Source: Bacteroidia bacterium (lineage in GTDB: Bacteria > Bacteroidota > Bacteroidia > Bacteroidales > GWA2-32-17). From it: 64,000 nucleotides of DNA. Both the position numbers and the translations under genes were made by a program. Of this stretch, positions 1 through 64,000 are shown piece after piece (the stretch's first letter is position 1; each line of letters begins with the position of its first letter). The notes under the pieces are model-generated. The model had not been told where the DNA came from. It was given only the letters and a program-made list of their open reading frames with translations, and did no database searches. The stretch lies in contig JACREQ010000071.1 of NCBI GenBank assembly GCA_016218155.1, positions 1-64,000 on the forward strand, read 5' to 3'.

Positions 1-3000
1 ACAACTGAGTTTGTAATAAAGCAGATGGATTAATAAATGCAGTGTCTGTCCAGTTAAAAGTATAGTAATTTGTCTGAGCTCCATTTGCAGTACTTAGCAA
101 AATTTCTCCGTTACATTCCATACAATGTGCATTTGTTAAATTATACGAAGGATTAAATGGTGCAGGCTCTACTACCTGATTGGTAACAATACCGCTACGA
201 CAACCCCATGTATTAGTTGTTATAAGTGTAACGTTATGTTGTTCGCCTGTTGGCCAGCTTACATAAATTGTATCCGAGACGGTTGTATTCAATATAACTG
301 GTGATAAATTACCATTTGTATATGCCCATTCGTAATTTGTTATCATATAATCAACATGACCAGGTAGCGGCCATGTGTTTGCTATTATCATAGAACTATC
401 ATGACGACATGCTGGCATTGTTGTAGTAAATGTACCACTTGGATGCGGAGCAAAATACAATCTTAAAGTATCACTGTTTACACAACCTTCATGATTTTCT
501 TGCCATATAAATTCTCTGTATTTTGGACCTGTTGCATTAAACACAGTATAACTTGTTCCTGTAATATACAAGCTATCGTTATATATTGTAGTTTGTTGTG
601 GTCCGGTAGAATTATGGAAATGCACATTTGTAGGATCGAGCGAATACCAATGCCCATCTCCTATTGAAGGAACAGCACCCATTTCGTAATTCAATCCGCA
701 AACTGTATCTGTTTTTATGCGATGGTTGTTACCAAATAATCCCGACCAGTAATTTGGTCCTGCATTGGCAACTGGCATTTCAATAAATTTAACAGGAACC
801 ACTTCAGAGGTATCGCGACACATACCATTTACTGTAATCCAGTAAAAATGATGATATCCGTAATAATCAACACCACCTGTATCTATTGTTGCAACAGGAC
901 TAGGGTTTGTTGGAGTTGGAGTAAAGGTTGTATTCTGAACTGTATCCATCCAATAACCACTTCCGTATGCTGGTTGTTGTGCATTTAATAAAGTAAATAC
1001 CGGTCCGCAAACTACTGAGTCAGCAGGATCTACTAATTGTGTTGCTGTTTGAATACTACTGAAGTAAACATTTACTGAGTCATATCCGGTACATGATCCG
1101 TTATTCTCAAACCAATACATTGTTACAGTATCATTTTCTGAAGAATATCTTATCCATGTACAAGGAACATTCTGGTTTGCAGGTGTTAAATTTCCATTTT
1201 CTGCATCATAATAAGCTACACCACCTGAAGGACAACTCCATTGACCACCCGGTACAGAAGTTGTTGCGCAGATGTATGCAAATTTTCCGCAAACTGAGAA
1301 GTCTAATCCAGCATCCGGCATAGGAACAGTTTTAAATTCTATCCTAACTGTATCACGATCAAAACATACTGTACTTGCCTGATTCATTTCTTTCCAAATA
1401 AAATTATATACACCATAATCTGTTACAGTAACAATAGCATCAGGTGTGGTTGTTGGAACAAAATTAGCTGTTCCAGGAGGTGGAGGTACTGAGTTTGTTT
1501 GTGTACTCCAAATACCACTATGATTAGTAATACTCCATGCACCACCTAAATCATAAGATTTACCACATATTGCTGTATCAATACCTGCATTAGCAGCTGG
1601 TTTCTGGTAAAATGTTACTAAAACACTATCAACAGAATTACAGCTTGCACCATTTTGAGCATTCCAATAGAACCATACAGCATGCTGACTATTTGGATTA
1701 AAGAAGTTTGTTCCTAACAAAGTAGCATCAACATTTGGATTCCAAGGTATAGGATCTAAACCTGTAGGTGTGATAACCATTCCAGGTACAGATGGACAAG
1801 TCCACCATGCATTTACTATTCCGCTACCAATTGTATCTGCAGCCATTTGACTTGTAGAACCACAAATTGATTGAGTTGGTCCAGCTTCAGCATGAGGAGG
1901 TTTAATAAAAGTAATAGTTACTGCATCATTTCCAGGGCAAATTCCATTAAATGCATGCCATGTAAAGGTTACAGGATATGTTGTTGGAGTATATGTAGGA
2001 ATCCATACATGTGGACTTGGATCAGCAGAATTTGCTGTATATATTGCAGCAACTGAAGAAGTCCAATATCCAGGATAAATACTATCAGCAGAAAGAACGC
2101 ATGTCTGACCACATGATGTTGCATCAACGCCAGCACTAACTGAAGGAATAGCAAGGAAATCTACTCTTACAGTATCACTACTTGTACAAGTGCCATTAGT
2201 CTCAGTCCATATAAAATAATATGTTCCATATCCAGAGTTTGCATGTGCATTAGCATTAGGTGAAGAAACAGGGGTAAATGTAGCACTTAAACCAAATGCT
2301 GTCGACCATAATCCAGTAGCACCAGCTACACTAGGAACAGCAGCCATTGTATAATCTGAACCGCAAATCTGACCTTTTTCACCTGCATTTGCTCTTGGTT
2401 GTTCAGTAAAACATATAATTACATTATCGGTTGAATCGCATGCTCCACTTATTTCGTGCCAAGCAAAAGTATAACAACCGGGAGCTGTAACAGTAACAGT
2501 ACTATTATTTGAAGATCCGCTACCAAACATAGATGTACCAGGTCCTGAAACCTGAGACCAACTTGCAACGTTACCTGGAGATGGTAAAGAGGCAGATAAA
2601 GAAGTTGTGAAGCTACAAACACTTGCATCTGGTCCGGCATTTGGGTTTGGTGTAAAACAACAATTTGGTGTAGATGCTGCTAGAACATCAACCTGTTGTA
2701 AAGTAGGAACAGAAACACAACCAGTAACTGTATTTGTAACAGTTAAATATATTGACTGAAGACCAACAGTACTCCATACAACAGAGTGAGGGCCACAACC
2801 TGTTCCGGGAGTAGAAACTCCACCGCTCCAGTCCCATGTATAACTATAGTTTGGATCACAAGGTGTTGAATAAGCAACATAACTTGGATTATTAACACAA
2901 ACAGGACTTTGAGCAACAAAAGCCGAGGAAGGTATTGAGTTTACTGTTACCACATGAGTTGTTGTATCAGATGTACAACCATTTGCAGCAGTAACCCATA

Positions 3001-4297
3001 ATGAAACTGTATTAGAACCAGGAGTCGCATATGTAATAGTATGTGGTCCAACTGAAACAGCAGTAGCAGGGTTACCACCTGTACCAAAATTCCAGTTAAA
3101 CTGATTACCGTTTGTTCCGGTATAAGTCATTGTACTTGTTTGACCTGCACATATAGGACTTGGTGCATTAAATGTAGATGTTGGTACAGCATTAAAAATA
3201 ACCTGAACAGTATCAGTACAAGTTAAATTTGATGAATTTGTTACCTGCCAAACCAAATTATATGTACCAGGAACAGTCGCTATAACAGATGTAGTAGGTG
3301 AATTTATACTTCCATAACTAATATTTGCCTGAGGAAGCCAATGAGTATTGATATCAGTTCCTAATTCTGTAGCACTTACAGTTGCATTTAAACCGCAAAC
3401 TGTAACGTTTGAACCAGCATTTGCAAAGCATTGATTACATGAAGTTGGTGCCGTATATGTTACAGTATAAGTACAAGTTGCAGCATCGGAAAAAGTTGCA
3501 GTTAAAGTATGACTTGCACCATCAGAAAGAATACCAGCAAGGTTAAATGCAGTTGGACTAGTAAATGGTGCGTTAAAAGTTTGACTTATACCACTTGGCT
3601 GGTCAACTATTGTTAATGTACCTGTCATAGCATAATTTGCAGGTGTAAAATGGAAAAGTAAATTTCCAGAAACTGAATACTGATTAGTAAGAGGATTACA
3701 TGGATTAACTGTGTAAGTAATATTATCAAAGAAACAAGCAACAATATTACAGTTTGTAGTTCCGGCACCAGTCTGACCATTATTTATCTGAGAGAAAATA
3801 ATATTACAAGCCTGATTTGAATAGTTTGTAATTAATAAAATATAATATTGTCCGGTTTGAGCATTTGGTATATAAACCCACTCTTGCCATGACGCATCGT
3901 AACTACAGTCAATCATGTTACCTGATGGATATCCACCGCCTGCTCCAGCAGCATGGTGAGTAGATCCTGTTCCGGTTAACTGAGCTGTACAAGGTCCGGT
4001 TTGAGAAGTAAACGGTCCCCAACAGGCAAAGTCAACATCATGTTGAGGAACTGTATGCATTTCAATAGAAATGTTACCTGGTTGATCAATCAATAAGTAA
4101 TACCAAGCAGGGTTTGGCTCAGAACCAAGGCAACCATAACTTGGTCCGGTTTCGGCTGTACCAGCATTTACACCGGCAGGAAAATTATAAGTAGTTCCTG
4201 TACAAAACGGATCGGATAGGTTACACATGTTATTCTGTGCAAATCCGATAGTTGTTAATCCGGCAATGCTTAAAAATAAAGCAATTAGTCGTTTCAT
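1..4297 (-). CDS. Giant secreted repeat protein (PKD-like/adhesin type), 3' end outside window
   Basis: An open frame of 1432 codons starts at ATG 4295-4297 and runs off the left edge, so the C-terminus is missing. The N-terminus is a signal peptide (MKRLIALFLSIAGLTTIGFAQ), followed by a region of about 230 residues that reads like a CUB/pre-peptidase-type beta domain. After it come about nine repeats of roughly 110-120 residues. Each opens with a motif like NAGxDxxxCG, then about 20 residues and a GxW, and is rich in Thr, Asn, Gly and aromatic residues. This is typical of large Bacteroidota surface or gliding-type proteins with PKD/Ig-like modules; a type IX secretion tag would be expected in the missing C-terminus but cannot be seen. 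The gene lies 8 bp after the 193-codon secreted gene, so the two are probably co-transcribed. Family function is inferred: adhesion or surface structure. Confidence 0.85.
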   Translation of the reverse strand, partial: MKRLIALFLSIAGLTTIGFAQNNMCNLSDPFCTGTTYNFPAGVNAGTAETGPSYGCLGSEPNPAWYYLLIDQPGNISIEMHTVPQHDVDFACWGPFTSQTGPCTAQLTGTGSTHHAAGAGGGYPSGNMIDCSYDASWQEWVYIPNAQTGQYYILLITNYSNQACNIIFSQINNGQTGAGTTNCNIVACFFDNITYTVNPCNPLTNQYSVSGNLLFHFTPANYAMTGTLTIVDQPSGISQTFNAPFTSPTAFNLAGILSDGASHTLTATFSDAATCTYTVTYTAPTSCNQCFANAGSNVTVCGLNATVSATELGTDINTHWLPQANISYGSINSPTTSVIATVPGTYNLVWQVTNSSNLTCTDTVQVIFNAVPTSTFNAPSPICAGQTSTMTYTGTNGNQFNWNFGTGGNPATAVSVGPHTITYATPGSNTVSLWVTAANGCTSDTTTHVVTVNSIPSSAFVAQSPVCVNNPSYVAYSTPCDPNYSYTWDWSGGVSTPGTGCGPHSVVWSTVGLQSIYLTVTNTVTGCVSVPTLQQVDVLAASTPNCCFTPNPNAGPDASVCSFTTSLSASLPSPGNVASWSQVSGPGTSMFGSGSSNNSTVTVTAPGCYTFAWHEISGACDSTDNVIICFTEQPRANAGEKGQICGSDYTMAAVPSVAGATGLWSTAFGLSATFTPVSSPNANAHANSGYGTYYFIWTETNGTCTSSDTVRVDFLAIPSVSAGVDATSCGQTCVLSADSIYPGYWTSSVAAIYTANSADPSPHVWIPTYTPTTYPVTFTWHAFNGICPGNDAVTITFIKPPHAEAGPTQSICGSTSQMAADTIGSGIVNAWWTCPSVPGMVITPTGLDPIPWNPNVDATLLGTNFFNPNSQHAVWFYWNAQNGASCNSVDSVLVTFYQKPAANAGIDTAICGKSYDLGGAWSITNHSGIWSTQTNSVPPPPGTANFVPTTTPDAIVTVTDYGVYNFIWKEMNQASTVCFDRDTVRIEFKTVPMPDAGLDFSVCGKFAYICATTSVPGGQWSCPSGGVAYYDAENGNLTPANQNVPCTWIRYSSENDTVTMYWFENNGSCTGYDSVNVYFSSIQTATQLVDPADSVVCGPVFTLLNAQQPAYGSGYWMDTVQNTTFTPTPTNPSPVATIDTGGVDYYGYHHFYWITVNGMCRDTSEVVPVKFIEMPVANAGPNYWSGLFGNNHRIKTDTVCGLNYEMGAVPSIGDGHWYSLDPTNVHFHNSTGPQQTTIYNDSLYITGTSYTVFNATGPKYREFIWQENHEGCVNSDTLRLYFAPHPSGTFTTTMPACRHDSSMIIANTWPLPGHVDYMITNYEWAYTNGNLSPVILNTTVSDTIYVSWPTGEQHNVTLITTNTWGCRSGIVTNQVVEPAPFNPSYNLTNAHCMECNGEILLSTANGAQTNYYTFNWTDTAFINPSALLQTQL

Positions 4298-4305
4298 ATT
4301 GATTA

Positions 4306-4887
4306 TTATTTAATTGTTTCGATGTAAGATTTCTTTGATTCTTTTGCTTTATTTAGCAAATCGTTTGCTTCTGTAAACCATCCGTTACCTTCTGCCATTG
4401 CACGTTGAGTAGGATCATTTACTACATAGTTTATTTTTGTTTCAATATTCACAATATTCTGATTTAACTGAGAAATTTTATTGCATTGTTCAGAAGAAAA
4501 AGCTTTCCAGTTTTCAATTGGTAAAATAACATCTTCAACATTTACGAACGCAACTCCGTTTTCAACAAAAATATTTTTCAAATAATCAAAATCTGTCTGA
4601 GCAGCAATCTCCAATTTTCCGTTACGTAAACCGGCATTTACTGCTGATGTAATATTTGAATTTACAATCTTGTCATTTTTTAATGCTTTAACACTAAATT
4701 GCTGAGCAGCTTCATTTGACAGACCTGAAATCTGAAATTCAATTTTTACTGGAGCCTGACTTTCGTTATGATATGACTGGCAAATATTTTTCTGAAAAAT
4801 GGCAGTCACAGCAACATTTTGTTGAGCTTTTATGCTTGTTAAGCTAATAAACAGCATAAAAAAGAAGAACATTCCGAAGTGTTTCAT
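4306..4887 (-). CDS. Small secreted protein of unknown function
   Basis: This 193-residue protein has a clear signal peptide (cleavage likely after IKAQ, residue about 22). The mature part is mixed alpha/beta, with a Glu/Lys/Asn-rich helical C-terminus. I recognise no family and see no catalytic motif. Its stop lies 8 bp before the start of the giant repeat protein on the same strand, so it is probably the first gene of a two-gene transcript and may help export or anchor its large neighbour. That role is a guess from position only. Confidence 0.75.
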   Translation of the reverse strand: MKHFGMFFFFMLFISLTSIKAQQNVAVTAIFQKNICQSYHNESQAPVKIEFQISGLSNEAAQQFSVKALKNDKIVNSNITSAVNAGLRNGKLEIAAQTDFDYLKNIFVENGVAFVNVEDVILPIENWKAFSSEQCNKISQLNQNIVNIETKINYVVNDPTQRAMAEGNGWFTEANDLLNKAKESKKSYIETIK

Positions 4888-5008
4888 ATTGATTTTTATT
4901 TAGTTAATATTTTTTTCAGTTTTAAATTCTTATATAAGACAAATTAAGGTATAATTTCGTTGCCCAACAAGAAAAATATTTTTCATTTTTCTTTAAAACG
5001 AATAAAAT

Positions 5009-7573
5009 TTATTTTTTACAATACAAGGATAACGCTTCTTTTGCCTGATTATTTCCATACAATGACGCATCAGTAAAGTACCTGCAAGCTAAATCAGCCT
5101 TTCCCTCCTGCCTGTATAACTCTCCTAACCAATAATTTACCTCTCCATTTCTGGGATCAAAAGAAATCACTGAATCAAATACTTTTTTTGCTTTTTGAAA
5201 ATTCTTTTTTTGCATCCAAATCCAACCAAGATTTAGATATGAATTTACAAGTGACTTATCGAGAGAAATAGCTTTTTCAAACTCAGCTATAGCTTTCTCA
5301 TAATCTTTGATTTGCATATGGTACCATGCAATATTTTGCCACGACAAAGCACTGTTAGGAAAATATTTTAAAGCAGACTCAAAATCAAATCCTGCATTTT
5401 TAATTTCTTTTAAATAAAACCATGCAAATGCCCTGTTTGTAATAGCTGTTTGGTGTTCAGGCACTTTACTTAAAACTTTTGAGAAATCACTTACCGCATT
5501 TTTATAATCGCCAATAGATGAATATGTCCAACCTCTATTAAGGTAAACCTCTAAAAGCAAACTGTCGTTTTCTATAGCTTTTTTATAATCTTCAATTGCG
5601 CCTGCAATGTCCCCTGAAGAAAATTTAAGATAACCGCGATTATTGTAAGCTAATGCATATTGCGGATTTATTTCAAGTGACTTATTAAAATCATTTAATG
5701 CTTCAATTTTTTTGTTTTGTTTTGCATATACCCATCCTCTATTGTTTAAAGCATCCGAATAATAAGAATCTATTTTAATTGCTTTTTCGAAATTAATTAA
5801 AGCTTTCTCAAAATCATTTTTCTGAAAATAAAACATTCCTAAATTATTATAAGTGGAAGCAACCAAACTATCTGTCTTTATTGCAAAACAATAGTAATAA
5901 AAAGCAAGACTATCGTTACCTGATTTATGATATATTTCGCCCATATTAGTATATGCCAGGGCCTTATCCTTATTACTCCTACTTAAAGTTATAACTTTAT
6001 TAAAATCACAAATTGCAGAATCAGATTTTCCAATCATAAAATAAATCATAGCTCGATTAAAATAGGCACCAGGATCCAACGAATCAAGGGTTATAGATTT
6101 ATTTAAATTTTTAAGTGCTTCAGCAGTTTTTTTTTCGTTTAAATAAACTCCTCCTAGATTGTTATAAGCAAAAGAGATCTTGGCATTTTTCTTTATAACA
6201 TCGTTAAAAAGAGTTACAGAATTCTTCCACACCATTGACCTACTATATGTTATAATCGACAGCAATACAAGAATAATTACAAAAGAGGAATAATATATTT
6301 TTTTAAAATTTTTATTGCGCAGAATTAAATTGACCAGATAATGTGAAACTACAATAAACAATCCCAAATATGCCAGATAGCTATAACGATCTGCAACTAC
6401 CAACCTCCCCTCAATTGGGATTATATGCAATACAATTGAAATATTAACAACAAAAAAGAACCATCCAAAAAACACTAAATTTGGAATTACTTTTCTTTTT
6501 ATAATAAAATAAACTGACAAAGCTATAACAAATATCAAAATTATTAATGTATAATAATAATCATTAGGGAATCCTACATTATTAATATTTTCGGGATAAG
6601 GATGTACAGCATTTTGTGAGATTGGCAAAAACACATTTTTTAAATAAAACCATAAGGCAAAACCGGCTAGAATTAATCTATCAAATATTGAGAATACATT
6701 TCTTGAGTCAGGAATTTTTGACCATAACCCAGATTTATTATTTATAAAATAATATAATAAGTATGCTAACAAAAGTAAAGCAACAGTTACAATTGAGAAT
6801 ATCTTTATTTTCTTACTAATTTGAATTAGTTTAATTTTATTTTTTAAGATAAAATACGAAACAAATAACAATAATATCAAAACAACTGTAAGCTTGCTAA
6901 AAATAAAGAAAACAAATAAAAATATTAAGACTTTTTCAAATATTAATGAAACGGTTATTTTTCTGATAAAAAACAGATCAAATAAGATTAAAGTTATAGG
7001 TATGAGCAATCCCTGAATTTTGGAAAACGATGCTAACAATGCAAATAAAACAACTAGTAATATATATTTATTTTTATAATCACTTTTTAAATATTTAATA
7101 TAAAACAGATAGCTACATATTGAAAACAAAGTAAAAAGCAAATCCTTAATTTCAGAAATCCAGGCAACAGATTCGACACGCATCGGGTGTAAAGCAAATA
7201 ATAATGCTACTAAACCATAGATGTATAAATTATCTGTCAGTTTTTTACATAAAATAAAAACCAATACTACATTTAATAGATGCAACAAAATACTAAAACA
7301 ATGAAATGGAACAGGGTTATTTCCCCATATATTATATATTACTGAAAATGAACTAAGAGTCAATAAAGTAAATCTTTCAAAATTAATATTATGTTTAACA
7401 CTTTCTAAATTTAGGTTTTTAACAAAAATATTATCTGTAATTTGTTTATCATCATCCCATTTAATAAAATCGTGATTTATTATTTGAGAATAAGAAAATA
7501 AACATGCTAACAAAATTATTATTAGCATTATCCTTTCTAATGAAAAAAAACTTTTAATATTAATTATCTTCAT
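5009..7573 (-). CDS. TMTC-like multi-spanning membrane protein with C-terminal TPR repeats
   Basis: The protein has 854 residues. Residues 1 to about 440 form a dozen or so membrane helices. The first loop carries the acidic WDDD motif (residues 39-42), and HPMRVESVAWISE follows at about 129. Both are marks of the GT-C-fold membrane glycosyltransferase group that includes bacterial and eukaryotic TMTC proteins. Residues from about 465 to the end are roughly eleven tetratricopeptide repeats (xAYNNLGxxY and xALxNFNKAI patterns). In the family the GT-C part transfers a sugar from a lipid carrier to an extracytoplasmic acceptor and the TPRs bind protein. Whether this bacterial member is a glycosyltransferase is unproven. 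It stands alone, divergent from mtgA. Confidence 0.8.
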   Translation of the reverse strand: MKIINIKSFFSLERIMLIIILLACLFSYSQIINHDFIKWDDDKQITDNIFVKNLNLESVKHNINFERFTLLTLSSFSVIYNIWGNNPVPFHCFSILLHLLNVVLVFILCKKLTDNLYIYGLVALLFALHPMRVESVAWISEIKDLLFTLFSICSYLFYIKYLKSDYKNKYILLVVLFALLASFSKIQGLLIPITLILFDLFFIRKITVSLIFEKVLIFLFVFFIFSKLTVVLILLLFVSYFILKNKIKLIQISKKIKIFSIVTVALLLLAYLLYYFINNKSGLWSKIPDSRNVFSIFDRLILAGFALWFYLKNVFLPISQNAVHPYPENINNVGFPNDYYYTLIILIFVIALSVYFIIKRKVIPNLVFFGWFFFVVNISIVLHIIPIEGRLVVADRYSYLAYLGLFIVVSHYLVNLILRNKNFKKIYYSSFVIILVLLSIITYSRSMVWKNSVTLFNDVIKKNAKISFAYNNLGGVYLNEKKTAEALKNLNKSITLDSLDPGAYFNRAMIYFMIGKSDSAICDFNKVITLSRSNKDKALAYTNMGEIYHKSGNDSLAFYYYCFAIKTDSLVASTYNNLGMFYFQKNDFEKALINFEKAIKIDSYYSDALNNRGWVYAKQNKKIEALNDFNKSLEINPQYALAYNNRGYLKFSSGDIAGAIEDYKKAIENDSLLLEVYLNRGWTYSSIGDYKNAVSDFSKVLSKVPEHQTAITNRAFAWFYLKEIKNAGFDFESALKYFPNSALSWQNIAWYHMQIKDYEKAIAEFEKAISLDKSLVNSYLNLGWIWMQKKNFQKAKKVFDSVISFDPRNGEVNYWLGELYRQEGKADLACRYFTDASLYGNNQAKEALSLYCKK

Positions 7574-7630
7574 TTTTCTTCAAACCTACAGCATTTTTCT
7601 AAAACACACAAATACCATTAAAATATATTT

Positions 7631-7660
7631 TTGACTTAATGCAATATTTTAGCAATTTTG
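7631..7660 (+). promoter_or_regulatory. Likely mtgA promoter (Bacteroidota type)
   Basis: TTG at 7631-7633, a 19 bp gap, then CAATTTTG at 7653-7660, one mismatch from the TAnnTTTG consensus. The ATG is only 5 bp further on, so the transcript would be nearly leaderless. Confidence 0.45.
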
Positions 7661-7664
7661 TGCA

Positions 7665-8375
7665 ATGAAAAATAAAAAAAGAACATTTTTAGGTAAAATA
7701 TTCCGTTTTATAAAACGAGCAATACTTGCTTTTTTTATTTTAAGCATAATTACTGTACTGCTTTATAGATTCTTACCTGTAGTAATAACTCCATTAATGG
7801 TTATCAGACTAGGCGAGCAAATAGTAGATGGGGATTCACCAAAGCTTAATAAGATATGGGTTCCTATTGAAGAGATGTCGCCAAATATTGTACAGGCAGC
7901 AATTACAGCCGAGGATCAAAATTTCCATAATCATATGGGCTTTGATATAAAAGCTATGAAACAGGCTTTTAAAAACAATAAAAAAGGAAAAAGAATTAAG
8001 GGAGGAAGTACTATAAGTCAGCAAGCTGCTAAAAATATTTTCTTATGGCCTTCCAGATCTTATGTTAGAAAAGCTTTTGAGGGATATTTTACGATTTTAA
8101 TGGAACTTACATGGAGTAAAAAAAGAATAATGGAAGTTTATTTAAACGTGATAGAGATGGGCGATGGTATATACGGTATTGAAATGGCTGCTCAAAAGTA
8201 TTTTCATAAGCCTGCAAAAAAACTTACAAAAAGTGAATCTGCCTTGATTGTTGCATGTTTTCCTAACCCAAGAAGATGGAATGCATCAAAACCAACAGGA
8301 TATATAAAACGTCGTCAACAATGGATTTTGAACAATATGGGTAAAATGAGGCGTGTAGACTGGACGAAAAAATAA
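7665..8375 (+). CDS. mtgA: Monofunctional peptidoglycan transglycosylase
   Basis: This 236-residue protein polymerises lipid II into glycan strands at the outer face of the inner membrane. It belongs to the GT51 family, and its length is normal for MtgA. A basic N-terminus is followed by one membrane anchor (about residues 17-38). The GT51 motifs come in order: AAITAEDQNFHNHMGFD with the catalytic Glu at about 85, then KGGSTISQQAAKN, then the WSKKRIMEVYLN and GIYGIEMAAQKYF motifs. There is no transpeptidase domain, which separates it from class A PBPs. It is monocistronic, divergent from the TMTC-like gene and convergent with acr3. Confidence 0.95.
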   Translation: MKNKKRTFLGKIFRFIKRAILAFFILSIITVLLYRFLPVVITPLMVIRLGEQIVDGDSPKLNKIWVPIEEMSPNIVQAAITAEDQNFHNHMGFDIKAMKQAFKNNKKGKRIKGGSTISQQAAKNIFLWPSRSYVRKAFEGYFTILMELTWSKKRIMEVYLNVIEMGDGIYGIEMAAQKYFHKPAKKLTKSESALIVACFPNPRRWNASKPTGYIKRRQQWILNNMGKMRRVDWTKK

Positions 8376-8416
8376 ATTACGGATAAATAATTACAGATTA
8401 CTAATTATAGTTAAAG

Positions 8417-9502
8417 CTAAGCTTTTATAGTTTCTACAAAATATTTCTTTTTAAACCAGAATGCTACATTTACAAGGGCAATCATAACAGGAACTTCAAC
8501 TAATGGACCTATTACTGCTGTAAAAGCCTCGCCTGAGTTCATTCCAAAAATTGCAATAGCAACTGCAATTGCCAGTTCAAAATTATTACTTGCAGCAGTA
8601 AAAGAAAGTGTAACAGTTTGTCCATAAGTTGCCCCTACTTTTTTACTCATAAAGAAAGAACCAACAAACATTATTACAAAATAAATTAATAATGGAATTG
8701 CTATTAAAACAACGTCCAAAGGAATACTAATTATTAGCTCTCCTTTTAGCGAAAACATTACAAATATTGTAAATAAAAGCGCAATAAGAGTTAAAGGGCT
8801 TATTTTGGGAATAAACTTAGTGTGATACCATTCTTTGCTTTTTACTCGAATTAAAATAAAACGGGTTAAAAATCCTGCTATAAAAGGTATTCCTAAATAA
8901 ATAAATACACTTTCTGCAATTTGTGCAATAGTTATTTTACTAACTGCATCACTTGTTGGAACACCAAATAATCCGGGTAATATTGCAATAAAAACATAGG
9001 CATACAACGAAAAAAACAATACCTGAAAAATACTGTTAAAAGCTACTAATCCTGCAGCATATTGCGTATCACCTTTTGCAAGATCGTTCCAGACAATTAC
9101 CATTGCAATGCAGCGTGCAAGACCTATCATGATAATTCCATACATGTATGGAAGATTTGCATTATTTTCTCCGGGAAACAATTTGAAAAATATTATTGCC
9201 AATGCAAACATTAATACCGGACCAATAATCCAGTTTTGAATTAACGACAACCCTAAAATTTTATAGTTTTTAAAAACATCGCCCAATTCCTCATATTTTA
9301 CTTTTGCAAGTGGTGGATACATCATTAAAATTAATCCGATTGCGATTGGAATATTTGTTGTACTTTCAGGTGATGATTTTAACGATTCCCAAAATGTAAC
9401 AATATGCGGGAAAAAATATCCACTTATTATACCAACCCCCATCGCTAAAAAAATCCACAGTGTTAAATAACGATCTAAGAATTTCAATCTTGCTTTCATC
9501 AC
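8417..9502 (-). CDS. acr3: Arsenite efflux permease, ACR3 family
   Basis: This inner-membrane carrier of 361 residues extrudes arsenite (and probably antimonite) using the proton gradient. About ten membrane helices are visible. The ACR3 hallmark [12 protein letters not shown] contains the conserved cysteine (Cys131) needed for transport, and the [16 protein letters not shown] helix carries the conserved Asn/Glu. It is the last gene of the arsR operon, 90 bp after arsC, with an imperfect inverted repeat in the gap. Two consecutive Met codons make the exact start uncertain by one residue. Confidence 0.95.
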
Positions 9503-9523
9503 TTAGAATTTAATTTTTTTTTC

Positions 9524-9574
9524 TGATACGAATTTCACTAATTTATAATCAAATAATTCGTGCAATTAGTGTCA
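9524..9574. repeat. Imperfect inverted repeat between arsC and acr3
   Basis: A 20 bp arm (9524-9543) and a second arm (9555-9574) match at about 16 of 20 positions when one is reverse-complemented, and both contain CACTAATT-like words. It could be a dispersed intergenic repeat. It has no clear U-tract, so termination is not supported. Confidence 0.5.
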
Positions 9575-9592
9575 TTTTTAATAAATAATTAG

Positions 9593-10009
9593 TTAACAAA
9601 TTTCTTCATTATAAAACTTTGTTAGTCTTTCTTTTATCTGATCTCTTATTTTTCTGTAAACAATAAGCTTTTCTTCATCTGTACCTGTTGCATCTGCAGG
9701 ATCTTCGAATCCAATATGAACTCGCTCTCTAACATTACCGATAAAAACAGGGCAAACTTCTTTTGCATTATCGCATACTGTTATTACAAAATCAAACGGT
9801 TGTGAAATAAAATTATCAACAAGTTTTGGATAATGTTGTGATATATTTATCCCAATTTCTTCCATTACTTTTACAGCATATTTATTTACTTGTTTTTCGG
9901 GACGAGTACCTGCAGAAAATACTTCATTTTTCGGGTTAAGATTTCTCATAATCCCTTCAGCCATCTGACTACGACAGCTATTACCTGTGCAAAGAATCAG
10001 AATTCTCAT
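9593..10009 (-). CDS. arsC: Arsenate reductase, low-molecular-weight phosphatase fold
   Basis: This cytoplasmic enzyme of 138 residues reduces arsenate to arsenite, which Acr3 then exports. The P-loop CX5R is CTGNSCR, with nucleophile Cys7 and Arg13. The two further redox cysteines of the thioredoxin-coupled type are Cys79 and Cys86 in VCDNAKEVCP, and the acid loop is FEDPAD (about residues 101-106). All catalytic residues are present and the length is normal. It lies 14 bp after the DUF1573 gene in the arsR operon. Confidence 0.95.
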   Translation of the reverse strand: MRILILCTGNSCRSQMAEGIMRNLNPKNEVFSAGTRPEKQVNKYAVKVMEEIGINISQHYPKLVDNFISQPFDFVITVCDNAKEVCPVFIGNVRERVHIGFEDPADATGTDEEKLIVYRKIRDQIKERLTKFYNEEIC

Positions 10010-10023
10010 ATTATTGTTTATTA

Positions 10024-10455
10024 TTATTTCTCGTAAACTTCTCCCTGAATTGTAAGTTCAATTTTATTTGTTACAGCATTTGAACTAACAGTAACTGTTT
10101 TACTAAAAACACCAATTTCTTTGGTATCATAAACTACTTTTATTATTGCTGATTTTCCGGGCATTATTGGTTCTTTTGGCCAGTTTGGAGTTGTACAATC
10201 ACATGAAGGTGTAACATTATTCAGAATTAATGGACTTTTACCTGTATTTTTAAAAACAAAATCGACTTTTGCTTCTGCATTTTTTAGTAACGAGCCAAAA
10301 TTATGTACTGTTTTAGTAAATGAAATCTCAGGAGCGTTTGGATTTGATTTTACATATGTGTTATCAATCTGTCCATAAACAAAAACAAATGACATTATTA
10401 ACCACATTAACACAAAAGATGATTTGAAGATTTGATTGTATTTCATAAGATTCAA
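10024..10455 (-). CDS. DUF1573 domain secreted protein
   Basis: The 143-residue protein has a signal peptide (about residues 1-29, ending VYGQ). One DUF1573 Ig-like domain follows (FTKTVHNFGSLLKNAEAKVDFVFKNTG, then the characteristic PSCDCTTPNWP with a CxC pair). This family is common in Bacteroidota, and its biochemical role is unknown. Here it lies 11 bp after the ABC ATPase and 14 bp before arsC, inside an ArsR-led operon. The CxC could bind a soft metal or metalloid, but that is an inference from context. Confidence 0.85.
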   Translation of the reverse strand: MNLMKYNQIFKSSFVLMWLIMSFVFVYGQIDNTYVKSNPNAPEISFTKTVHNFGSLLKNAEAKVDFVFKNTGKSPLILNNVTPSCDCTTPNWPKEPIMPGKSAIIKVVYDTKEIGVFSKTVTVSSNAVTNKIELTIQGEVYEK

Positions 10456-10466
10456 TAATTAAAATA

Positions 10467-11135
10467 TTAATTTACTAATTCACCATTGTTCAATTTAATC
10501 TTTTTATGTCCATATTCGGCAGCAGTAGGACTATGAGTAACCATTATTACTGTAATTCCTTTTTCGGTATTTATCTTTTTAAGAAAATCAAGAATTTCGA
10601 GTGATAAGGCTGGGTCTAAGTTTCCTGTTGGCTCATCGGCAAGTATAACAGAAGGATTATGCACTAAAGCTCTTGCAATAGCTACACGTTGTTGCTGACC
10701 AATAGATAACTGTCGAGGCAAATGATTTAAACGGTTTTTTAACCCAACAAATTCGAGAACTTCAGTGGCTCTTTTAATTTGTTCAGTTTTACTCACCCTA
10801 AGTAAACTTAACGGAATCATTACATTCTGAACAGTTGTCAAATATGGAATTAAAGCAAAATTCTGCATAATAAAACCAATATGATTTTTTCTGATTTTTG
10901 CTAATGCACTGTCTGAAATATTATCTATTCTTTTATCGTCGAAAAATATTTTACCAGATGATGGTTTTATTAAACCAAAAAGACTTAACAATAATGTACT
11001 TTTTCCAGAGCCGGAAGGACCAGTAATAGTAACAAAATCGGATTTATTAATTACTAAATTAATATTATTTATTGCATTTACCTTACCATCTTTGGTAGTA
11101 TATTCTTTAGCTAATTTTTCTATTGTTAGTTTCAT
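10467..11135 (-). CDS. ABC transporter ATPase, MacB/LolD type
   Basis: The 222-residue ATPase shows Walker A GPSGSGKST (39-47), the Q-loop at Gln91, the signature SIGQQQR (144-150), Walker B VILADEP (163-169) and an H-loop in VTHSP. The sequence is closest in pattern to MacB/LolD-type ATPases that power FtsX-fold permeases. Its partner is the permease gene 2 bp upstream. Its place in the arsR operon suggests a role in the envelope response to thiol-reactive metalloids rather than lipoprotein sorting; the substrate is unknown. Confidence 0.92.
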   Translation of the reverse strand: MKLTIEKLAKEYTTKDGKVNAINNINLVINKSDFVTITGPSGSGKSTLLLSLFGLIKPSSGKIFFDDKRIDNISDSALAKIRKNHIGFIMQNFALIPYLTTVQNVMIPLSLLRVSKTEQIKRATEVLEFVGLKNRLNHLPRQLSIGQQQRVAIARALVHNPSVILADEPTGNLDPALSLEILDFLKKINTEKGITVIMVTHSPTAAEYGHKKIKLNNGELVN

Positions 11136-11137
11136 CT

Positions 11138-12358
11138 TTATTCCTCCTGTAAATTAGTGTGAGGATCAATTTTTGACGCAAGGTAAGCCGGAATAACAGT
11201 GCCGGTTAAGGCAATAACAATTGACAACAATAATGACCATAATAAATACATATAAAGAGGCTGAACAGACATACCAGCTATATATGGACCTAAAAGCATA
11301 CCTGCAATTGTACCTATAACAAAACCCAGAACACCGCCGACAATTCCTAAGAAAACAGCTTTAAATAGGAATAATTTATATATCATACCTTTTGAGGCAC
11401 CCATCATTCTTAGAACTCCAATCTCTTTATGACGCTCATTTACATTTGCCCAGATATAATTTCCCATTGAAATTCCGCCAACAAAAAATATAATAATTAG
11501 AAAAATTAAAGTTACCTTATCCATAAGTCTGTTGGTTTCAATCTGAGTTGACACTATCTGATTAATAGTTGTAATACGGGTATCTGGTAAAATATTTCGC
11601 AATTTTCCAAGTAAACCTTCAGATATGGCATTACAACATCCCATAATTTCAATAGTACTAATCTGATCAGGAGCATTTAATAATTCCTGAACAGTGGTTA
11701 TATGAGCAAATACCCTATCATCATCAACTGTGCCAGTTTCGGGTAATACTTTTACAACCTTAAATTCCTGACTGTTTATTGTAATTTTTGAATTCTCAAC
11801 AAGCTTTAGTTTTTTTGAAATTTGTGATCCCAACAAGCAATCATAACGATTTAGTGTATCAATTACTTTACGCATTAATTTTTCATCTTCAAATCCCTGC
11901 GATTTGTTTTCTGTATTAGATGGAGCACATGCAGTTTCTAATTCTTTCCCAACCAATCCTGAATTTTGCCATAATGGCTTAGAAGCTATTTCACTTTTCG
12001 GTAAAATACCAGTAAGAACAATACTTATTTCGCCAACCTTTACTCTTCTTGTTAATTTTGGCGACATATTATCAACACCAGAAATACTTGAAGTTAAAAT
12101 TCTTTCAACATACTCCATTGGTATAGTTGGAGCATCAATATCTGAAGTATAATAATCATCGATACTTGTTCCTTGAGGTAATACTAAAATATTAGCCCCA
12201 AGGTTATCAAGTTTTTTTGCTACATTTTGTTTTGATACAACCGAGATACTTTGAATTGCCACAATTACAGCAATTCCAAGTGTTATTGCTAATATTCCGC
12301 TTATCAATTGTGATTTTCGTTTCCACAATTCAAGCCAAATAATTTTAAATGTATTCAT
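11138..12358 (-). CDS. ABC transporter permease, FtsX/MacB type
   Basis: The 406-residue permease has the MacB topology: one N-terminal membrane helix (about 15-40), a periplasmic domain of about 240 residues, and three C-terminal helices (about 280-305, 325-355 and 370-395) with the coupling segment EIGVLRMMGASK. MacB-type pumps use mechanotransmission, moving periplasmic substrates rather than carrying them across the membrane. The periplasmic part contains a CC pair (IEIMGCC). It is paired with the ATPase 2 bp downstream and lies 14 bp after the 242-residue secreted protein gene. Confidence 0.9.
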   Translation of the reverse strand: MNTFKIIWLELWKRKSQLISGILAITLGIAVIVAIQSISVVSKQNVAKKLDNLGANILVLPQGTSIDDYYTSDIDAPTIPMEYVERILTSSISGVDNMSPKLTRRVKVGEISIVLTGILPKSEIASKPLWQNSGLVGKELETACAPSNTENKSQGFEDEKLMRKVIDTLNRYDCLLGSQISKKLKLVENSKITINSQEFKVVKVLPETGTVDDDRVFAHITTVQELLNAPDQISTIEIMGCCNAISEGLLGKLRNILPDTRITTINQIVSTQIETNRLMDKVTLIFLIIIFFVGGISMGNYIWANVNERHKEIGVLRMMGASKGMIYKLFLFKAVFLGIVGGVLGFVIGTIAGMLLGPYIAGMSVQPLYMYLLWSLLLSIVIALTGTVIPAYLASKIDPHTNLQEE

Positions 12359-12372
12359 TGTTAAAAACTAAT

Positions 12373-13101
12373 TTAACATTTTTTTCCGCTGCCACAGCTA
12401 CCTGGAGCACAACCTCCAACTCTTTTGTTAACTGTTTTAACTAAATCTTCAGACTTTGTTAAGCTATCCATTTTTCCGGTAAATTGCCCTTTACCATTAA
12501 AAATAACAACCGTAGTCTTTGTTAAATCAGGTTTAAGTAAATCAACAAAGTTCGCCTCTTCTTTACTTTCAACATCAACAAATACAACAGTTGCCTTATT
12601 TCCTAAGCTTGTTAATGCTGTTTTACATTCAGCCTGAATTGCTGCTTTGTCTTTTGCATTTTTCTTTCCACAGATAATTAATGCAGCTTTACCATTTTCA
12701 AAACCCAACAAAACTTCAGCCTGTGTTTTTGATGGTAATGTTGAAATAATTTTTTCTATTGACGCATCCTCAGATGTTAAAGCACCTGTAACTACACCAT
12801 TTGACGCAACAACTAATATCAATGGCAATTGCGCACCTGCAATTCTGTATTTTGCAACCAAATCGGCATTTGCTTTTTCATCTCTATCTAATTTTAAAAC
12901 AGTATTATTTTTAACCTTTTTATTTGCACTCTGAGATAACTGAACTAAATAATCAGTTCCTTTTGCTAATTTATCGGTAACAATTAAAAAAATAGATTTA
13001 CCACTTTTTTGAGCCTTTTGAATATCAGCACTTACTCCTTGAGCAAAAATGTTTGTTATTACAAACAATGAACAAATAATAATAATTGTAATCTTTTTCA
13101 T
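12373..13101 (-). CDS. Secreted thioredoxin-fold-like protein with Cys/Gly-rich metal-binding tail
   Basis: The 242-residue protein has a signal peptide (to about residue 20). Two similar alpha/beta halves follow (KAQKSGKSIFLIVTDK... and KAALIICGKKNAKDK...), which look like thioredoxin folds without any CxxC. It ends in a Gly/Cys tail, GGCAPGSCGSGKKC, with three cysteines. It is clearly related to the product of 13562-14317. It follows arsR by 18 bp, so it is probably made on metalloid exposure. An arsenite or metal scavenger or chaperone in the periplasm is plausible but not demonstrated. No named family is recognised. Confidence 0.75.
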   Translation of the reverse strand: MKKITIIIICSLFVITNIFAQGVSADIQKAQKSGKSIFLIVTDKLAKGTDYLVQLSQSANKKVKNNTVLKLDRDEKANADLVAKYRIAGAQLPLILVVASNGVVTGALTSEDASIEKIISTLPSKTQAEVLLGFENGKAALIICGKKNAKDKAAIQAECKTALTSLGNKATVVFVDVESKEEANFVDLLKPDLTKTTVVIFNGKGQFTGKMDSLTKSEDLVKTVNKRVGGCAPGSCGSGKKC

Positions 13102-13119
13102 TTTATAATTTATTTATGT

Positions 13120-13452
13120 TTAACATTTACATTTAAAATCAGATATAGAACTTTTAAAAAATGTATCATATTTATCCTTTATTTCTTTAAGCTTTTTAAA
13201 ATCCAGACAATAATGAATTTTAAGTCCGTCAATTGTACCTTTAATAATTCCTGCCTCTTTTAAAATTTTTAAATGTTGAGACACTGTAGTTCTTGAAATT
13301 GGTAAATCATCTGAAATATTTCCTGTTTTTATTTCCTTTTTTTTCTTTAAAAGTTTAATTATTGAAATTCTTGCAGGATGCGAAAAAACTTTACTAATTA
13401 ATGCAAGTTCTTTTTCAACTTCATCAAACTCTTCTGCTTTATTGTTTGTCAT
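13120..13452 (-). CDS. arsR: ArsR-family metalloregulator
   Basis: A winged-helix repressor of 110 residues. The HTH is ISRTTVSQHLKILKEAGIIKG (about 53-73), with the wing DGLKIHYCLD. The classical ELCVCDL site of E. coli-type ArsR is absent. Instead there is a C-terminal CKC (residues 108 and 110) and a Cys in the wing strand, suggesting a different metalloid site, as in other ArsR subgroups. It is the first gene of an operon running to acr3. A perfect palindrome upstream (13463-13488) is its likely operator. Repression relieved by As(III)/Sb(III) is the family mode. Confidence 0.92.
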   Translation of the reverse strand: MTNNKAEEFDEVEKELALISKVFSHPARISIIKLLKKKKEIKTGNISDDLPISRTTVSQHLKILKEAGIIKGTIDGLKIHYCLDFKKLKEIKDKYDTFFKSSISDFKCKC

Positions 13453-13462
13453 GAATTAATGT

Positions 13463-13488
13463 TTAATGTCGTAAACGTACGACATTAA
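13463..13488. promoter_or_regulatory. ArsR operator in front of arsR
   Basis: A perfect inverted repeat of 11 bp arms, TTAATGTCGTA and TACGACATTAA, with a 4 bp spacer, lies 11 bp before the arsR ATG. On the minus strand it contains TACGTTTA, one base from a -7 box, so bound repressor would cover the promoter. Confidence 0.85.
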
Positions 13489-13561
13489 TTTAAAATAAAA
13501 AAATATATAATTAGGCTTATTATATATTTAAGAATTATTAATATTTAAAAACTACCTATTA

Positions 13562-14317
13562 TTATTTAGCGTGTTTATTTGAAGTACCTACACCATTTGT
13601 GTATGTATCAGAACAGGATTTCTGGTTTTCAGATTTTTTAATTGCACTAAGTATATCCATATATTCAAATGGATACTCGAATTTCTTAGCTAATTTACCT
13701 TTGCTATTAAATACATGTACAACAGGTCCTACAGCTTTCAAATTAGGTGCAAGTTGTTTAATAAATTCATCTTCAGATTTATCATCCAAATCAATTTCAA
13801 TATTTATTGAATTTCCATTTAATACCTTAGAAGCTTTATTACATTCTTCAATCACTGCAGTTCTGTTCTTCATTGTATCTTTATACATAATAACAAAGAC
13901 TGCTTTATTTTCGCTAAATGCTAAAAGAGCTTCAGCATGTTTTTTTGTAGGAATTGCTTTTAAAAGAGCATCAATAGTTGCCATGCTTTTTGTATAAAAA
14001 CCACAAAGCGCGCCATTATTTGCTATTACAATTATTATTGGTGCACCCCATTCTTTAATGTTATATTTATTTACTAATTCTGTATTTGCTGAATCAGTTT
14101 TATCCATTTCAATAATAGCAGATTTTGAATATAATTTTTGTGTTTTTAATGCTATCTCTTTTGATTCAGAAATATCTGTTTTACCATCTCCAACAATTAA
14201 AAAAACTACTTTTCCTTTTTTATTTTGTTTTGCTATTTCAGATTTCACCTGTCCAAAACTAAAATTTGCTACTATAAACAGTATAAAAATTAAATAGTAA
14301 CGAATTTTTATTTTCAT
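13562..14317 (-). CDS. Secreted thioredoxin-fold-like protein, paralogue of 12373-13101
   Basis: This 251-residue secreted protein has the same two-half layout as the 242-residue product encoded after arsR (KKGKVVFLIVGDGK..., then ENKAVFVIMYKD...AVIEECNKA). It shares motifs such as LVxKYxI, GAPIIIVIANNG and AEALLAF. It lacks the GGCAPGSC tail, keeping only a single Cys near the end, and has no CxxC. It is transcribed separately just upstream of arsR, behind its own ArsR-type operator and -7 box (14341-14372), so it is probably part of the same regulon. Function unknown. Confidence 0.75.
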   Translation of the reverse strand: MKIKIRYYLIFILFIVANFSFGQVKSEIAKQNKKGKVVFLIVGDGKTDISESKEIALKTQKLYSKSAIIEMDKTDSANTELVNKYNIKEWGAPIIIVIANNGALCGFYTKSMATIDALLKAIPTKKHAEALLAFSENKAVFVIMYKDTMKNRTAVIEECNKASKVLNGNSINIEIDLDDKSEDEFIKQLAPNLKAVGPVVHVFNSKGKLAKKFEYPFEYMDILSAIKKSENQKSCSDTYTNGVGTSNKHAK

Positions 14318-14340
14318 AATTAAATTTTATTTATCATTTG

Positions 14341-14372
14341 CAAAGATACTAACGTAAATATACGACATTAGT
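14341..14372 (-). promoter_or_regulatory. ArsR-type operator plus -7 box upstream of 13562-14317
   Basis: Positions 14348-14372 contain the half-site TACGACATTA, identical to the arsR operator, and a degenerate partner arm (ACTAACGTA). The minus-strand -7 box TATCTTTG (14341-14348) abuts it, 23 bp before the start codon. Confidence 0.7.
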
Positions 14373-14454
14373 TTTGATTAAAAAAAAGCAAAATTTTAGG
14401 TTATTTTAAAATAAAATGGAATTCTTTAGTTCCTACTATTATTCACAAAATAAC

Positions 14455-14790
14455 CTAATTCAAAGATTTAAGATTTTTTAATGCATCGGGAACAAATTGC
14501 AGAACATTTTTAAGTATTGCACAATCCTCAAGTTTATCGCATTCTCCACATGTTTTAAAGTTTTTAGAATCTGCACAATTTCTAATTTCACATTTTTCGC
14601 AATGATTAAATTTAACTCCTTCTTCTCGACACCCTGTACAATTTATCATTTCTGAGGTAATATCGGGATTATGCTGAGATCTCCATGTTTCAGCAGTTTT
14701 AATGCGCAATTCATTATCATTTGTTATAGTAGCTTTTCTTGCATCGCAAGAAGCACAATTAATTCCACAACACGAAATAAGTTTTTCCAT
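14455..14790 (-). CDS. DUF3795 cysteine-rich protein
   Basis: This cytoplasmic protein of 111 residues is dense in cysteines: CCGINCASCDARKA at the start, then CTGCREEG, CEKCEIRNC and CGECDKLEDC. The pattern is that of DUF3795, a family with presumed zinc or Fe-S binding and no known reaction. It lies 29 bp after the TfoX-like gene on the same strand and may share a transcript with it. Confidence 0.85.
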   Translation of the reverse strand: MEKLISCCGINCASCDARKATITNDNELRIKTAETWRSQHNPDITSEMINCTGCREEGVKFNHCEKCEIRNCADSKNFKTCGECDKLEDCAILKNVLQFVPDALKNLKSLN

Positions 14791-14819
14791 TATTCAAAAT
14801 ATTTATATTAATTATTTTT

Positions 14820-15122
14820 TTATTTAATATATTCAAATGATAATCTGGCAAATTCTTGCCATTTCTCAGAATTTACTGCAGAAACCTGAACCCATTCTTT
14901 CATTGGTCGGTTTTTACCTGATGGATCAAATAATTTTGAACCCTTTAAATTAATAGCTTCTTTATGTGCTTCGCCGGTGAGCTTAAATACCATTTCATTT
15001 TCAAAAAAACAGGCAAATGCTTTTCCATTTATTTTCAAGCATGGCTTACCAAACATCTGACTAATTACAGCATCTTTAAGATTCTGCCCAATGTTATTAT
15101 ATAGTTTTTCTTCTTTAGTCAT
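14820..15122 (-). CDS. TfoX/Sxy N-terminal-domain-like protein
   Basis: The protein has 100 residues and reads as one TfoX N-domain: QMFGKPCLKINGKAFACFFENEMVFKL, then a C-terminal WVQVSA...WQEFARLSFEYI segment. In gamma-proteobacteria TfoX controls competence. Short stand-alone copies like this are widespread in Bacteroidota without a known role, and there is no evidence for competence here. The strong LFDPSG...MKEW motif is usual in this short subfamily. Confidence 0.8.
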   Translation of the reverse strand: MTKEEKLYNNIGQNLKDAVISQMFGKPCLKINGKAFACFFENEMVFKLTGEAHKEAINLKGSKLFDPSGKNRPMKEWVQVSAVNSEKWQEFARLSFEYIK

Positions 15123-15212
15123 AACTAATAAAATAATCGGTTATTTGATAAACTTTTTATTGATTTACACAAAAATACAAAAAACAAACAAAAGATTAAT
15201 AAATTTTATCTG

Positions 15213-15950
15213 TTATTTATTTAACAATTTTCTGGTGTGGGTTAATAAATTAACCCCTCCGTATTGTCCGTGACCTGGAATAACAATTTTAGCATTTGGA
15301 AATTTACTTATTATTCTATCTATTGTTAAAGGGTAAGCAACTAAATCTCCATCTATAACATTACCCAAATCTTTTGAATTTATACTTTTAATCATGCACC
15401 CTGCAAATAAAATTGTTTCGGAAGGTATCCAGACTATAATGTTATCCATAGAATGCGCAGCACCTAAATAATAACAATGAATACTTTTATTACCCAAACT
15501 TATTTCAATAGAATCCTTAAATCCATGATTCGGAACAGGTAAATTTCTGGACTTTGCAATATCAATGGTCAATTGATTTGCAAACGATTCTATATTTTGA
15601 GAATGAATATAATTAAGTCCTCCTATACAGTCGTTATGCCAGTGATTTGGTATAAAACCTACAACTTTTAGATTCATCGAATCGGTTATCCATTCAAATA
15701 AAACTTTTGTCAATGAATCAGTCCATGACGAATTAAAAACAAAAGCCTCATTACCGTTAATAAATATTAAACCGTTTGCCGGAGTTCTTCCGTAATCTGG
15801 CAAATCAAGGTATGAAATATGCAAATACGCAGACTCAGATAATTTAATTAAATTAATATCCTTACAAACCTTAATAGTTTTATTATCAGTTTGCGAGAAC
15901 CCGGTATATTGAATAAATACAATTAATAATAAAATCAGAAGTTTTTTCAT
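15213..15950 (-). CDS. Subclass B1 metallo-beta-lactamase, CcrA-like
   Basis: A secreted zinc hydrolase of 245 residues with a signal peptide (cleavage near FSQ, residue 20). All six B1 zinc ligands are present: His103, His105, Asp107 (HWHND), His166 (GAAHSMDN), Cys185 (LFAGCMIKS) and His227 (PGHGQYGG). The segment from ANQLTIDIAKSRNLPVPNHGF to YYLG is strikingly CcrA-like. Expected activity is opening of penicillin, cephalosporin and carbapenem rings in the periplasm. No insertion sequence or integron gene is adjacent, so it looks like a resident chromosomal gene. Activity level cannot be judged from sequence. Confidence 0.9.
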   Translation of the reverse strand: MKKLLILLLIVFIQYTGFSQTDNKTIKVCKDINLIKLSESAYLHISYLDLPDYGRTPANGLIFINGNEAFVFNSSWTDSLTKVLFEWITDSMNLKVVGFIPNHWHNDCIGGLNYIHSQNIESFANQLTIDIAKSRNLPVPNHGFKDSIEISLGNKSIHCYYLGAAHSMDNIIVWIPSETILFAGCMIKSINSKDLGNVIDGDLVAYPLTIDRIISKFPNAKIVIPGHGQYGGVNLLTHTRKLLNK

Positions 15951-16052
15951 TATCGTTTTGTGTTATTATAACATAATGTAACAATTGTCATAGTTATGGC
16001 AAATTATAATTAACTGCAATTTGTTTTCGCTGATAATGCATTAACTGGTATT

Positions 16053-16688
16053 TTATCCATTTTCTTTTTTGCATATTATATACCAAAACTTCTGCAATGG
16101 TTTATCGCCTGTATTCTTTACAGGTTCATTAATTTCTTTAGCATCTATAAAGCCAAAATTACCAAATTCTGATTTAATTGAATCTGAATCGTAAAAAAAC
16201 AATGTTACACCAGGCCAGGCTTCAAATGTATCTTTGCTAATTTCGTTTCCTTGTCCGTATCTGAAATCCGTTTTTGAAATCGAAACAAAAACCATGTATC
16301 CATTAGGTTTAAGCTGATTATAACAATCATTTATCATTTTTCTTCGTTCTTTAGCGCTTAATAAATGGATTAATGCATAACTAAAGATTCCATCATATAA
16401 TTCCTTATCAAACGGCATTGAACTAACAGAACCATGAAATACATTTATACTATCTTTAAAGTGTTTTTTTGCTAAAGAAATTGCAGTTTCAGAAATCTCG
16501 ATCCCTGTAACCTTAAATCCATTGTCAGTAAATATTTTGGCATTTCTACCATAACCAAATCCGGGAATCAGAATTTTATGTAATCCGTATTTTTTAAATA
16601 ATTCTAAAGTTTCAATAGCCGAATCAGCTGGGTCCCATCCCCACATTTCCTGTTTATCTTTAAAACTTGACTCCCAAAATTCTGTCAT
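16053..16688 (-). CDS. Class I SAM-dependent methyltransferase
   Basis: The 211-residue protein has a Rossmann-type methyltransferase core. Motif I is ILIPGFGYGRNAKIF (a variant GxGxGRN), motif II is VTGIEIS, then SMPFDKELYDGIFSYALIHLL, and motif post III includes LKPNGYMVFVSIS. The N-terminal FWESSFKDKQEMWGWDP resembles TPMT/TehB-like small-molecule methyltransferases. The substrate is unknown. A possible palindromic element separates it from the upstream membrane protein gene. Confidence 0.85.
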   Translation of the reverse strand: MTEFWESSFKDKQEMWGWDPADSAIETLELFKKYGLHKILIPGFGYGRNAKIFTDNGFKVTGIEISETAISLAKKHFKDSINVFHGSVSSMPFDKELYDGIFSYALIHLLSAKERRKMINDCYNQLKPNGYMVFVSISKTDFRYGQGNEISKDTFEAWPGVTLFFYDSDSIKSEFGNFGFIDAKEINEPVKNTGDKPLQKFWYIICKKENG

Positions 16689-16746
16689 ATATTTTATTGA
16701 TTAATTTATTTGTGGTGCTTTGTTACTTGTTATAATGTTTTGACGC

Positions 16747-16803
16747 TTCCCAACACCGTGCACTATTTGCAGTCCACCTTAATTTTAACCGGGTGTTATA
16801 TGG
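16747..16803 (-). repeat. Possible attC-like or palindromic intergenic element
   Basis: Read on the minus strand, this about 55 bp stretch starts with ATATAACACC, has GTGCAC near the centre, and ends with GGTGTTGGG. The outer arms are partly complementary and resemble, with one mismatch each, the RYYYAAC/GTTRRRY core of integron attC sites. The match is imperfect and no integrase is in the window. Confidence 0.3.
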
Positions 16804-16810
16804 CGTTTTC

Positions 16811-17404
16811 TTATTTTCTCTTAATTAATTCTTCCTTTGCTAATTCCTGAACTTCTTCTGTCAAAGTTGTAATACCATTGGCAATATGTTCTAATTCTGC
16901 TATAGTCTTTGTTTTTAAAATACTTTCCCAATTATATGTCCCTTTAAATCTGCTACCATTTTTCAGTGAGTCTAAAAAAAGTTTCCGATGTCTCAAAATT
17001 CCATATCCAATAGAAAGAATTGATATAAAGATAAAAATTATTAAACCATAAACCTTATAGGACAAACTTAAATCAAATTTAAAAAAAAATAGATTTAATA
17101 CTAGTAAAAAAACAATTGATAGAAAAGAAGCAATAACAGCATATGTAAAATCTAATGTATATGAAATCTCATTCTTAATAATTTTGACTTCAGTTCGTCT
17201 TGAAAAACTTGTCCAAAGATTCCATGGAACATTTTTAAAAGGGTTAAAAGAAAAAAATTCTCCTTCAATTACTATTTTATTATTGTCAATTCTTTCAATA
17301 TTAGTATATAAAGATCCACTTAAATTAGCAATAAGAATATCGAGAATATCATTCTTTCTATTTTCTGGTATTTCTTTCTTGAAAGTTATTTTAAATATTG
17401 ACAT
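16811..17404 (-). CDS. Unrecognised membrane protein
   Basis: The protein has 197 residues with two adjacent membrane helices (about 87-108 and 115-138), a basic RHRK loop after the second, and soluble ends. The last 60 residues are helical and charged (TIAELEHIANGITTLTEEVQELAKEELIKR). No family recognised. It could share a transcript with the methyltransferase 122 bp downstream. Confidence 0.6.
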   Translation of the reverse strand: MSIFKITFKKEIPENRKNDILDILIANLSGSLYTNIERIDNNKIVIEGEFFSFNPFKNVPWNLWTSFSRRTEVKIIKNEISYTLDFTYAVIASFLSIVFLLVLNLFFFKFDLSLSYKVYGLIIFIFISILSIGYGILRHRKLFLDSLKNGSRFKGTYNWESILKTKTIAELEHIANGITTLTEEVQELAKEELIKRK

Positions 17405-17902
17405 TGCTTTACATATTTATTCTAACAATTATCATAACTATTCATGGTGTCTGTCATAAAAAATGCCACTAACACATCACTACTCGTATCGTTAATTATT
17501 TGTAATTAAAATCAAAAATAAACAATAACACATTTAAAAGCAAAATAATGAATGAATTAGTTTTTATTTATAATTAGCGAATCTATTTTGTATTTTATCT
17601 TTAAATTATCAGTGTGTACGTAACGATAAAATTCGTCTATTTATAAAAGATGAAATCGACCTGACAGCTAAGGGTTTTTGAATGTTGTATTATAGGGTAG
17701 CTATTAATGAAATGCTTAAAATTTTAATTTATTTATAATACTGATTTTTTTATACTTGACAAAGTTACTCTTTATTTTTTTTAGAAATAATACCTACATT
17801 CTGACACAAATAAAAAGGTACAATTACTTAGTTAAAACAGTAAATAAACTCTTATACAAGAAATAGCTGAGTAGTAATTTTGATTAATAAATAATTAAAG
17901 TT
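17405..17902. other. Intergenic region between divergent genes, no gene seen
   Basis: This 498 bp AT-rich stretch separates the membrane protein from the response regulator. I see no open frame with coding character, no RNA gene and no strong palindrome. It must hold both promoters, but I could not pick boxes with confidence. Confidence 0.5.
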
Positions 17903-18370
17903 ATGAAAACGCATAATAAAAGCATATTAATAGTTGATGATCAGTTTATTAACTTTTATTTAATAAAAGAATTACTAGCAAATTATAAAATCAACGTAAT
18001 ATATGCAAGTTGTGGAATTGAAGCCTATGAACAATGTTTAAAAAACGAAAATATTGCTTTAGTTTTCATGGATATAAAAATGAAAGGCATAAATGGTTTT
18101 GAAACTGCAATTCATATTAAAAACATAAGAAAAAATTTACCAATTGTTTTTCAGACTTCTTATGCAAAAGAGTTTCTTAAAGATGAATTAATGAATAAAA
18201 TAGGAAATGGATTTCTTGAAAAACCAATTAAAAAAGAAACTTTACTAAATGAAATTAAAAAGCATACAAATATTGAATTTAATAATTACGTAGATAATAA
18301 CATTAATCAAAAGAAGAGAAAAGGTTTCTTCCACAACATATTAAATCAACTTGCTGCTACTTTTTATTAA
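17903..18370 (+). CDS. Single-domain response regulator (REC)
   Basis: The 155-residue protein is a receiver domain. The acidic pair is Asp12/Asp13 (LIVDDQ), the phospho-acceptor Asp57 is in LVFMDIKM, the Thr/Ser switch is in FQTSYA (about 84-85), and the conserved Lys is in LEKPI (about 107). About 30 residues after the domain are basic (NQKKRKGFF) and do not look like a DNA-binding output domain. No kinase gene is next to it, so it is an orphan, probably acting by protein contact like CheY/Spo0F-type proteins. Confidence 0.88.
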   Translation: MKTHNKSILIVDDQFINFYLIKELLANYKINVIYASCGIEAYEQCLKNENIALVFMDIKMKGINGFETAIHIKNIRKNLPIVFQTSYAKEFLKDELMNKIGNGFLEKPIKKETLLNEIKKHTNIEFNNYVDNNINQKKRKGFFHNILNQLAATFY

Positions 18371-18390
18371 TACAGAATTTATTTAATACA

Positions 18391-18783
18391 AGTTCGATAT
18401 AAAATAATAGAATACATAGTTTTGTTATTATGTCGCAGTATATGTCATTGACTTAAGCTAAAACTCCCTGTAGTTCTCGATTGAACTCGAACTAGCATTC
18501 TAGCTTGTTCCTCAGCCGCTCTGCGTCTGAGGAACAATTTCTATTTGCAACTTCGTCCGCCGCTCCGCTGCGGCGGAGGAAGCAAAGCGTATCTAGAAGT
18601 AAGCAAAAGGATTAACAAAATTACATTTTCTTAAGTCAATAACATTGATGTCACAGTTAAGAGTGAATTGTCAAAAAAAAACTTGTATTGAAATGGACAA
18701 AACGACTTGTTTTCGATACGAAATTATACAAAGAATTTCACTCTTCGCCGCGGCGAACCAGCATCATTTTCTTATATCGAACT
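18391..18783. mobile_element. MITE-like nested palindromic element
   Basis: The ends are perfect 12 bp inverted repeats (AGTTCGATATAA at 18391-18402 and its complement at 18772-18783). Inside are further mirrored pairs: ATTGACTTAAG at 18447-18457 with 18630-18640, and AAGAGTGAA with TTCACTCTT near 18658 and 18736. There are also two GC-rich hairpins: an 11 bp stem at 18505-18515 with 18527-18537, and an 8 bp stem at 18556-18563 with 18570-18577. It has no ORF, so it would need to be moved in trans. No clear target duplication is seen. Confidence 0.65.
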
Positions 18784-18797
18784 CACGTTATTTTTAA

Positions 18798-19277
18798 TTA
18801 ATCCCAATCCCAGCTATCGTAATTACTATTACTGTTTGACTCGCTAAATCCACTATGAGCAACAGGAAGCTTGGCATAAACTCCAAAACAATTAAGCTTC
18901 TCCTTGTTTACCCATCTTTTACGGTAATCAAATCCTATAAAATAATTTGCCCATACAGATGTTTGAATTCCAAAATGTGCAGATCCCTCATTAGTATTAA
19001 TTTGCAATAATGGTCCCACTGATAAACCAGCAACCAATATTCCGGTTTGTATTTCACTATAAAATCTAATTTTCTTTGATTCGAACTCTATTCCTCCATC
19101 GAAACTATATGGAAAATGCTCTAGGTTCCAATAAGCAACCTCTAAAGCAAATGACCCCCTTATTTTTTCACCTCCAAAATTTACATGAAACATTGGGCCA
19201 ATAGTCCACACCTTTTGAGAAAAACCTACTTTAGCAGTAACAATTAACAGGAATGCTAAAAAAAATAACTTTTTCAT
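18798..19277 (-). CDS. Small outer-membrane-type beta protein
   Basis: The 159-residue protein has a signal peptide ending near GFSQ (residue 20). The rest alternates polar and hydrophobic/aromatic residues as in beta-barrel or YXWXG-type outer-membrane proteins. The end is acidic and Ser/Asn-rich (SESNSNSNYDSWDWD). It starts 21 bp after the stop of the first downstream propeller gene and is the last gene of the minus-strand run. No family recognised. Confidence 0.65.
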   Translation of the reverse strand: MKKLFFLAFLLIVTAKVGFSQKVWTIGPMFHVNFGGEKIRGSFALEVAYWNLEHFPYSFDGGIEFESKKIRFYSEIQTGILVAGLSVGPLLQINTNEGSAHFGIQTSVWANYFIGFDYRKRWVNKEKLNCFGVYAKLPVAHSGFSESNSNSNYDSWDWD

Positions 19278-19298
19278 ATTGTTTAATATTTTATTTTA

Positions 19299-20639
19299 TT
19301 ATTCCATCAGATTATAACAAATCACAGTTTGCATATATCTTAAATACAACTTCCCATTTGCCACAACAGGAGAAGTCCACGCAAGGCTTTTAACATCCTT
19401 AATTGCATTTAACATTTCACCCACCTTTTTAAATGAATTAAAATCCGGTTTTACTAAATAAAGATTTCCTTTTAAATCAAGACAAATAATATAATTGTCA
19501 ACAAAAATACAAGTACCACCACCAATTTCATTTGTACTCCACATTTCTTTTCCTGTTTTATACTCTACACACTTAAATGGGCTTCTGTTATTACTTTCAC
19601 CTGTATATCCATACAGATAACCATCTACAAGAATCTGATCAGAATGCTGAGCTTCAATAACATTATTTTTCCATATTACTTTGCACCCTTTTTCGGTTGC
19701 TTCAATTAACTCACCTCCCATACCATAACCAGATGTGTGAAATATTAAATTTCCTGTAACAATAGGTGTAGTTGCATTTACATTATATTCTGTTGCCCAT
19801 GGGATTGTCCATAACACTTTACCATCATTAGGATTTAAACAAGATAAACCTGTTCCATGATAAATTAAAAGTTTTGGAACAGAATCAAAAGTAATAGTCA
19901 TAGCAGCAGAATAGCCGGCTTCACCTTCAATAGATTTCCATAACACTTTACCCGTAATTTTATCATATGCAATTACAGTTGCCTTTCCCCCACCCTGCAC
20001 AATTAGCTTATCTTCTAAAACAAATGGCGTAGCTGAATGCCCCCACTGAGGCTCACTTCCGCCTTCATTCATCACATTCTTTTTCCATAATATTTTACCA
20101 TCTAACAATTGCCAGCATACAACATCGCCACCACGTCCAAATGTGTAAACTCTGTTACTATCAATAACTGCTGTTGCACGTGCTCCAGGACCATGACTTG
20201 TATTAGTTTTTGCTTCATATAATCCTTTCCATATTAATTGTCCGGTTTCAGAATTCAGACAGAATACAAGATCATTATTTTCATCTCTTCCGGGTACAAT
20301 CAACCTGTTTCCCTGTACAACAACGGTTGCCCATGATGCAGTTGCATTACCCTGACATAGAAAATCAACCTGCCAAAGCTTTTTTAATCCTTTTGACCAA
20401 TCAGTATTTATTCCCTTTAAAGAACTTTTACCATCAAAATTAAAACCTCTCCAATTGGGCCAATCTGCATTACCAGTTGTTAAAGGTGGAATTTCAATTT
20501 TATCGGTTGGTATAGATTCGATATTTCCAGTAAGTTCCTCACTTCCTAAAACAGCCTGGTACCCTTTATATCCGATTATAGCACTAACAATTAAAAAAAT
20601 TGAAAGAATTATAAGAATAATTTTGGTTCTTTTTTTCAT
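19299..20639 (-). CDS. Membrane-anchored PQQ-like beta-propeller protein
   Basis: The 446-residue protein has an N-terminal membrane anchor (about 7-28) and a short linker. A WPNWRGFNFDGKS motif opens the propeller, as in all seven propeller proteins of this window. Blades carry the PQQ-type repeat motif (LNSETGQLIWKG, AYDKITGKVLWKS, LNPNDGKVLWTI). The propeller would face the periplasm. Such proteins are called PQQ-binding-like by fold only, and no cofactor site can be assigned. It lies 86 bp after the 413-residue paralogue. Confidence 0.85.
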   Translation of the reverse strand: MKKRTKIILIILSIFLIVSAIIGYKGYQAVLGSEELTGNIESIPTDKIEIPPLTTGNADWPNWRGFNFDGKSSLKGINTDWSKGLKKLWQVDFLCQGNATASWATVVVQGNRLIVPGRDENNDLVFCLNSETGQLIWKGLYEAKTNTSHGPGARATAVIDSNRVYTFGRGGDVVCWQLLDGKILWKKNVMNEGGSEPQWGHSATPFVLEDKLIVQGGGKATVIAYDKITGKVLWKSIEGEAGYSAAMTITFDSVPKLLIYHGTGLSCLNPNDGKVLWTIPWATEYNVNATTPIVTGNLIFHTSGYGMGGELIEATEKGCKVIWKNNVIEAQHSDQILVDGYLYGYTGESNNRSPFKCVEYKTGKEMWSTNEIGGGTCIFVDNYIICLDLKGNLYLVKPDFNSFKKVGEMLNAIKDVKSLAWTSPVVANGKLYLRYMQTVICYNLME

Positions 20640-20725
20640 ATTTGAAGATTAAAAAGTTAATGGGTTATTTATTTAATAATTTATTAAGCTAATAGTTATT
20701 TAGTTAACAGTTACTTAGTTCAAAA

Positions 20726-21967
20726 TTATTTTACTTGTTTTTTAATATTATAGGCTATTAAAGATTGTCCATGCCTTATATATAAAACACCATTTTTAAT
20801 AACCGGATGTGCAAAATGTTCTTTAGTACCTTTATCTATTTTAAAACTACTTATTAATTCCATTTTCTCTTTGTTAGAATTTATAAGCATTACCTCTCCT
20901 TTTTGATTGTAGTAATACAACATATTATCAGCCATAACAATTGTACCAACACCTATTTTTAAAGAATCTGTTACCTGTCCAGAAATTGCATCAATACACT
21001 TTAAGTCCTTTCTTGAGTTTGTGCATGAATATATTTTGTTATCAACCTTAATAAATCCACCCATAAAATTATCAATATCTTTATTTCTCCATACTTCTTT
21101 CACCTGTTTACCATTATCTAAAAGTTCGAGTTTTACTGCACAGTTACCATCACCCGCTATATAATATATAAAACCATTTTCATACCAGGCACTGTTACTA
21201 TGAGTGTCACCGTTACCAGGCTTTCTTTCAGCTAATGGAACATTATCTTGTTTGTGAACCCATAACAATTCACCAGATTCAACATCAATTCCCATTAACG
21301 AATATGCAGAGAATGTTACTAACAATGTTCTTTTTCCAAGTTGAATCAACACAGGGCTGTTATATCCGGCAATTTCACTTTGTCCTTTACAAACCCACAT
21401 TATTTTTCCGGTAAAACGATTAAAAGCAATCACATTTGAATCGACACCACCATTTACAAAAAATACTTTATCCTGAAATACAAGTGGAGATTCAGAATGT
21501 CCATGATAAGGCAACCTTCCGGTTTTGTCTTTTAACATATTTGCAAACCAGATTATTTTGCCGGTTAAATCAAAACATCCAATATTACCTATACCGGAAC
21601 ATACATAAACCAAACTATCAACAACTGTTGGAGTAGAACGTGACCCTGGAAAAGATTTTATCCATTCTTTACCATAATCTGATTTCCATAACAATATACC
21701 CTGAAGATCGATTGCAAACAGATAACCAATAGAATCGATAGCACCTGTAATAAATATTTTATCAGTGGTAATTGCAGGAGATCCATAACCATCACCAACT
21801 TCATTGTTTAACCATAACTTTTCAGGACCAGCAACCGGCCATACCTTCAATAATTGTTCTTCTTTATAAATCCCTTTCCTATCAATTCCTCGCCATTGCA
21901 CAACATCCTGAGCATTTAGAAACAGTATTAAATGCATCAAACAGAATAACAATGATATTTTTTTCAT
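20726..21967 (-). CDS. Secreted PQQ-like beta-propeller protein (paralogue A)
   Basis: 413 residues with a signal peptide (cleavage about LNAQ, residue 20), then VVQWRGIDRKGIY and PQQ-type blades. It is strongly alike to the products of 21974-23200 and 42155-43378 along its whole length, sharing GYGSPAIT, GYLFAIDL, LLWKxxYGKEW, GSRSTPTV and a C-terminal HPVIKNGxLYIRHGxSLIAY. These three form one paralogous set. It lies 6 bp after the lipoprotein copy, so the pair is co-transcribed. Function unknown. Confidence 0.85.
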   Translation of the reverse strand: MKKISLLFCLMHLILFLNAQDVVQWRGIDRKGIYKEEQLLKVWPVAGPEKLWLNNEVGDGYGSPAITTDKIFITGAIDSIGYLFAIDLQGILLWKSDYGKEWIKSFPGSRSTPTVVDSLVYVCSGIGNIGCFDLTGKIIWFANMLKDKTGRLPYHGHSESPLVFQDKVFFVNGGVDSNVIAFNRFTGKIMWVCKGQSEIAGYNSPVLIQLGKRTLLVTFSAYSLMGIDVESGELLWVHKQDNVPLAERKPGNGDTHSNSAWYENGFIYYIAGDGNCAVKLELLDNGKQVKEVWRNKDIDNFMGGFIKVDNKIYSCTNSRKDLKCIDAISGQVTDSLKIGVGTIVMADNMLYYYNQKGEVMLINSNKEKMELISSFKIDKGTKEHFAHPVIKNGVLYIRHGQSLIAYNIKKQVK

Positions 21968-21973
21968 AATATT

Positions 21974-23200
21974 TTATTTTTTAATTTTATATGCCATTAA
22001 AGATTTACCATGTCTAACATACAAAATTCCATCTTTAATTACAGGGTGCGAAAAATGCTCCCCTGAACCTTTAATTATTTTGAAAGAACTTACCAACTGC
22101 ATCTTTTCACCATTTGGATCAACTAAGCCAAACTGACCTTTTTCATTATAACAATATAACATGCTATCAGCATAAATTGTTACTCCTTTTTTAAAATCAA
22201 GTGAATCAAGCAACTTTCCACTGGTTGCATCTATAGATACCCATTTGTTTTTATCTTCAGATGCACCATATATTTTATTTTTAAATTTTATAACACCACT
22301 GAAATAATTAATAAGATGAGTATTTTTCCAAATTTCTTTAATTGTACTTCCATCATCAGATAATTTAAGCTTAACAGTTCCATTCCCACATCCTGCAGAA
22401 TAATAAATAAACCCATCCTCATAAACCGGTGTATTTCCATGAATAAGACAAAATGTATCCTGTTTTTGAGACCATAATAATTTTCCATCACTACAATCTA
22501 TTCCAACAAATTCATTTTCGGTGAATGTTACCATTATTTTTCGAACCGGAAGATTTATTAATATTGGCGAACAATATGCACTTTTTAAACTTTTCGCTTT
22601 AGAAATCCATTTTATTGTACCATTAAACCTATCAATAGCAACTATATTAGTATCCTTTCCACCAGGTGTTGCAAACAATGTACTATCATCGATTAACAAA
22701 GATTCGGAAAAACCAAAATCTATATTTTTTCCATGAAAATCGGAAATCATATTTTTCGACCAGATTTTTGTTCCATTATCTTTGTCAAAACATACAATCT
22801 CACCTAATCCTGAACATACATAAACTAATTTACCTGAAACTGTTGGGGTAGATCGAGAACCTTCAAAATTGACCATCCATTCTTTTCCATATGCTGATTT
22901 CCAAAGAAGCTTTCCACTTAAATTGAATGAAAATAAATAGCCAATACTATCAACCGCTCCATTTACAAATATCATATCTGATGTTATTGCAGGAGAACCA
23001 TATCCACTTCCAATACTATCATAACACCAAACCATTACAGGACCATTTGCAGGCCATAATTTCAACAAATCTTTTTCGTTGTAATTCCCATCACGGTTAT
23101 CGCCTCGCCACTGGGCTAATTCAGGAGTTTCTACTTTTTCAATAGTTTCTGAACAAGAGTATAGAAACACAATAAATACTACAAAAATTAAATTCTTCAT
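21974..23200 (-). CDS. PQQ-like beta-propeller lipoprotein (paralogue B)
   Basis: 408 residues. The N-terminus is a lipoprotein signal with Cys16 in the lipobox (FLYSCSE), so unlike paralogue A it should be lipid-anchored. After LAQWRGDNRDGNY the same blade series follows as in paralogue A, ending KDGILYVRHGKSLMAYKI. Having a soluble and a lipidated copy side by side suggests duplication followed by a change of location. The repeat-bounded GxxExxY unit sits directly upstream and separates it from the ABC transporter genes. Confidence 0.85.
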   Translation of the reverse strand: MKNLIFVVFIVFLYSCSETIEKVETPELAQWRGDNRDGNYNEKDLLKLWPANGPVMVWCYDSIGSGYGSPAITSDMIFVNGAVDSIGYLFSFNLSGKLLWKSAYGKEWMVNFEGSRSTPTVSGKLVYVCSGLGEIVCFDKDNGTKIWSKNMISDFHGKNIDFGFSESLLIDDSTLFATPGGKDTNIVAIDRFNGTIKWISKAKSLKSAYCSPILINLPVRKIMVTFTENEFVGIDCSDGKLLWSQKQDTFCLIHGNTPVYEDGFIYYSAGCGNGTVKLKLSDDGSTIKEIWKNTHLINYFSGVIKFKNKIYGASEDKNKWVSIDATSGKLLDSLDFKKGVTIYADSMLYCYNEKGQFGLVDPNGEKMQLVSSFKIIKGSGEHFSHPVIKDGILYVRHGKSLMAYKIKK

Positions 23201-23216
23201 ATTTCAATATATTTTT

Positions 23217-23820
23217 AACCACTAAGTTACTCAAAGGTATTCACAAAGGAACACTAAGATGTTTTTTTTATTTCTTATTTGTTCTACTTTACGACTTTCT
23301 TAGTGCATCTTTGTGGTTAGTTAAAAAAAAAAATCCAAAGTTACCTTATTACTCTTTTTATTCCATCTTTTAAATGTTTAACATTAAAATTAACTAATAA
23401 TCCTAATTTACAATCAGAAAGTTTTAAATAAGTAAGTATTTGCGCCATATGAATATCAGCTAACGATTCAACAGATTTAATCTCAACAATTACTTGCTTT
23501 TCTACTAATAAATCAATTCTATAACCAATATCAAGTTTAACTTCCTTATAAATTAATGGCAATGCTTTTTGTTTCTCCACAATTAATCCACTTTCTAATA
23601 ATTCATAAAATAAACATTCTTCATAAGAACTTTCTAATAAACCAGGACCAAGACATGTATGAACTTGGAAAGAACAATCTAAAACTTTTTTAAATACTTC
23701 TTCAATATTCATATTCTTATTTTTACTACTAAGTAACTCAAAGGTTTTCACAAAGGAACTCGAAGGTAAAATAAATCTCTTTGTGAGACTTTGTGCCATA
23801 CTTAGTGCACTTTGTGTTTA
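23217..23820. mobile_element. Repeat-bounded GxxExxY unit 1
   Basis: Two related blocks flank the GxxExxY gene in direct orientation. 23217-23259 and 23725-23766 share the words CTAAGTTACTCAAAGG and TTCACAAAGGAAC with few changes. Each block is followed by a mirrored part (CTTAGTGCATCTTTGTGG near 23299, and CTTAGTGCACTTTGTG near 23801). The outer ends both begin TTAA-CAC. A small mobilisable unit is a reasonable reading, but no target duplication was identified. Confidence 0.5.
23341..23712 (-). CDS. GxxExxY protein, PD-(D/E)XK nuclease-like fold (copy 1)
   Basis: 123 residues from the internal ATG at 23710-23712. I prefer this start to one 29 codons upstream because the upstream part is made of flanking repeat and the chosen start aligns exactly with copy 2. 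The signature GLLESSY is at 24-30. The nuclease-like core is Asp67 (GYRID) with Glu77-x-Lys79 (VEIKS). The family is assigned to the PD-(D/E)XK superfamily but has no proven activity. It is bounded by related repeats on both sides and interrupts the propeller/ABC gene run. Confidence 0.85.
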   Translation of the reverse strand: MNIEEVFKKVLDCSFQVHTCLGPGLLESSYEECLFYELLESGLIVEKQKALPLIYKEVKLDIGYRIDLLVEKQVIVEIKSVESLADIHMAQILTYLKLSDCKLGLLVNFNVKHLKDGIKRVIR

Positions 23821-23825
23821 ATTTT

Positions 23826-26800
23826 TTATTCATTTCGTAATGAAATTATTATATTTTTCTTTAAAGCCTTTTTAATTTGAAAATAAATCCAAATTAATGC
23901 ATTAGTAAATATCAGAATAACAAGTAAAAAAACAAAAGTAAAAGACATGTTATAGGATATTGAAATTAATGAAGGCAAAATTCCAATAAATGAGGATACA
24001 ATTCCTATTGAAATTCCAATAAATATTAAATAAATATTCTCTTTAAAAATCAAAGAAAAAATATTCTGTTTTGTAAAGCCTATAGCCAACATCATGGATA
24101 ATTCCTGTTTTCTATCAAGTAGATTTCGGTATAATAATATTCCTATTCCAATGGTTCCGATTATTACACCTAACCCTCCTAAAATCATAAAAACCGATAA
24201 ATATGTATTCGTTACGGAGCTAAACTGACTTAAGCGTTCTGTTGTTTTTGTAATATCTATTCCATAATCTTTTAAATAACTATTTAATAAATCATTTACG
24301 ACTGTAATTTTATATTTCGGAACATCTACAAGCATTATTTTAGAACCACCTATTGAAGGGAAATTTTCTTTAAAATGTTTTTCAGAAATCAAAATATTTC
24401 CCTGAAATATAGAGGAACTCAAACCACCAACTAATACTATTTTCAGATTTTTTCCAGATTCATTAACATAAGTCAGAGTATCTCCAAGTTTCTTTAATAA
24501 ACCCCATGTAATAACTGATTGATCGGCAAATGCAGGGATTATATTTTCGCCGTATTGTTTATTTAATTCTGTCCAAGGATTTAAATTATTTACATTTTCT
24601 GAAATATTCTCAAATGAGAAAGATTTACGTTTATTAAATTCTTCGGGATTTACACCAATTATTTTTGGATTCTGAATGTGATTTAAATTAAGACAACTTG
24701 CATCGTCACCATTTAATGAAAGAAACTGTGCAAAATTAACATTATTCAAAATACTATCATTTGAGAAACCCAATTTGTCTTTTCCATTTTTAGTATTTAA
24801 ATTAAAGGTTAACGGAATACTTGTTTCTGCCCAAAAAGTATAGCCACCGGTACCAGAGTTATTTTCATTTTCGCTTCCTACAAATGTATTTTTATTTGCT
24901 CCAGTAATTACAACTACAAAAACACCCAATGAAATTAATATAACAATTGTTATACTCCTTAACTTATTTCTAGAAGCATTAATAAATGCAAGTTTATTTA
25001 AACTTGTTTTATCTGAATTATTCTTATTTCCAATTAAAATATAAAATAAAGTAATACATCCAACCAAAAACAATCCACCAGACATCAGAAACAAAGCAGC
25101 ATTTTTATCTACAGAGGTTAATATCGAATATAATATTAAAGTTAATGATCCACCAAATGCAATAATAACAGAAAAAAACTGTATCCATTTATTTCTATTT
25201 CTAACAAATTTCAATGATATAGAATTATTATTAATCAGGTTTACTGCAGTTTTTTTAAGATTAAAATAAGTAACAACATAAATGGTTAACATCGAAATTT
25301 CGAAACCACTTAAAATACCTGTTAGCAATGTCATTGGTTTAATAGAGACATCCATCATTGAAGTTCTTATAATATCATTCCATACAGAATTTATTGCTAA
25401 CATTAAACCATAGTTATACAAAATCCCAACACACACTCCAAATAGACTTCCTATTAATACAGTAATTGTGCTCTCATATACCTGCAGATTCAATATTTTA
25501 CCTCTTCTATAACCCATACTAATCAGCAATCCAATTTCAGCTTTACGTGCTTTAAGATTTAAAACAAATAGCATTACTGTTAGAATAATTCCTGCAAGAA
25601 TCACAAAAAAACTTAGACTTAAAAACAATTGACCAAAATCAACTCCAGTACTTGCAGACTGCATACCAGAGGTTTTAACATCAACAATAGAAAGGTTAAG
25701 ATCTTCAGGATTAATTTCTTTTAAAATTTCCTGATCTGGAGTTTTTGTAGAAGAAATAAAAGTTGAATCGTTAAATCGAATTGAAGTATAATCACCAAAC
25801 TTATTTTCCCAATGCTTTTTTCCTGCCTCAATTGAAATTACAGCTTTTGGAGTTCCTCTGTATTCATTCCAGTATTTTTCATCTTTATCACGAATTTTCT
25901 TTAGATCAATTGGGATATTAGTATTCCATTCAACACAACTAATTGCAGTTGCAAATCCAGGAAATTTAGGCATTAATGAACGATTAATAAGACTGTCCTT
26001 TGTTTGAATAATACCTTTTACAATAAAGTGACTACTATCTTCTCTTAAATTCTGTCTGTCATCAATAACAAAATACATTAATTTAAGTGTATCACCAATT
26101 TTTGAATCTAAGTCTTCAGACAACCAATCATTAATTAAAATTTCATTTTCTTTAAGTTCTTTACTATAATAATTCTTTGAAACAGCAGTCACAAAAGAAT
26201 AAGGAGTCGATTTTTTCTTTAAACTTATTGAATTAACAAGATACGTTAAAATGGTTTTAGCAGTTGGAATTTTATTTATTATTGATAACGAAATCTGTTT
26301 ATCAATAAATATTCTATCAGATGTTATTTCACAATTCCCTTTTTCGTCTATCTTATTAATTTCGATACCAGCATCTTTTACATTCCAGACATCAGAAAGC
26401 ACACTATTAAAAAAATCTGTGTCAGCAATGATATTCTTCTGTTCTGTCAATAAAACAACGTTCACTAATCCATTTACATCTAACTTTGCACTTAAGTATT
26501 CTCGCGAAATAAAAACATTATAAGGAGCTACCTGATTGTTTTTCAAACTGAATCTACCAAGGTTATTTTCATCAGCAATTGCTTTTATTTTTAAGCGAAA
26601 AGAGACTGAAGGAATTTCTTCTGCACTAAATGGAGAATTGATTGGAATAACGCTTAATTTCTCAACCCTTAAAACTAATTCATCATTAACTTTTAAGTTT
26701 AATTTTTCTGCAGTATTTGTGCTGATTATAGCTTCATCAGTATTCAAATCAGGCATCTTTTTATTTGATAACAACCAAAAACTAGAATCGATACCTATTA

Positions 26801-27122
26801 CCTGAGTCTTATTTATTCTTGTATCATTTTCAGGATTAGAAGAAATACCTTGAAGTAATATAATTGGTGCTGCCTGTACTTTTAATTTATTTGAAATTTC
26901 TTCAGCAAGTTTGGCTCTTACAAACCTATCGTTTGATTGCAGAACATATTGCACATTTCCAAGTCGATTTTCAACAATTCCAGTTAAACTAGCTTTTACA
27001 GAATCGCCTACTATTAAAGCTCCAGTTAAAACAGCAGTAGTAATAATTGTTCCGGCGAAAACAGCTAAATGTTGTTTTTTAAAGAATAGAACTGATTTTA
27101 ATATGTAGTTTAGTTTTGTCAT
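23826..27122 (-). CDS. Large FtsX-family ABC transporter permease
   Basis: At 1098 residues this is a fused double FtsX-type permease. The N-terminal helix (about 17-40) is followed by an extracytoplasmic domain of about 440 residues. Next comes a first FtsX helix set around 500-640 with AEIGLLISMGYRRGKI, then two central helices and another extracytoplasmic domain. A final FtsX set closes the protein (about 970-1085) with QELSMMLAIGFTKQNI. This is roughly twice a normal FtsX subunit. The ATPase is encoded just upstream. It probably acts on a periplasmic or outer-membrane substrate; a role in releasing or placing the nearby propeller proteins is possible but unproven. Confidence 0.85.
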   Translation of the reverse strand: MTKLNYILKSVLFFKKQHLAVFAGTIITTAVLTGALIVGDSVKASLTGIVENRLGNVQYVLQSNDRFVRAKLAEEISNKLKVQAAPIILLQGISSNPENDTRINKTQVIGIDSSFWLLSNKKMPDLNTDEAIISTNTAEKLNLKVNDELVLRVEKLSVIPINSPFSAEEIPSVSFRLKIKAIADENNLGRFSLKNNQVAPYNVFISREYLSAKLDVNGLVNVVLLTEQKNIIADTDFFNSVLSDVWNVKDAGIEINKIDEKGNCEITSDRIFIDKQISLSIINKIPTAKTILTYLVNSISLKKKSTPYSFVTAVSKNYYSKELKENEILINDWLSEDLDSKIGDTLKLMYFVIDDRQNLREDSSHFIVKGIIQTKDSLINRSLMPKFPGFATAISCVEWNTNIPIDLKKIRDKDEKYWNEYRGTPKAVISIEAGKKHWENKFGDYTSIRFNDSTFISSTKTPDQEILKEINPEDLNLSIVDVKTSGMQSASTGVDFGQLFLSLSFFVILAGIILTVMLFVLNLKARKAEIGLLISMGYRRGKILNLQVYESTITVLIGSLFGVCVGILYNYGLMLAINSVWNDIIRTSMMDVSIKPMTLLTGILSGFEISMLTIYVVTYFNLKKTAVNLINNNSISLKFVRNRNKWIQFFSVIIAFGGSLTLILYSILTSVDKNAALFLMSGGLFLVGCITLFYILIGNKNNSDKTSLNKLAFINASRNKLRSITIVILISLGVFVVVITGANKNTFVGSENENNSGTGGYTFWAETSIPLTFNLNTKNGKDKLGFSNDSILNNVNFAQFLSLNGDDASCLNLNHIQNPKIIGVNPEEFNKRKSFSFENISENVNNLNPWTELNKQYGENIIPAFADQSVITWGLLKKLGDTLTYVNESGKNLKIVLVGGLSSSIFQGNILISEKHFKENFPSIGGSKIMLVDVPKYKITVVNDLLNSYLKDYGIDITKTTERLSQFSSVTNTYLSVFMILGGLGVIIGTIGIGILLYRNLLDRKQELSMMLAIGFTKQNIFSLIFKENIYLIFIGISIGIVSSFIGILPSLISISYNMSFTFVFLLVILIFTNALIWIYFQIKKALKKNIIISLRNE

Positions 27123-27132
27123 TTTTTTGTTT

Positions 27133-27216
27133 TGTCATTCAGAGCGAAGCGAAGAATCTAATTGTAGTATATCAAATAGGCACTTCGATCCGCCGCGGCG
27201 GACGCTCAGTGGGACA
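27133..27216. repeat. Imperfect palindromic repeat with GC-rich centre arm
   Basis: TGTCATTCAGAGCGAAGC on the left is mirrored by the complement of GGACGCTCAGTGGGACA on the right. The right arm carries GCCGCGGC, also found in the MITE-like element near 18748. It lies between the ATPase and its permease and looks like a dispersed intergenic repeat. Confidence 0.55.
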
Positions 27217-27226
27217 TTAAGAATTA

Positions 27227-27910
27227 TTATGATTTTATTAGTTTTCCATTATTCAATTTATAAATTATTTTCATTTTGTTAGCCAATTCAAAGGAATGAG
27301 TCACCAATACAAGTGCTACATTTTGTTCTTTATTAATTTTTGACAACAACTCACCTATTTGTTCAGCAGATTCCTGGTCAAGTGAACCAGTAGGCTCATC
27401 AGCAAAAATAATTTCAGGTTGATTTATCAATGCTCTTACAACAGCAGTGCGCTGACATTCTCCCCCTGAAAGTTGACCCGGATATTGTTTAATTTTATCT
27501 TGTAATCCTACAGATTTTAACAATTCTATTGCTCTTAATTTAGCAGCTTCTTTATGCTTACTATCTTTTATAATTAGAGTTGGCAAAAGAACATTCTCCA
27601 GTAAATTTAGTTGCGGTAACAAATGATGCAATTGAAAAACAAAACCAATTTTCTGATTTCGTATTTCTGCTAATTTCTTGTCATTAAATGTAGAAAGATC
27701 ATCATTATTAATCTTAATTATACCAGAAGTTGGTTTATCTAATGTTCCAAGTATATTTAATAAAGTACTTTTACCGCAACCTGAAGGTCCTACAATTGCA
27801 ACAGAATCTCCAGAATTAATTTTTAAAGAAATATTATCAAGCACCTTAATCTGCGATGAAGCAGTATTGTTTTGATAACTTTTATAGATCTTTTCTAATT
27901 CAATAATCAT
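27227..27910 (-). CDS. ABC transporter ATPase, LolD/MacB type
   Basis: The 227-residue ATPase shows Walker A GPSGCGKST (41-49), the Q-loop at about 93, signature LSGGECQR (147-154), Walker B IIFADEP (167-173) and the H-loop VTHSF. It is the energy-providing partner of the 1098-residue permease 104 bp downstream. The gap between the two holds a palindromic repeat, which may have been inserted into a once tighter operon. Confidence 0.92.
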   Translation of the reverse strand: MIIELEKIYKSYQNNTASSQIKVLDNISLKINSGDSVAIVGPSGCGKSTLLNILGTLDKPTSGIIKINNDDLSTFNDKKLAEIRNQKIGFVFQLHHLLPQLNLLENVLLPTLIIKDSKHKEAAKLRAIELLKSVGLQDKIKQYPGQLSGGECQRTAVVRALINQPEIIFADEPTGSLDQESAEQIGELLSKINKEQNVALVLVTHSFELANKMKIIYKLNNGKLIKS

Positions 27911-28223
27911 ATTTTTCTTTTTCTATATTATGCAAGCCCTACAGGCTTGAGTTCAACTTATTTTTTTTACTTACAATAATGCAAGCTCTACGAGCTTTGA
28001 CCACACATTTTATTTTTAACATAATTCAAGCCCTACAGGCTTGGGTTTAACTTATTTTTTTTACTTACTATAATGCAAGCTCTACGAGCTTGGGTAACAC
28101 ATTTTATCTTTAACATACAGCTTCTTTTTTTAATCATCAAACAATATTCAGATGCTCGTAGAGCATCCATTATTGTATCTAAAAACTCCAAACACCAATT
28201 TGATGCCTGTAGGGCATCCATAT
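27911..28223. repeat. Array of short REP-like palindromes
   Basis: Six 17 bp palindromic units occur here at 27933, 27982, 28027, 28076, 28151 and 28202. They are of the types CAAGCCCTACAGGCTTG, CAAGCTCTACGAGCTTG, GATGCTCGTAGAGCATC and GATGCCTGTAGGGCATC. All share a central CTAC or GTAG flanked by 6-7 bp arms. The first four form two copies of a 94 bp tandem unit. Two more units follow the transposase gene (28710-28726 and 28758-28774). There is no real coding frame in this stretch. Confidence 0.8.
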
Positions 28224-28694
28224 TTAGACATTATCAAAGAACTCAAATAAAAATCTATCATCGTAAACTACATCAAATTTTTTAAGTAAATCCAAATACT
28301 CCTCTCTAAATGGTCTTTTTTGATGATGCTCTTTCTGATTTAAAATGTAATTATAAACGTTTTCAACATGAGATTTACTATAAGAAAAAGCACCATAACC
28401 TTCCTGCCATTGAAATTTTCCTTTAACCAGTTTTTTATCATTAATAAAAAGTGAACTACTTCTTTTCAGATCTGATACAACATCTGAAATTGAAACTGTT
28501 GGGTTAATACTTAAAAAAACATGTACATGATCTAAATACCCATTAATTATAATAGTTTTATGTTTTTTATTTGTTAACAAATCACTCATATTACTGAACA
28601 CTTCATTTCTGATAGATTCAGTCAACAAACATTCTCTGTATTTTACAGCAAAAACAAGTTGTGTATATAACTGTGTATAAACTCCAGGTTTCAT
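28224..28694 (-). CDS. tnpA: IS200/RAYT-like Y1 transposase
   Basis: The 156-residue protein is a single-domain HUH enzyme. The metal-binding pair is His56-Val-His58 (YLDHVHVFLSI). The nucleophile is most likely Tyr116, with the Gln120 partner in YNYILNQ. WQEGYGAFSYS is the conserved strand of the IS200/IS605 TnpA family. The residues are intact, so it may be active. No tnpB gene is adjacent. Because palindromic units lie on both sides it fits the pattern of REP-associated transposases that process such units. Confidence 0.85.
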   Translation of the reverse strand: MKPGVYTQLYTQLVFAVKYRECLLTESIRNEVFSNMSDLLTNKKHKTIIINGYLDHVHVFLSINPTVSISDVVSDLKRSSSLFINDKKLVKGKFQWQEGYGAFSYSKSHVENVYNYILNQKEHHQKRPFREEYLDLLKKFDVVYDDRFLFEFFDNV

Positions 28695-28709
28695 TATTTC
28701 TTTTTTATG

Positions 28710-28774
28710 AAAGCCCTACAGGCTTTATTCCTTCTCTTTCTTTTACTTATTATTATGCAAGTCCTACGGGCTTG
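28710..28774. repeat. Two REP-like palindromes upstream of the transposase gene
   Basis: AAAGCCCTACAGGCTTT (28710-28726) and CAAGTCCTACGGGCTTG (28758-28774) belong to the same family as the six units downstream of the transposase gene. The second has a G:T-type mismatch in the arms. Confidence 0.75.
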
Positions 28775-28818
28775 AGTTATAACTTTACTTATAATAATAC
28801 TAATATATTATTTCCTGA

Positions 28819-30123
28819 TTACTTTTTAATTTTAAAGTTAATCATATTTTCATAAATTTCAACTAGTCGCTTTGTTGAAACTTTCAAATTAAACTTTTCT
28901 TCAATAGCTTTTCTACCATTAATACTCATCAGATTTAATCTAGTTTGATCAGACAAAACTTCTGCAAGTTTTTCTGCAAGGGCATCTGAAGTATTAGGTT
29001 TGTAAATTGCACCAGCCTTAGATATTTCAACAATTTCGGGGAATGCAGCCAAATCGGGTTGAACAATTGGGATACCAGATGCTAAGGACTCAAGTTGGTA
29101 TAATCCAAATGCCTCACCATTTAATACAGGAACAGATAAAACTGTAATTTTATTGAAAAATTCATCTAATACAGAAGTTCTGAAATCATCGACAAACTCA
29201 ACAAATTGCAAAACTTTATTCTTTTCTAATTTGTTTATTTGTTTTTGAATAAATTTATTATCATCAGAAGTTTTACCACCAGTTAAGATTAACTTAAGAT
29301 TAGATAATTCAGGTTGTGTTTTAATTTTAATAAAAGCATCAATAACGATTTCAAAACCGTTCTCTTCATTCATTCTTGACAAATACCCTATAGCCTGAGG
29401 ATTCTGAGCTGGCGAATGAACATTATACATTTCCGGATTAACACCTAAATGGATCACATGTAATTTTTCTTCTTCAATCTGCATATTTTTCTGCATAATG
29501 TTTTTAAAGAAATCACTTACAGCAATAAATGCATCAATATCTTTTGCTTTTTCACTCATTAACTGCCAAAGCTTGGGTTTGTAATGCTCTTGCATTGCAT
29601 TAATCCATACATCTTCATCCTGCAAAGAACAAAATACAGGAACATTTAATTCTTCTTTAATTTTAGCAGCTAATCCCATTAACAAGGCATTGGACAAATG
29701 AACAACATCTGGTTTCTCGTGATGTTTTAGATAATAAATTAGTTGATTTAATTCTTCAGTCTGAAAACCATCGGCTCCTTTAAGCATTGAAATTGTCATT
29801 TCTTCAAGACCTTCTGCACGAGTTGAACCTGATTTTTTTGCTGCATATTTTAAAATAAATGGAGAATTAAAGAATTTGTAAAGCCATTTTGGCATTTTGC
29901 GAAACAACTTAAAATTCTGTTTCAAATAAATATTTACAGCTCCATAAAAAACGGGAACTTCTGATTGATGAGCAAATTCTTCAATTGAATGGGGTAAATA
30001 TAATGGCAATGTAATGGAATCATGTCCCTGTGCTTTTAATGCTTTCGAAAATGCACTATCGCGCAGACAATTTCCGCAATAAAATGTTCCTCCAAAACCA
30101 GGTACTATATAGGTTATTTTCAT
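28819..30123 (-). CDS. Glycosyltransferase family 4 (GT-B fold)
   Basis: 434 residues. The N-terminal GT-B half opens MKITYIVPGFGGTFYCGNCLRD. The donor-side half holds AIGYLSRMNEENGFEIVIDAF, LILTGG and the GT4 signature GEAFGLYQLESLASGIPIVQPDLAAFPEIV. No membrane helix. GT4 enzymes transfer sugar from a nucleotide- or lipid-linked donor; acceptor and product are unknown here. It lies between the propeller at 30256-31362 and the transposase unit, 132 bp from the former, so it may not belong to the redox genes functionally. Confidence 0.9.
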   Translation of the reverse strand: MKITYIVPGFGGTFYCGNCLRDSAFSKALKAQGHDSITLPLYLPHSIEEFAHQSEVPVFYGAVNIYLKQNFKLFRKMPKWLYKFFNSPFILKYAAKKSGSTRAEGLEEMTISMLKGADGFQTEELNQLIYYLKHHEKPDVVHLSNALLMGLAAKIKEELNVPVFCSLQDEDVWINAMQEHYKPKLWQLMSEKAKDIDAFIAVSDFFKNIMQKNMQIEEEKLHVIHLGVNPEMYNVHSPAQNPQAIGYLSRMNEENGFEIVIDAFIKIKTQPELSNLKLILTGGKTSDDNKFIQKQINKLEKNKVLQFVEFVDDFRTSVLDEFFNKITVLSVPVLNGEAFGLYQLESLASGIPIVQPDLAAFPEIVEISKAGAIYKPNTSDALAEKLAEVLSDQTRLNLMSINGRKAIEEKFNLKVSTKRLVEIYENMINFKIKK

Positions 30124-30147
30124 TTAATTTTTCATTTTTACTTTCTT

Positions 30148-30222
30148 CACCCTGAAGCTCTCGAAGGGTGACACTTTGCCCACCGCACAATATTTCGAGT
30201 ACCTCAATATGACCCAACGCTT
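30148..30222. repeat. Palindromic intergenic repeat
   Basis: CACCCTGAAGCTCTCGAAGG and the following bases form a hairpin (arms CACCCT at 30148-30153 and AGGGTG at 30165-30170). The following words TTTCGAGTACCTCA resemble the repeats that flank the GIY-YIG gene near 50.3 and 50.7 kb. Confidence 0.5.
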
Positions 30223-30255
30223 ATTATTTTTATTATTTATCCTTTCCATAATTCA

Positions 30256-31362
30256 TTACTTCCCAAAAACATAAACTTTTCCATCATCGGCACCAACAAT
30301 TATAAAGTTATTTGTTACAGCAGGAGTGGAATAAACCGGACTCCCAATTTCATACGACCATAATTTTTTACCCGTTTTTAAATCCAAAATATAAAGTCTA
30401 CCATCACCTGATGCCACAACTACAGAGTTTTGTGTTATAACAGGCGAACCCTCAATTTTTTGAAGAGTTGGAAAATTCCACAATATTTTTCCATCTGCTT
30501 TATTCAGACAATAAACTTTTTTATCTTGGGAAGTTATAACAACATACTTATCATAAATAGATGGTGAAGAAGTAAAAGTACCGCCTCCTTCAAATTTCCA
30601 TACCTGTTTTTTTGTTGTTATATCAATACAGAAAAATTCTCCATCGTAATTACCGAAATAAGCACGATTTCCATCAATAGCAACTGACGAAGCTATATAA
30701 TTATTGATATTAATTTTTGATATTTCTTTTCCTGAGTTCACATCAATTAAATGCAAAAAACCATCACAACCGCCAAAAGCAGCCATATTCTTAGAAATAG
30801 CAGCAGATCCATTTATATAATTTTCTGATTCAAATTTCCAGACAACTTTTCCAGTAGATGAATTAACACAGTGCAAATTATAATCGTAACTTCCGGTCAA
30901 AATTCTTTTTTGCTTTTTATCTGACCCTAACACCCAATTTGATGCACCAGAAATTTGTCCGTCAGTTTTATACTTCCATTTTAATTTTCCGGTTTTCGAA
31001 TCCAAGGCATATAAATAACCTTCCAAAGACCCAACATAAATAGTATTATCAAGCAATAACGGTGCAGCTTCAATAGAGGTACCTGCTTTAAATTTCCAAT
31101 TTAGTTTACCTGCTTTTGAAATTGAATACAAATAACCATCATTGGAACCAACATAAATATTATCATTACAAAATATTGGTGCTGATTTTATTTTATCCTC
31201 AGTTTTGTATGTACATAGCAATTTGTATGATTTCAATAAAGTCACATTTGTATAACCAGTCAAGTTTTGATTTCCACGAAATGAAGACCAGCAATCCTGA
31301 GCAAATACATTTATAGAAATTGCAAGTATTATAAGAAGTAATATGTTTTTAAAAAAAATCAT
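30256..31362 (-). CDS. Secreted PQQ-like beta-propeller protein
   Basis: 368 residues with a signal peptide ending at VFAQ (residue 22), then CWSSFRGNQNLTG. Seven or eight regular blades follow, with the PQQ-repeat pattern GKLxWKFKxGxxI and GSxDGYLYxLD. This is the most regular propeller of the set, close to BamB in appearance, though BamB function is not implied. Its ATG overlaps the stop of the SfrB-like gene by 4 bp (ATGA), so its translation is coupled to that of an electron-transfer enzyme. This is a strong link between propellers and redox genes. Confidence 0.88.
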   Translation of the reverse strand: MIFFKNILLLIILAISINVFAQDCWSSFRGNQNLTGYTNVTLLKSYKLLCTYKTEDKIKSAPIFCNDNIYVGSNDGYLYSISKAGKLNWKFKAGTSIEAAPLLLDNTIYVGSLEGYLYALDSKTGKLKWKYKTDGQISGASNWVLGSDKKQKRILTGSYDYNLHCVNSSTGKVVWKFESENYINGSAAISKNMAAFGGCDGFLHLIDVNSGKEISKININNYIASSVAIDGNRAYFGNYDGEFFCIDITTKKQVWKFEGGGTFTSSPSIYDKYVVITSQDKKVYCLNKADGKILWNFPTLQKIEGSPVITQNSVVVASGDGRLYILDLKTGKKLWSYEIGSPVYSTPAVTNNFIIVGADDGKVYVFGK

Positions 31363-32885
31363 CTTTCTCCTTTATAATTAGAAATTGCACCAGTGGGACA
31401 ATTTAAGATACACTCCAACGCAGAATTTTTTATGGCCTCATCTAATGATTTGTTAAATGGAATATTAATCTGAATATCAAAACCACGTCCAACATATGAC
31501 AATCCTACAATGTCTTTATTTCTCTTTGTTATTTCAACGCATAAACCACATTTAATACATTTTTCAGACTCATAAACTAAAACCTCATGCTGAAACAATT
31601 TTCTAATACTTTTTCTTTCTCGTGATTTAAATTTTTGCTGATCTGCTTCGTATTTATCAGACAAAATTCTTAGTTTACAGCTTTCAGCTTTTCGACAATC
31701 ACATCTTAAACAGCGTGATGCTTCAGCTATTGCTACCTCATTATTAAAACCGGCAAGTTTACCATTCACGGGTTCATTCCGGTTACCCAACATTGATTCT
31801 TTAAGATATTCAGCAATCTCTGATTCATTAAGCTTTCCAAATCTTGAATTAAATTGTCTTTTTTGTTTTTTTAATGCAATTCCTGATAAATAACAATGTA
31901 CAGAATTAGCTACTGCTTTTCCATTTGCGACAACCTTAACAGCCATCTTAATTGGCTTAATTACTGAACCAGCTGCAAATACTCCAGAAATGTTTGTTGT
32001 ATAAGCATCTTCATTTATTTCCAATTGCTGAACATTAGAATTTTCACCAGTAGCAATTATTATAGCATCAAAATCATTGCTTATTTGATCAATTGTTACA
32101 AGCGAATTTAATTTAAACTCTGCACCAAATTGTTTTAAAATTTCAATCTCTGTTTCCAGAACAAGTTTAGGTAATTCTGTTTCAGATATATTTAATAATT
32201 TTCCTCCTGCACTTTCATTTTTATCAAACAAAGTACACGAATATCCATATCTTAACAAATGATAAGCAGCAGATAACCCTGCCATTCCAGTACCAATAAT
32301 TCCTACTCTGTTATTTGAAGTAAAAAGTTTTTCAGGCAAGTAATACTTACCATTCTCACTATCTTTAATTGCAACAAATTTCTTTAACTGACAAATAGAG
32401 ACAGCACCTTCAATTTGGTTTCTCCTGCATGCATTTTCGCATGGTGCTGAACAAATATAGCCAAGAATTAAGGGCAACGCTATTTCTTCTTTTACAACTT
32501 GAAGTGCTTTTAAAAATTCACCTTGAGCAATTAACCTATTCATTTTAGGAATATCCATAAAAGCAGGACAACTAATTCTGCACGGTGCTTCACAATCGCC
32601 CACATGATCACTTAAAAGCAACTCCAAAGCATCTTTCCTAAATTCAAAAACTTCTTGTGAATTACAAATTATATCCATTCCCTCCTGCACTTTCATTTCG
32701 CAAGATGGAATAAACTCTCCAGAAATATTATTCTTAACAGCACAAACCATACATGATGCATGATTAGGAACTGACTCATTAAAGCACATTGTAGGAATTT
32801 TAATTCCAGTAGTTTCTGCAGCTTTCAAAACTGAAATTCCATCTTGAACATGAATTGTAATATTATCAATTTTAAGATTTATCAT
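31359..32885 (-). CDS. SfrB/GltD-like FAD and iron-sulfur oxidoreductase subunit
   Basis: 508 cytoplasmic residues. A [2Fe-2S] domain at the N-terminus has Cys34, 45, 48 and 62. Next is the GltD-type helical Fe-S domain (Cys98, 102, 106 and Cys145, 149, 153), then an FAD Rossmann motif GIIGTGMAGLSAAYHLL (195-211). From IIIATG (275-280) the chain goes within about 20 residues to VFAAGSVI (302-309). The NAD(P)H-binding domain that normally lies between these motifs in GltD is missing. The C-terminal part adds Cys392/395/397/403 and a NuoG-like cluster (Cys443, 446, 449, with 492 and 496). It starts 1 bp after the NuoEF-like gene, so it is probably a subunit of one complex with that protein. Confidence 0.85.
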   Translation of the reverse strand: MINLKIDNITIHVQDGISVLKAAETTGIKIPTMCFNESVPNHASCMVCAVKNNISGEFIPSCEMKVQEGMDIICNSQEVFEFRKDALELLLSDHVGDCEAPCRISCPAFMDIPKMNRLIAQGEFLKALQVVKEEIALPLILGYICSAPCENACRRNQIEGAVSICQLKKFVAIKDSENGKYYLPEKLFTSNNRVGIIGTGMAGLSAAYHLLRYGYSCTLFDKNESAGGKLLNISETELPKLVLETEIEILKQFGAEFKLNSLVTIDQISNDFDAIIIATGENSNVQQLEINEDAYTTNISGVFAAGSVIKPIKMAVKVVANGKAVANSVHCYLSGIALKKQKRQFNSRFGKLNESEIAEYLKESMLGNRNEPVNGKLAGFNNEVAIAEASRCLRCDCRKAESCKLRILSDKYEADQQKFKSRERKSIRKLFQHEVLVYESEKCIKCGLCVEITKRNKDIVGLSYVGRGFDIQINIPFNKSLDEAIKNSALECILNCPTGAISNYKGER

Positions 32886-32886
32886 T

Positions 32887-35235
32887 CTACCTTGTTATTA
32901 CCGCTCCTGTCGGACAAATCTGTTTACAAATATCACACTTAATACATTTAGCAGATACAACGAAATGTAATTCATGTGGCTTTGCTTCAATTGCATCTGA
33001 CGGGCACCTTTGTGCACACATAGTACAGCCAATACAATCGGTTGTTATTTCATATCTAATAATATTTTTACATTTTCCTGTAGGGCAAGAACCATTGATA
33101 TGAGATTCGTATTCATGTCTGTAATACTGTAGTGTTGATAAAACAGGATTTGGAGCAGATTTTCCAAGTCCACATAAACTTCCTTTCTTCGTTTTTAGTG
33201 CAAGTTGTTCTAGTTTATCTAAATCTTCAGGTTTGCCTTCGCCATCGCATATTTTATTTAAAATATCAAGCATTCTTTTTGTCCCAACTCTGCAAAATGT
33301 ACATTTTCCACATGATTGATCTTGGGTAAATGAAAGAAAATACCTTGCAATATCAACCATGCAATCGGTTTCATCTAACACTACCAATCCACCAGAGCCC
33401 ATCATTGCTCCTGCATGAATCAAAGATTCATAATCAATAGTTATATCTGACATTGAAGCTGGAATGCAGCCACCAGATGGTCCGCCAATTTGAACTGCCT
33501 TAAATGTTTTACCATTTGCAATACTACCACCAATTTCTTCTACAATTTGTTTTATAGTGGTACCCATCGGAACTTCAATTAATCCGCCACGATTTACCTT
33601 TCCAGCTAAAGCAAACACCTTTGTTCCTTTGCTTTTATCTGTACCTATTTTATTGAATTCACTTGCACTATTTCTAAAAATCCATGAAACTAATGAGAAA
33701 GTTTCTGTATTATTTATCAATGTTGGCTTATCCCATAGACCACTTTCAGAAGGATAAGGTGGACGAAGTGATGGAAATCCTCTGTCACCTTCAACAGAAG
33801 CAATTAAGGCAGTTTCTTCACCACAGATAAAAGCTCCTGCACCTTGAAAAAGTTCAATATTAAATGTAAAACCAGAGTTAAAAATATTGTTTCCTAAAAC
33901 TTTATTTTCTTTACAAATTTCTAAAGCAGTTGTTATTTGTTTTACTGCAAGTTTATATTCAGCACGAATGTAAAATATACCATGAGTTGCGCCAACTGCG
34001 TATGCTGCAATTAGCATACCTTCAATAATTCTAAATGGATAAGATTCTAATAACATTCTATCCATAAATGCGCCAGGGTCTCCTTCATCTCCGTTACAAA
34101 TCACATATTTCACATCAGATTTCGCATTCCTCACAATTTCCCATTTGAGACCAGAAGGGAAACCTGCTCCTCCTCTACCTCTTAATCCACTTAACTTTAC
34201 TTCTTCAATTATTTGTTCTGAATTTAATTCATGCAAGCATTTTTTTAAGGCAACAAAACCGCCAAGTTTAACATATTCGTCGAAATCCAAAGGTTTTATA
34301 ACACCTCGATACTCTGTTGCAATATTAATTTGACTTTGCAAAAATTCAGAAACAGGAGTATCTCTTTTTTCTGAAGAATAATTATTTATTGTTACAGGAA
34401 CATCATTTACAGCAACATTCTCGATAAAATTATAAAACCGATTTTTGAATTCAGTAATAAAACTATCAGTTTTAAAATGTTTTAATAAAATTTTTCTTAC
34501 ATCTTCAGGTTGAATTTTAGTGTATATAGCTGTCTCCTCACCCTCTTTAACAATTTCCATCATTGGCACTTGATTACAGATTCCAACACACCCAACCTGC
34601 TTTACATTTACATTTATTTTATTATTGTTTAATGTTTTTTCAAGCTCATCCTTTACTTCAAAACTTCCACTTGCAACACAACAGGAACCAAGACCAATTC
34701 TTACTTCTCCTTTAATATTGGATTCAACAGCAGATTTTTTTTCCTTTTTTAGATAAGGATTATTTTTCTGACTTAAAAAATCCTGTAATATTTCAGAAAT
34801 TTTATCCGTTGTTACATGACCATAGGTTATATCATCAATCTGAACAACCGGAGCAATGGTGCAACAGCCAAGACAAGCAACTTTAGATACTGTAAACAAT
34901 CCTTGAGCGTCAGTATCTGTTTGGTCATTTAATTTTAATTCTCTTCTAAATGCATCATAAACAAGCATTGCACCTTTTACATGACAAGCTGTACCAACAC
35001 AAACATTTATTATATGTTTTCCGACCTGTTGATGTCTAAATTGAGAATAAAAAGTTGAAACACTTTTAATTCTTGCTGAAGAAATATCCGTTGTTTCACA
35101 GACTCTTTGAAGTGCTTCTTCTGGTAAATAATTAAATTCTGTTTGAATTGCCTGCAAAATAGGAATAACATTGTTCACCGCAGTACCTTTATCAGCAACA
35201 ATTCTATCAACAGTATTTAATATTTCTTTATTCAT
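32887..35235 (-). CDS. NuoE-NuoF fusion, HydB/BfuBC-like NADH-oxidising subunit
   Basis: 782 cytoplasmic residues in four parts. (1) NuoE-like, 1-155, with [2Fe-2S] ligands Cys79, 84, 121 and 125. (2) Thioredoxin-like ferredoxin, 177-252, with Cys185/186, 216 and 220. (3) NuoF core, about 310-705: NADH site GRGGAGFPSG (353-362), FMN site NGDEGDPGAF (381-390), GAGAFICGEETA and an N3 [4Fe-4S] cluster (Cys642, 645, 648, 688). (4) Two C-terminal [4Fe-4S] clusters (Cys734/737/740/744 and 764/767/770/774). Every expected ligand is present. It would take electrons from NADH (or give them) through FMN. The domain set matches HydB and the electron-bifurcating BfuBC type, but bifurcation cannot be proven from sequence. 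No H-cluster hydrogenase gene is nearby. Confidence 0.92.
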   Translation of the reverse strand: MNKEILNTVDRIVADKGTAVNNVIPILQAIQTEFNYLPEEALQRVCETTDISSARIKSVSTFYSQFRHQQVGKHIINVCVGTACHVKGAMLVYDAFRRELKLNDQTDTDAQGLFTVSKVACLGCCTIAPVVQIDDITYGHVTTDKISEILQDFLSQKNNPYLKKEKKSAVESNIKGEVRIGLGSCCVASGSFEVKDELEKTLNNNKINVNVKQVGCVGICNQVPMMEIVKEGEETAIYTKIQPEDVRKILLKHFKTDSFITEFKNRFYNFIENVAVNDVPVTINNYSSEKRDTPVSEFLQSQINIATEYRGVIKPLDFDEYVKLGGFVALKKCLHELNSEQIIEEVKLSGLRGRGGAGFPSGLKWEIVRNAKSDVKYVICNGDEGDPGAFMDRMLLESYPFRIIEGMLIAAYAVGATHGIFYIRAEYKLAVKQITTALEICKENKVLGNNIFNSGFTFNIELFQGAGAFICGEETALIASVEGDRGFPSLRPPYPSESGLWDKPTLINNTETFSLVSWIFRNSASEFNKIGTDKSKGTKVFALAGKVNRGGLIEVPMGTTIKQIVEEIGGSIANGKTFKAVQIGGPSGGCIPASMSDITIDYESLIHAGAMMGSGGLVVLDETDCMVDIARYFLSFTQDQSCGKCTFCRVGTKRMLDILNKICDGEGKPEDLDKLEQLALKTKKGSLCGLGKSAPNPVLSTLQYYRHEYESHINGSCPTGKCKNIIRYEITTDCIGCTMCAQRCPSDAIEAKPHELHFVVSAKCIKCDICKQICPTGAVITR

Positions 35236-35238
35236 TGT

Positions 35239-37038
35239 TTATTTTCCAATACAATAAAGATTATTACCAGCCCTTACAAATATTTTTCCATCAGCAAATG
35301 CAGGAGTAGAAACAGTATTTTCGCCAAGTTTAGGATCGCCAACAGAACTAAATGTTTTATCAGCTTTGAATATATGCATGGTTCCTTTTTTGTCCATTAA
35401 ATAAACTCTCTCACCTATCAGTATTGGTGAAGAATAAGTACCTGTTCCAAATTCATGATTCCAGTATTTGTCACCAGTTTTAGGATTATAACAGGCTACT
35501 TCACCATAACTGGTAACAACAAACAAATATTTATCATTTGCAACCGGACTAGGAACGTCGGACAAATAATCATTATTCTCCCAAAGTATTTTAGGTTGAT
35601 CTCCTATTTGTATTGCTACTAATTTTGCATATTCATTTAACGCAAATACAATTCCATTGGCATAAGCAACAGATGGTCCGACTTCACCTGAAGTACAATC
35701 AATTTTCCATAATTCTTTACCTGTTGAAGGATCGTATGAAGCAACATATGGTTCAGCAATTAATAGAATTTCAACTCTTGAACCTGTATTAACAATTACA
35801 GGTGAAGCCCATGAAATTTTTACTTTTCGGGGTGTACTCCAAATTGTTTTACCAGATTGAGTTGAAAGAGCCATCACCTTTGCACCATTATTCTGATCAA
35901 ACTGAACAATTATTTTATTCTCAAATAACATTAAAGAAGATGAATGTCCATAATGGTTAGCAGGAACCCCAATATTTCGAGCCCAAACTTTATTGCCCTT
36001 CATATCCAATGCTATAATATCTCCTGTGGCAAAAATCGCATACACTTTTTCACCATCTGTTGTTACAGTAGGTGCAGAATATCCAGTATCATCAGTTACT
36101 TTAGGTGCAGTTGAAGGAGAACCGTCTATTCCACTTACATCTGCTGTCCACAATATATTCCCCGATTTTTTATCAAAACAATATACTTGTTGCTTTGTGC
36201 CATTTGCACCTGTTAAGAACACTTTTTCACCCCATACAACTGGTGAATTATAACCCGGTAGCGGAATAGTAGTTTTCCATTTAATATTTTTGCCACTTGC
36301 ACCATCCCAACTAGTTGGAATATTTTTATGATAATCAATCCCATTACCACCAGGTCCACGGAAAGAAGGAAAATTACTCATCATTGCAGCTGTTGGAAAT
36401 TCAATTAGAGTAGCAGTTTTAGAAGTATCAACAATTGCTGTATCAGAATTGATTTTTAAAGTATCACTATTCTGAATAATGTTAGAGTTAGCAATTAATG
36501 AATCATTCAAATTTAAATTACTTTCTAAAGAATCTTTTTGAGAAAATTTATTTCCGAGTTCATTATGAGATAAAAAAGCAAATATTAATGTAATTACAGC
36601 TAATAAAAGGCCTCCAATAGTTATCCATTTTCTTGCGTTCCTTTGGGTATTTGGCAATTTATCATCTTTAACAAAAGTAACTGCCTGTACTTTGTTTTTT
36701 GTAGAATCCATCATTAATACCGCAATAACCATAACAATGATTCCAAATAACAATAAATAACCGCCAAAACGTATTTGCCATTGATTTGTAAAATATGCTT
36801 TTCGTGCAAGTAAATCAAATTCTCTTATTTCATTTCTCAAAGCCTGATCTCCGGGATTTTGATTTAACCTTTCAACTAGAGTATTTATAACTTTTGTATT
36901 TACTGGATCGGCTTTATTTATCTGAAAATAATTCCCAATAATCAGAATGCATAAAGCAAAAGAAAATACCCCTGCAATAATCAATACTGATTTCCAGAAA
37001 CGAGCTTTTGAGTTATTATATTCTTTTTCTTTTATCAT
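35239..37038 (-). CDS. Membrane-bound PQQ-like beta-propeller with N-terminal three-helix domain
   Basis: 599 residues. The first 160 residues hold three membrane helices (about 14-36, 91-111 and 136-157), with a periplasmic or cytoplasmic loop between the first two. A Ser/Asn/Asp-rich linker leads to FPSFRGPGGNGIDY (about 223) and a full propeller with PQQ-type blades (DKKSGNILWTAD, DPSTGKELWKID, NPKTGDKYWNHE). This is the longest propeller and the only one with several helices, so it is the best candidate for a direct partner of the NapH-like protein. The genes overlap by 4 bp with that one upstream, and the NuoEF-like gene begins 3 bp downstream. Confidence 0.88.
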   Translation of the reverse strand: MIKEKEYNNSKARFWKSVLIIAGVFSFALCILIIGNYFQINKADPVNTKVINTLVERLNQNPGDQALRNEIREFDLLARKAYFTNQWQIRFGGYLLLFGIIVMVIAVLMMDSTKNKVQAVTFVKDDKLPNTQRNARKWITIGGLLLAVITLIFAFLSHNELGNKFSQKDSLESNLNLNDSLIANSNIIQNSDTLKINSDTAIVDTSKTATLIEFPTAAMMSNFPSFRGPGGNGIDYHKNIPTSWDGASGKNIKWKTTIPLPGYNSPVVWGEKVFLTGANGTKQQVYCFDKKSGNILWTADVSGIDGSPSTAPKVTDDTGYSAPTVTTDGEKVYAIFATGDIIALDMKGNKVWARNIGVPANHYGHSSSLMLFENKIIVQFDQNNGAKVMALSTQSGKTIWSTPRKVKISWASPVIVNTGSRVEILLIAEPYVASYDPSTGKELWKIDCTSGEVGPSVAYANGIVFALNEYAKLVAIQIGDQPKILWENNDYLSDVPSPVANDKYLFVVTSYGEVACYNPKTGDKYWNHEFGTGTYSSPILIGERVYLMDKKGTMHIFKADKTFSSVGDPKLGENTVSTPAFADGKIFVRAGNNLYCIGK

Positions 37039-38315
37039 TTTTTATTTGGTAAAACCGGGCAATAATCCATACATCTTGCACAACTGTGACAAGTAGCTTT
37101 GTTAGGACTATAATCCGAATGATATTTAAATACTGTTAAACTAACCAATGTTAAACCAAAAACAAGACCTATAAAGCAACCAAAAATCCAACTTCCGATA
37201 TAAAATTCATCAATAATAATAGCAGCTTCTGAATACAATTGATCTATTGTTTGACCTGACGATTTAAAAGCAGTTATTTCTATTGCCTCTTTATCTTTTA
37301 CTCCAAAATTTGTATTATTCATTACTTCTGTTGCTAGTTTCACTTTATGATTAACCATAGCAAGGTTTTCGTGAAAATTTGAAGCAATATATCCACCTGC
37401 AAAAACTAATACAGGAACAATAACACTTAACAAAACATATCGCTTAACAATTACCTCAGTTTTCTCTTTTTCTTTAACAGGAGCAGGTATATTAATAGCT
37501 CCAAAAGGACAAGAACTCTCACATAACTTACAATTAATGCAATTTGCAGGTGTTATTGTCATATGCTTAAATGAAAAACGACTAACAATATTCAATAAAG
37601 CTCCATAAGAACATAAAAAACGACAATAAGGTCTTGCAATAAATACTCCTACTAAAAGGAATATTGCCCCGAGCATAAACATCATAAAAGTGGCATCAAA
37701 TCTGTAAAATCCAATAAATGGATCATATCTGCAAATTATAAAATCGGTGCCTGTTGCAGCATATAAAATTGCTAATCCTAAATATATAAATGGAATAATT
37801 CCAAGAACTTTCTCTAACCATGCCTTTATTGGCATTGGCCGAAATGCAAAAATATCTTGAATTGCGCCTAAAGGACATACTCCAGCACAAAATGTTCTCC
37901 CAAAAAACAATGTATACAGTAATGGTATTACAAAAAACAAAAGAGCAGTAATTGGAATATTGTAACTTTCATTAAAAAGCGCAAGGGTAACATTTTGGAC
38001 TGATCCAACCGCACATACACAGCCTTGTTTGTAAAACCCAAAATAAAGTATGGTAAAAACGGACATCCAGAAAACACCTTTTCTTGAACGTTTTTTAAGA
38101 ATTAACCATGATATTAGACTGAGTGCAACAATCAATACCAACACATCCAAATATTCAAGAATCATTGCTCTTGGAGCTGGTGTTATTGTCTCTGGTTGAA
38201 CATGGCCCGATTCAAATTCAGGTTTTGGGAAACGATTTTTTGCGGACAAATCAAAAGCTTGTAATGAAATTATTACAAAAAAGAAAAACAATAATATGTT
38301 TTTGATTTTATTCAT
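37035..38315 (-). CDS. NapH-like membrane polyferredoxin
   Basis: 426 residues with about six membrane helices. Paired-cysteine motifs of the NapH/CcoG/NosR C-terminal family are present: Cys99/101, FCAGVCP (Cys143, 147) and CRFLCSYG (Cys231, 235). A [4Fe-4S] binding set CINCKLCESSCP (Cys259, 262, 265, 269) and another at the C-terminus (Cys409, 412, 415, 419) follow. In NapGH the NapH protein oxidises quinol and hands electrons outward to NapG. Here it would connect the membrane quinone pool or the cytoplasmic complex to the Tat ferredoxin encoded upstream. It lacks the NosR FMN domain. Confidence 0.88.
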   Translation of the reverse strand: MNKIKNILLFFFFVIISLQAFDLSAKNRFPKPEFESGHVQPETITPAPRAMILEYLDVLVLIVALSLISWLILKKRSRKGVFWMSVFTILYFGFYKQGCVCAVGSVQNVTLALFNESYNIPITALLFFVIPLLYTLFFGRTFCAGVCPLGAIQDIFAFRPMPIKAWLEKVLGIIPFIYLGLAILYAATGTDFIICRYDPFIGFYRFDATFMMFMLGAIFLLVGVFIARPYCRFLCSYGALLNIVSRFSFKHMTITPANCINCKLCESSCPFGAINIPAPVKEKEKTEVIVKRYVLLSVIVPVLVFAGGYIASNFHENLAMVNHKVKLATEVMNNTNFGVKDKEAIEITAFKSSGQTIDQLYSEAAIIIDEFYIGSWIFGCFIGLVFGLTLVSLTVFKYHSDYSPNKATCHSCARCMDYCPVLPNKK

Positions 38316-38334
38316 TAAAAAATCAGTTGTTTAT

Positions 38335-38383
38335 CGGGATTGCAAATCCCGAGTTATTATGTTCTGGATTACAAATCCAGAAC
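38335..38383. repeat. Doublet of perfect hairpins inside the redox operon
   Basis: CGGGATT-gca-AATCCCG (38335-38351) and GTTCTGGATT-aca-AATCCAGAAC (38361-38383) are two perfect short palindromes 9 bp apart with a common ATTnCAAAT centre. There is no U-tract, so they are more likely REP-type units or mRNA-stabilising hairpins than terminators. Confidence 0.7.
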
Positions 38384-38393
38384 AGCTTGTTAT

Positions 38394-38984
38394 TTATAGT
38401 TTGTTTTTCCATTTGTTAGAATCTCTTAAACCAAGCATTAAATATGAATCTGAACTCAATACTCTTGAAAATGCATTTGATGGACAATCTCTTGCAATTG
38501 AACATTCATTGCAATTATCACATAAATCCTGACTAACCTGAAGTTGAAGTGAACCATTACCAAAAGCTCCACAACCTTTCACACATTTACCACAGCCAAT
38601 ACAAAGTTCTTTATCTATTTCATATTCAAAAAATGGTTCTTCAATAAATTTTCGTTTTAATGCACTTGTTGGACAAAGTTGATTTTCTGCGGCTGTTGTT
38701 AAATCTTTAGTTCCCGGTTTAAAATATCCACCACATAAATCGCAGTATCCACACATATCATATGCATGAAAACATTTTACAGCTGAAGGTTTTTTCACAC
38801 AACTTGTGGCACATCGTCCACATTGAGTGCATTTTTTTGTATCGAGTTGCCAGACAGTTTTTTCAGAAATAGTTTTTGTAATCAGTCCACCAGCAATGCT
38901 TCCCAACCCAATAAGGATAGATAATTGCATTCCTTTTCGAATGAATTCACGACGAGTGATTTTATATTTTTCTTCAGAACTCAT
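38394..38984 (-). CDS. NapG-like Tat-exported ferredoxin with four [4Fe-4S] clusters
   Basis: 196 residues. A twin-arginine signal (ITRREFIRKG, Arg11-Arg12, then a hydrophobic stretch) sends the folded protein to the periplasm, probably staying anchored. Sixteen cysteines fit four clusters: Cys52/55/58/62, Cys71/78/81/84 with Cys104, Cys128/131/134/138 and Cys155/158/161/167. The layout is that of NapG/MauM-type electron carriers. With the NapH-like protein encoded 78 bp downstream it should form an electron path across the membrane. The final acceptor is not encoded by any recognised reductase in the window. Confidence 0.9.
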   Translation of the reverse strand: MSSEEKYKITRREFIRKGMQLSILIGLGSIAGGLITKTISEKTVWQLDTKKCTQCGRCATSCVKKPSAVKCFHAYDMCGYCDLCGGYFKPGTKDLTTAAENQLCPTSALKRKFIEEPFFEYEIDKELCIGCGKCVKGCGAFGNGSLQLQVSQDLCDNCNECSIARDCPSNAFSRVLSSDSYLMLGLRDSNKWKNKL

Positions 38985-39184
38985 TTATTTAATTTACCTG
39001 TTTCTTTAAATTTAACTGCTTCCGGTAAGTTACATTTATTAAGCTTATTGCAATTATTGCAAATAAAATCAAAATCGCAATTCTCATTTTCATCCTCTCT
39101 AGATAACAACGTGCCAGCAACTAATCCTAAACCAACTAAGATTGACCCCCTTGCAACATTTTTTATAAATTCTCTTCTATCCAT
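38981..39184 (-). CDS. Tiny Tat-exported four-cysteine protein
   Basis: Only 67 residues. A twin-arginine signal (MDRREFIKNVARGS, then a hydrophobic helix to about residue 28) is followed by a short tail with four cysteines spaced CX5CX2CX5C (Cys36, 42, 45, 51). Its stop overlaps the start of the NapG-like gene by 4 bp. Tat export implies folding or cofactor loading in the cytoplasm, which suggests that the four Cys bind one metal or Fe-S cluster. I know no family for it. It is real by context: coupled translation, a signal peptide and conserved-looking ligands. Confidence 0.75.
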   Translation of the reverse strand: MDRREFIKNVARGSILVGLGLVAGTLLSREDENENCDFDFICNNCNKLNKCNLPEAVKFKETGKLNK

Positions 39185-39192
39185 TTTGCAAT

Positions 39193-40152
39193 CTAGTTTG
39201 ATTTTTCAAATACTCTAATTTGTTTCATTGACGGATCTAGGATATAAATCTTGTTTCTTGAATCAACTGCTAAATCAAGCCCTTTGGTTCCATCATCAAA
39301 TTTATCTGGACCAGCAACTATGCAAACAAACTCACCAGAAGGAGAATAAATTTTAACTCTTGGAATTGCTTTTTCAGATGTCACAAATGAACCATCTGAT
39401 AACAAAGTAAAATTAGTTGGATTACAACAACCACAAAATCCTTGAATTTCTTCAGATGATTTTCCCCAACTTGAAATTAAACCTCCTTTTTTATCAAATG
39501 CTTCTAATAAATATGCTCCTGGATTTACAATCCAAATCTCTTCATCTCTTCCTATTGAAACATCAAAAAATGCCGACCTGATAATTATTCCTGGAACACC
39601 TTTTAAGGAATCTTCTTTTGCAAAATCTTTCAGAAATTTTCCTTTTAAATCATATTCATGAACTACCCTATCAGTAGCATCAGCAACAAATACAGAAGAT
39701 TCATTTATTGCAATACCAGATAAAATTGATTCTGTATTTCCGGTTTCCCAACGCCTTAAGAAATTCCCATTTAAATCCCATACTTCAACATGATTCTGAA
39801 CTCCTAAATATATTTCACCAATTGAATTTACAGCAACACAATTGCCAACTTCACCCAGTTTAAATGATTTTAATTCTTTAAATTCTTTATCATAAACTAT
39901 TACTTTACTTCCAACTATAACAATATCATCATTATCATCAATTGAGATTCCATTCAATTCATCAATTTCAGGTTTAATCTGAGCTACCTCTTTATAACAA
40001 ATTAAACTTGTATCATACTTTTTTAAACTATCAGTATTTAATTCATATGGATTATCTTGGCTAACTTCAGAAAAGTATAAATCTTTTACCATTAAGGCTA
40101 CAACAGCCAAAATCAGTATAATTAAGAATCCTATTATTAATTTTTTATTCAT
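39193..40152 (-). CDS. NHL-repeat beta-propeller protein, periplasmic
   Basis: 319 residues with an N-terminal membrane anchor (about 4-25). Six-blade NHL-type repeats follow (ISIDDNDDIVIVG, VAVNSIGEIYLG, LAVDSRNKIYILD). A CGCCNPTN motif in the middle (about residues 240-247) carries three cysteines and is unusual for a pure scaffold, so it may bind metal or face the ferredoxins. It lies 8 bp before the tiny Tat protein gene, making it the first gene of the tight block. Upstream the GxxExxY unit 2 separates it from two more propellers. Confidence 0.82.
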   Translation of the reverse strand: MNKKLIIGFLIILILAVVALMVKDLYFSEVSQDNPYELNTDSLKKYDTSLICYKEVAQIKPEIDELNGISIDDNDDIVIVGSKVIVYDKEFKELKSFKLGEVGNCVAVNSIGEIYLGVQNHVEVWDLNGNFLRRWETGNTESILSGIAINESSVFVADATDRVVHEYDLKGKFLKDFAKEDSLKGVPGIIIRSAFFDVSIGRDEEIWIVNPGAYLLEAFDKKGGLISSWGKSSEEIQGFCGCCNPTNFTLLSDGSFVTSEKAIPRVKIYSPSGEFVCIVAGPDKFDDGTKGLDLAVDSRNKIYILDPSMKQIRVFEKSN

Positions 40153-40163
40153 ATAAAAACAAT

Positions 40164-40714
40164 TAACCGCAAAGAATGCAAAGTCTTTCGCAAAGCTCGC
40201 TAAGTTTATATTCCATTAACAACTCTTTTAATCTCATATAACAACTAAACGCAAAGAATGCAAAGTTTATCGCAAAGTTCGCTAAGTTTATAGTCCATTA
40301 ACAACTCTTTTGATACCATCTTTTAACCTCAATACATTAAAATTTATCAATAAACCCAATTTATAATTTCCAAGTTTCAAATATGTTAAAGTTTGAGCAA
40401 GGTGAATATCATTTAAACACTCAACACTTTTTAACTCTAACACTAACTTATTCTCAACAAGTAAATCTATTCTATATCCGCAATCCAGTCTAACTTCTTC
40501 AAATATTAATGGCATTGCTTTTTCTTTTTCGACAAACAAACCTGACTTATTTATTTTATAAAATAAACATTCTTTATAAGCACTTTCCAGTAAACCCGGA
40601 CCAAGTGCAGTGTGAACTTCTATAGCTGAACCAATTATTATATTTGACAATTCATTTTCAGTCATTCTCTTATTTTTTTCTTTGCGTATTATTCTTTGCG
40701 CTCTTTGCGGTTTA
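40164..40714. mobile_element. Repeat-bounded GxxExxY unit 2 with inverted ends
   Basis: The left end TTAACCGCAAAGAATGCAAA is matched by the reverse complement of the right end (TTAAACCGCAAAGAGCGCAA), with a one-base indel and few changes. Near the left end an 82 bp segment is repeated in tandem (starting 40168 and 40250). Its second copy runs into the 3' end of the GxxExxY gene and the first holds a remnant of that end (40206-40230). This looks like a small mobilisable element lying between propeller genes. Confidence 0.6.
40288..40665 (-). CDS. GxxExxY protein, PD-(D/E)XK nuclease-like fold (copy 2)
   Basis: 125 residues. The signature GLLESAY is at 24-30, Asp67 in GYRID and Glu77-x-Lys79 in LELKS give the nuclease-like core. 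It aligns end to end with copy 1 without gaps, and both contain the LAQTLTYLKL/MAQILTYLKL helix and LKDGIKRV end. No enzyme activity is proven for the family. It sits in an element with inverted CGCAAAG-type ends that splits the redox/propeller gene run. Confidence 0.88.
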   Translation of the reverse strand: MTENELSNIIIGSAIEVHTALGPGLLESAYKECLFYKINKSGLFVEKEKAMPLIFEEVRLDCGYRIDLLVENKLVLELKSVECLNDIHLAQTLTYLKLGNYKLGLLINFNVLRLKDGIKRVVNGL

Positions 40715-40720
40715 ATATTT

Positions 40721-42148
40721 TTATTTTTTAATATCTATACATATCATTTGTTTTGAATCTCTCATAATTAACTTTCCATCAGCAATGGCAATGGGACCCC
40801 ATGCATCCTGCCCATCCATAACTTTGGTTTTACTTAACAATACAAATTTTGAGGTATTAGCTTCTGCAATTGTTAAAGTGCCATCATCATCAACAATATA
40901 AAATTTATCATCAGCAATAATATATGGACCTAAACCAAAACGAATATCTTTTCCACTCGACCAAAGAATTTTCTTACAATTATCAGGATTGCAACACACA
41001 AACTGATCGCGCAAACCACCTGCATTTTTTGGAAGTATTGCAAACATTAATCCTTTATAAAAAATTGGTGTCTGTTGTTCTGAAGCTACTCCTTCTGTTG
41101 GTAGATATTTTTGAAGAACCTTTACAGAAAAATTTCCTGCAACTCCGGTAAGTTGAAAAAGCATTGCTCCTACTCCATAACCCGCAGTAATAAATACTTT
41201 TCCATTATTTAAAATCACTGGCGATGGAGCAACCACATTTGGACCAAACTCAGTTGTTTTCCATAACAATTTACCTACATCACTTCCTTCTGCAGAAATT
41301 CCGCAGACACCACCAATAGCAGAATATACATACATTTTCTTTCCGCCAAAAGTCATTGGCATTATTGACGAATGTGACATTTTCCATTTATCAGGATTAG
41401 GAGTTTTCCAAAGCACTTTTCCTGTTGCGCAATCAACACCAATCATTATGGCATCTCCACCTGTGGCAATAACAGCAACATCATTATCAATAAACGGACA
41501 CTGACCAGTATTCCAAAAAGGAATTTCGGTTTTATATTCTCTTTCTAAATCAATCCCCCATAACAAATCACCATTTAAAGAACTAATACACATTACATGT
41601 CCCTTTGGACCAATTGTAACAACATATTTGTCGTTTACTGCAGGAATTGTTCTTGAAATTCCATGATTACGTTTTATATGAACAGCATAAAATCTTCTCC
41701 ATAATTCATCACCAGTTTCAAGAGATAGACATTTTAGAACATCAGCTTTTTTCGCTTCATTATAATCTAAAACATAAACTTTTCCATTATAAATTGCAGC
41801 AGCAGCATGGCCTTCGCCCATATCCAATTTCCAAATTATTTTAGGACCATCTTTCCCAAAATTATCAATAAGTTTTATGTTCTCTTTGTTAATATTATCA
41901 AAATCGGCTCCTCGAAAATGTGGCCATTTACCTGTTAGTGTTGAAGAGTATTCTTTCAAAGAAGTAAATTTTTCACCAATTTTTACAATAATATTTGTAT
42001 CAGCAGATCTGGGTGGTCTATTATCCAAACCTGGAAGACTAGCTTTAAAATCCTTTACAGGATCATGAACAAACCATAATACAAAAACAGTAATGCTAAT
42101 TAAAGCAAGAAGAATAATTATATATTTTGTTATATTCTTCTCAAACAT
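40721..42148 (-). CDS. Membrane-anchored PQQ-like beta-propeller protein
   Basis: 475 residues, the longest single-anchor propeller here. One N-terminal membrane helix (about 8-28) is followed by a linker with NRPPRSADTN, then WPHFRGADFDNI and PQQ-type blades (LSLETGDELWRRF, DCATGKVLWKT). It contains a Cys pair, VCCNPDNCKKILW, near residue 395 and is otherwise similar in plan to the 446-residue protein (19299-20639). It follows the operon-leading propeller by 6 bp. Confidence 0.86.
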   Translation of the reverse strand: MFEKNITKYIIILLALISITVFVLWFVHDPVKDFKASLPGLDNRPPRSADTNIIVKIGEKFTSLKEYSSTLTGKWPHFRGADFDNINKENIKLIDNFGKDGPKIIWKLDMGEGHAAAAIYNGKVYVLDYNEAKKADVLKCLSLETGDELWRRFYAVHIKRNHGISRTIPAVNDKYVVTIGPKGHVMCISSLNGDLLWGIDLEREYKTEIPFWNTGQCPFIDNDVAVIATGGDAIMIGVDCATGKVLWKTPNPDKWKMSHSSIMPMTFGGKKMYVYSAIGGVCGISAEGSDVGKLLWKTTEFGPNVVAPSPVILNNGKVFITAGYGVGAMLFQLTGVAGNFSVKVLQKYLPTEGVASEQQTPIFYKGLMFAILPKNAGGLRDQFVCCNPDNCKKILWSSGKDIRFGLGPYIIADDKFYIVDDDGTLTIAEANTSKFVLLSKTKVMDGQDAWGPIAIADGKLIMRDSKQMICIDIKK

Positions 42149-42154
42149 TTGAAA

Positions 42155-43378
42155 TTATTCTGCAGCTAAAGAATAAGCAATTAAAACATTACCATGACGC
42201 ATATATAAAATACTATTTTTTATTACCGGATGCGCCCAATGATAATCTGCACCTAGAGTAATTTTAATTTTACTTATAATTTCGAAAGCATTTTCGGTAG
42301 GTTTTACTAAAGCAAAGTCACCTTTATCGCTATAACAATATAGCAAACCATCATTAGCAATTGTAACCCCTTTACCTAAAGCATCAGTTTGATATTTCAT
42401 CATTCCAGTTTGCCAATCAATACATTGCCAGGTTTTATTATCCTGACCAGAGCCATATAAGTTTCCACCAATTAATACTACTCCACCCATCTGGTTATCT
42501 AAAGTAGTATTTGTCCATAATTCTGTTACTGAATTTCCATCATCGGCAAGCTTTAACATAATTCCACCCGAACCATAACCACTAACAACATAAATTTGTC
42601 CATCATGATAAAGTGGTGTATTTGCATGAACCGACCATTTATTCTTTTTTGGGTATGTCCATATAACTTTTCCAGTTTCAGGTTCAATTCCCAATACTGT
42701 ACTTTCAGTAAGAGTACAAATTATTTTTTTCCCTTTATGATTAATTAAAATGGGAGAACAATATGCAGTTAATTCTCCTGCTCCCGGAGAAACCCATATT
42801 GTTTTACCATCGTTTCTATTTAATGCAACAATGTTACTTTCTTTACCACCTGCAGAAAAAATAACTTTATCTTCAACAATCAAAGGTGATTCAACAATTC
42901 CCCACTTTGGTGGTTTTGCACCAAATAATTTTGCCAAATCAATTGTCCACAGAACTTTTCCAGTTGTAGCATCAAGACAAACTGCTAACCCATAACTACT
43001 ATTTACATAAATCTTATTTTCAAATACAGTTGGAGTAGAACGACATCCAGGCCATGATTCAGCCCACTCTCTTCCATATGCAGTTTTCCAAAGTAAATTC
43101 CCTTTTAAATCCAACGCAAAAACATAACCTGTAGTATCAATCATACCACATGTAATTATTTTATCAGAAGTAATTATTGCTGATGCAAAGCCTTTACCTA
43201 AATCATCAAAATGCCATAATATCTTTGGACCATCTGCAGGCCATTGCTTAATTAATCCGGTTTCATTATAAACACCATCACGGTTAATACCACGCCATTG
43301 AGTCTCAAATTGTGCATTAGCCAAGCTAAAAATAAACAAAGAAATTGCAAGGAGAGTATTGAATTTACTATTTTTCAT
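42155..43378 (-). CDS. Secreted PQQ-like beta-propeller protein (paralogue C)
   Basis: 407 residues with a signal peptide ending at SLANA (about residue 22). ETQWRGINRDGVY and the blade series match paralogues A and B (LLWKTAYGREW, GCRSTPTVF, HPVIKNSILYMRHGNVLIAY). It is the first gene of the cluster and has a good Bacteroidota promoter 36 bp upstream (43414-43445). Presence of the closest paralogues at both ends of the cluster argues that the whole 24 kb is one functional neighbourhood. Confidence 0.87.
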   Translation of the reverse strand: MKNSKFNTLLAISLFIFSLANAQFETQWRGINRDGVYNETGLIKQWPADGPKILWHFDDLGKGFASAIITSDKIITCGMIDTTGYVFALDLKGNLLWKTAYGREWAESWPGCRSTPTVFENKIYVNSSYGLAVCLDATTGKVLWTIDLAKLFGAKPPKWGIVESPLIVEDKVIFSAGGKESNIVALNRNDGKTIWVSPGAGELTAYCSPILINHKGKKIICTLTESTVLGIEPETGKVIWTYPKKNKWSVHANTPLYHDGQIYVVSGYGSGGIMLKLADDGNSVTELWTNTTLDNQMGGVVLIGGNLYGSGQDNKTWQCIDWQTGMMKYQTDALGKGVTIANDGLLYCYSDKGDFALVKPTENAFEIISKIKITLGADYHWAHPVIKNSILYMRHGNVLIAYSLAAE

Positions 43379-43413
43379 AAAAAATCTTTTACTACATAAT
43401 TTTATACTGTTGG

Positions 43414-43445
43414 CAAAGATAACATTTCTATGTTTTTTACATCAA
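43414..43445 (-). promoter_or_regulatory. Promoter of the redox/propeller cluster
   Basis: On the minus strand, TTG (43443-43445) is followed after 21 bp by a perfect -7 box TATCTTTG (43414-43421). The start codon of the first propeller gene follows 35 bp later. Confidence 0.65.
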
Positions 43446-43575
43446 TTTAGATTATTAAAAAATCATATTTTAAGACATAATTTTCTAAAAATACATTTTA
43501 CCTAAGAATAAAATAAATTGATTCTACGAAACTAGAGAAATAGTAAACGAAACATAGAAATAATCTGACAAAAAA

Positions 43576-44985
43576 CTAAACTGCTACATCAATAGTTTCC
43601 TGCCTTAACTGAGTAGAACTTTGGCTGATCTTTACTTTAGAAAGTATAGTTTCTAATAACGGCAACATAACTTGTAATGCACCTATGTTTATTATCAAAT
43701 TCCATAATGGTTCAAATTTTTTCCAGCCACCTGTATAAAACAAATGCTTCATCTGATGTTTAAATAAATCATGCGAAAAGGAAGCTTTTAAAATATTATT
43801 CCATGAATAGAATTCCTTATATGACCACAAATACCCTTCTTCTAATTCTATAGAAGTCATTTTTGTTGTATTAAAAACAACATGCCTGGTATCATATAAA
43901 TCCCAGTTTCTTGTTAAAAGCCTACCGGAATTTTCCATTTCATTAAACAATCTGGTTCCGGGGTAAGGTGTAAGAACATGATACGTAGCAGTTGTTATGG
44001 CATTTTTAACTCCCCATTCAACAGTTCTTTTAAAAACATCTTTATCATCATCATCCAGACCATAAACAAAGCTTCCATTTATCATTATACCATGATTATG
44101 CAGGCTTTTTATTGCTTTTTCGTAATCAATTTTAAGATTTTGATTTTTATTGCTTTGTTTTAAATTTTCAGATGAAAGAGTTTCAAACCCGACAAACAGA
44201 CTTCTTAAACCGGCATCAGCAGCTTTATCTAATAAATCATTATTTAAAACAGATGCCACAGTTGCAGCTCCCTGAAAAACCCTGCCCATGCCTTTCATTG
44301 CAACAAATAATTCAGCTGCAAATTTTGGATTTCCAAATAAATGATCGTCTAAAAAATATAAATGTTTGCCTGGTAATCTGTCAATATCTGCCAAAATGGA
44401 ATCTATTTGCTGAGTGTAAAATGATTTCCCACCCTTAAAAAAATCATCTTTATAACAAAAATCACAATTATGAGGACAGCCTCTGGAAACTACAATTGAA
44501 TTAGGCACAAGATAAAGATTCCGTTTTATCAAATCTCTTCTTATTAATGGTTGATTATCTAATGTTCTGATATTTGAAAAATATCTTTTTTTTGTATTTC
44601 CATTTTTAAAATCAATTAAAAATTGCGGAAAACTTTGCTCAGCTGGACCAAGAAAAATTGAATCGGCATACTGTTCTGCTTCATCTGGCAATGCAGTTAC
44701 ATGCAACCCACCCAAAGCAACAAAACTTCCTTTTGTTTTATAATGTTTTGCAATTTCATAAGCCCGATAAGCATTTGTTATATACACTTGAATAATTACA
44801 AGGTCTGGTTCATCATCTAGATTTAATTTTTCTACATGCTGATCCTGCAAATCAATCTCATCATCATCACTTAAAAACGATGCAAGAGTTGCTAGCCCAA
44901 GTGGTGGAAATAAAGAATATTTTATTGGTCGCCATAATGGACTTTTAGCTTCCCTTAATGCTGGTAAAATTAATTTAACCTTCAT
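43576..44985 (-). CDS. B12-binding radical SAM protein
   Basis: 469 residues. The N-terminal part (about 1-150) is a cobalamin-binding-like Rossmann domain (LIIQVYITNAYRAYEIA, VALGGLHVT). The radical SAM core follows with the cluster motif CPHNCDFC (Cys170, 174, 177) and a GFETLSSENLKQSN strand. The C-terminal 100 residues are helical and unlike a known substrate domain. It resembles class B/E-type enzymes acting on lipids or cofactors, but I cannot name the substrate. It starts 6 bp after the membrane protein gene. Confidence 0.87.
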   Translation of the reverse strand: MKVKLILPALREAKSPLWRPIKYSLFPPLGLATLASFLSDDDEIDLQDQHVEKLNLDDEPDLVIIQVYITNAYRAYEIAKHYKTKGSFVALGGLHVTALPDEAEQYADSIFLGPAEQSFPQFLIDFKNGNTKKRYFSNIRTLDNQPLIRRDLIKRNLYLVPNSIVVSRGCPHNCDFCYKDDFFKGGKSFYTQQIDSILADIDRLPGKHLYFLDDHLFGNPKFAAELFVAMKGMGRVFQGAATVASVLNNDLLDKAADAGLRSLFVGFETLSSENLKQSNKNQNLKIDYEKAIKSLHNHGIMINGSFVYGLDDDDKDVFKRTVEWGVKNAITTATYHVLTPYPGTRLFNEMENSGRLLTRNWDLYDTRHVVFNTTKMTSIELEEGYLWSYKEFYSWNNILKASFSHDLFKHQMKHLFYTGGWKKFEPLWNLIINIGALQVMLPLLETILSKVKISQSSTQLRQETIDVAV

Positions 44986-44991
44986 AGATAT

Positions 44992-45720
44992 CTATTTAAT
45001 TTTACTTAGCTTATAGTTTCTGAAAATGTAATAAAATGTAGTAATAAGAATTAGTCCCTGACCTACAATATATGTTAACCAGGGAAAATTCTTCGGAACA
45101 AATTTCATAGAAAGAATAAGAACATCATGACTAAAGAGATTAAGTATTAATTTTAACCATGAAAAATACTGATTTAAATATGTAATAAATTCCTGCATAA
45201 AACCTCCAACTACAATTAAAGACCCTATAACAAGTAACCACCATTCAATTTTGGACAAATTACATTCCTTGTTTCTTTCACTAAAATGGATTATTCCTAT
45301 TGAAAGCAAAATCATATTTAAAGAAGTTAGTACTGGAGCAATCACAGGACCAGTCCACATTGATGGAAGAAGAAATAAAACATCCCATGTAAAAAGCGAA
45401 GAGGGCCAACCAATAATAACATATAAGAAAACATAATAAAAAATATCCCAGACTGCAAAAGCATAAATAAAACAGGCAAAACGCTCTTTAAAATCTCTTC
45501 CTGTTAAATATCCAATAGTAACTAACATTACTAATGTAGCAGCTTCTCTGAAAAATTCTGTAATTGCAACAGTTCTAGTAACAAGTGAAAGTGGAAATGA
45601 AAATCCATCAGGATAATAATGTTCACGCAAATAAATTACAATTGCCGATTCGAGCATTGCCATTGCAATACTAAATATTGTTAAAATAAATAATCTTTTT
45701 GGCCAGAATAATGATTTCAT
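44992..45720 (-). CDS. Unrecognised multi-spanning membrane protein
   Basis: 242 residues with about seven membrane helices and the loop motif YLREHYYPDGFSFPLS after the first. It lies 6 bp before the B12 radical SAM gene and 60 bp after the DUF4173 gene, and is likely co-transcribed with the former. The pairing suggests that the radical SAM enzyme acts on a membrane lipid or envelope substrate; that is an inference. No family recognised. Confidence 0.72.
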   Translation of the reverse strand: MKSLFWPKRLFILTIFSIAMAMLESAIVIYLREHYYPDGFSFPLSLVTRTVAITEFFREAATLVMLVTIGYLTGRDFKERFACFIYAFAVWDIFYYVFLYVIIGWPSSLFTWDVLFLLPSMWTGPVIAPVLTSLNMILLSIGIIHFSERNKECNLSKIEWWLLVIGSLIVVGGFMQEFITYLNQYFSWLKLILNLFSHDVLILSMKFVPKNFPWLTYIVGQGLILITTFYYIFRNYKLSKIK

Positions 45721-45780
45721 AATACAATTATTTTAATTACTAAAAATATTTGTTCCAAATGATTCACACCTATTCCACTT

Positions 45781-47451
45781 TTATTCATAACGGGTTTCGT
45801 TACGACTTGCAGTAGAAGTTCTTTTTTGAACTGAATTTTTGTTTCCATTTTCAATTTGTTCAATTTTCATTCTGAAATTTTTATAATGTTTATATTTTTC
45901 AATCAACTGAGGTCGGCTAATAAAGTTTTTATATGCAACTTCGTCATAATAATTCCATGATAATTTTGTTCCCATTTCCCATTCATATAAAAAATTGAAC
46001 ACAGTTTTTACATAATAACTTCTAAGATTATAAGCATAAAAATAATTTGACTTATAATTACCTTCAAAAACCCAGGGATTCTTTAAATGTTTTACAGGAT
46101 AAAACTCATTATAATAAAGCTGATCTGGAAGCTTATTTATATCTATTAATGGAAGAGCTTTTGTTGACATATTAACTAAAAATTCATAATCCAAATCTTT
46201 GCAATACTTTGTGTTATATTTAGTAATAATAGTATCATAACTTAAAAGAGAGGTTATTGTTAACACAATGTACATTGCCCACGAGTTTCTATTTATAAGA
46301 TAATAGCCTGATTTTTTTCTAAGAATTTTAATAAAGAATGTATACAATCCAAACAATACTAACATTAAAAAAATAAAAACACCAATTCTTTTATATGCTA
46401 GACCATATTGATCAATATAATGATAGTTTCTAATACCAACAGAGATTGCAAGAATCAAATTCTGAACAATCCATAATGCAGCTAATTTTCTTAAAATTTT
46501 ACCTCTTGCAAAGAAATTCTGGTTTTTTCTGAAAATATATAACAATATTCCCATTGATAAAAGAATACTTAAAATTAAAAGATATGTACCTTCATGTACA
46601 AATTGTTTTAAATTCATTCCTTCTTTAAACTCAAACCCAAACCATAAGAATTTAATATCGACAATATTTGCAGCTAATACAAGAAGGTTAATTAATACCA
46701 ATAATACCAGCGCAGATAAATATTCTTTTTTCAAGCCTGTGAATGAAAATCTTCTTTTTCTCCGAATTTTCACCCTTGATATTGTCAATGTTAGTTTGCT
46801 TTCAACTTTAGATAAATCAGATGCTTTATTTCGTAAAACTAACCATGTAACTAACAATATACCATGCACAAAAAAGAATATGCTTGCAAATGTTATATTA
46901 CCAAAAATATTATAAAATAAATCCTGAATGGGAATAAGAACCTTGTCAGAGTATTCTGCAAATTTTTCGCTTGCAAAATAAAATATAAAAAAGAAAACAA
47001 TTAAAATTAATATTGGTAAAATAATTATACTAAACCACCTTGAAAACCCTGAGCTTTGCGATTTCTCTGATTTATTTTTATTTCTTCCTGCAAAAAAGGA
47101 ATAAGGAGATAATACCATTCCAACAATTGAAGATGGTATTGCATAAACAGGGCTTCTTGTATTTGACCATTGCGAAAAACTAGCGAATAGTATCAATGAA
47201 ATCACATACATAACAACAGAGAATGAACTTCCATGAATTGTTACAGCAATACTTGTTGACAAAAGCCCAAACATTGACAACCATAAAGGTATTTTTTTAA
47301 GCGATTCACGAAAAAGGTACATCAACGATGGAACAATAAAAATTGTAAAAAATAAAAGATTAATACCAGGAGTTTCATGCCAAAAAAGCCACTGAAATAA
47401 ACATGCTCCGATTAAAATCAGTAAGTAACTGATGTTGATTTTTGTTTTCAT
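45781..47451 (-). CDS. DUF4173 membrane protein
   Basis: 556 residues with about twelve membrane helices and a C-terminal soluble region of about 140 residues. The sequence reads like the DUF4173 family (ILFASFSQWSNTRSP, then GLKKEYLSALVLLVLINLLVLAANIVDIKFLWFGF). Function unknown. Its start is preceded by a TAACTTTG -7 box overlapped by an ACTTTG-N5-CAAAGT palindrome that also lies upstream of the winged-helix operon. Its expression is therefore probably controlled by that regulator. Confidence 0.85.
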   Translation of the reverse strand: MKTKINISYLLILIGACLFQWLFWHETPGINLLFFTIFIVPSLMYLFRESLKKIPLWLSMFGLLSTSIAVTIHGSSFSVVMYVISLILFASFSQWSNTRSPVYAIPSSIVGMVLSPYSFFAGRNKNKSEKSQSSGFSRWFSIIILPILILIVFFFIFYFASEKFAEYSDKVLIPIQDLFYNIFGNITFASIFFFVHGILLVTWLVLRNKASDLSKVESKLTLTISRVKIRRKRRFSFTGLKKEYLSALVLLVLINLLVLAANIVDIKFLWFGFEFKEGMNLKQFVHEGTYLLILSILLSMGILLYIFRKNQNFFARGKILRKLAALWIVQNLILAISVGIRNYHYIDQYGLAYKRIGVFIFLMLVLFGLYTFFIKILRKKSGYYLINRNSWAMYIVLTITSLLSYDTIITKYNTKYCKDLDYEFLVNMSTKALPLIDINKLPDQLYYNEFYPVKHLKNPWVFEGNYKSNYFYAYNLRSYYVKTVFNFLYEWEMGTKLSWNYYDEVAYKNFISRPQLIEKYKHYKNFRMKIEQIENGNKNSVQKRTSTASRNETRYE

Positions 47452-47457
47452 AATAGT

Positions 47458-47476
47458 ACTTTGCGTTTCAAAGTTA
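47458..47476. promoter_or_regulatory. Operator overlapping the DUF4173 gene promoter
   Basis: ACTTTG (47458-47463), 5 bp, CAAAGT (47469-47474). On the minus strand TAACTTTG (47469-47476) is a perfect -7 box, so the palindrome covers promoter and start point. The same arrangement recurs at 48385-48403. Confidence 0.7.
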
Positions 47477-47490
47477 ATAAATAAAAAAAA

Positions 47491-47790
47491 TTATTCGTTT
47501 TGTTTAATAATATTTTCAAGAACATTTAAGTGTTCCTTAAAAGCATTTCTGCCTAATAAAGTTGAACGATAAGAAGTATTAGGTTTTTTGTTTATGAAAC
47601 GTTTATTTATTTCAATATATTGTTCAGCTTCTAATGCTTTTATATGACTGGCAAGATTACCATCTGTTATATCAAGCATCTCTTTTAAAGTGCTGAAATC
47701 AACCCAGTCGTTAACCATAAGAATCGACATAACGCCAAGTCTTATGCGGTTTTCAAAGGCTTTATTAAATTTATTTATTGGCAACTCCAT
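47491..47790 (-). CDS. Winged-helix transcriptional regulator
   Basis: 99 residues forming one winged-helix domain. The recognition region is TLKEMLDITDGNLASHIKALEAEQYIEINKRFINKKPNTSY with the wing KKPNTSY. It fits the short HTH type often found beside membrane proteins in Bacteroidota. Its start lies inside the end of the 201-residue membrane gene (20 bp overlap), so the two are co-translated. It is the best candidate to bind the two ACTTTG-N5-CAAAGT palindromes. Confidence 0.87.
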   Translation of the reverse strand: MELPINKFNKAFENRIRLGVMSILMVNDWVDFSTLKEMLDITDGNLASHIKALEAEQYIEINKRFINKKPNTSYRSTLLGRNAFKEHLNVLENIIKQNE

Positions 47791-48376
47791 AATCGTATTT
47801 AAAATAAATTACTATACCATATAAAATATGAAGAACGCCAAAACCAATACCCCAAAACCAAATTCCATAACCATTAAAAAATGATGCTAATATTCCTAAA
47901 AATATTTCTGATAATCCAAAATAATATGTGTCAGAATAAGTAAATTTACTTGCATTAACTAATGCCATCCCATAAAATATTAAAGTGGCAGGAATTATCA
48001 TTAAATAATATTGATGGTATATAAGAAAAAAGCAAAATATGCCACCGGTAATTAATGGAATAAGAAAATGTATTAATAATCTTTTAGATGTTTTACTCCA
48101 GAAAGGAACTCCTTGCTTAATGGCTTTTCTCCACGAAAAATAAACACCTGCAAAAAGTGCAATAAAAAAAACAATTAAAGCATCAGCCAGTAAAACAATA
48201 ACTGAATCATCAAACATTATCAAAATTCCCAATTGATTAATATACCACCATGCATAAACAGCACCTAACAGGGCTGCAATGCCTGCTATTATTCCGGAAA
48301 ATCCGCTTAATGATAAAAACCTGGATGATTTCTCCATCAGATTTCTTATTTCTTTTAAATCTTCGATTTGAGCCAT
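47771..48376 (-). CDS. Unrecognised membrane protein, partner of winged-helix regulator
   Basis: 201 residues with about six membrane helices (FSGIIAGIAALLGAVYAWW is the first) and a short N-terminal helical lead (EDLKEIRNLMEKSSRF). The gene overlaps the regulator gene by 20 bp and is preceded by the same palindrome and -7 box as the DUF4173 gene. Membrane protein plus cytoplasmic HTH pairs of this kind often work as a sensing unit, but no signal is known. Confidence 0.75.
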   Translation of the reverse strand: MAQIEDLKEIRNLMEKSSRFLSLSGFSGIIAGIAALLGAVYAWWYINQLGILIMFDDSVIVLLADALIVFFIALFAGVYFSWRKAIKQGVPFWSKTSKRLLIHFLIPLITGGIFCFFLIYHQYYLMIIPATLIFYGMALVNASKFTYSDTYYFGLSEIFLGILASFFNGYGIWFWGIGFGVLHILYGIVIYFKYDYGVANK

Positions 48377-48384
48377 ATTATAGT

Positions 48385-48403
48385 ACTTTGTAATGCAAAG
48401 TTA
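48385..48403. promoter_or_regulatory. Operator overlapping the promoter of the winged-helix operon
   Basis: ACTTTG (48385-48390), 5 bp, CAAAGT (48396-48401). The minus-strand -7 box TAACTTTG (48396-48403) overlaps it. Flanking bases (TAGT before, TA after) match the copy at 47458. Confidence 0.7.
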
Positions 48404-48510
48404 GAAATTTATTTTAAACATGCAAATTAATGTTAGTTAAAATAAGTTAACCAGAAATATGATTTTAATTTATTAAGCTAGTATTATTAAAATTGTCTAG
48501 TAAATATTAA

Positions 48511-48565
48511 GAACTTTAGACACTTTAAGAACTTTAGTCACTTTAAGTACTTTTTAATATCTTTG
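48511..48565 (+). promoter_or_regulatory. Tandem 18 bp repeat leading into ABC-F promoter
   Basis: GAACTTTAGACACTTTAA (48511-48528) is followed by a copy with one change (48529-48546) and a partial third. The -7 box TATCTTTG lies at 48558-48565, and the ATG follows 21 bp later. Confidence 0.6.
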
Positions 48566-48586
48566 CGCCTCACAAAAAATAACACA

Positions 48587-50230
48587 ATGATTGCAGTTGA
48601 CGGACTTACAGTAGAGTTTGGAGGTACAACACTTTTTAAAGACATATCTTTTGTAATAAATGATAAGGACAGAATTGCTCTAATGGGAAAAAACGGAGCA
48701 GGAAAATCTACATTGTTAAAAATTATTGCTGGAGTTAGAACTGCCTCGGGAGGAAGAGTTTCGTCACCAAAAGATACAGTTATATCTTACCTTCCACAGC
48801 ATTTAATGACTGAGAATAATCGAACTGTATTTGAAGAAGCCGCACAAGCTTTTGCTAAAATTTTTGAAATGCAGAATCAGATTGACGATTTAAATAATCA
48901 ATTATCTACCCGTACCGATTATGATTCTGAAGAATATTATGCCTTAATAGAACAAGTTTCTACAATTAGTGAAAAATTTTATACAATTGAAGAAATAAAT
49001 TATGATGCCGAAGTAGAAAAAATACTTTTGGGTTTAGGTTTTGTTAGAACCGATTTTACTCGACCAACTAGCGAATTCAGTGGTGGTTGGAGAATGCGTA
49101 TCGAATTAGCCAAAATACTTTTACAAAAGCCGGATTTAATTCTGCTTGATGAGCCTACAAATCATTTGGATATTGAATCTGTTCAATGGTTGGAAGATTT
49201 TCTTATAAACAGTGCAAAAGCAGTAATTGTTATCTCTCATGATAGAGCATTTGTAGATAATATAACAAATCGAACTATTGAAGTAACAATGGGCAGAATA
49301 TACGACTACAAAGTTAATTATTCAAGTTATCTACAATTAAGGAAAGAACGAAGAGAACAACAACAGAAGGCATTTAATGAACAACAGAAAATGATTGCTG
49401 AAACTGAAGATTTCATTGAACGCTTTAAAGGTACTTACTCAAAAACTCTTCAGGTTCAATCCCGGGTTAAAATGCTTGAAAAACTTCCATTACTTGAAGT
49501 TGACGAAGAAGACACATCAGCATTACGATTAAAATTTCCGCCATCACCTCGTTCAGGGAATTATCCGGTAATTATTAAAGAATTATCTAAAAGCTATGAT
49601 AATAATATAGTATTTAAAAACGCTTCGCTAACAATAGAACGTGGAGAACGCGTTGCCTTTGTTGGGAAAAATGGAGAAGGAAAATCAACACTTGTAAAAT
49701 GCATAATGGGTGAGATTGACTTTGAAGGTGAATGTATACTTGGTCATAATGCTTTGATAGGGTATTTTGCACAAAATCAGGCATCGATGTTAGATGAAGA
49801 ATTAACAGTTTTTCAAACTATTGATAATGTAGCAAAAGGTGATATACGTTCTAAAATAAGAGATATTCTAGGCGCATTTATGTTTGGTGGCGAACATTCT
49901 ACAAAAAAAGTAAAAGTACTTTCCGGCGGCGAAAGAACAAGACTCTCGATGATTAAACTTTTACTTGAGCCAGTTAACTTTTTAATTCTTGATGAGCCAA
50001 CAAATCACCTCGACATGAGAACTAAAGATATTCTTAAAGCCGCATTAATGGATTATGACGGCACTTTAATTCTTGTTTCACATGACAGAGATTTTCTGGG
50101 AGGACTTGTTAACAAAGTGTACGAATTTGGCAATAAACAGGTAAAAGAACACCTTGATGACATTTATTCTTTCTTGGAAAAGAAAAAAATGGAAAACCTT
50201 AAAGAATTGGAGAGAAAGAATCAGAAATAA
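48587..50230 (+). CDS. ABC-F family ATPase (ribosome-associated type)
   Basis: 547 residues from ATG 48587. I reject a TTG start 24 bp earlier because it falls on the -7 box. Two nucleotide-binding domains: Walker A GKNGAGKST and signature SGGWRMR in the first, GKNGEGKST and SGGERTR in the second, each followed by LLDEPTNHLD or LILDEPTNHLD. They are joined by a charged linker (LRKERREQQQKAFNEQQKM). No membrane helices. Family members act on the ribosome (EttA/Uup/YbiT-like). Which subgroup is not certain, and antibiotic protection cannot be inferred. Confidence 0.93.
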   Translation: MIAVDGLTVEFGGTTLFKDISFVINDKDRIALMGKNGAGKSTLLKIIAGVRTASGGRVSSPKDTVISYLPQHLMTENNRTVFEEAAQAFAKIFEMQNQIDDLNNQLSTRTDYDSEEYYALIEQVSTISEKFYTIEEINYDAEVEKILLGLGFVRTDFTRPTSEFSGGWRMRIELAKILLQKPDLILLDEPTNHLDIESVQWLEDFLINSAKAVIVISHDRAFVDNITNRTIEVTMGRIYDYKVNYSSYLQLRKERREQQQKAFNEQQKMIAETEDFIERFKGTYSKTLQVQSRVKMLEKLPLLEVDEEDTSALRLKFPPSPRSGNYPVIIKELSKSYDNNIVFKNASLTIERGERVAFVGKNGEGKSTLVKCIMGEIDFEGECILGHNALIGYFAQNQASMLDEELTVFQTIDNVAKGDIRSKIRDILGAFMFGGEHSTKKVKVLSGGERTRLSMIKLLLEPVNFLILDEPTNHLDMRTKDILKAALMDYDGTLILVSHDRDFLGGLVNKVYEFGNKQVKEHLDDIYSFLEKKKMENLKELERKNQK

Positions 50231-50380
50231 TATCAAAGAATTTAACTAAATAACATAAACGTATATTTAACTTATACATTGTCATCCTTCGAGTGCCTCA
50301 GGATGACAACACGAGTGCCTCAGGAGTCAATTCGAGAAACAAAAGATACATTTAGTCACTCTGAGGCTCTCGAAGAGTGA

Positions 50381-50410
50381 TTGAGATAAACAGAATAAAT
50401 TATATTTTTG
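50381..50410 (+). promoter_or_regulatory. Promoter of the GIY-YIG gene
   Basis: TTG at 50381-50383, 19 bp, then TATTTTTG at 50403-50410, a perfect TAnnTTTG. The -33 element is at the edge of the flanking repeat. Confidence 0.6.
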
Positions 50411-50428
50411 TGTTATTAAATTTTTGCC

Positions 50429-50728
50429 ATGAACTTACTAAGTGTTTATATACTTAAATGTAATGACAATTCATATTACACTGGTGTAACAAATGACATT
50501 GAAAGAAGACTATTCGAACACGAAAATGGAATAAATACTTCCTGTTATACTTTTTCACGAAGACCGCTAAAATTAGTTTGGCTTTCAGAATCCATGGATG
50601 CAACTCAAGCTATAGAACTAGAAAAACAAATAAAAGGTTGGAGAAAATCTAAAAAAGAAGCTTTAATAACTGGAAATTGGGATGAGTTAATAAAATTAGC
50701 TGCTATAAGAAAAGGTAATATTAAGTAG
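50429..50728 (+). CDS. GIY-YIG nuclease-domain protein
   Basis: 99 residues forming one GIY-YIG domain. The motif is YILKCNDNSYYTGVTNDIERRLFEHE, followed by the catalytic-type Glu in ELEKQIKGWRKSKK. It matches the short UPF0213/YhbQ-like type common in many copies in Bacteroidota. There is no DNA-binding extension, so homing function is unlikely by itself. The gene lies between 35 bp direct repeats. Confidence 0.92.
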   Translation: MNLLSVYILKCNDNSYYTGVTNDIERRLFEHENGINTSCYTFSRRPLKLVWLSESMDATQAIELEKQIKGWRKSKKEALITGNWDELIKLAAIRKGNIK

Positions 50729-50836
50729 AATTATATAGTCATCCTTCGAGTGCCTCAGGATGACAATACGAGTTACCTTAATGACGAAACGATGGTCTCA
50801 GGAAACGCGATGCTGGAAGTGTTTCAACAAAAACAA

Positions 50837-52078
50837 TCAAGATTTCTTTCCTGGCTTTTTCTTCTTTTTGTTCTGAAATGCATCATCCTCGGCAATTAAA
50901 GCTTGCCAATCGTGATTGCTGGCTGCAGATAAATCAATAGTCTCAACGTATTCCTCAGGATTTATATTTCTAACAGTAATTGGCTGAGTTAAGAAACTCT
51001 CAATTTCTTTTAATATTTTTCTTTCTTCTTTACTACAAAAAGAAATTGCCAAACCTTTTTTATCAGCTCTACCAGTTCGTCCAACACGGTGCACATAATT
51101 TTCTACTTCTTCAGGCAAATCGTAATTAATAACATATTCCACATTTGGAATATCAACACCACGTGCACTTACATCAGTTGCTATTAAAATTTTATTTATT
51201 CCTTCTTTAAACTGATTCATCGCAGAAGATCGTTGATTCTGGTTCTTATCACCATGTATTGTCTGACTGGAAATACCGACTCTTTCGAGTGCTTTACATA
51301 CTCTTTCAGCACGAACTTTAGTTCTTACAAATACCAGAATTTTACTATCCGGATTTTCCTTAACAATACGTTCTAAAAAGAATCGTTTATCATCCATCTC
51401 AACAAATTCAACCGAATGTGTAATATTTTTAGAAACCGGATCTTTAGGTGATATCTGTATACGAACTGCTTTTTGAACAAGTGAATATGCTAAATCTTTA
51501 ATTCTTTCATTAATTGTTGCAGAGAAAAAAAGTGTTTGTCTGGTTCTTGGGATCTTTGTTATGAGATGATGCATTTCGTTAATAAAACCAAGCTCCAGCA
51601 TGTGGTCAGCTTCATCTAAAATAAGAATTTCAACATCATCAAAATAAATATGTTTTCTATGCTCAAGGTCAAACATTCTGCCTGGTGTTGCAACAAGAAC
51701 ATCTACTCCCCTTTTTAACATTTCAATCTGAGGATCTATATCTACACCACCAATTAACCCTAAAACCTGCAAGTTTGTTCCCTTTCCTAATTGCTCAAAA
51801 ACTTCTGAAACCTGCAAAGCTAGCTCGTGGGTTGGAACCATAACTACACAACGAATTCCATGTTCATGTCGAACAACTCTTCTTCCCTGTAAAATTTCAA
51901 TTACAGGAATTGCAAAAGCAGCAGTCTTTCCTGTTCCTGTTTGTGCAATAGCTAAAACATCTTCACCTTTTAAAATTGGTGGAATTGCTTTATATTGAAT
52001 ATCTGTAGGCTTTCTAAATCCTAATTTCTCGAGATTCTGCTTTATTTCGGGAGCAAAATTATATTTTTCGAATTTCAT
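50837..52078 (-). CDS. DEAD-box RNA helicase, RhlE-like
   Basis: 413 residues. Q-motif region FRKPTDIQYKAIPPIL, Walker A AQTGTGKTAAF, Ia PTHELALQ, Ib ATPGRMFD, II DEADHML, III SAT, and in the second domain ILIATDVSARGVDIPNV and HRVGRTGRA. It ends in a short Lys-rich tail (KKKKKPGKKS). It unwinds short RNA duplexes using ATP in ribosome assembly or RNA turnover. The minus-strand -7 box TACCTTTG at 52101-52108 is the likely promoter. Confidence 0.95.
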   Translation of the reverse strand: MKFEKYNFAPEIKQNLEKLGFRKPTDIQYKAIPPILKGEDVLAIAQTGTGKTAAFAIPVIEILQGRRVVRHEHGIRCVVMVPTHELALQVSEVFEQLGKGTNLQVLGLIGGVDIDPQIEMLKRGVDVLVATPGRMFDLEHRKHIYFDDVEILILDEADHMLELGFINEMHHLITKIPRTRQTLFFSATINERIKDLAYSLVQKAVRIQISPKDPVSKNITHSVEFVEMDDKRFFLERIVKENPDSKILVFVRTKVRAERVCKALERVGISSQTIHGDKNQNQRSSAMNQFKEGINKILIATDVSARGVDIPNVEYVINYDLPEEVENYVHRVGRTGRADKKGLAISFCSKEERKILKEIESFLTQPITVRNINPEEYVETIDLSAASNHDWQALIAEDDAFQNKKKKKPGKKS

Positions 52079-52100
52079 TTTTATTTATTCTGATTAAGTG

Positions 52101-52108
52101 CAAAGGTA
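52101..52108 (-). promoter_or_regulatory. -7 box of helicase gene
   Basis: TACCTTTG on the minus strand, 22 bp before the start codon. A matching -33 element is not clear. Confidence 0.5.
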
Positions 52109-52185
52109 CAATAACTTTTAGCATGAATATTTGACACAAACGAAGTTGATATTAAATTATAACACAAACCTCTAAAACAATTCAT

Positions 52186-52193
52186 TATTTTTG
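52186..52193 (+). promoter_or_regulatory. -7 box of tcdA
   Basis: TATTTTTG fits TAnnTTTG and is followed 23 bp later by the tcdA ATG. Confidence 0.5.
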
Positions 52194-52216
52194 CAAAGTT
52201 ATTAATAAAATAATTA

Positions 52217-52933
52217 ATGAATAATTGGCTTGAACGTACAGAATTACTTGTAGGAAGTGATGGCATCCAAAAACTTAAAAATGCACATGTATTAGTTGCA
52301 GGCTTAGGCGGAGTCGGTGGCTATGCAGCAGAAATGATTTGCAGAGCCGGAGTAGGAACTATTTCAATTATTGATAGTGATAAGTTTATGCCATCAAATA
52401 GAAATAGGCAATTAGGAGCACTTGTTAGCACTAATGGAATGCCTAAATCAGAAGTAATGAAAACCAGATTACTTGATATTAATCCTAATGTTAAAATAAT
52501 TGCCTATTGCGATTACTTAAAAGAAGATGAAATAAAAGAAATTTTGCTAAAAGAAAAATACGATTTTATTATTGATGCAATAGATACACTGACTCCAAAG
52601 TTTTTTGTAATTTATCACTCAGTAATGAATAATTTAAAATTTGTAAGTTCAATGGGAGCTGGCGGAAAACTCGATCCTACACAAATAAAAATTACAGATG
52701 TTTCAAAATCTTACGAATGCAAATTAGCATATAAAATAAGAAAAAAACTTCATGCACATAATATAAAAACAGGTTTTAATGTAGTTTTCTCCGCTGAAAT
52801 TGTTCCGAAATCAGTAATTATTGCTGAAGAAACAGGACCTAATAAAAAATCAACAATAGGTACAATTTCTTATATACCCGCTATTTTTGGTTGCTATTGT
52901 GCTTCTGAAGCCATTAAAGAAATTTTAGCTTAA
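52217..52933 (+). CDS. tcdA: tRNA threonylcarbamoyladenosine dehydratase
   Basis: 238 residues of the ThiF/MoeB/E1 fold. The ATP-binding motif is VAGLGGVGGYAAEMICRAGVG, followed by IDSDKFMPSNRNRQLGA and DAIDTLTPK. TcdA activates the carboxylate of t6A37 with ATP to form the cyclic ct6A in ANN-decoding tRNAs. The zinc CxxC pairs of ThiF/MoeB are absent, as expected for TcdA. It is a little shorter than the E. coli protein. Monocistronic, with a hairpin after the stop. Confidence 0.9.
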   Translation: MNNWLERTELLVGSDGIQKLKNAHVLVAGLGGVGGYAAEMICRAGVGTISIIDSDKFMPSNRNRQLGALVSTNGMPKSEVMKTRLLDINPNVKIIAYCDYLKEDEIKEILLKEKYDFIIDAIDTLTPKFFVIYHSVMNNLKFVSSMGAGGKLDPTQIKITDVSKSYECKLAYKIRKKLHAHNIKTGFNVVFSAEIVPKSVIIAEETGPNKKSTIGTISYIPAIFGCYCASEAIKEILA

Positions 52934-52938
52934 ATAAT

Positions 52939-52956
52939 AAAAGCATCTATGCTTTT
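52939..52956 (+). terminator. Hairpin after tcdA
   Basis: AAAAGCAT and ATGCTTTT form a short perfect stem just after the stop, followed by TTTTAATAG. It is weak and might serve both convergent genes. Confidence 0.4.
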
Positions 52957-53006
52957 AATAGTTTACTTTAAGCAATCGTGAATGCTTGCATAATTATTTA
53001 CAAAAT

Positions 53007-53822
53007 CTAATATTGTTCCTTATCATTTGGGAACTCAACATTTTTAACATCTTGTATGTAATGTGTTACAGAAGATTTTATTTCTTCAAATAAGTTATGG
53101 TATCTTCTTAAGAAACGAGGAGAAAACTCATTTGTAATTCCTAGCATATCGTGCAAAACGAGTACCTGACCATCAACTTCATGTCCGGCACCAATACCAA
53201 TAATAGGTACATGAACCTCCTTAGAAACTTTAGCAGCTAATGCTGCAGGAATTTTCTCGAGTACAATTGAAAAACAGCCGATTTTATCTAAAATATGTGC
53301 ATCAGCAATTAATGCTTTTGCCTCCTCCTCTTCTCTGGCTCTTACAACAAAAGTCCCGAATTTATTTATACTTTGAGGAGTTAAACCCAAATGACCCATT
53401 ACAGGAATTCCAGCTGACAAAATTCTTTGTATAGATTCTTTTACAACCTCACCACCTTCAAGTTTGACAGCAGAAGCACCTGTTTCTTTCATAATTCTAA
53501 TGGCAGAATTCAAGGCCTCTTTTGAATTTCCCTGATAAGTTCCAAATGGCATGTCAACAACAACTAAAGCACGCTTTGTTCCCCTAACTACTGCTGATGC
53601 AAAATATATCATTTCATTTAATGTAATTGGAAGTGTAGTATCATAACCAGCCATTACATTTGAAGCAGAATCGCCAACCAAAATAACATCAATACCTGCT
53701 TCATCTAAAATTTTAGCCATCGAAAAATCATAAGCCGTAAGCATAGATATTTTCTCACCTTTAAGCTTCATTTCAGCCAGTACGTGCGTAGTGACTTTTC
53801 TGGTATTTTTATGAACTGACAT
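53007..53822 (-). CDS. panB: 3-methyl-2-oxobutanoate hydroxymethyltransferase
   Basis: 271 residues. The enzyme adds the methylene group of 5,10-methylene-THF to alpha-ketoisovalerate, giving ketopantoate, the first committed step of pantothenate/CoA synthesis in the cytoplasm. Motifs: [65 protein letters not shown] and [20 protein letters not shown], with the Mg-binding Asp pair. Length is normal. No other pan gene is adjacent. Confidence 0.95.
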
Positions 53823-53851
53823 ATAGTATTTTTATTTCTTGATATTATAGC

Positions 53852-53859
53852 TACATTTG
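53852..53859 (+). promoter_or_regulatory. -7 box of the lipoprotein gene
   Basis: TACATTTG fits TAnnTTTG. It makes a start at the TTG (53877) possible but short-leadered, and supports the ATG at 53901. Confidence 0.45.
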
Positions 53860-53900
53860 CGATAAGAAATACAAAGTTGTATAAAATTATTGGAATCCGG

Positions 53901-54941
53901 ATGTCGAAATTTACAAAAATAAAGCTATTAGTCTTATTATCAACTACTATATTTCTAATTCAGTGTAAGAAAGATTTTGATGTAAATGATGACTGGAAAG
54001 ATATTCCTGTTGTTTACGGACTACTAAATTCTACTGATAGTGTACACTATATCAGACTTTCAAAAGCATTTCTAGGCGATCAGGATGCTTATGTGATGGC
54101 ACAGATTAGCGATTCATTATACTACCAAAATGCTACGGTGAAAATTGAAGAAAGAATAAATGGAAATTTAACAAATACCTATAATTGTGTTAAAATTGAC
54201 ACAATTCGTGAAGATGGTATTTTTGCACATAATAATGTTGTTTACAGAACTACCGGACATTTATCCACTAATTCTAATGCATTATTTAAACTTGTAATAA
54301 ATGCTAATGACAACGAAATATCATCAGAGACTGCCTTAATTCAGGATTTCACTGTCTTTCCAATTAACAATCCTGTGTCAATGTCAGCTACTACAAATAA
54401 ACTTAACATAGTTTGGAATACTCCACCTATGGGAAGATTATTTGAACCTGTAGTTAGATTTTATTATTACGATATTACCGCTACTGATACTACAAAAAAA
54501 TATTTAGATATCACACTCGGAGCAAAGACCTCAAATACAAAAGAAGGGAACGAATCGATGAGTACTGAATTAGTTGGAAGTAATTTTTTATATACAGTAG
54601 CTAACATAATGCCTGATAATCCACAATTAATTAAAAGGGTTGTTGCAAAAGGGAGTATTGAAGTAAGAATCTCTGTTGGCTCTGATGACATGTACACATA
54701 TATTCAGGTAACCCAACCATCATCCGGAATTGTAAGCGAGAAACCTGCATATTCAAATATCAGCAATGGATTAGGTCTTTTCTCATCAAGATATTTAAAA
54801 ATTGCACCTGCAACCAAACCATCCTTAAGCTCAAAAACTTTAGATTCATTAGCTGGAGGTATTTATACCGGACCAAACGGTAAAAATCTAAAATTTATAG
54901 GTAACAGTGCAACAACAAGTATCTGGACCAGCTTCCCTTAA
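53901..54941 (+). CDS. DUF4249-like outer-membrane lipoprotein
   Basis: 346 residues from ATG 53901. Lipoprotein signal with the lipobox IFLIQC and lipid Cys at about residue 22 (KKDFDVNDD after it). The rest is beta-rich, with PVVYGLLNSTDSVHYIRLSKAFLG near the start, as in DUF4249-type Bacteroidota lipoproteins. The family assignment is tentative. The function of these lipoproteins is unknown; many occur beside TonB receptors, but here the gene stands alone. Confidence 0.7.
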   Translation: MSKFTKIKLLVLLSTTIFLIQCKKDFDVNDDWKDIPVVYGLLNSTDSVHYIRLSKAFLGDQDAYVMAQISDSLYYQNATVKIEERINGNLTNTYNCVKIDTIREDGIFAHNNVVYRTTGHLSTNSNALFKLVINANDNEISSETALIQDFTVFPINNPVSMSATTNKLNIVWNTPPMGRLFEPVVRFYYYDITATDTTKKYLDITLGAKTSNTKEGNESMSTELVGSNFLYTVANIMPDNPQLIKRVVAKGSIEVRISVGSDDMYTYIQVTQPSSGIVSEKPAYSNISNGLGLFSSRYLKIAPATKPSLSSKTLDSLAGGIYTGPNGKNLKFIGNSATTSIWTSFP

Positions 54942-54972
54942 TTCCTGCCTTTTTGTCTTAACTTTTGCCTAT

Positions 54973-55049
54973 TTGACGTATAGTCAGTTTGTCATACTGC
55001 CATTTTTACTGTCTTAACACATCATTTTCCATGTGGCATAAACATTGAA
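54973..55049 (+). promoter_or_regulatory. Possible dnaK promoter with sigma-54-like core and GTCA boxes
   Basis: TGGCAT-N5-TTGAA (55034-55049) has the -24/-12 spacing of a sigma-54 promoter, with C to A at the -12 dinucleotide and one other mismatch. A tract with several GTCA/TTGAC words (54973-55000) lies upstream, where an activator might bind. The start codon is 44 bp after the core. Strength unproven. Confidence 0.35.
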
Positions 55050-55092
55050 AATCTCAGAACAAAAAAATTGAAAATTTTAAAACTATAATAAA

Positions 55093-57012
55093 ATGGGAAA
55101 AATTATTGGAATCGACTTAGGAACAACCAACTCATGTGTTTCTGTTATGGAAGGAAATGAGCCGGTAGTAATAGCAAATAGCGAAGGTAAACGCACAACA
55201 CCTTCTATTGTTGCTTTTTTAGATAACGGTGAACGTAAAGTTGGCGACCCTGCAAAACGTCAGGCAGTAACTAACCCTACAAAGACTGTAGCGTCAATAA
55301 AAAGATTTATGGGTACTAAATTTGACGAATCAACTAAAGATATATCACATGTTACATATAGTGTTGTAAAAGGCGATAACAATTCACCAAAAGTAAAAAT
55401 TGATAATCGTAATTACTCACCTCAGGAAATCTCTGCAATAGTTCTTCAGAAAATGAAAAAAACTGCAGAAGATTATTTAGGACAGGAAGTAACAGAAGCT
55501 GTTATTACAGTTCCTGCTTACTTTAATGACTCACAACGCCAAGCGACTAAAGAAGCTGGTGAAATTGCAGGCTTAACAGTAAAACGTATCATTAACGAAC
55601 CAACAGCTGCTGCATTAGCATATGGATTAGATAAACGCGGAAAAGATATTAAAATAGCAGTATATGATCTTGGAGGTGGAACATTTGATATTTCAATTCT
55701 AGAAATGGGTGACGGTGTTTTTGAAGTAAAAAGCACAAACGGTGATACACACCTTGGTGGCGATGACTTTGACCAGACAGTAATTGACTGGTTGGCAGAT
55801 GAATTTAAAAAAGATGAAGGCATTGATTTACGTAGAGATCCAATGGCTTTACAACGCTTAAAAGAAGCTGCAGAGAAAGCTAAAATTGAACTTTCAAGCT
55901 CAACACAAACAGAAATCAATCTACCTTACATTATGCCGGTTGACGGAGTTCCAAAGCATCTTGTAAAAACTCTTACCCGTGCTAAATTTGAACAGTTAAT
56001 TGACAAATTAGTTCAGGCAACTATTGAACCTTGTAAAAAAGCAGTTGCAGACGCAGGAATAAGTGTTAAAGAAATTGATGAAATAATATTAGTAGGTGGC
56101 TCAACCAGAGTTCCGATAATTCAGAAAGTTGTTGAAGATTTCTTCGGAAAAACTCCATCAAAAGGTGTAAACCCTGACGAAGTAGTTGCTATTGGTGCAG
56201 CAATTCAAGGAGGTGTTCTTTCAGGAGAAGTAACCGATGTTCTTTTGTTAGATGTTACTCCTTTATCACTTGGAATTGAAACAATGGGTGGTGTAACAAC
56301 ACGCTTAATTGAATCGAACACTACAATTCCTACTAGAAAAGCTGAGACATTTACAACAGCAGCCGACAATCAATCATCAGTAGAAATTCACATCTTACAA
56401 GGTGAACGATCAATGGCACGCGATAACAAAACAATCGGACGTTTTCACTTAGACGGTATTCCACCTGCTATGCGCGGTACTCCACAGATTGAAGTAACAT
56501 TTGATATTGATGCAAATGGTATTCTTAATGTTTCTGCAAAAGACAAAGCAACCGGAAAACAACAATCTATTCGTATCGAAGCTTCATCAGGATTATCAGA
56601 AGACGAGATTAAAAGAATGAAAGCTGAAGCTGAAGCTAATGCTGATGCAGACAAGGTAGCAAAAGAAAAAATAGACAAATTAAATCACGCAGACAGTTTA
56701 ATTTTCCAAACCGAAAAACAATTAAAAGAATTTGGAGATAAACTTCCAGCTGATAAAAAAGCACCTATAGAAAGTGCATTACAGAATTTAAAAGATGCTC
56801 ACAAGAATCAGGATATTGCAGGTATTGATAAAGCAACTGAAGAATTAAACAAAGTTTTCCAGGCAGCATCCGAGGAGATGTACAAAAACGGTCAACAACC
56901 ACAAGGAAATCCTAATGAACAACCTCATCACGAACATCAGGAACAACAGGCAGAAGGCAAACAAAATAAAAATGCCGAAGTTCAGGATGTAGATTTTGAA
57001 GAAGTAAAATAA
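55093..57012 (+). CDS. dnaK: Chaperone DnaK (Hsp70)
   Basis: 639 residues, normal length. ATPase domain: [38 protein letters not shown]. Substrate-binding part: [33 protein letters not shown]. The lid is helical, and the tail ends [11 protein letters not shown]. It folds and holds client proteins with DnaJ and GrpE, which are not in the window. The gene has its own terminator and appears monocistronic. Confidence 0.98.
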
Positions 57013-57035
57013 CAATAGACTTAATAAACATGAAG

Positions 57036-57061
57036 AAGCCGGCTTTCGCCGGCTTTTTTAT
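57036..57061 (+). terminator. Intrinsic terminator of dnaK
   Basis: AAGCCGGC (57036-57043), loop TTTC, GCCGGCTT (57048-57055), followed by a T-tract. Perfect GC-rich stem 23 bp after the stop. Confidence 0.92.
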
Positions 57062-57247
57062 TACATAATTGTCACTAATGGGGATTGCAGCTCAATGACG
57101 ATATGTTTCTTTATTTCAAGCGGAGCCTCTTAAAATAAACTTTTATAATTAATACAATTTATTAAAATTTTTCTCGTTAAAAGAGTCATTAAATAAAATG
57201 CATGCTATAAATCTACTTTTTTTTATTAACCTCTTAATCTAAATTTT

Positions 57248-57892
57248 ATGAAAAAAAGTATTTTAATTATTAGCATTGGCATTATTCTTTTTAATTCATG
57301 CCGTAAAGAAGATTCTATAACAATAACACCTGTTATAACTCAAGAAACTGTAAACGATTATTTCCCTTTAAATACCGGAAACTATTGGGTGTACAAGCAA
57401 ACCTCGTTAGATAGTTCTGGAAATATAATTCCTAATACCTGGGGAAACGATTCAATTGTAGTTAAAAATGATACAATTATTAATAGTAATACATATCATA
57501 CAGTATTTGAATATAATTCTTTAGGTCATACTTCTCCTTATGTTCATTATTATAGAGATTCTTCTAATTGTATTGTTGACAATAATGGTGCTATTGTTTT
57601 CAGTATTAACCCAGGGTTTGTTAAAAATCAAGTTTTTGCTTATTTGTCTGATACTATTGCATATGTTAATTATTATTTTGTTAACCAAACAACTAGTATA
57701 ACTGTTCCACTAGGAACTTATAATTGCGTCGATTTAAAAGGAGAATTATTTAGAATAGAAGATAATTTTAACATTACACGCTTAATACATAATTATTATT
57801 GTAAAAACATAGGTTCCATAAAAAAGACTAGACTCTTTGTTAGTTCACTTCAAAGAATTGAATTAGACTTATTAAGTTACCACGTACAATAA
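57248..57892 (+). CDS. Unrecognised lipoprotein
   Basis: 214 residues. The lipobox LFNSC has the lipid Cys at residue 18, followed by RKEDS. The body is beta-rich (YFPLNTGNYWVYKQTSLDSSGN is typical of small Bacteroidota lipoproteins with a DUF-type beta-sandwich). No catalytic motif and no named family. It is transcribed alone and ends near a strong hairpin. Confidence 0.7.
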   Translation: MKKSILIISIGIILFNSCRKEDSITITPVITQETVNDYFPLNTGNYWVYKQTSLDSSGNIIPNTWGNDSIVVKNDTIINSNTYHTVFEYNSLGHTSPYVHYYRDSSNCIVDNNGAIVFSINPGFVKNQVFAYLSDTIAYVNYYFVNQTTSITVPLGTYNCVDLKGELFRIEDNFNITRLIHNYYCKNIGSIKKTRLFVSSLQRIELDLLSYHVQ

Positions 57893-57942
57893 ACTTTTCG
57901 TTTATGATTACGGCCTTGAGCCGCAATCTCCCACAATAACAT

Positions 57943-57990
57943 AAATGTGATTGCGACACAAGATCACAATCACATTTAGTTTTTTTTATT
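57943..57990 (+). terminator. Long hairpin with T-tract after the lipoprotein gene
   Basis: AAATGTGATTG (57943-57953) pairs with CAATCACATTT (57967-57977), followed by AGTTTTTTTT. The stem is perfect; it may end transcription of the plus-strand gene and influence the convergent pyrG end. Confidence 0.8.
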
Positions 57991-58020
57991 TCAAAGAGGA
58001 TGCTTAAAATGTATATAATG

Positions 58021-61936
<3,916 letters not shown>

Positions 61937-61939
61937 TAA

Positions 61940-63922
61940 TTAATCTTTATAGATATTGTCGAGATACTTAACCTGTTCTTTTATTACAGCAGCTTCTTTT
62001 TTTCCTGCCTCAATCTTTGTTGAAAAATCTTTCAACAAGGATTCAGAATTTTTGGATTTTGAGAAGAAACCAATATTGTTTTCAAGAGTTTTAAGTTCGG
62101 CTTCAATCTGATTAAGTTTTTTAACAAGGCTTTCACGCTCCATATAAAGTCTATCGCGGGAGTTTTGTTGTTGCATAATGTTTTCAATACGCATTTTAAA
62201 CTTAATATTATCTTTCTTTTTATCATCAACCTGTAAAGAATCAAATGCTTTATTAATTGCTTTACGGTAACGATCCTGAATAGCCTGCTTTACACTCTCA
62301 GGAACATGACCAATCTCAACCCATTCTTTCTGGAAAAGTTTTAAGTTCTTTAAATCTTCATCGCTATTTTCAGTAAATTGATATTTTTCAATCTTTTCCA
62401 ATAAATCTTCTTTTTTCTTAATGTTTTCATCCAACAAACCATCAATAGTACTATAATGTTTTGCTTTTCTTTCAAAAAACTCATTACATGCAGATCTGAA
62501 TCTGTACCATATTTTATCAGAAACTCTTCTTGAAACAGGACCAATTCTCTTCCAGTCTTTCTGAAGACGTATTAAATCTTCAGTAGTTCGTTTCCAATCA
62601 GTACTTTCTTTTAATGATTCTGCTTTTAAACAAATATCAGTCTTTAATTGCAAATTGTTATTTTCTTCTTCCATTATAATGCTGTAGAATTCTTTTTTTG
62701 CCATAAAGAATCTATCACTGGCATCTTTAAAACGTCTGAATATTTTATTATTCTCAGCTTTTGGAACCATTCCGATTGTTTTCCACACTTGTTGCAATTC
62801 AATAAATCCATCGGTTGCAGTTTCCCATTCTTTAAAACGGGTATATACTTTTGATGCTATTTCTTCTGCCTTTTCGCAAAGAATAGTCTTAGCATTTAAA
62901 TTACCTTCAAGTTCATCTTTTTTCTTCAAGAAATATTCCTGATGAATTTTATGAATTTTTGTTGTTGCTTCTCTAAAACGAACCCATATTTCTTCCTTTT
63001 TATCAGGAGAAATTGGTCCGATTTCTCTCCAACGTTCATGAAATATCTGAAGCTCACCAAATGCCTTTCTGATATCAGTTTCCAGAATTAGTGATTCAAC
63101 TTTCTCGCAAAGCTCTATTTTAGCTTCAAGATTGCGACGCAAATCCATATCACGGGCTTCATTATTTAACTTAATCCAGTTATAGAATCCCTGAACATGA
63201 AAATGATATGAATCATAAAGTTCTTTCATCTCCTTCTGTGGAACAAGACCAGCATGTTTCCACTTATTTTGCAAATGATGAAATTCTTCAAAAGTATGCT
63301 GAAGTGACTCAGGTTTATTAATAAGATCTTTAATGGCTTCAATAATCTCATATTTAACCTTTAAATTATGAGTTTTCTGTTCTTCCAAAGATTTTGAAAG
63401 CTCAGTTTTACGCTCACGATAATCTTTATAAAGTTGTTTAAACTCTTCTTCAAGAACATCTTCAGCTGAAACATATTCTTCTAACACACCTCCATCTTCA
63501 ATAAATTTCTTACGACGTTCTTCGTTTTCAGCTTTATGTTTTTTATAAAAATTTACTTTTAGATTCTCAATCTCGTTACGTAAATATGTTATCTCACCTT
63601 CGCTTAAAAGTTGTTTAAACTTTTGGATAAGTTCGTATTTTGTAAGACCAGAATAGTCAATATAGCTGACATCAACATCCATTGTTGGAACTCCACTTGC
63701 GGAATCTAAATCGGTAGAAGAATGTTCCTCTTCATCTTGATCCTGTTCTAAATGTAATTCAAATGTGGTATCAGTTATATTCTCCGACACTTCATCAACA
63801 TGCATACTTTCGACTGTATTATCAGCTTGAAGAGTTTGCTCGCTTACTAATTTACTTTCAGCACTAACGTTTTCTTCTGAAAGATCACCCATCGGTGTTT
63901 GATTTAATTCGTTTTGTTCCAT
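61940..63922 (-). CDS. DUF349 repeat protein
   Basis: 660 residues from ATG 63920-63922. A TTG start seven codons earlier is less likely. The N-terminal 115 residues are acidic and low-complexity; the rest has about five DUF349 repeats of 70 residues with WxxIGxVPxxxxxxIWxRFR patterns (DLQNKWKHAGLVP, FHERWREIGPIS, LQQVWKTIGMVP, LQKDWKRIGPVS, FQKEWVEIGHVP), and a coiled coil at the end (ESLVKKLNQIEAELKTLENN). DUF349 proteins are cytoplasmic and helical, with no proven role in Bacteroidota. Its stop is 3 bp from the TonB receptor start. Confidence 0.9.
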   Translation of the reverse strand: MEQNELNQTPMGDLSEENVSAESKLVSEQTLQADNTVESMHVDEVSENITDTTFELHLEQDQDEEEHSSTDLDSASGVPTMDVDVSYIDYSGLTKYELIQKFKQLLSEGEITYLRNEIENLKVNFYKKHKAENEERRKKFIEDGGVLEEYVSAEDVLEEEFKQLYKDYRERKTELSKSLEEQKTHNLKVKYEIIEAIKDLINKPESLQHTFEEFHHLQNKWKHAGLVPQKEMKELYDSYHFHVQGFYNWIKLNNEARDMDLRRNLEAKIELCEKVESLILETDIRKAFGELQIFHERWREIGPISPDKKEEIWVRFREATTKIHKIHQEYFLKKKDELEGNLNAKTILCEKAEEIASKVYTRFKEWETATDGFIELQQVWKTIGMVPKAENNKIFRRFKDASDRFFMAKKEFYSIIMEEENNNLQLKTDICLKAESLKESTDWKRTTEDLIRLQKDWKRIGPVSRRVSDKIWYRFRSACNEFFERKAKHYSTIDGLLDENIKKKEDLLEKIEKYQFTENSDEDLKNLKLFQKEWVEIGHVPESVKQAIQDRYRKAINKAFDSLQVDDKKKDNIKFKMRIENIMQQQNSRDRLYMERESLVKKLNQIEAELKTLENNIGFFSKSKNSESLLKDFSTKIEAGKKEAAVIKEQVKYLDNIYKD

Positions 63923-64000
63923 GAAATCAATACTTTTTCGCAAAAACTAAATTATGGTTTTAATTCACGAAATTATACATTTAACAGCTAAAAGCAAAAA

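Follow-up and report, generated by a model that had tools for sequence, protein, structure and literature searches.

The well-known proteins of bacterial arsenic resistance work in the cytoplasm or the inner membrane. To our knowledge, the fate of arsenite in the Gram-negative periplasm after its export by Acr3 has been little studied. The systems closest to the locus described here are the classical arsR-arsC-acr3 operon and several ABC systems, namely MacAB-TolC, LolCDE and the Fet-type clusters (fetMP-fetABCDEF in Campylobacter). In the parts of the two Fet reports drawn on here (PMC10783030, PMC6083913), these clusters are described as having two FtsX-class permeases, a separate ATPase and a periplasmic thioredoxin-fold protein, and the function and substrate of their FetBCD ABC unit are termed unclear or unknown by the investigators themselves. 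Our literature search, judged by titles and abstract openings and with most subscription journals outside its coverage, showed, among the papers listed, none describing a cassette of the kind reported below, and a term search of a survey of ars genes (PMC6205960) found neither 'MacB' nor 'ABC transporter' in its text.

Organization of the ars operon

The operon lies within the window (the whole 64,000-nucleotide stretch of DNA that was analysed), and all of its genes are on the minus strand, in the order arsR, Cys-tail gene, permease, ATPase, DUF1573, arsC and acr3. The repressor gene arsR (13120-13452; PF01022, NF033788) is followed by the gene for a Cys-tailed secreted protein (12373-13101), characterized by an AlphaFold2 model, fold matches and alignment, and by the genes for a type VII-class ABC permease (11138-12358; PF12704 and PF02687) and an ABC ATPase of the LolD/MacB class (10467-11135; PF00005 above cut-off). 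The top NCBIfam matches of the ATPase, DarD, LolD and FtsE, were all below their cut-offs. Next come the gene for an accessory secreted DUF1573 protein (10024-10455; PF07610), with its ATG start probably at 10446, and arsC (9593-10009), encoding a thioredoxin-type arsenate reductase of the low-molecular-weight phosphatase fold (PF01451 above cut-off; TIGR02691 at E 4.9e-39 and 133.5 bits, below the cut-off of 174.3). The last gene, acr3 (8417-9502), encodes an arsenite efflux permease (TIGR00832, 431 bits against a cut-off of 282.8); its listed start is GTG, with in-frame ATGs directly after. From arsR through arsC, neighbouring ORFs as listed are separated by 2-18 bp; arsC and acr3 are 90 bp apart.

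With an ArsR-type repressor gene and an arsenite efflux permease gene in one operon, the locus is an ars operon, and it shares with the classical form the presence of ArsR, a thioredoxin-type ArsC and Acr3. It differs in that the genes for the Cys-tailed protein, permease, ATPase and DUF1573 protein are inserted between arsR and arsC. An earlier note on this DNA had given this gene set and order and had judged the operon not to be a standard one; every gene that it named is present, and the four inserted genes agree with its judgement.

A putative ArsR operator

The cysteines of ArsR are found only at positions 82, 108 and 110 (a YC and a C-terminal CxC), and Cys82 and the CxC are the likely metalloid site. 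Just upstream of arsR, sequence scans and conservation in relatives point to the palindrome ATGTCGTACGTTTACGACAT (13466-13485), perfect apart from its four middle bases, as the putative ArsR operator of the operon. When relatives were scanned with a consensus taken from the source locus and with first-order resampling of each stretch as the control, 17 of the 18 loci with arsR just upstream (the source included) scored 12-16 of 16 consensus bases. Three of these were weak (L032, L037 and L041; 12 of 16, control fraction 0.01-0.02), and the other arsR-bearing locus, L006, had no match (9 of 16). For the seven loci without arsR directly upstream, a site of 12 of 16 was found before the Cys-tail gene of L045 and no match at the other six; the scan of L047 covered 32 bases only.

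With up to three mismatches, the pattern was found 3 times in the window against 1.36 expected, and 18 of 100 shuffles gave a count as high, which is not above chance; with up to two mismatches, the whole genome held 7 places versus 21 for the reversed control. Genome-wide, the only places with zero or one mismatch were C71:13467 and C29:25681, both just upstream of arsR genes, and it is from this position and from the conservation in relatives that the operator draws its support. A weaker copy with two mismatches (14350-14367), not above chance by the genome-wide count, is listed for its position upstream of a paralogue of the Cys-tail gene.

Linkage and distribution of the module in relatives

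The survey of relatives that the earlier note had proposed was carried out, and the linkage was found to be conserved. All 26 of 26 loci have the Cys-tail gene next to the permease gene, and 25 of the 26 also carry acr3 on the strand and contig of the module; the remaining locus is a 3.7 kb contig whose end falls inside the permease gene. This association is beyond chance. At L006 (where the contig ends), L046 and L048, a Cys-tail homologue was found but no permease in the stretch examined. Of 295 genomes sampled from the host's order, 18 had the permease, the source genome included, as did 5 of 123 genomes from another order of the same phylum; the Cys-tail protein occurred in 20 of the 295, including all 18 with the permease. 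Among the permease-bearing genomes, 17 of 18 carry acr3, compared with 131 of 277 others (Fisher p 5e-5, relatedness not corrected for). On the other hand, 131 of the 148 acr3-bearing genomes of the order are without the module, which counts against a role in arsenical handling.

Known arsenical genes, namely ArsG, ArsF, ArsE-like, ArsP and ArsM, often neighbour the module in relatives, but none of these genes is inside the source operon. By clustering, with one representative scanned, DsbD-like ArsG genes are present at 12 of 24 loci, and 9 of the 24 have a gene for a secreted beta-barrel-like protein (c10) inside or close to the cassette. In the plasmid collection, the Cys-tail protein had no match and the permease a single distant one at E <= 1e-10. 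The neighbours of this nearest plasmid relative, on Pelobacter propionicus pPRO1, are a metal-sensitive regulator, a heavy-metal P-type ATPase and an HMA protein with a Cys-rich tail, a setting that would suit a module serving another soft metal or metalloid (Sb, Cu or Hg) and sharing the ars operon for co-regulation. We consider this very improbable, given that acr3 shares strand and contig with the module at 25 of 26 loci and that most loci having arsR upstream carry the ArsR-type operator. Cys-rich proteins bind many soft metals, and thus As, Sb, Cu and Hg are not distinguishable from the sequence, which also weighs against arsenical handling in particular.

The Cys-tailed thioredoxin-fold protein

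The earlier description of a secreted two-domain Cys-tailed protein was confirmed by a signal peptide, two predicted thioredoxin folds and a disordered Cys-rich C-terminal tail, GGCAPGSCGSGKKC. Its AlphaFold2 model has a mean pLDDT of 86.6, with residues 230-242 below 50. The predicted model matches the thioredoxin fold, with the top structural rows at Z 11.7 (rmsd 4.0 over 104 residues and 2.5 over 97 residues), and the structural comparison went no further than thioredoxin-like folds, without singling out a family. Among the Foldseek matches listed, rows over both folds were of the archaeal PDO, AhpF, PDI, ERp27, ERp44, QSOX and calsequestrin types, with low TM-scores by query (0.27-0.39 in the best 50 rows). 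PF13848 was matched below its cut-off only, and the score against the ArsF family (NF040494; E 0.008, 16.6 bits against a cut-off of 60) places the protein outside that family. There is no CxxC active site in the source protein. In the tail, C231 is kept in 23 of 25 rows and C242 in 22 of 25; one row counted as tail-less, L033 (G441), appears frameshifted where the Cys-tail gene ends and the permease gene starts.

The permease and its invariant cysteines

The permease comprises TM1, a predicted periplasmic core domain and FtsX-like TM2-4, and the PF12704 core domain ahead of the FtsX domain assigns it to the type VII ABC permeases (MacB/LolC/FtsX class). Four cysteines, Cys144, Cys174, Cys241 and Cys242, lie between TM1 and TM2 in the predicted outer part, and each is kept in 25 of 25 copies spanning its column. 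Copies shorter than 340 aa were left out of this alignment; the short G440 copy (289 aa) also carries all four. The source genome has seven other permease matches, paralogues of its own; five of them were read over their whole length, whereas for L074 and L075 another or a partial frame was picked, so that the cysteine check covered the five.

The permease had previously been called MacB-type. It does have MacB_PCD and FtsX domains, and its best PDB sequence matches are MacB chains. However, MacB joins ATPase and permease in one chain, whereas these are separate ORFs here (10467-11135 and 11138-12358); the permease scores 55.5 bits against the MacB cut-off of 966 and carries four invariant cysteines, and the operon holds no MacA-like adaptor or TolC gene. 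MacB membership was rejected on the unfused chain, the absent adaptor and the low score. With neither an adaptor nor an outer-membrane channel encoded in the operon, nothing in the window points to export across the outer membrane; their absence also counts against an arsenical-handling arm. LolCDE is of the same ABC class, but the permease gene here is single and unpaired, with 45 bits against the lolCE cut-off of 362. The domain make-up shared with LolC and MacB, together with c10 in or near the cassette at some loci, could suit an envelope system of Lol or MacB type, merely arsenic-induced and handling other cargo (a lipoprotein, a damaged protein, or an organic or thiolated arsenical). We regard such a system as quite improbable, since the one permease is unfused, no adaptor is encoded in the operon, the scores are far under both cut-offs and the invariant cysteines would be left unexplained.

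Among the relatives found, the nearest appear, by sequence, to be permeases that adjoin DUF2318 genes (Fet-type) rather than MacB. The homology to them is full-length (23-27% identity, 103-138 bits), and the tree, which excluded two near-copies (L082 and L083), grouped them with moderate support (86/56). This comparison was made with permeases beside DUF2318 genes, not with the Campylobacter FetB/FetC sequences. The source operon differs from Fet-type clusters in having one permease instead of two, and in having no FTR1 permease, P19, DUF2318 protein or CxxC thioredoxin among the eight genes scanned (8417-14317); its thioredoxin folds are without CxxC and end in a Cys tail. In both, the cysteine motif occupies the same position within the core domain, but it is an invariant CxxC in the permeases beside DUF2318 genes (12 of 12 rows, three being near-copies) and a CC with two extra cysteines in the source permease.

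This CxxC, which would suit redox chemistry, counts against arsenical handling and raises the alternative of a thiol redox relay that the ABC unit would power or gate, with arsenic itself not carried. The permease and the thioredoxin-fold protein would supply the periplasm with reducing equivalents or a small thiol, whereby envelope thiols would be kept reduced or arsenic-damaged proteins repaired. The relay has in its favor that the CxxC relatives adjoin FtrD-like (DUF2318) proteins, that DsbD-like ArsG genes accompany the module at half of the 24 loci, and that the Campylobacter authors, in the part of PMC10783030 considered here, propose FetBCD as a source of reducing power. However, the source Cys-tail protein lacks a CxxC, the source operon has no DsbD-like gene, and the CC and two further cysteines that replace CxxC in the ars permeases would suit a trigonal metalloid site. 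We consider the relay unlikely.

A possible periplasmic arm of arsenical handling

Trivalent arsenicals are classically bound by vicinal thiols and three-cysteine sites. Binding of this kind is known from ArsR cases (PMC11868830). The reading that we tentatively prefer, at a probability somewhat short of even, is that the module is an ArsR-controlled periplasmic arm added to the arsC-acr3 operon, which would handle trivalent arsenicals by thiolate binding and be worked by ATP. When trivalent arsenic enters the cell, ArsR would leave its palindromic operator, ArsC would make As(III), and Acr3 would move it into the periplasm. There, the flexible tail of the Cys-tailed protein may capture trivalent arsenicals and present them to the permease core domain, where the vicinal Cys241-Cys242 could form a three-thiolate site with Cys144 and Cys174. 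ATP hydrolysis would then move the core domain by mechanotransmission, the mode of other type VII ABC systems, so that the arsenical would be released or passed on; as a proposed result, periplasmic thiols would stay free and re-entry would be limited. The structure predicted for the permease is of poor quality (mean pLDDT 57.3, pTM 0.43), which weighs against this proposal. Of the envelope arm suggested by the earlier note, what stands is an envelope module that has thiol-rich parts and is conserved and linked to ArsR, whereas the MacB-type pump is not supported.

A more specific proposal is that the type VII ABC unit spends ATP on loading, unloading or transferring trivalent arsenic, bound by thiolates, between the Cys-tailed carrier and a next acceptor, with no passage through the inner membrane, and thus represents an undescribed class of periplasm-acting metalloid machine. 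This strikes us as rather doubtful; if true, such an ATP-driven machine and its Fet-type CxxC cousins would define a wider ABC family performing periplasmic thiol and metal chemistry. In any case, a periplasmic thiol module that is conserved and linked to ArsR would offer a concrete candidate for the periplasmic step after Acr3, and a family with one shared place for its cysteine motif but differing pathways would make the question of FetBCD function testable by mutation.

Accessory and neighboring genes

Only 6 of 26 loci have the DUF1573 gene inside the cassette, and it was therefore rejected as a core part of the module. The CxC noted earlier in its product is indeed present (SCDCT) but generic, being common to the four other DUF1573 stretches (three proteins) of the source genome, all of which read SCGCT. 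Upstream of the operon, also on the minus strand, lies a gene that the earlier note had missed (13562-14317), a paralogue of the Cys-tail gene with 30% identity and a cysteine-poor tail.

Conservation of the Cys-tail, permease and ATPase module in ars loci

The operon is read on the minus strand from 14317 down to 8417, beginning with a paralogue of the Cys-tail gene (13562-14317, from ORF reading) and arsR (13120-13452, an ArsR-type HTH family match). These are followed by the gene of the secreted Cys-tailed protein (12373-13101), whose match to PF13848 thioredoxin is weak and below the cut-off, the ABC permease (11138-12358, MacB_PCD and FtsX), the ATPase (10467-11135, ABC_tran) and a DUF1573 gene (10024-10455, PF07610). 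The order closes with arsC (9593-10009, above the PF01451 cut-off and under that of TIGR02691) and acr3 (8417-9502, above the TIGR00832 cut-off). The extra genes that the earlier note had placed between arsR and arsC-acr3 are all present, and family scans back the names given, with only the weak match for the Cys-tail protein. Upstream of the paralogue gene, 14455-14790 encodes a small Cys-rich protein (MEKLISCCGINCASCDARKA...), which we take to be DUF3795-like, and an ORF at 15213-15950, presumably of metallo-beta-lactamase-fold-like type, carries a signal peptide and an HWHNDCIGG motif.

Linkage in relatives, which had been set as a test, was found throughout the 26 loci collected (23 genomes and three named records; in G753 the gene is split over two contigs). 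At every locus the Cys-tail gene immediately precedes the permease gene; in 25 cases the two lie within 44 bp of each other or overlap by no more than that, and in the remaining case they stand 260 bp apart. The ATPase gene follows at 24 loci, the other two reaching a contig end (the G753 ATPase was found on its second contig). acr3 lies on the same strand at 25 loci, the sole exception being a 3.7 kb contig of G440 that stops inside the permease. In addition, arsC is present at 21/26 loci and an arsR homologue at 20/26 (same strand, within 12 kb). DUF1573 matches occur at seven, six of them in the cassette and the seventh 4.4 kb off as part of a longer protein. The scan of named genome contigs had given seven loci, from assemblies labelled Bacteroidetes, Bacteroidia, Bacteroidales or bacterium, three duplicating contigs of sampled genomes.

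With the window's genome counted, homologues of the Cys-tail protein (E <= 1e-5) were found in 20 of 295 sampled genomes of the order and in 2 of 395 across the phylum. The permease (E <= 1e-30) was found in 18 genomes of the same order sample, all falling within those 20, and in 5/123 genomes of a second order of the phylum. As the weakest match in the order sample, a partial copy, still reached 6e-117, the permease constitutes a sharp subfamily. Two genomes of the order carry a Cys-tail homologue with no permease match: in G577 it is near acr3 and arsC, and in G521 it is beside genes of the ArsG, ArsP and ArsF clusters. acr3 itself was detected in 148/295 genomes: 17 of the 18 permease-bearing genomes have it, versus 131 of the 277 others (Fisher p 5e-5, kinship ignored). 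The module is therefore an addition, absent from most genomes of the order that have acr3.

Cysteines of the Cys-tail protein and the permease

The AlphaFold2 model of the Cys-tail protein (mean pLDDT 86.6) comprises two thioredoxin folds, both aligning with thioredoxins in structure comparison (top rows Z 11.7), and a disordered tail beginning at residue 230; the N-terminal helix of the model fits a predicted signal peptide. No CxxC occurs in the window protein. The tail is variable in sequence while its cysteines are kept, the C231 column in 23/25 rows and the C242 column in 22/25, with a second cysteine adjoining, after C231, in 13/25. The upstream paralogue has one cysteine close to its end.

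In the permease alignment of 20 rows, only four columns hold cysteine in at least three rows, and each of these (144, 174, 241 and 242, window numbering) does so in all 20. With six pieces added, each is cysteine in 25/25 spanning rows, and the short G440 copy has all four. They are located between TM1 and the FtsX domain, a part that is periplasmic in the type VII ABC class, which places them in the predicted periplasmic part. The permease has seven further matches in the window's genome; five of them, FtsX-type permeases examined whole, have 0 to 3 cysteines each and no vicinal pair.

Relationship of the permease to Fet-type permeases and proposed function

A plasmid search with the permease returned one distant match, an FtsX-like permease of Pelobacter propionicus pPRO1, whose neighbours are a DUF2318 protein, an HMA protein and a metal P-type ATPase. 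With this permease as query (E <= 1e-25), 13/395 phylum genomes matched: two are of the window's own type (its genome and G160), and the other eleven form a separate, Fet-type family (40-46% identity). By eye, all eleven loci have an upstream gene with a DUF2318-type C-terminus and an ATPase gene downstream, and three have a YHS gene; scans confirmed FtrD-like (DUF2318) proteins at two of them and on pPRO1, and YHS at two. The same gene content is described for Campylobacter FetA and FetBCD in excerpts of PMC10783030 and PMC6083913. These Bacteroidota permeases are accompanied by a zinc-ribbon plus FtrD-like protein, and the short stretches around them (about 4 kb) showed no apparent FTR1 gene. 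The pPRO1 HMA protein (5000-5464 of its stretch) has a Cys-rich tail, GCCGGKNGGCGGNK, like those of the Cys-tail proteins, to which its HMA domain is unrelated; such tails beside related permeases are perhaps convergent.

The earlier note had called the pump MacB-type. Its MacB_PCD and FtsX domains are shared with MacB, and MacB ranks first in a sequence search of solved structures; however, full-length matches of the window permease to ten Fet-type rows reach 103-138 bits, those to five paralogues of its own genome no more than 81 bits, and a tree joins the two families with moderate support (86/56, long branches flagged). Thus, among the Bacteroidota and pPRO1 permeases compared, the pump looks nearer by descent to the metal-linked family than to MacB. 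The Fet-type permeases differ in having, in 12/12 rows (three of these near-copies), a CxxC at the place of the CC, its first cysteine aligned with Cys242, whereas the ars type contains some 30 inserted residues, which bring an extra cysteine (144), and has another at 174.

In the likeliest reading, Acr3 feeds a thiol arm in the periplasm: the substrate would be captured on the tail of the Cys-tail protein, handed over to the cysteine site of the permease and released by a step driven by ATP. A redox relay is the main competing reading, because the Fet-type cousins carry CxxC and the Fet authors (PMC10783030) consider reducing power. Any export across the outer membrane would need partners encoded elsewhere. 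Among the papers listed in searches of an open-access library, none describes such a cassette in its title or the opening of its abstract. A Bacteroides vulgatus ars operon reportedly contains three genes of unknown function.

Neighbouring genes and regulation

Neighbours were clustered at 24 loci, with one or two members per cluster scanned and the remainder named by cluster. ArsG (DsbD-like) lies near the cassette at 12 loci, ArsP_1 permeases and rhodanese at 11 each, ArsM at 8 (by cluster) and DGC proteins at 4, and secreted ArsF-like and small ArsE-like thioredoxins also occur. A secreted beta-barrel-like protein (cluster c10; PF13557 above cut-off in the one scanned) is in or near the cassette at 9/24 loci, with homologues at two other places in the window's genome, and a small secreted protein (c11) at 8/24. 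Such c10 and c11 proteins recur at L008 (6245-7549), L006, L038, L039, L042, L044, L046 and others, and several begin with QCC[SA]AGNP past the signal peptide.

A palindrome, ATGTCGTACGTTTACGACAT, lies directly upstream of the window arsR. At 18 loci, the window's among them, arsR directly precedes the Cys-tail gene; in the upstream stretch, 17 of these match the putative operator consensus at 12 to 16 of 16 bases (control fractions 0.02 or less), and L006 has no match. Among seven loci without arsR there, one, L045, has a site (12 of 16), before the Cys-tail gene itself. The layout is similar to the footprint of another Bacteroidota ArsR, TCGTA-N4-TGCGA, in an excerpt of PMC11868830. The window ArsR contains three cysteines (82, 108 and 110). 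In relatives with arsR at most 67 bp from the Cys-tail gene, YC is present in 15/15 and a C-terminal CxC in 12/15. This putative sensing site is unlike the As(III) sites listed in PMC11868830, where two C-terminal cysteines of the ArsR studied were dispensable. Elsewhere in the window's genome, near 25681 of contig C29 (1501-2906 of stretch L091), a second ArsR gene with the tail KKFNKCC has a one-mismatch operator copy upstream; behind it, by eye, come genes for a membrane protein rich in cysteines and for a DsbD/CcdA-like protein with a CC motif, possibly forming another metalloid operon.
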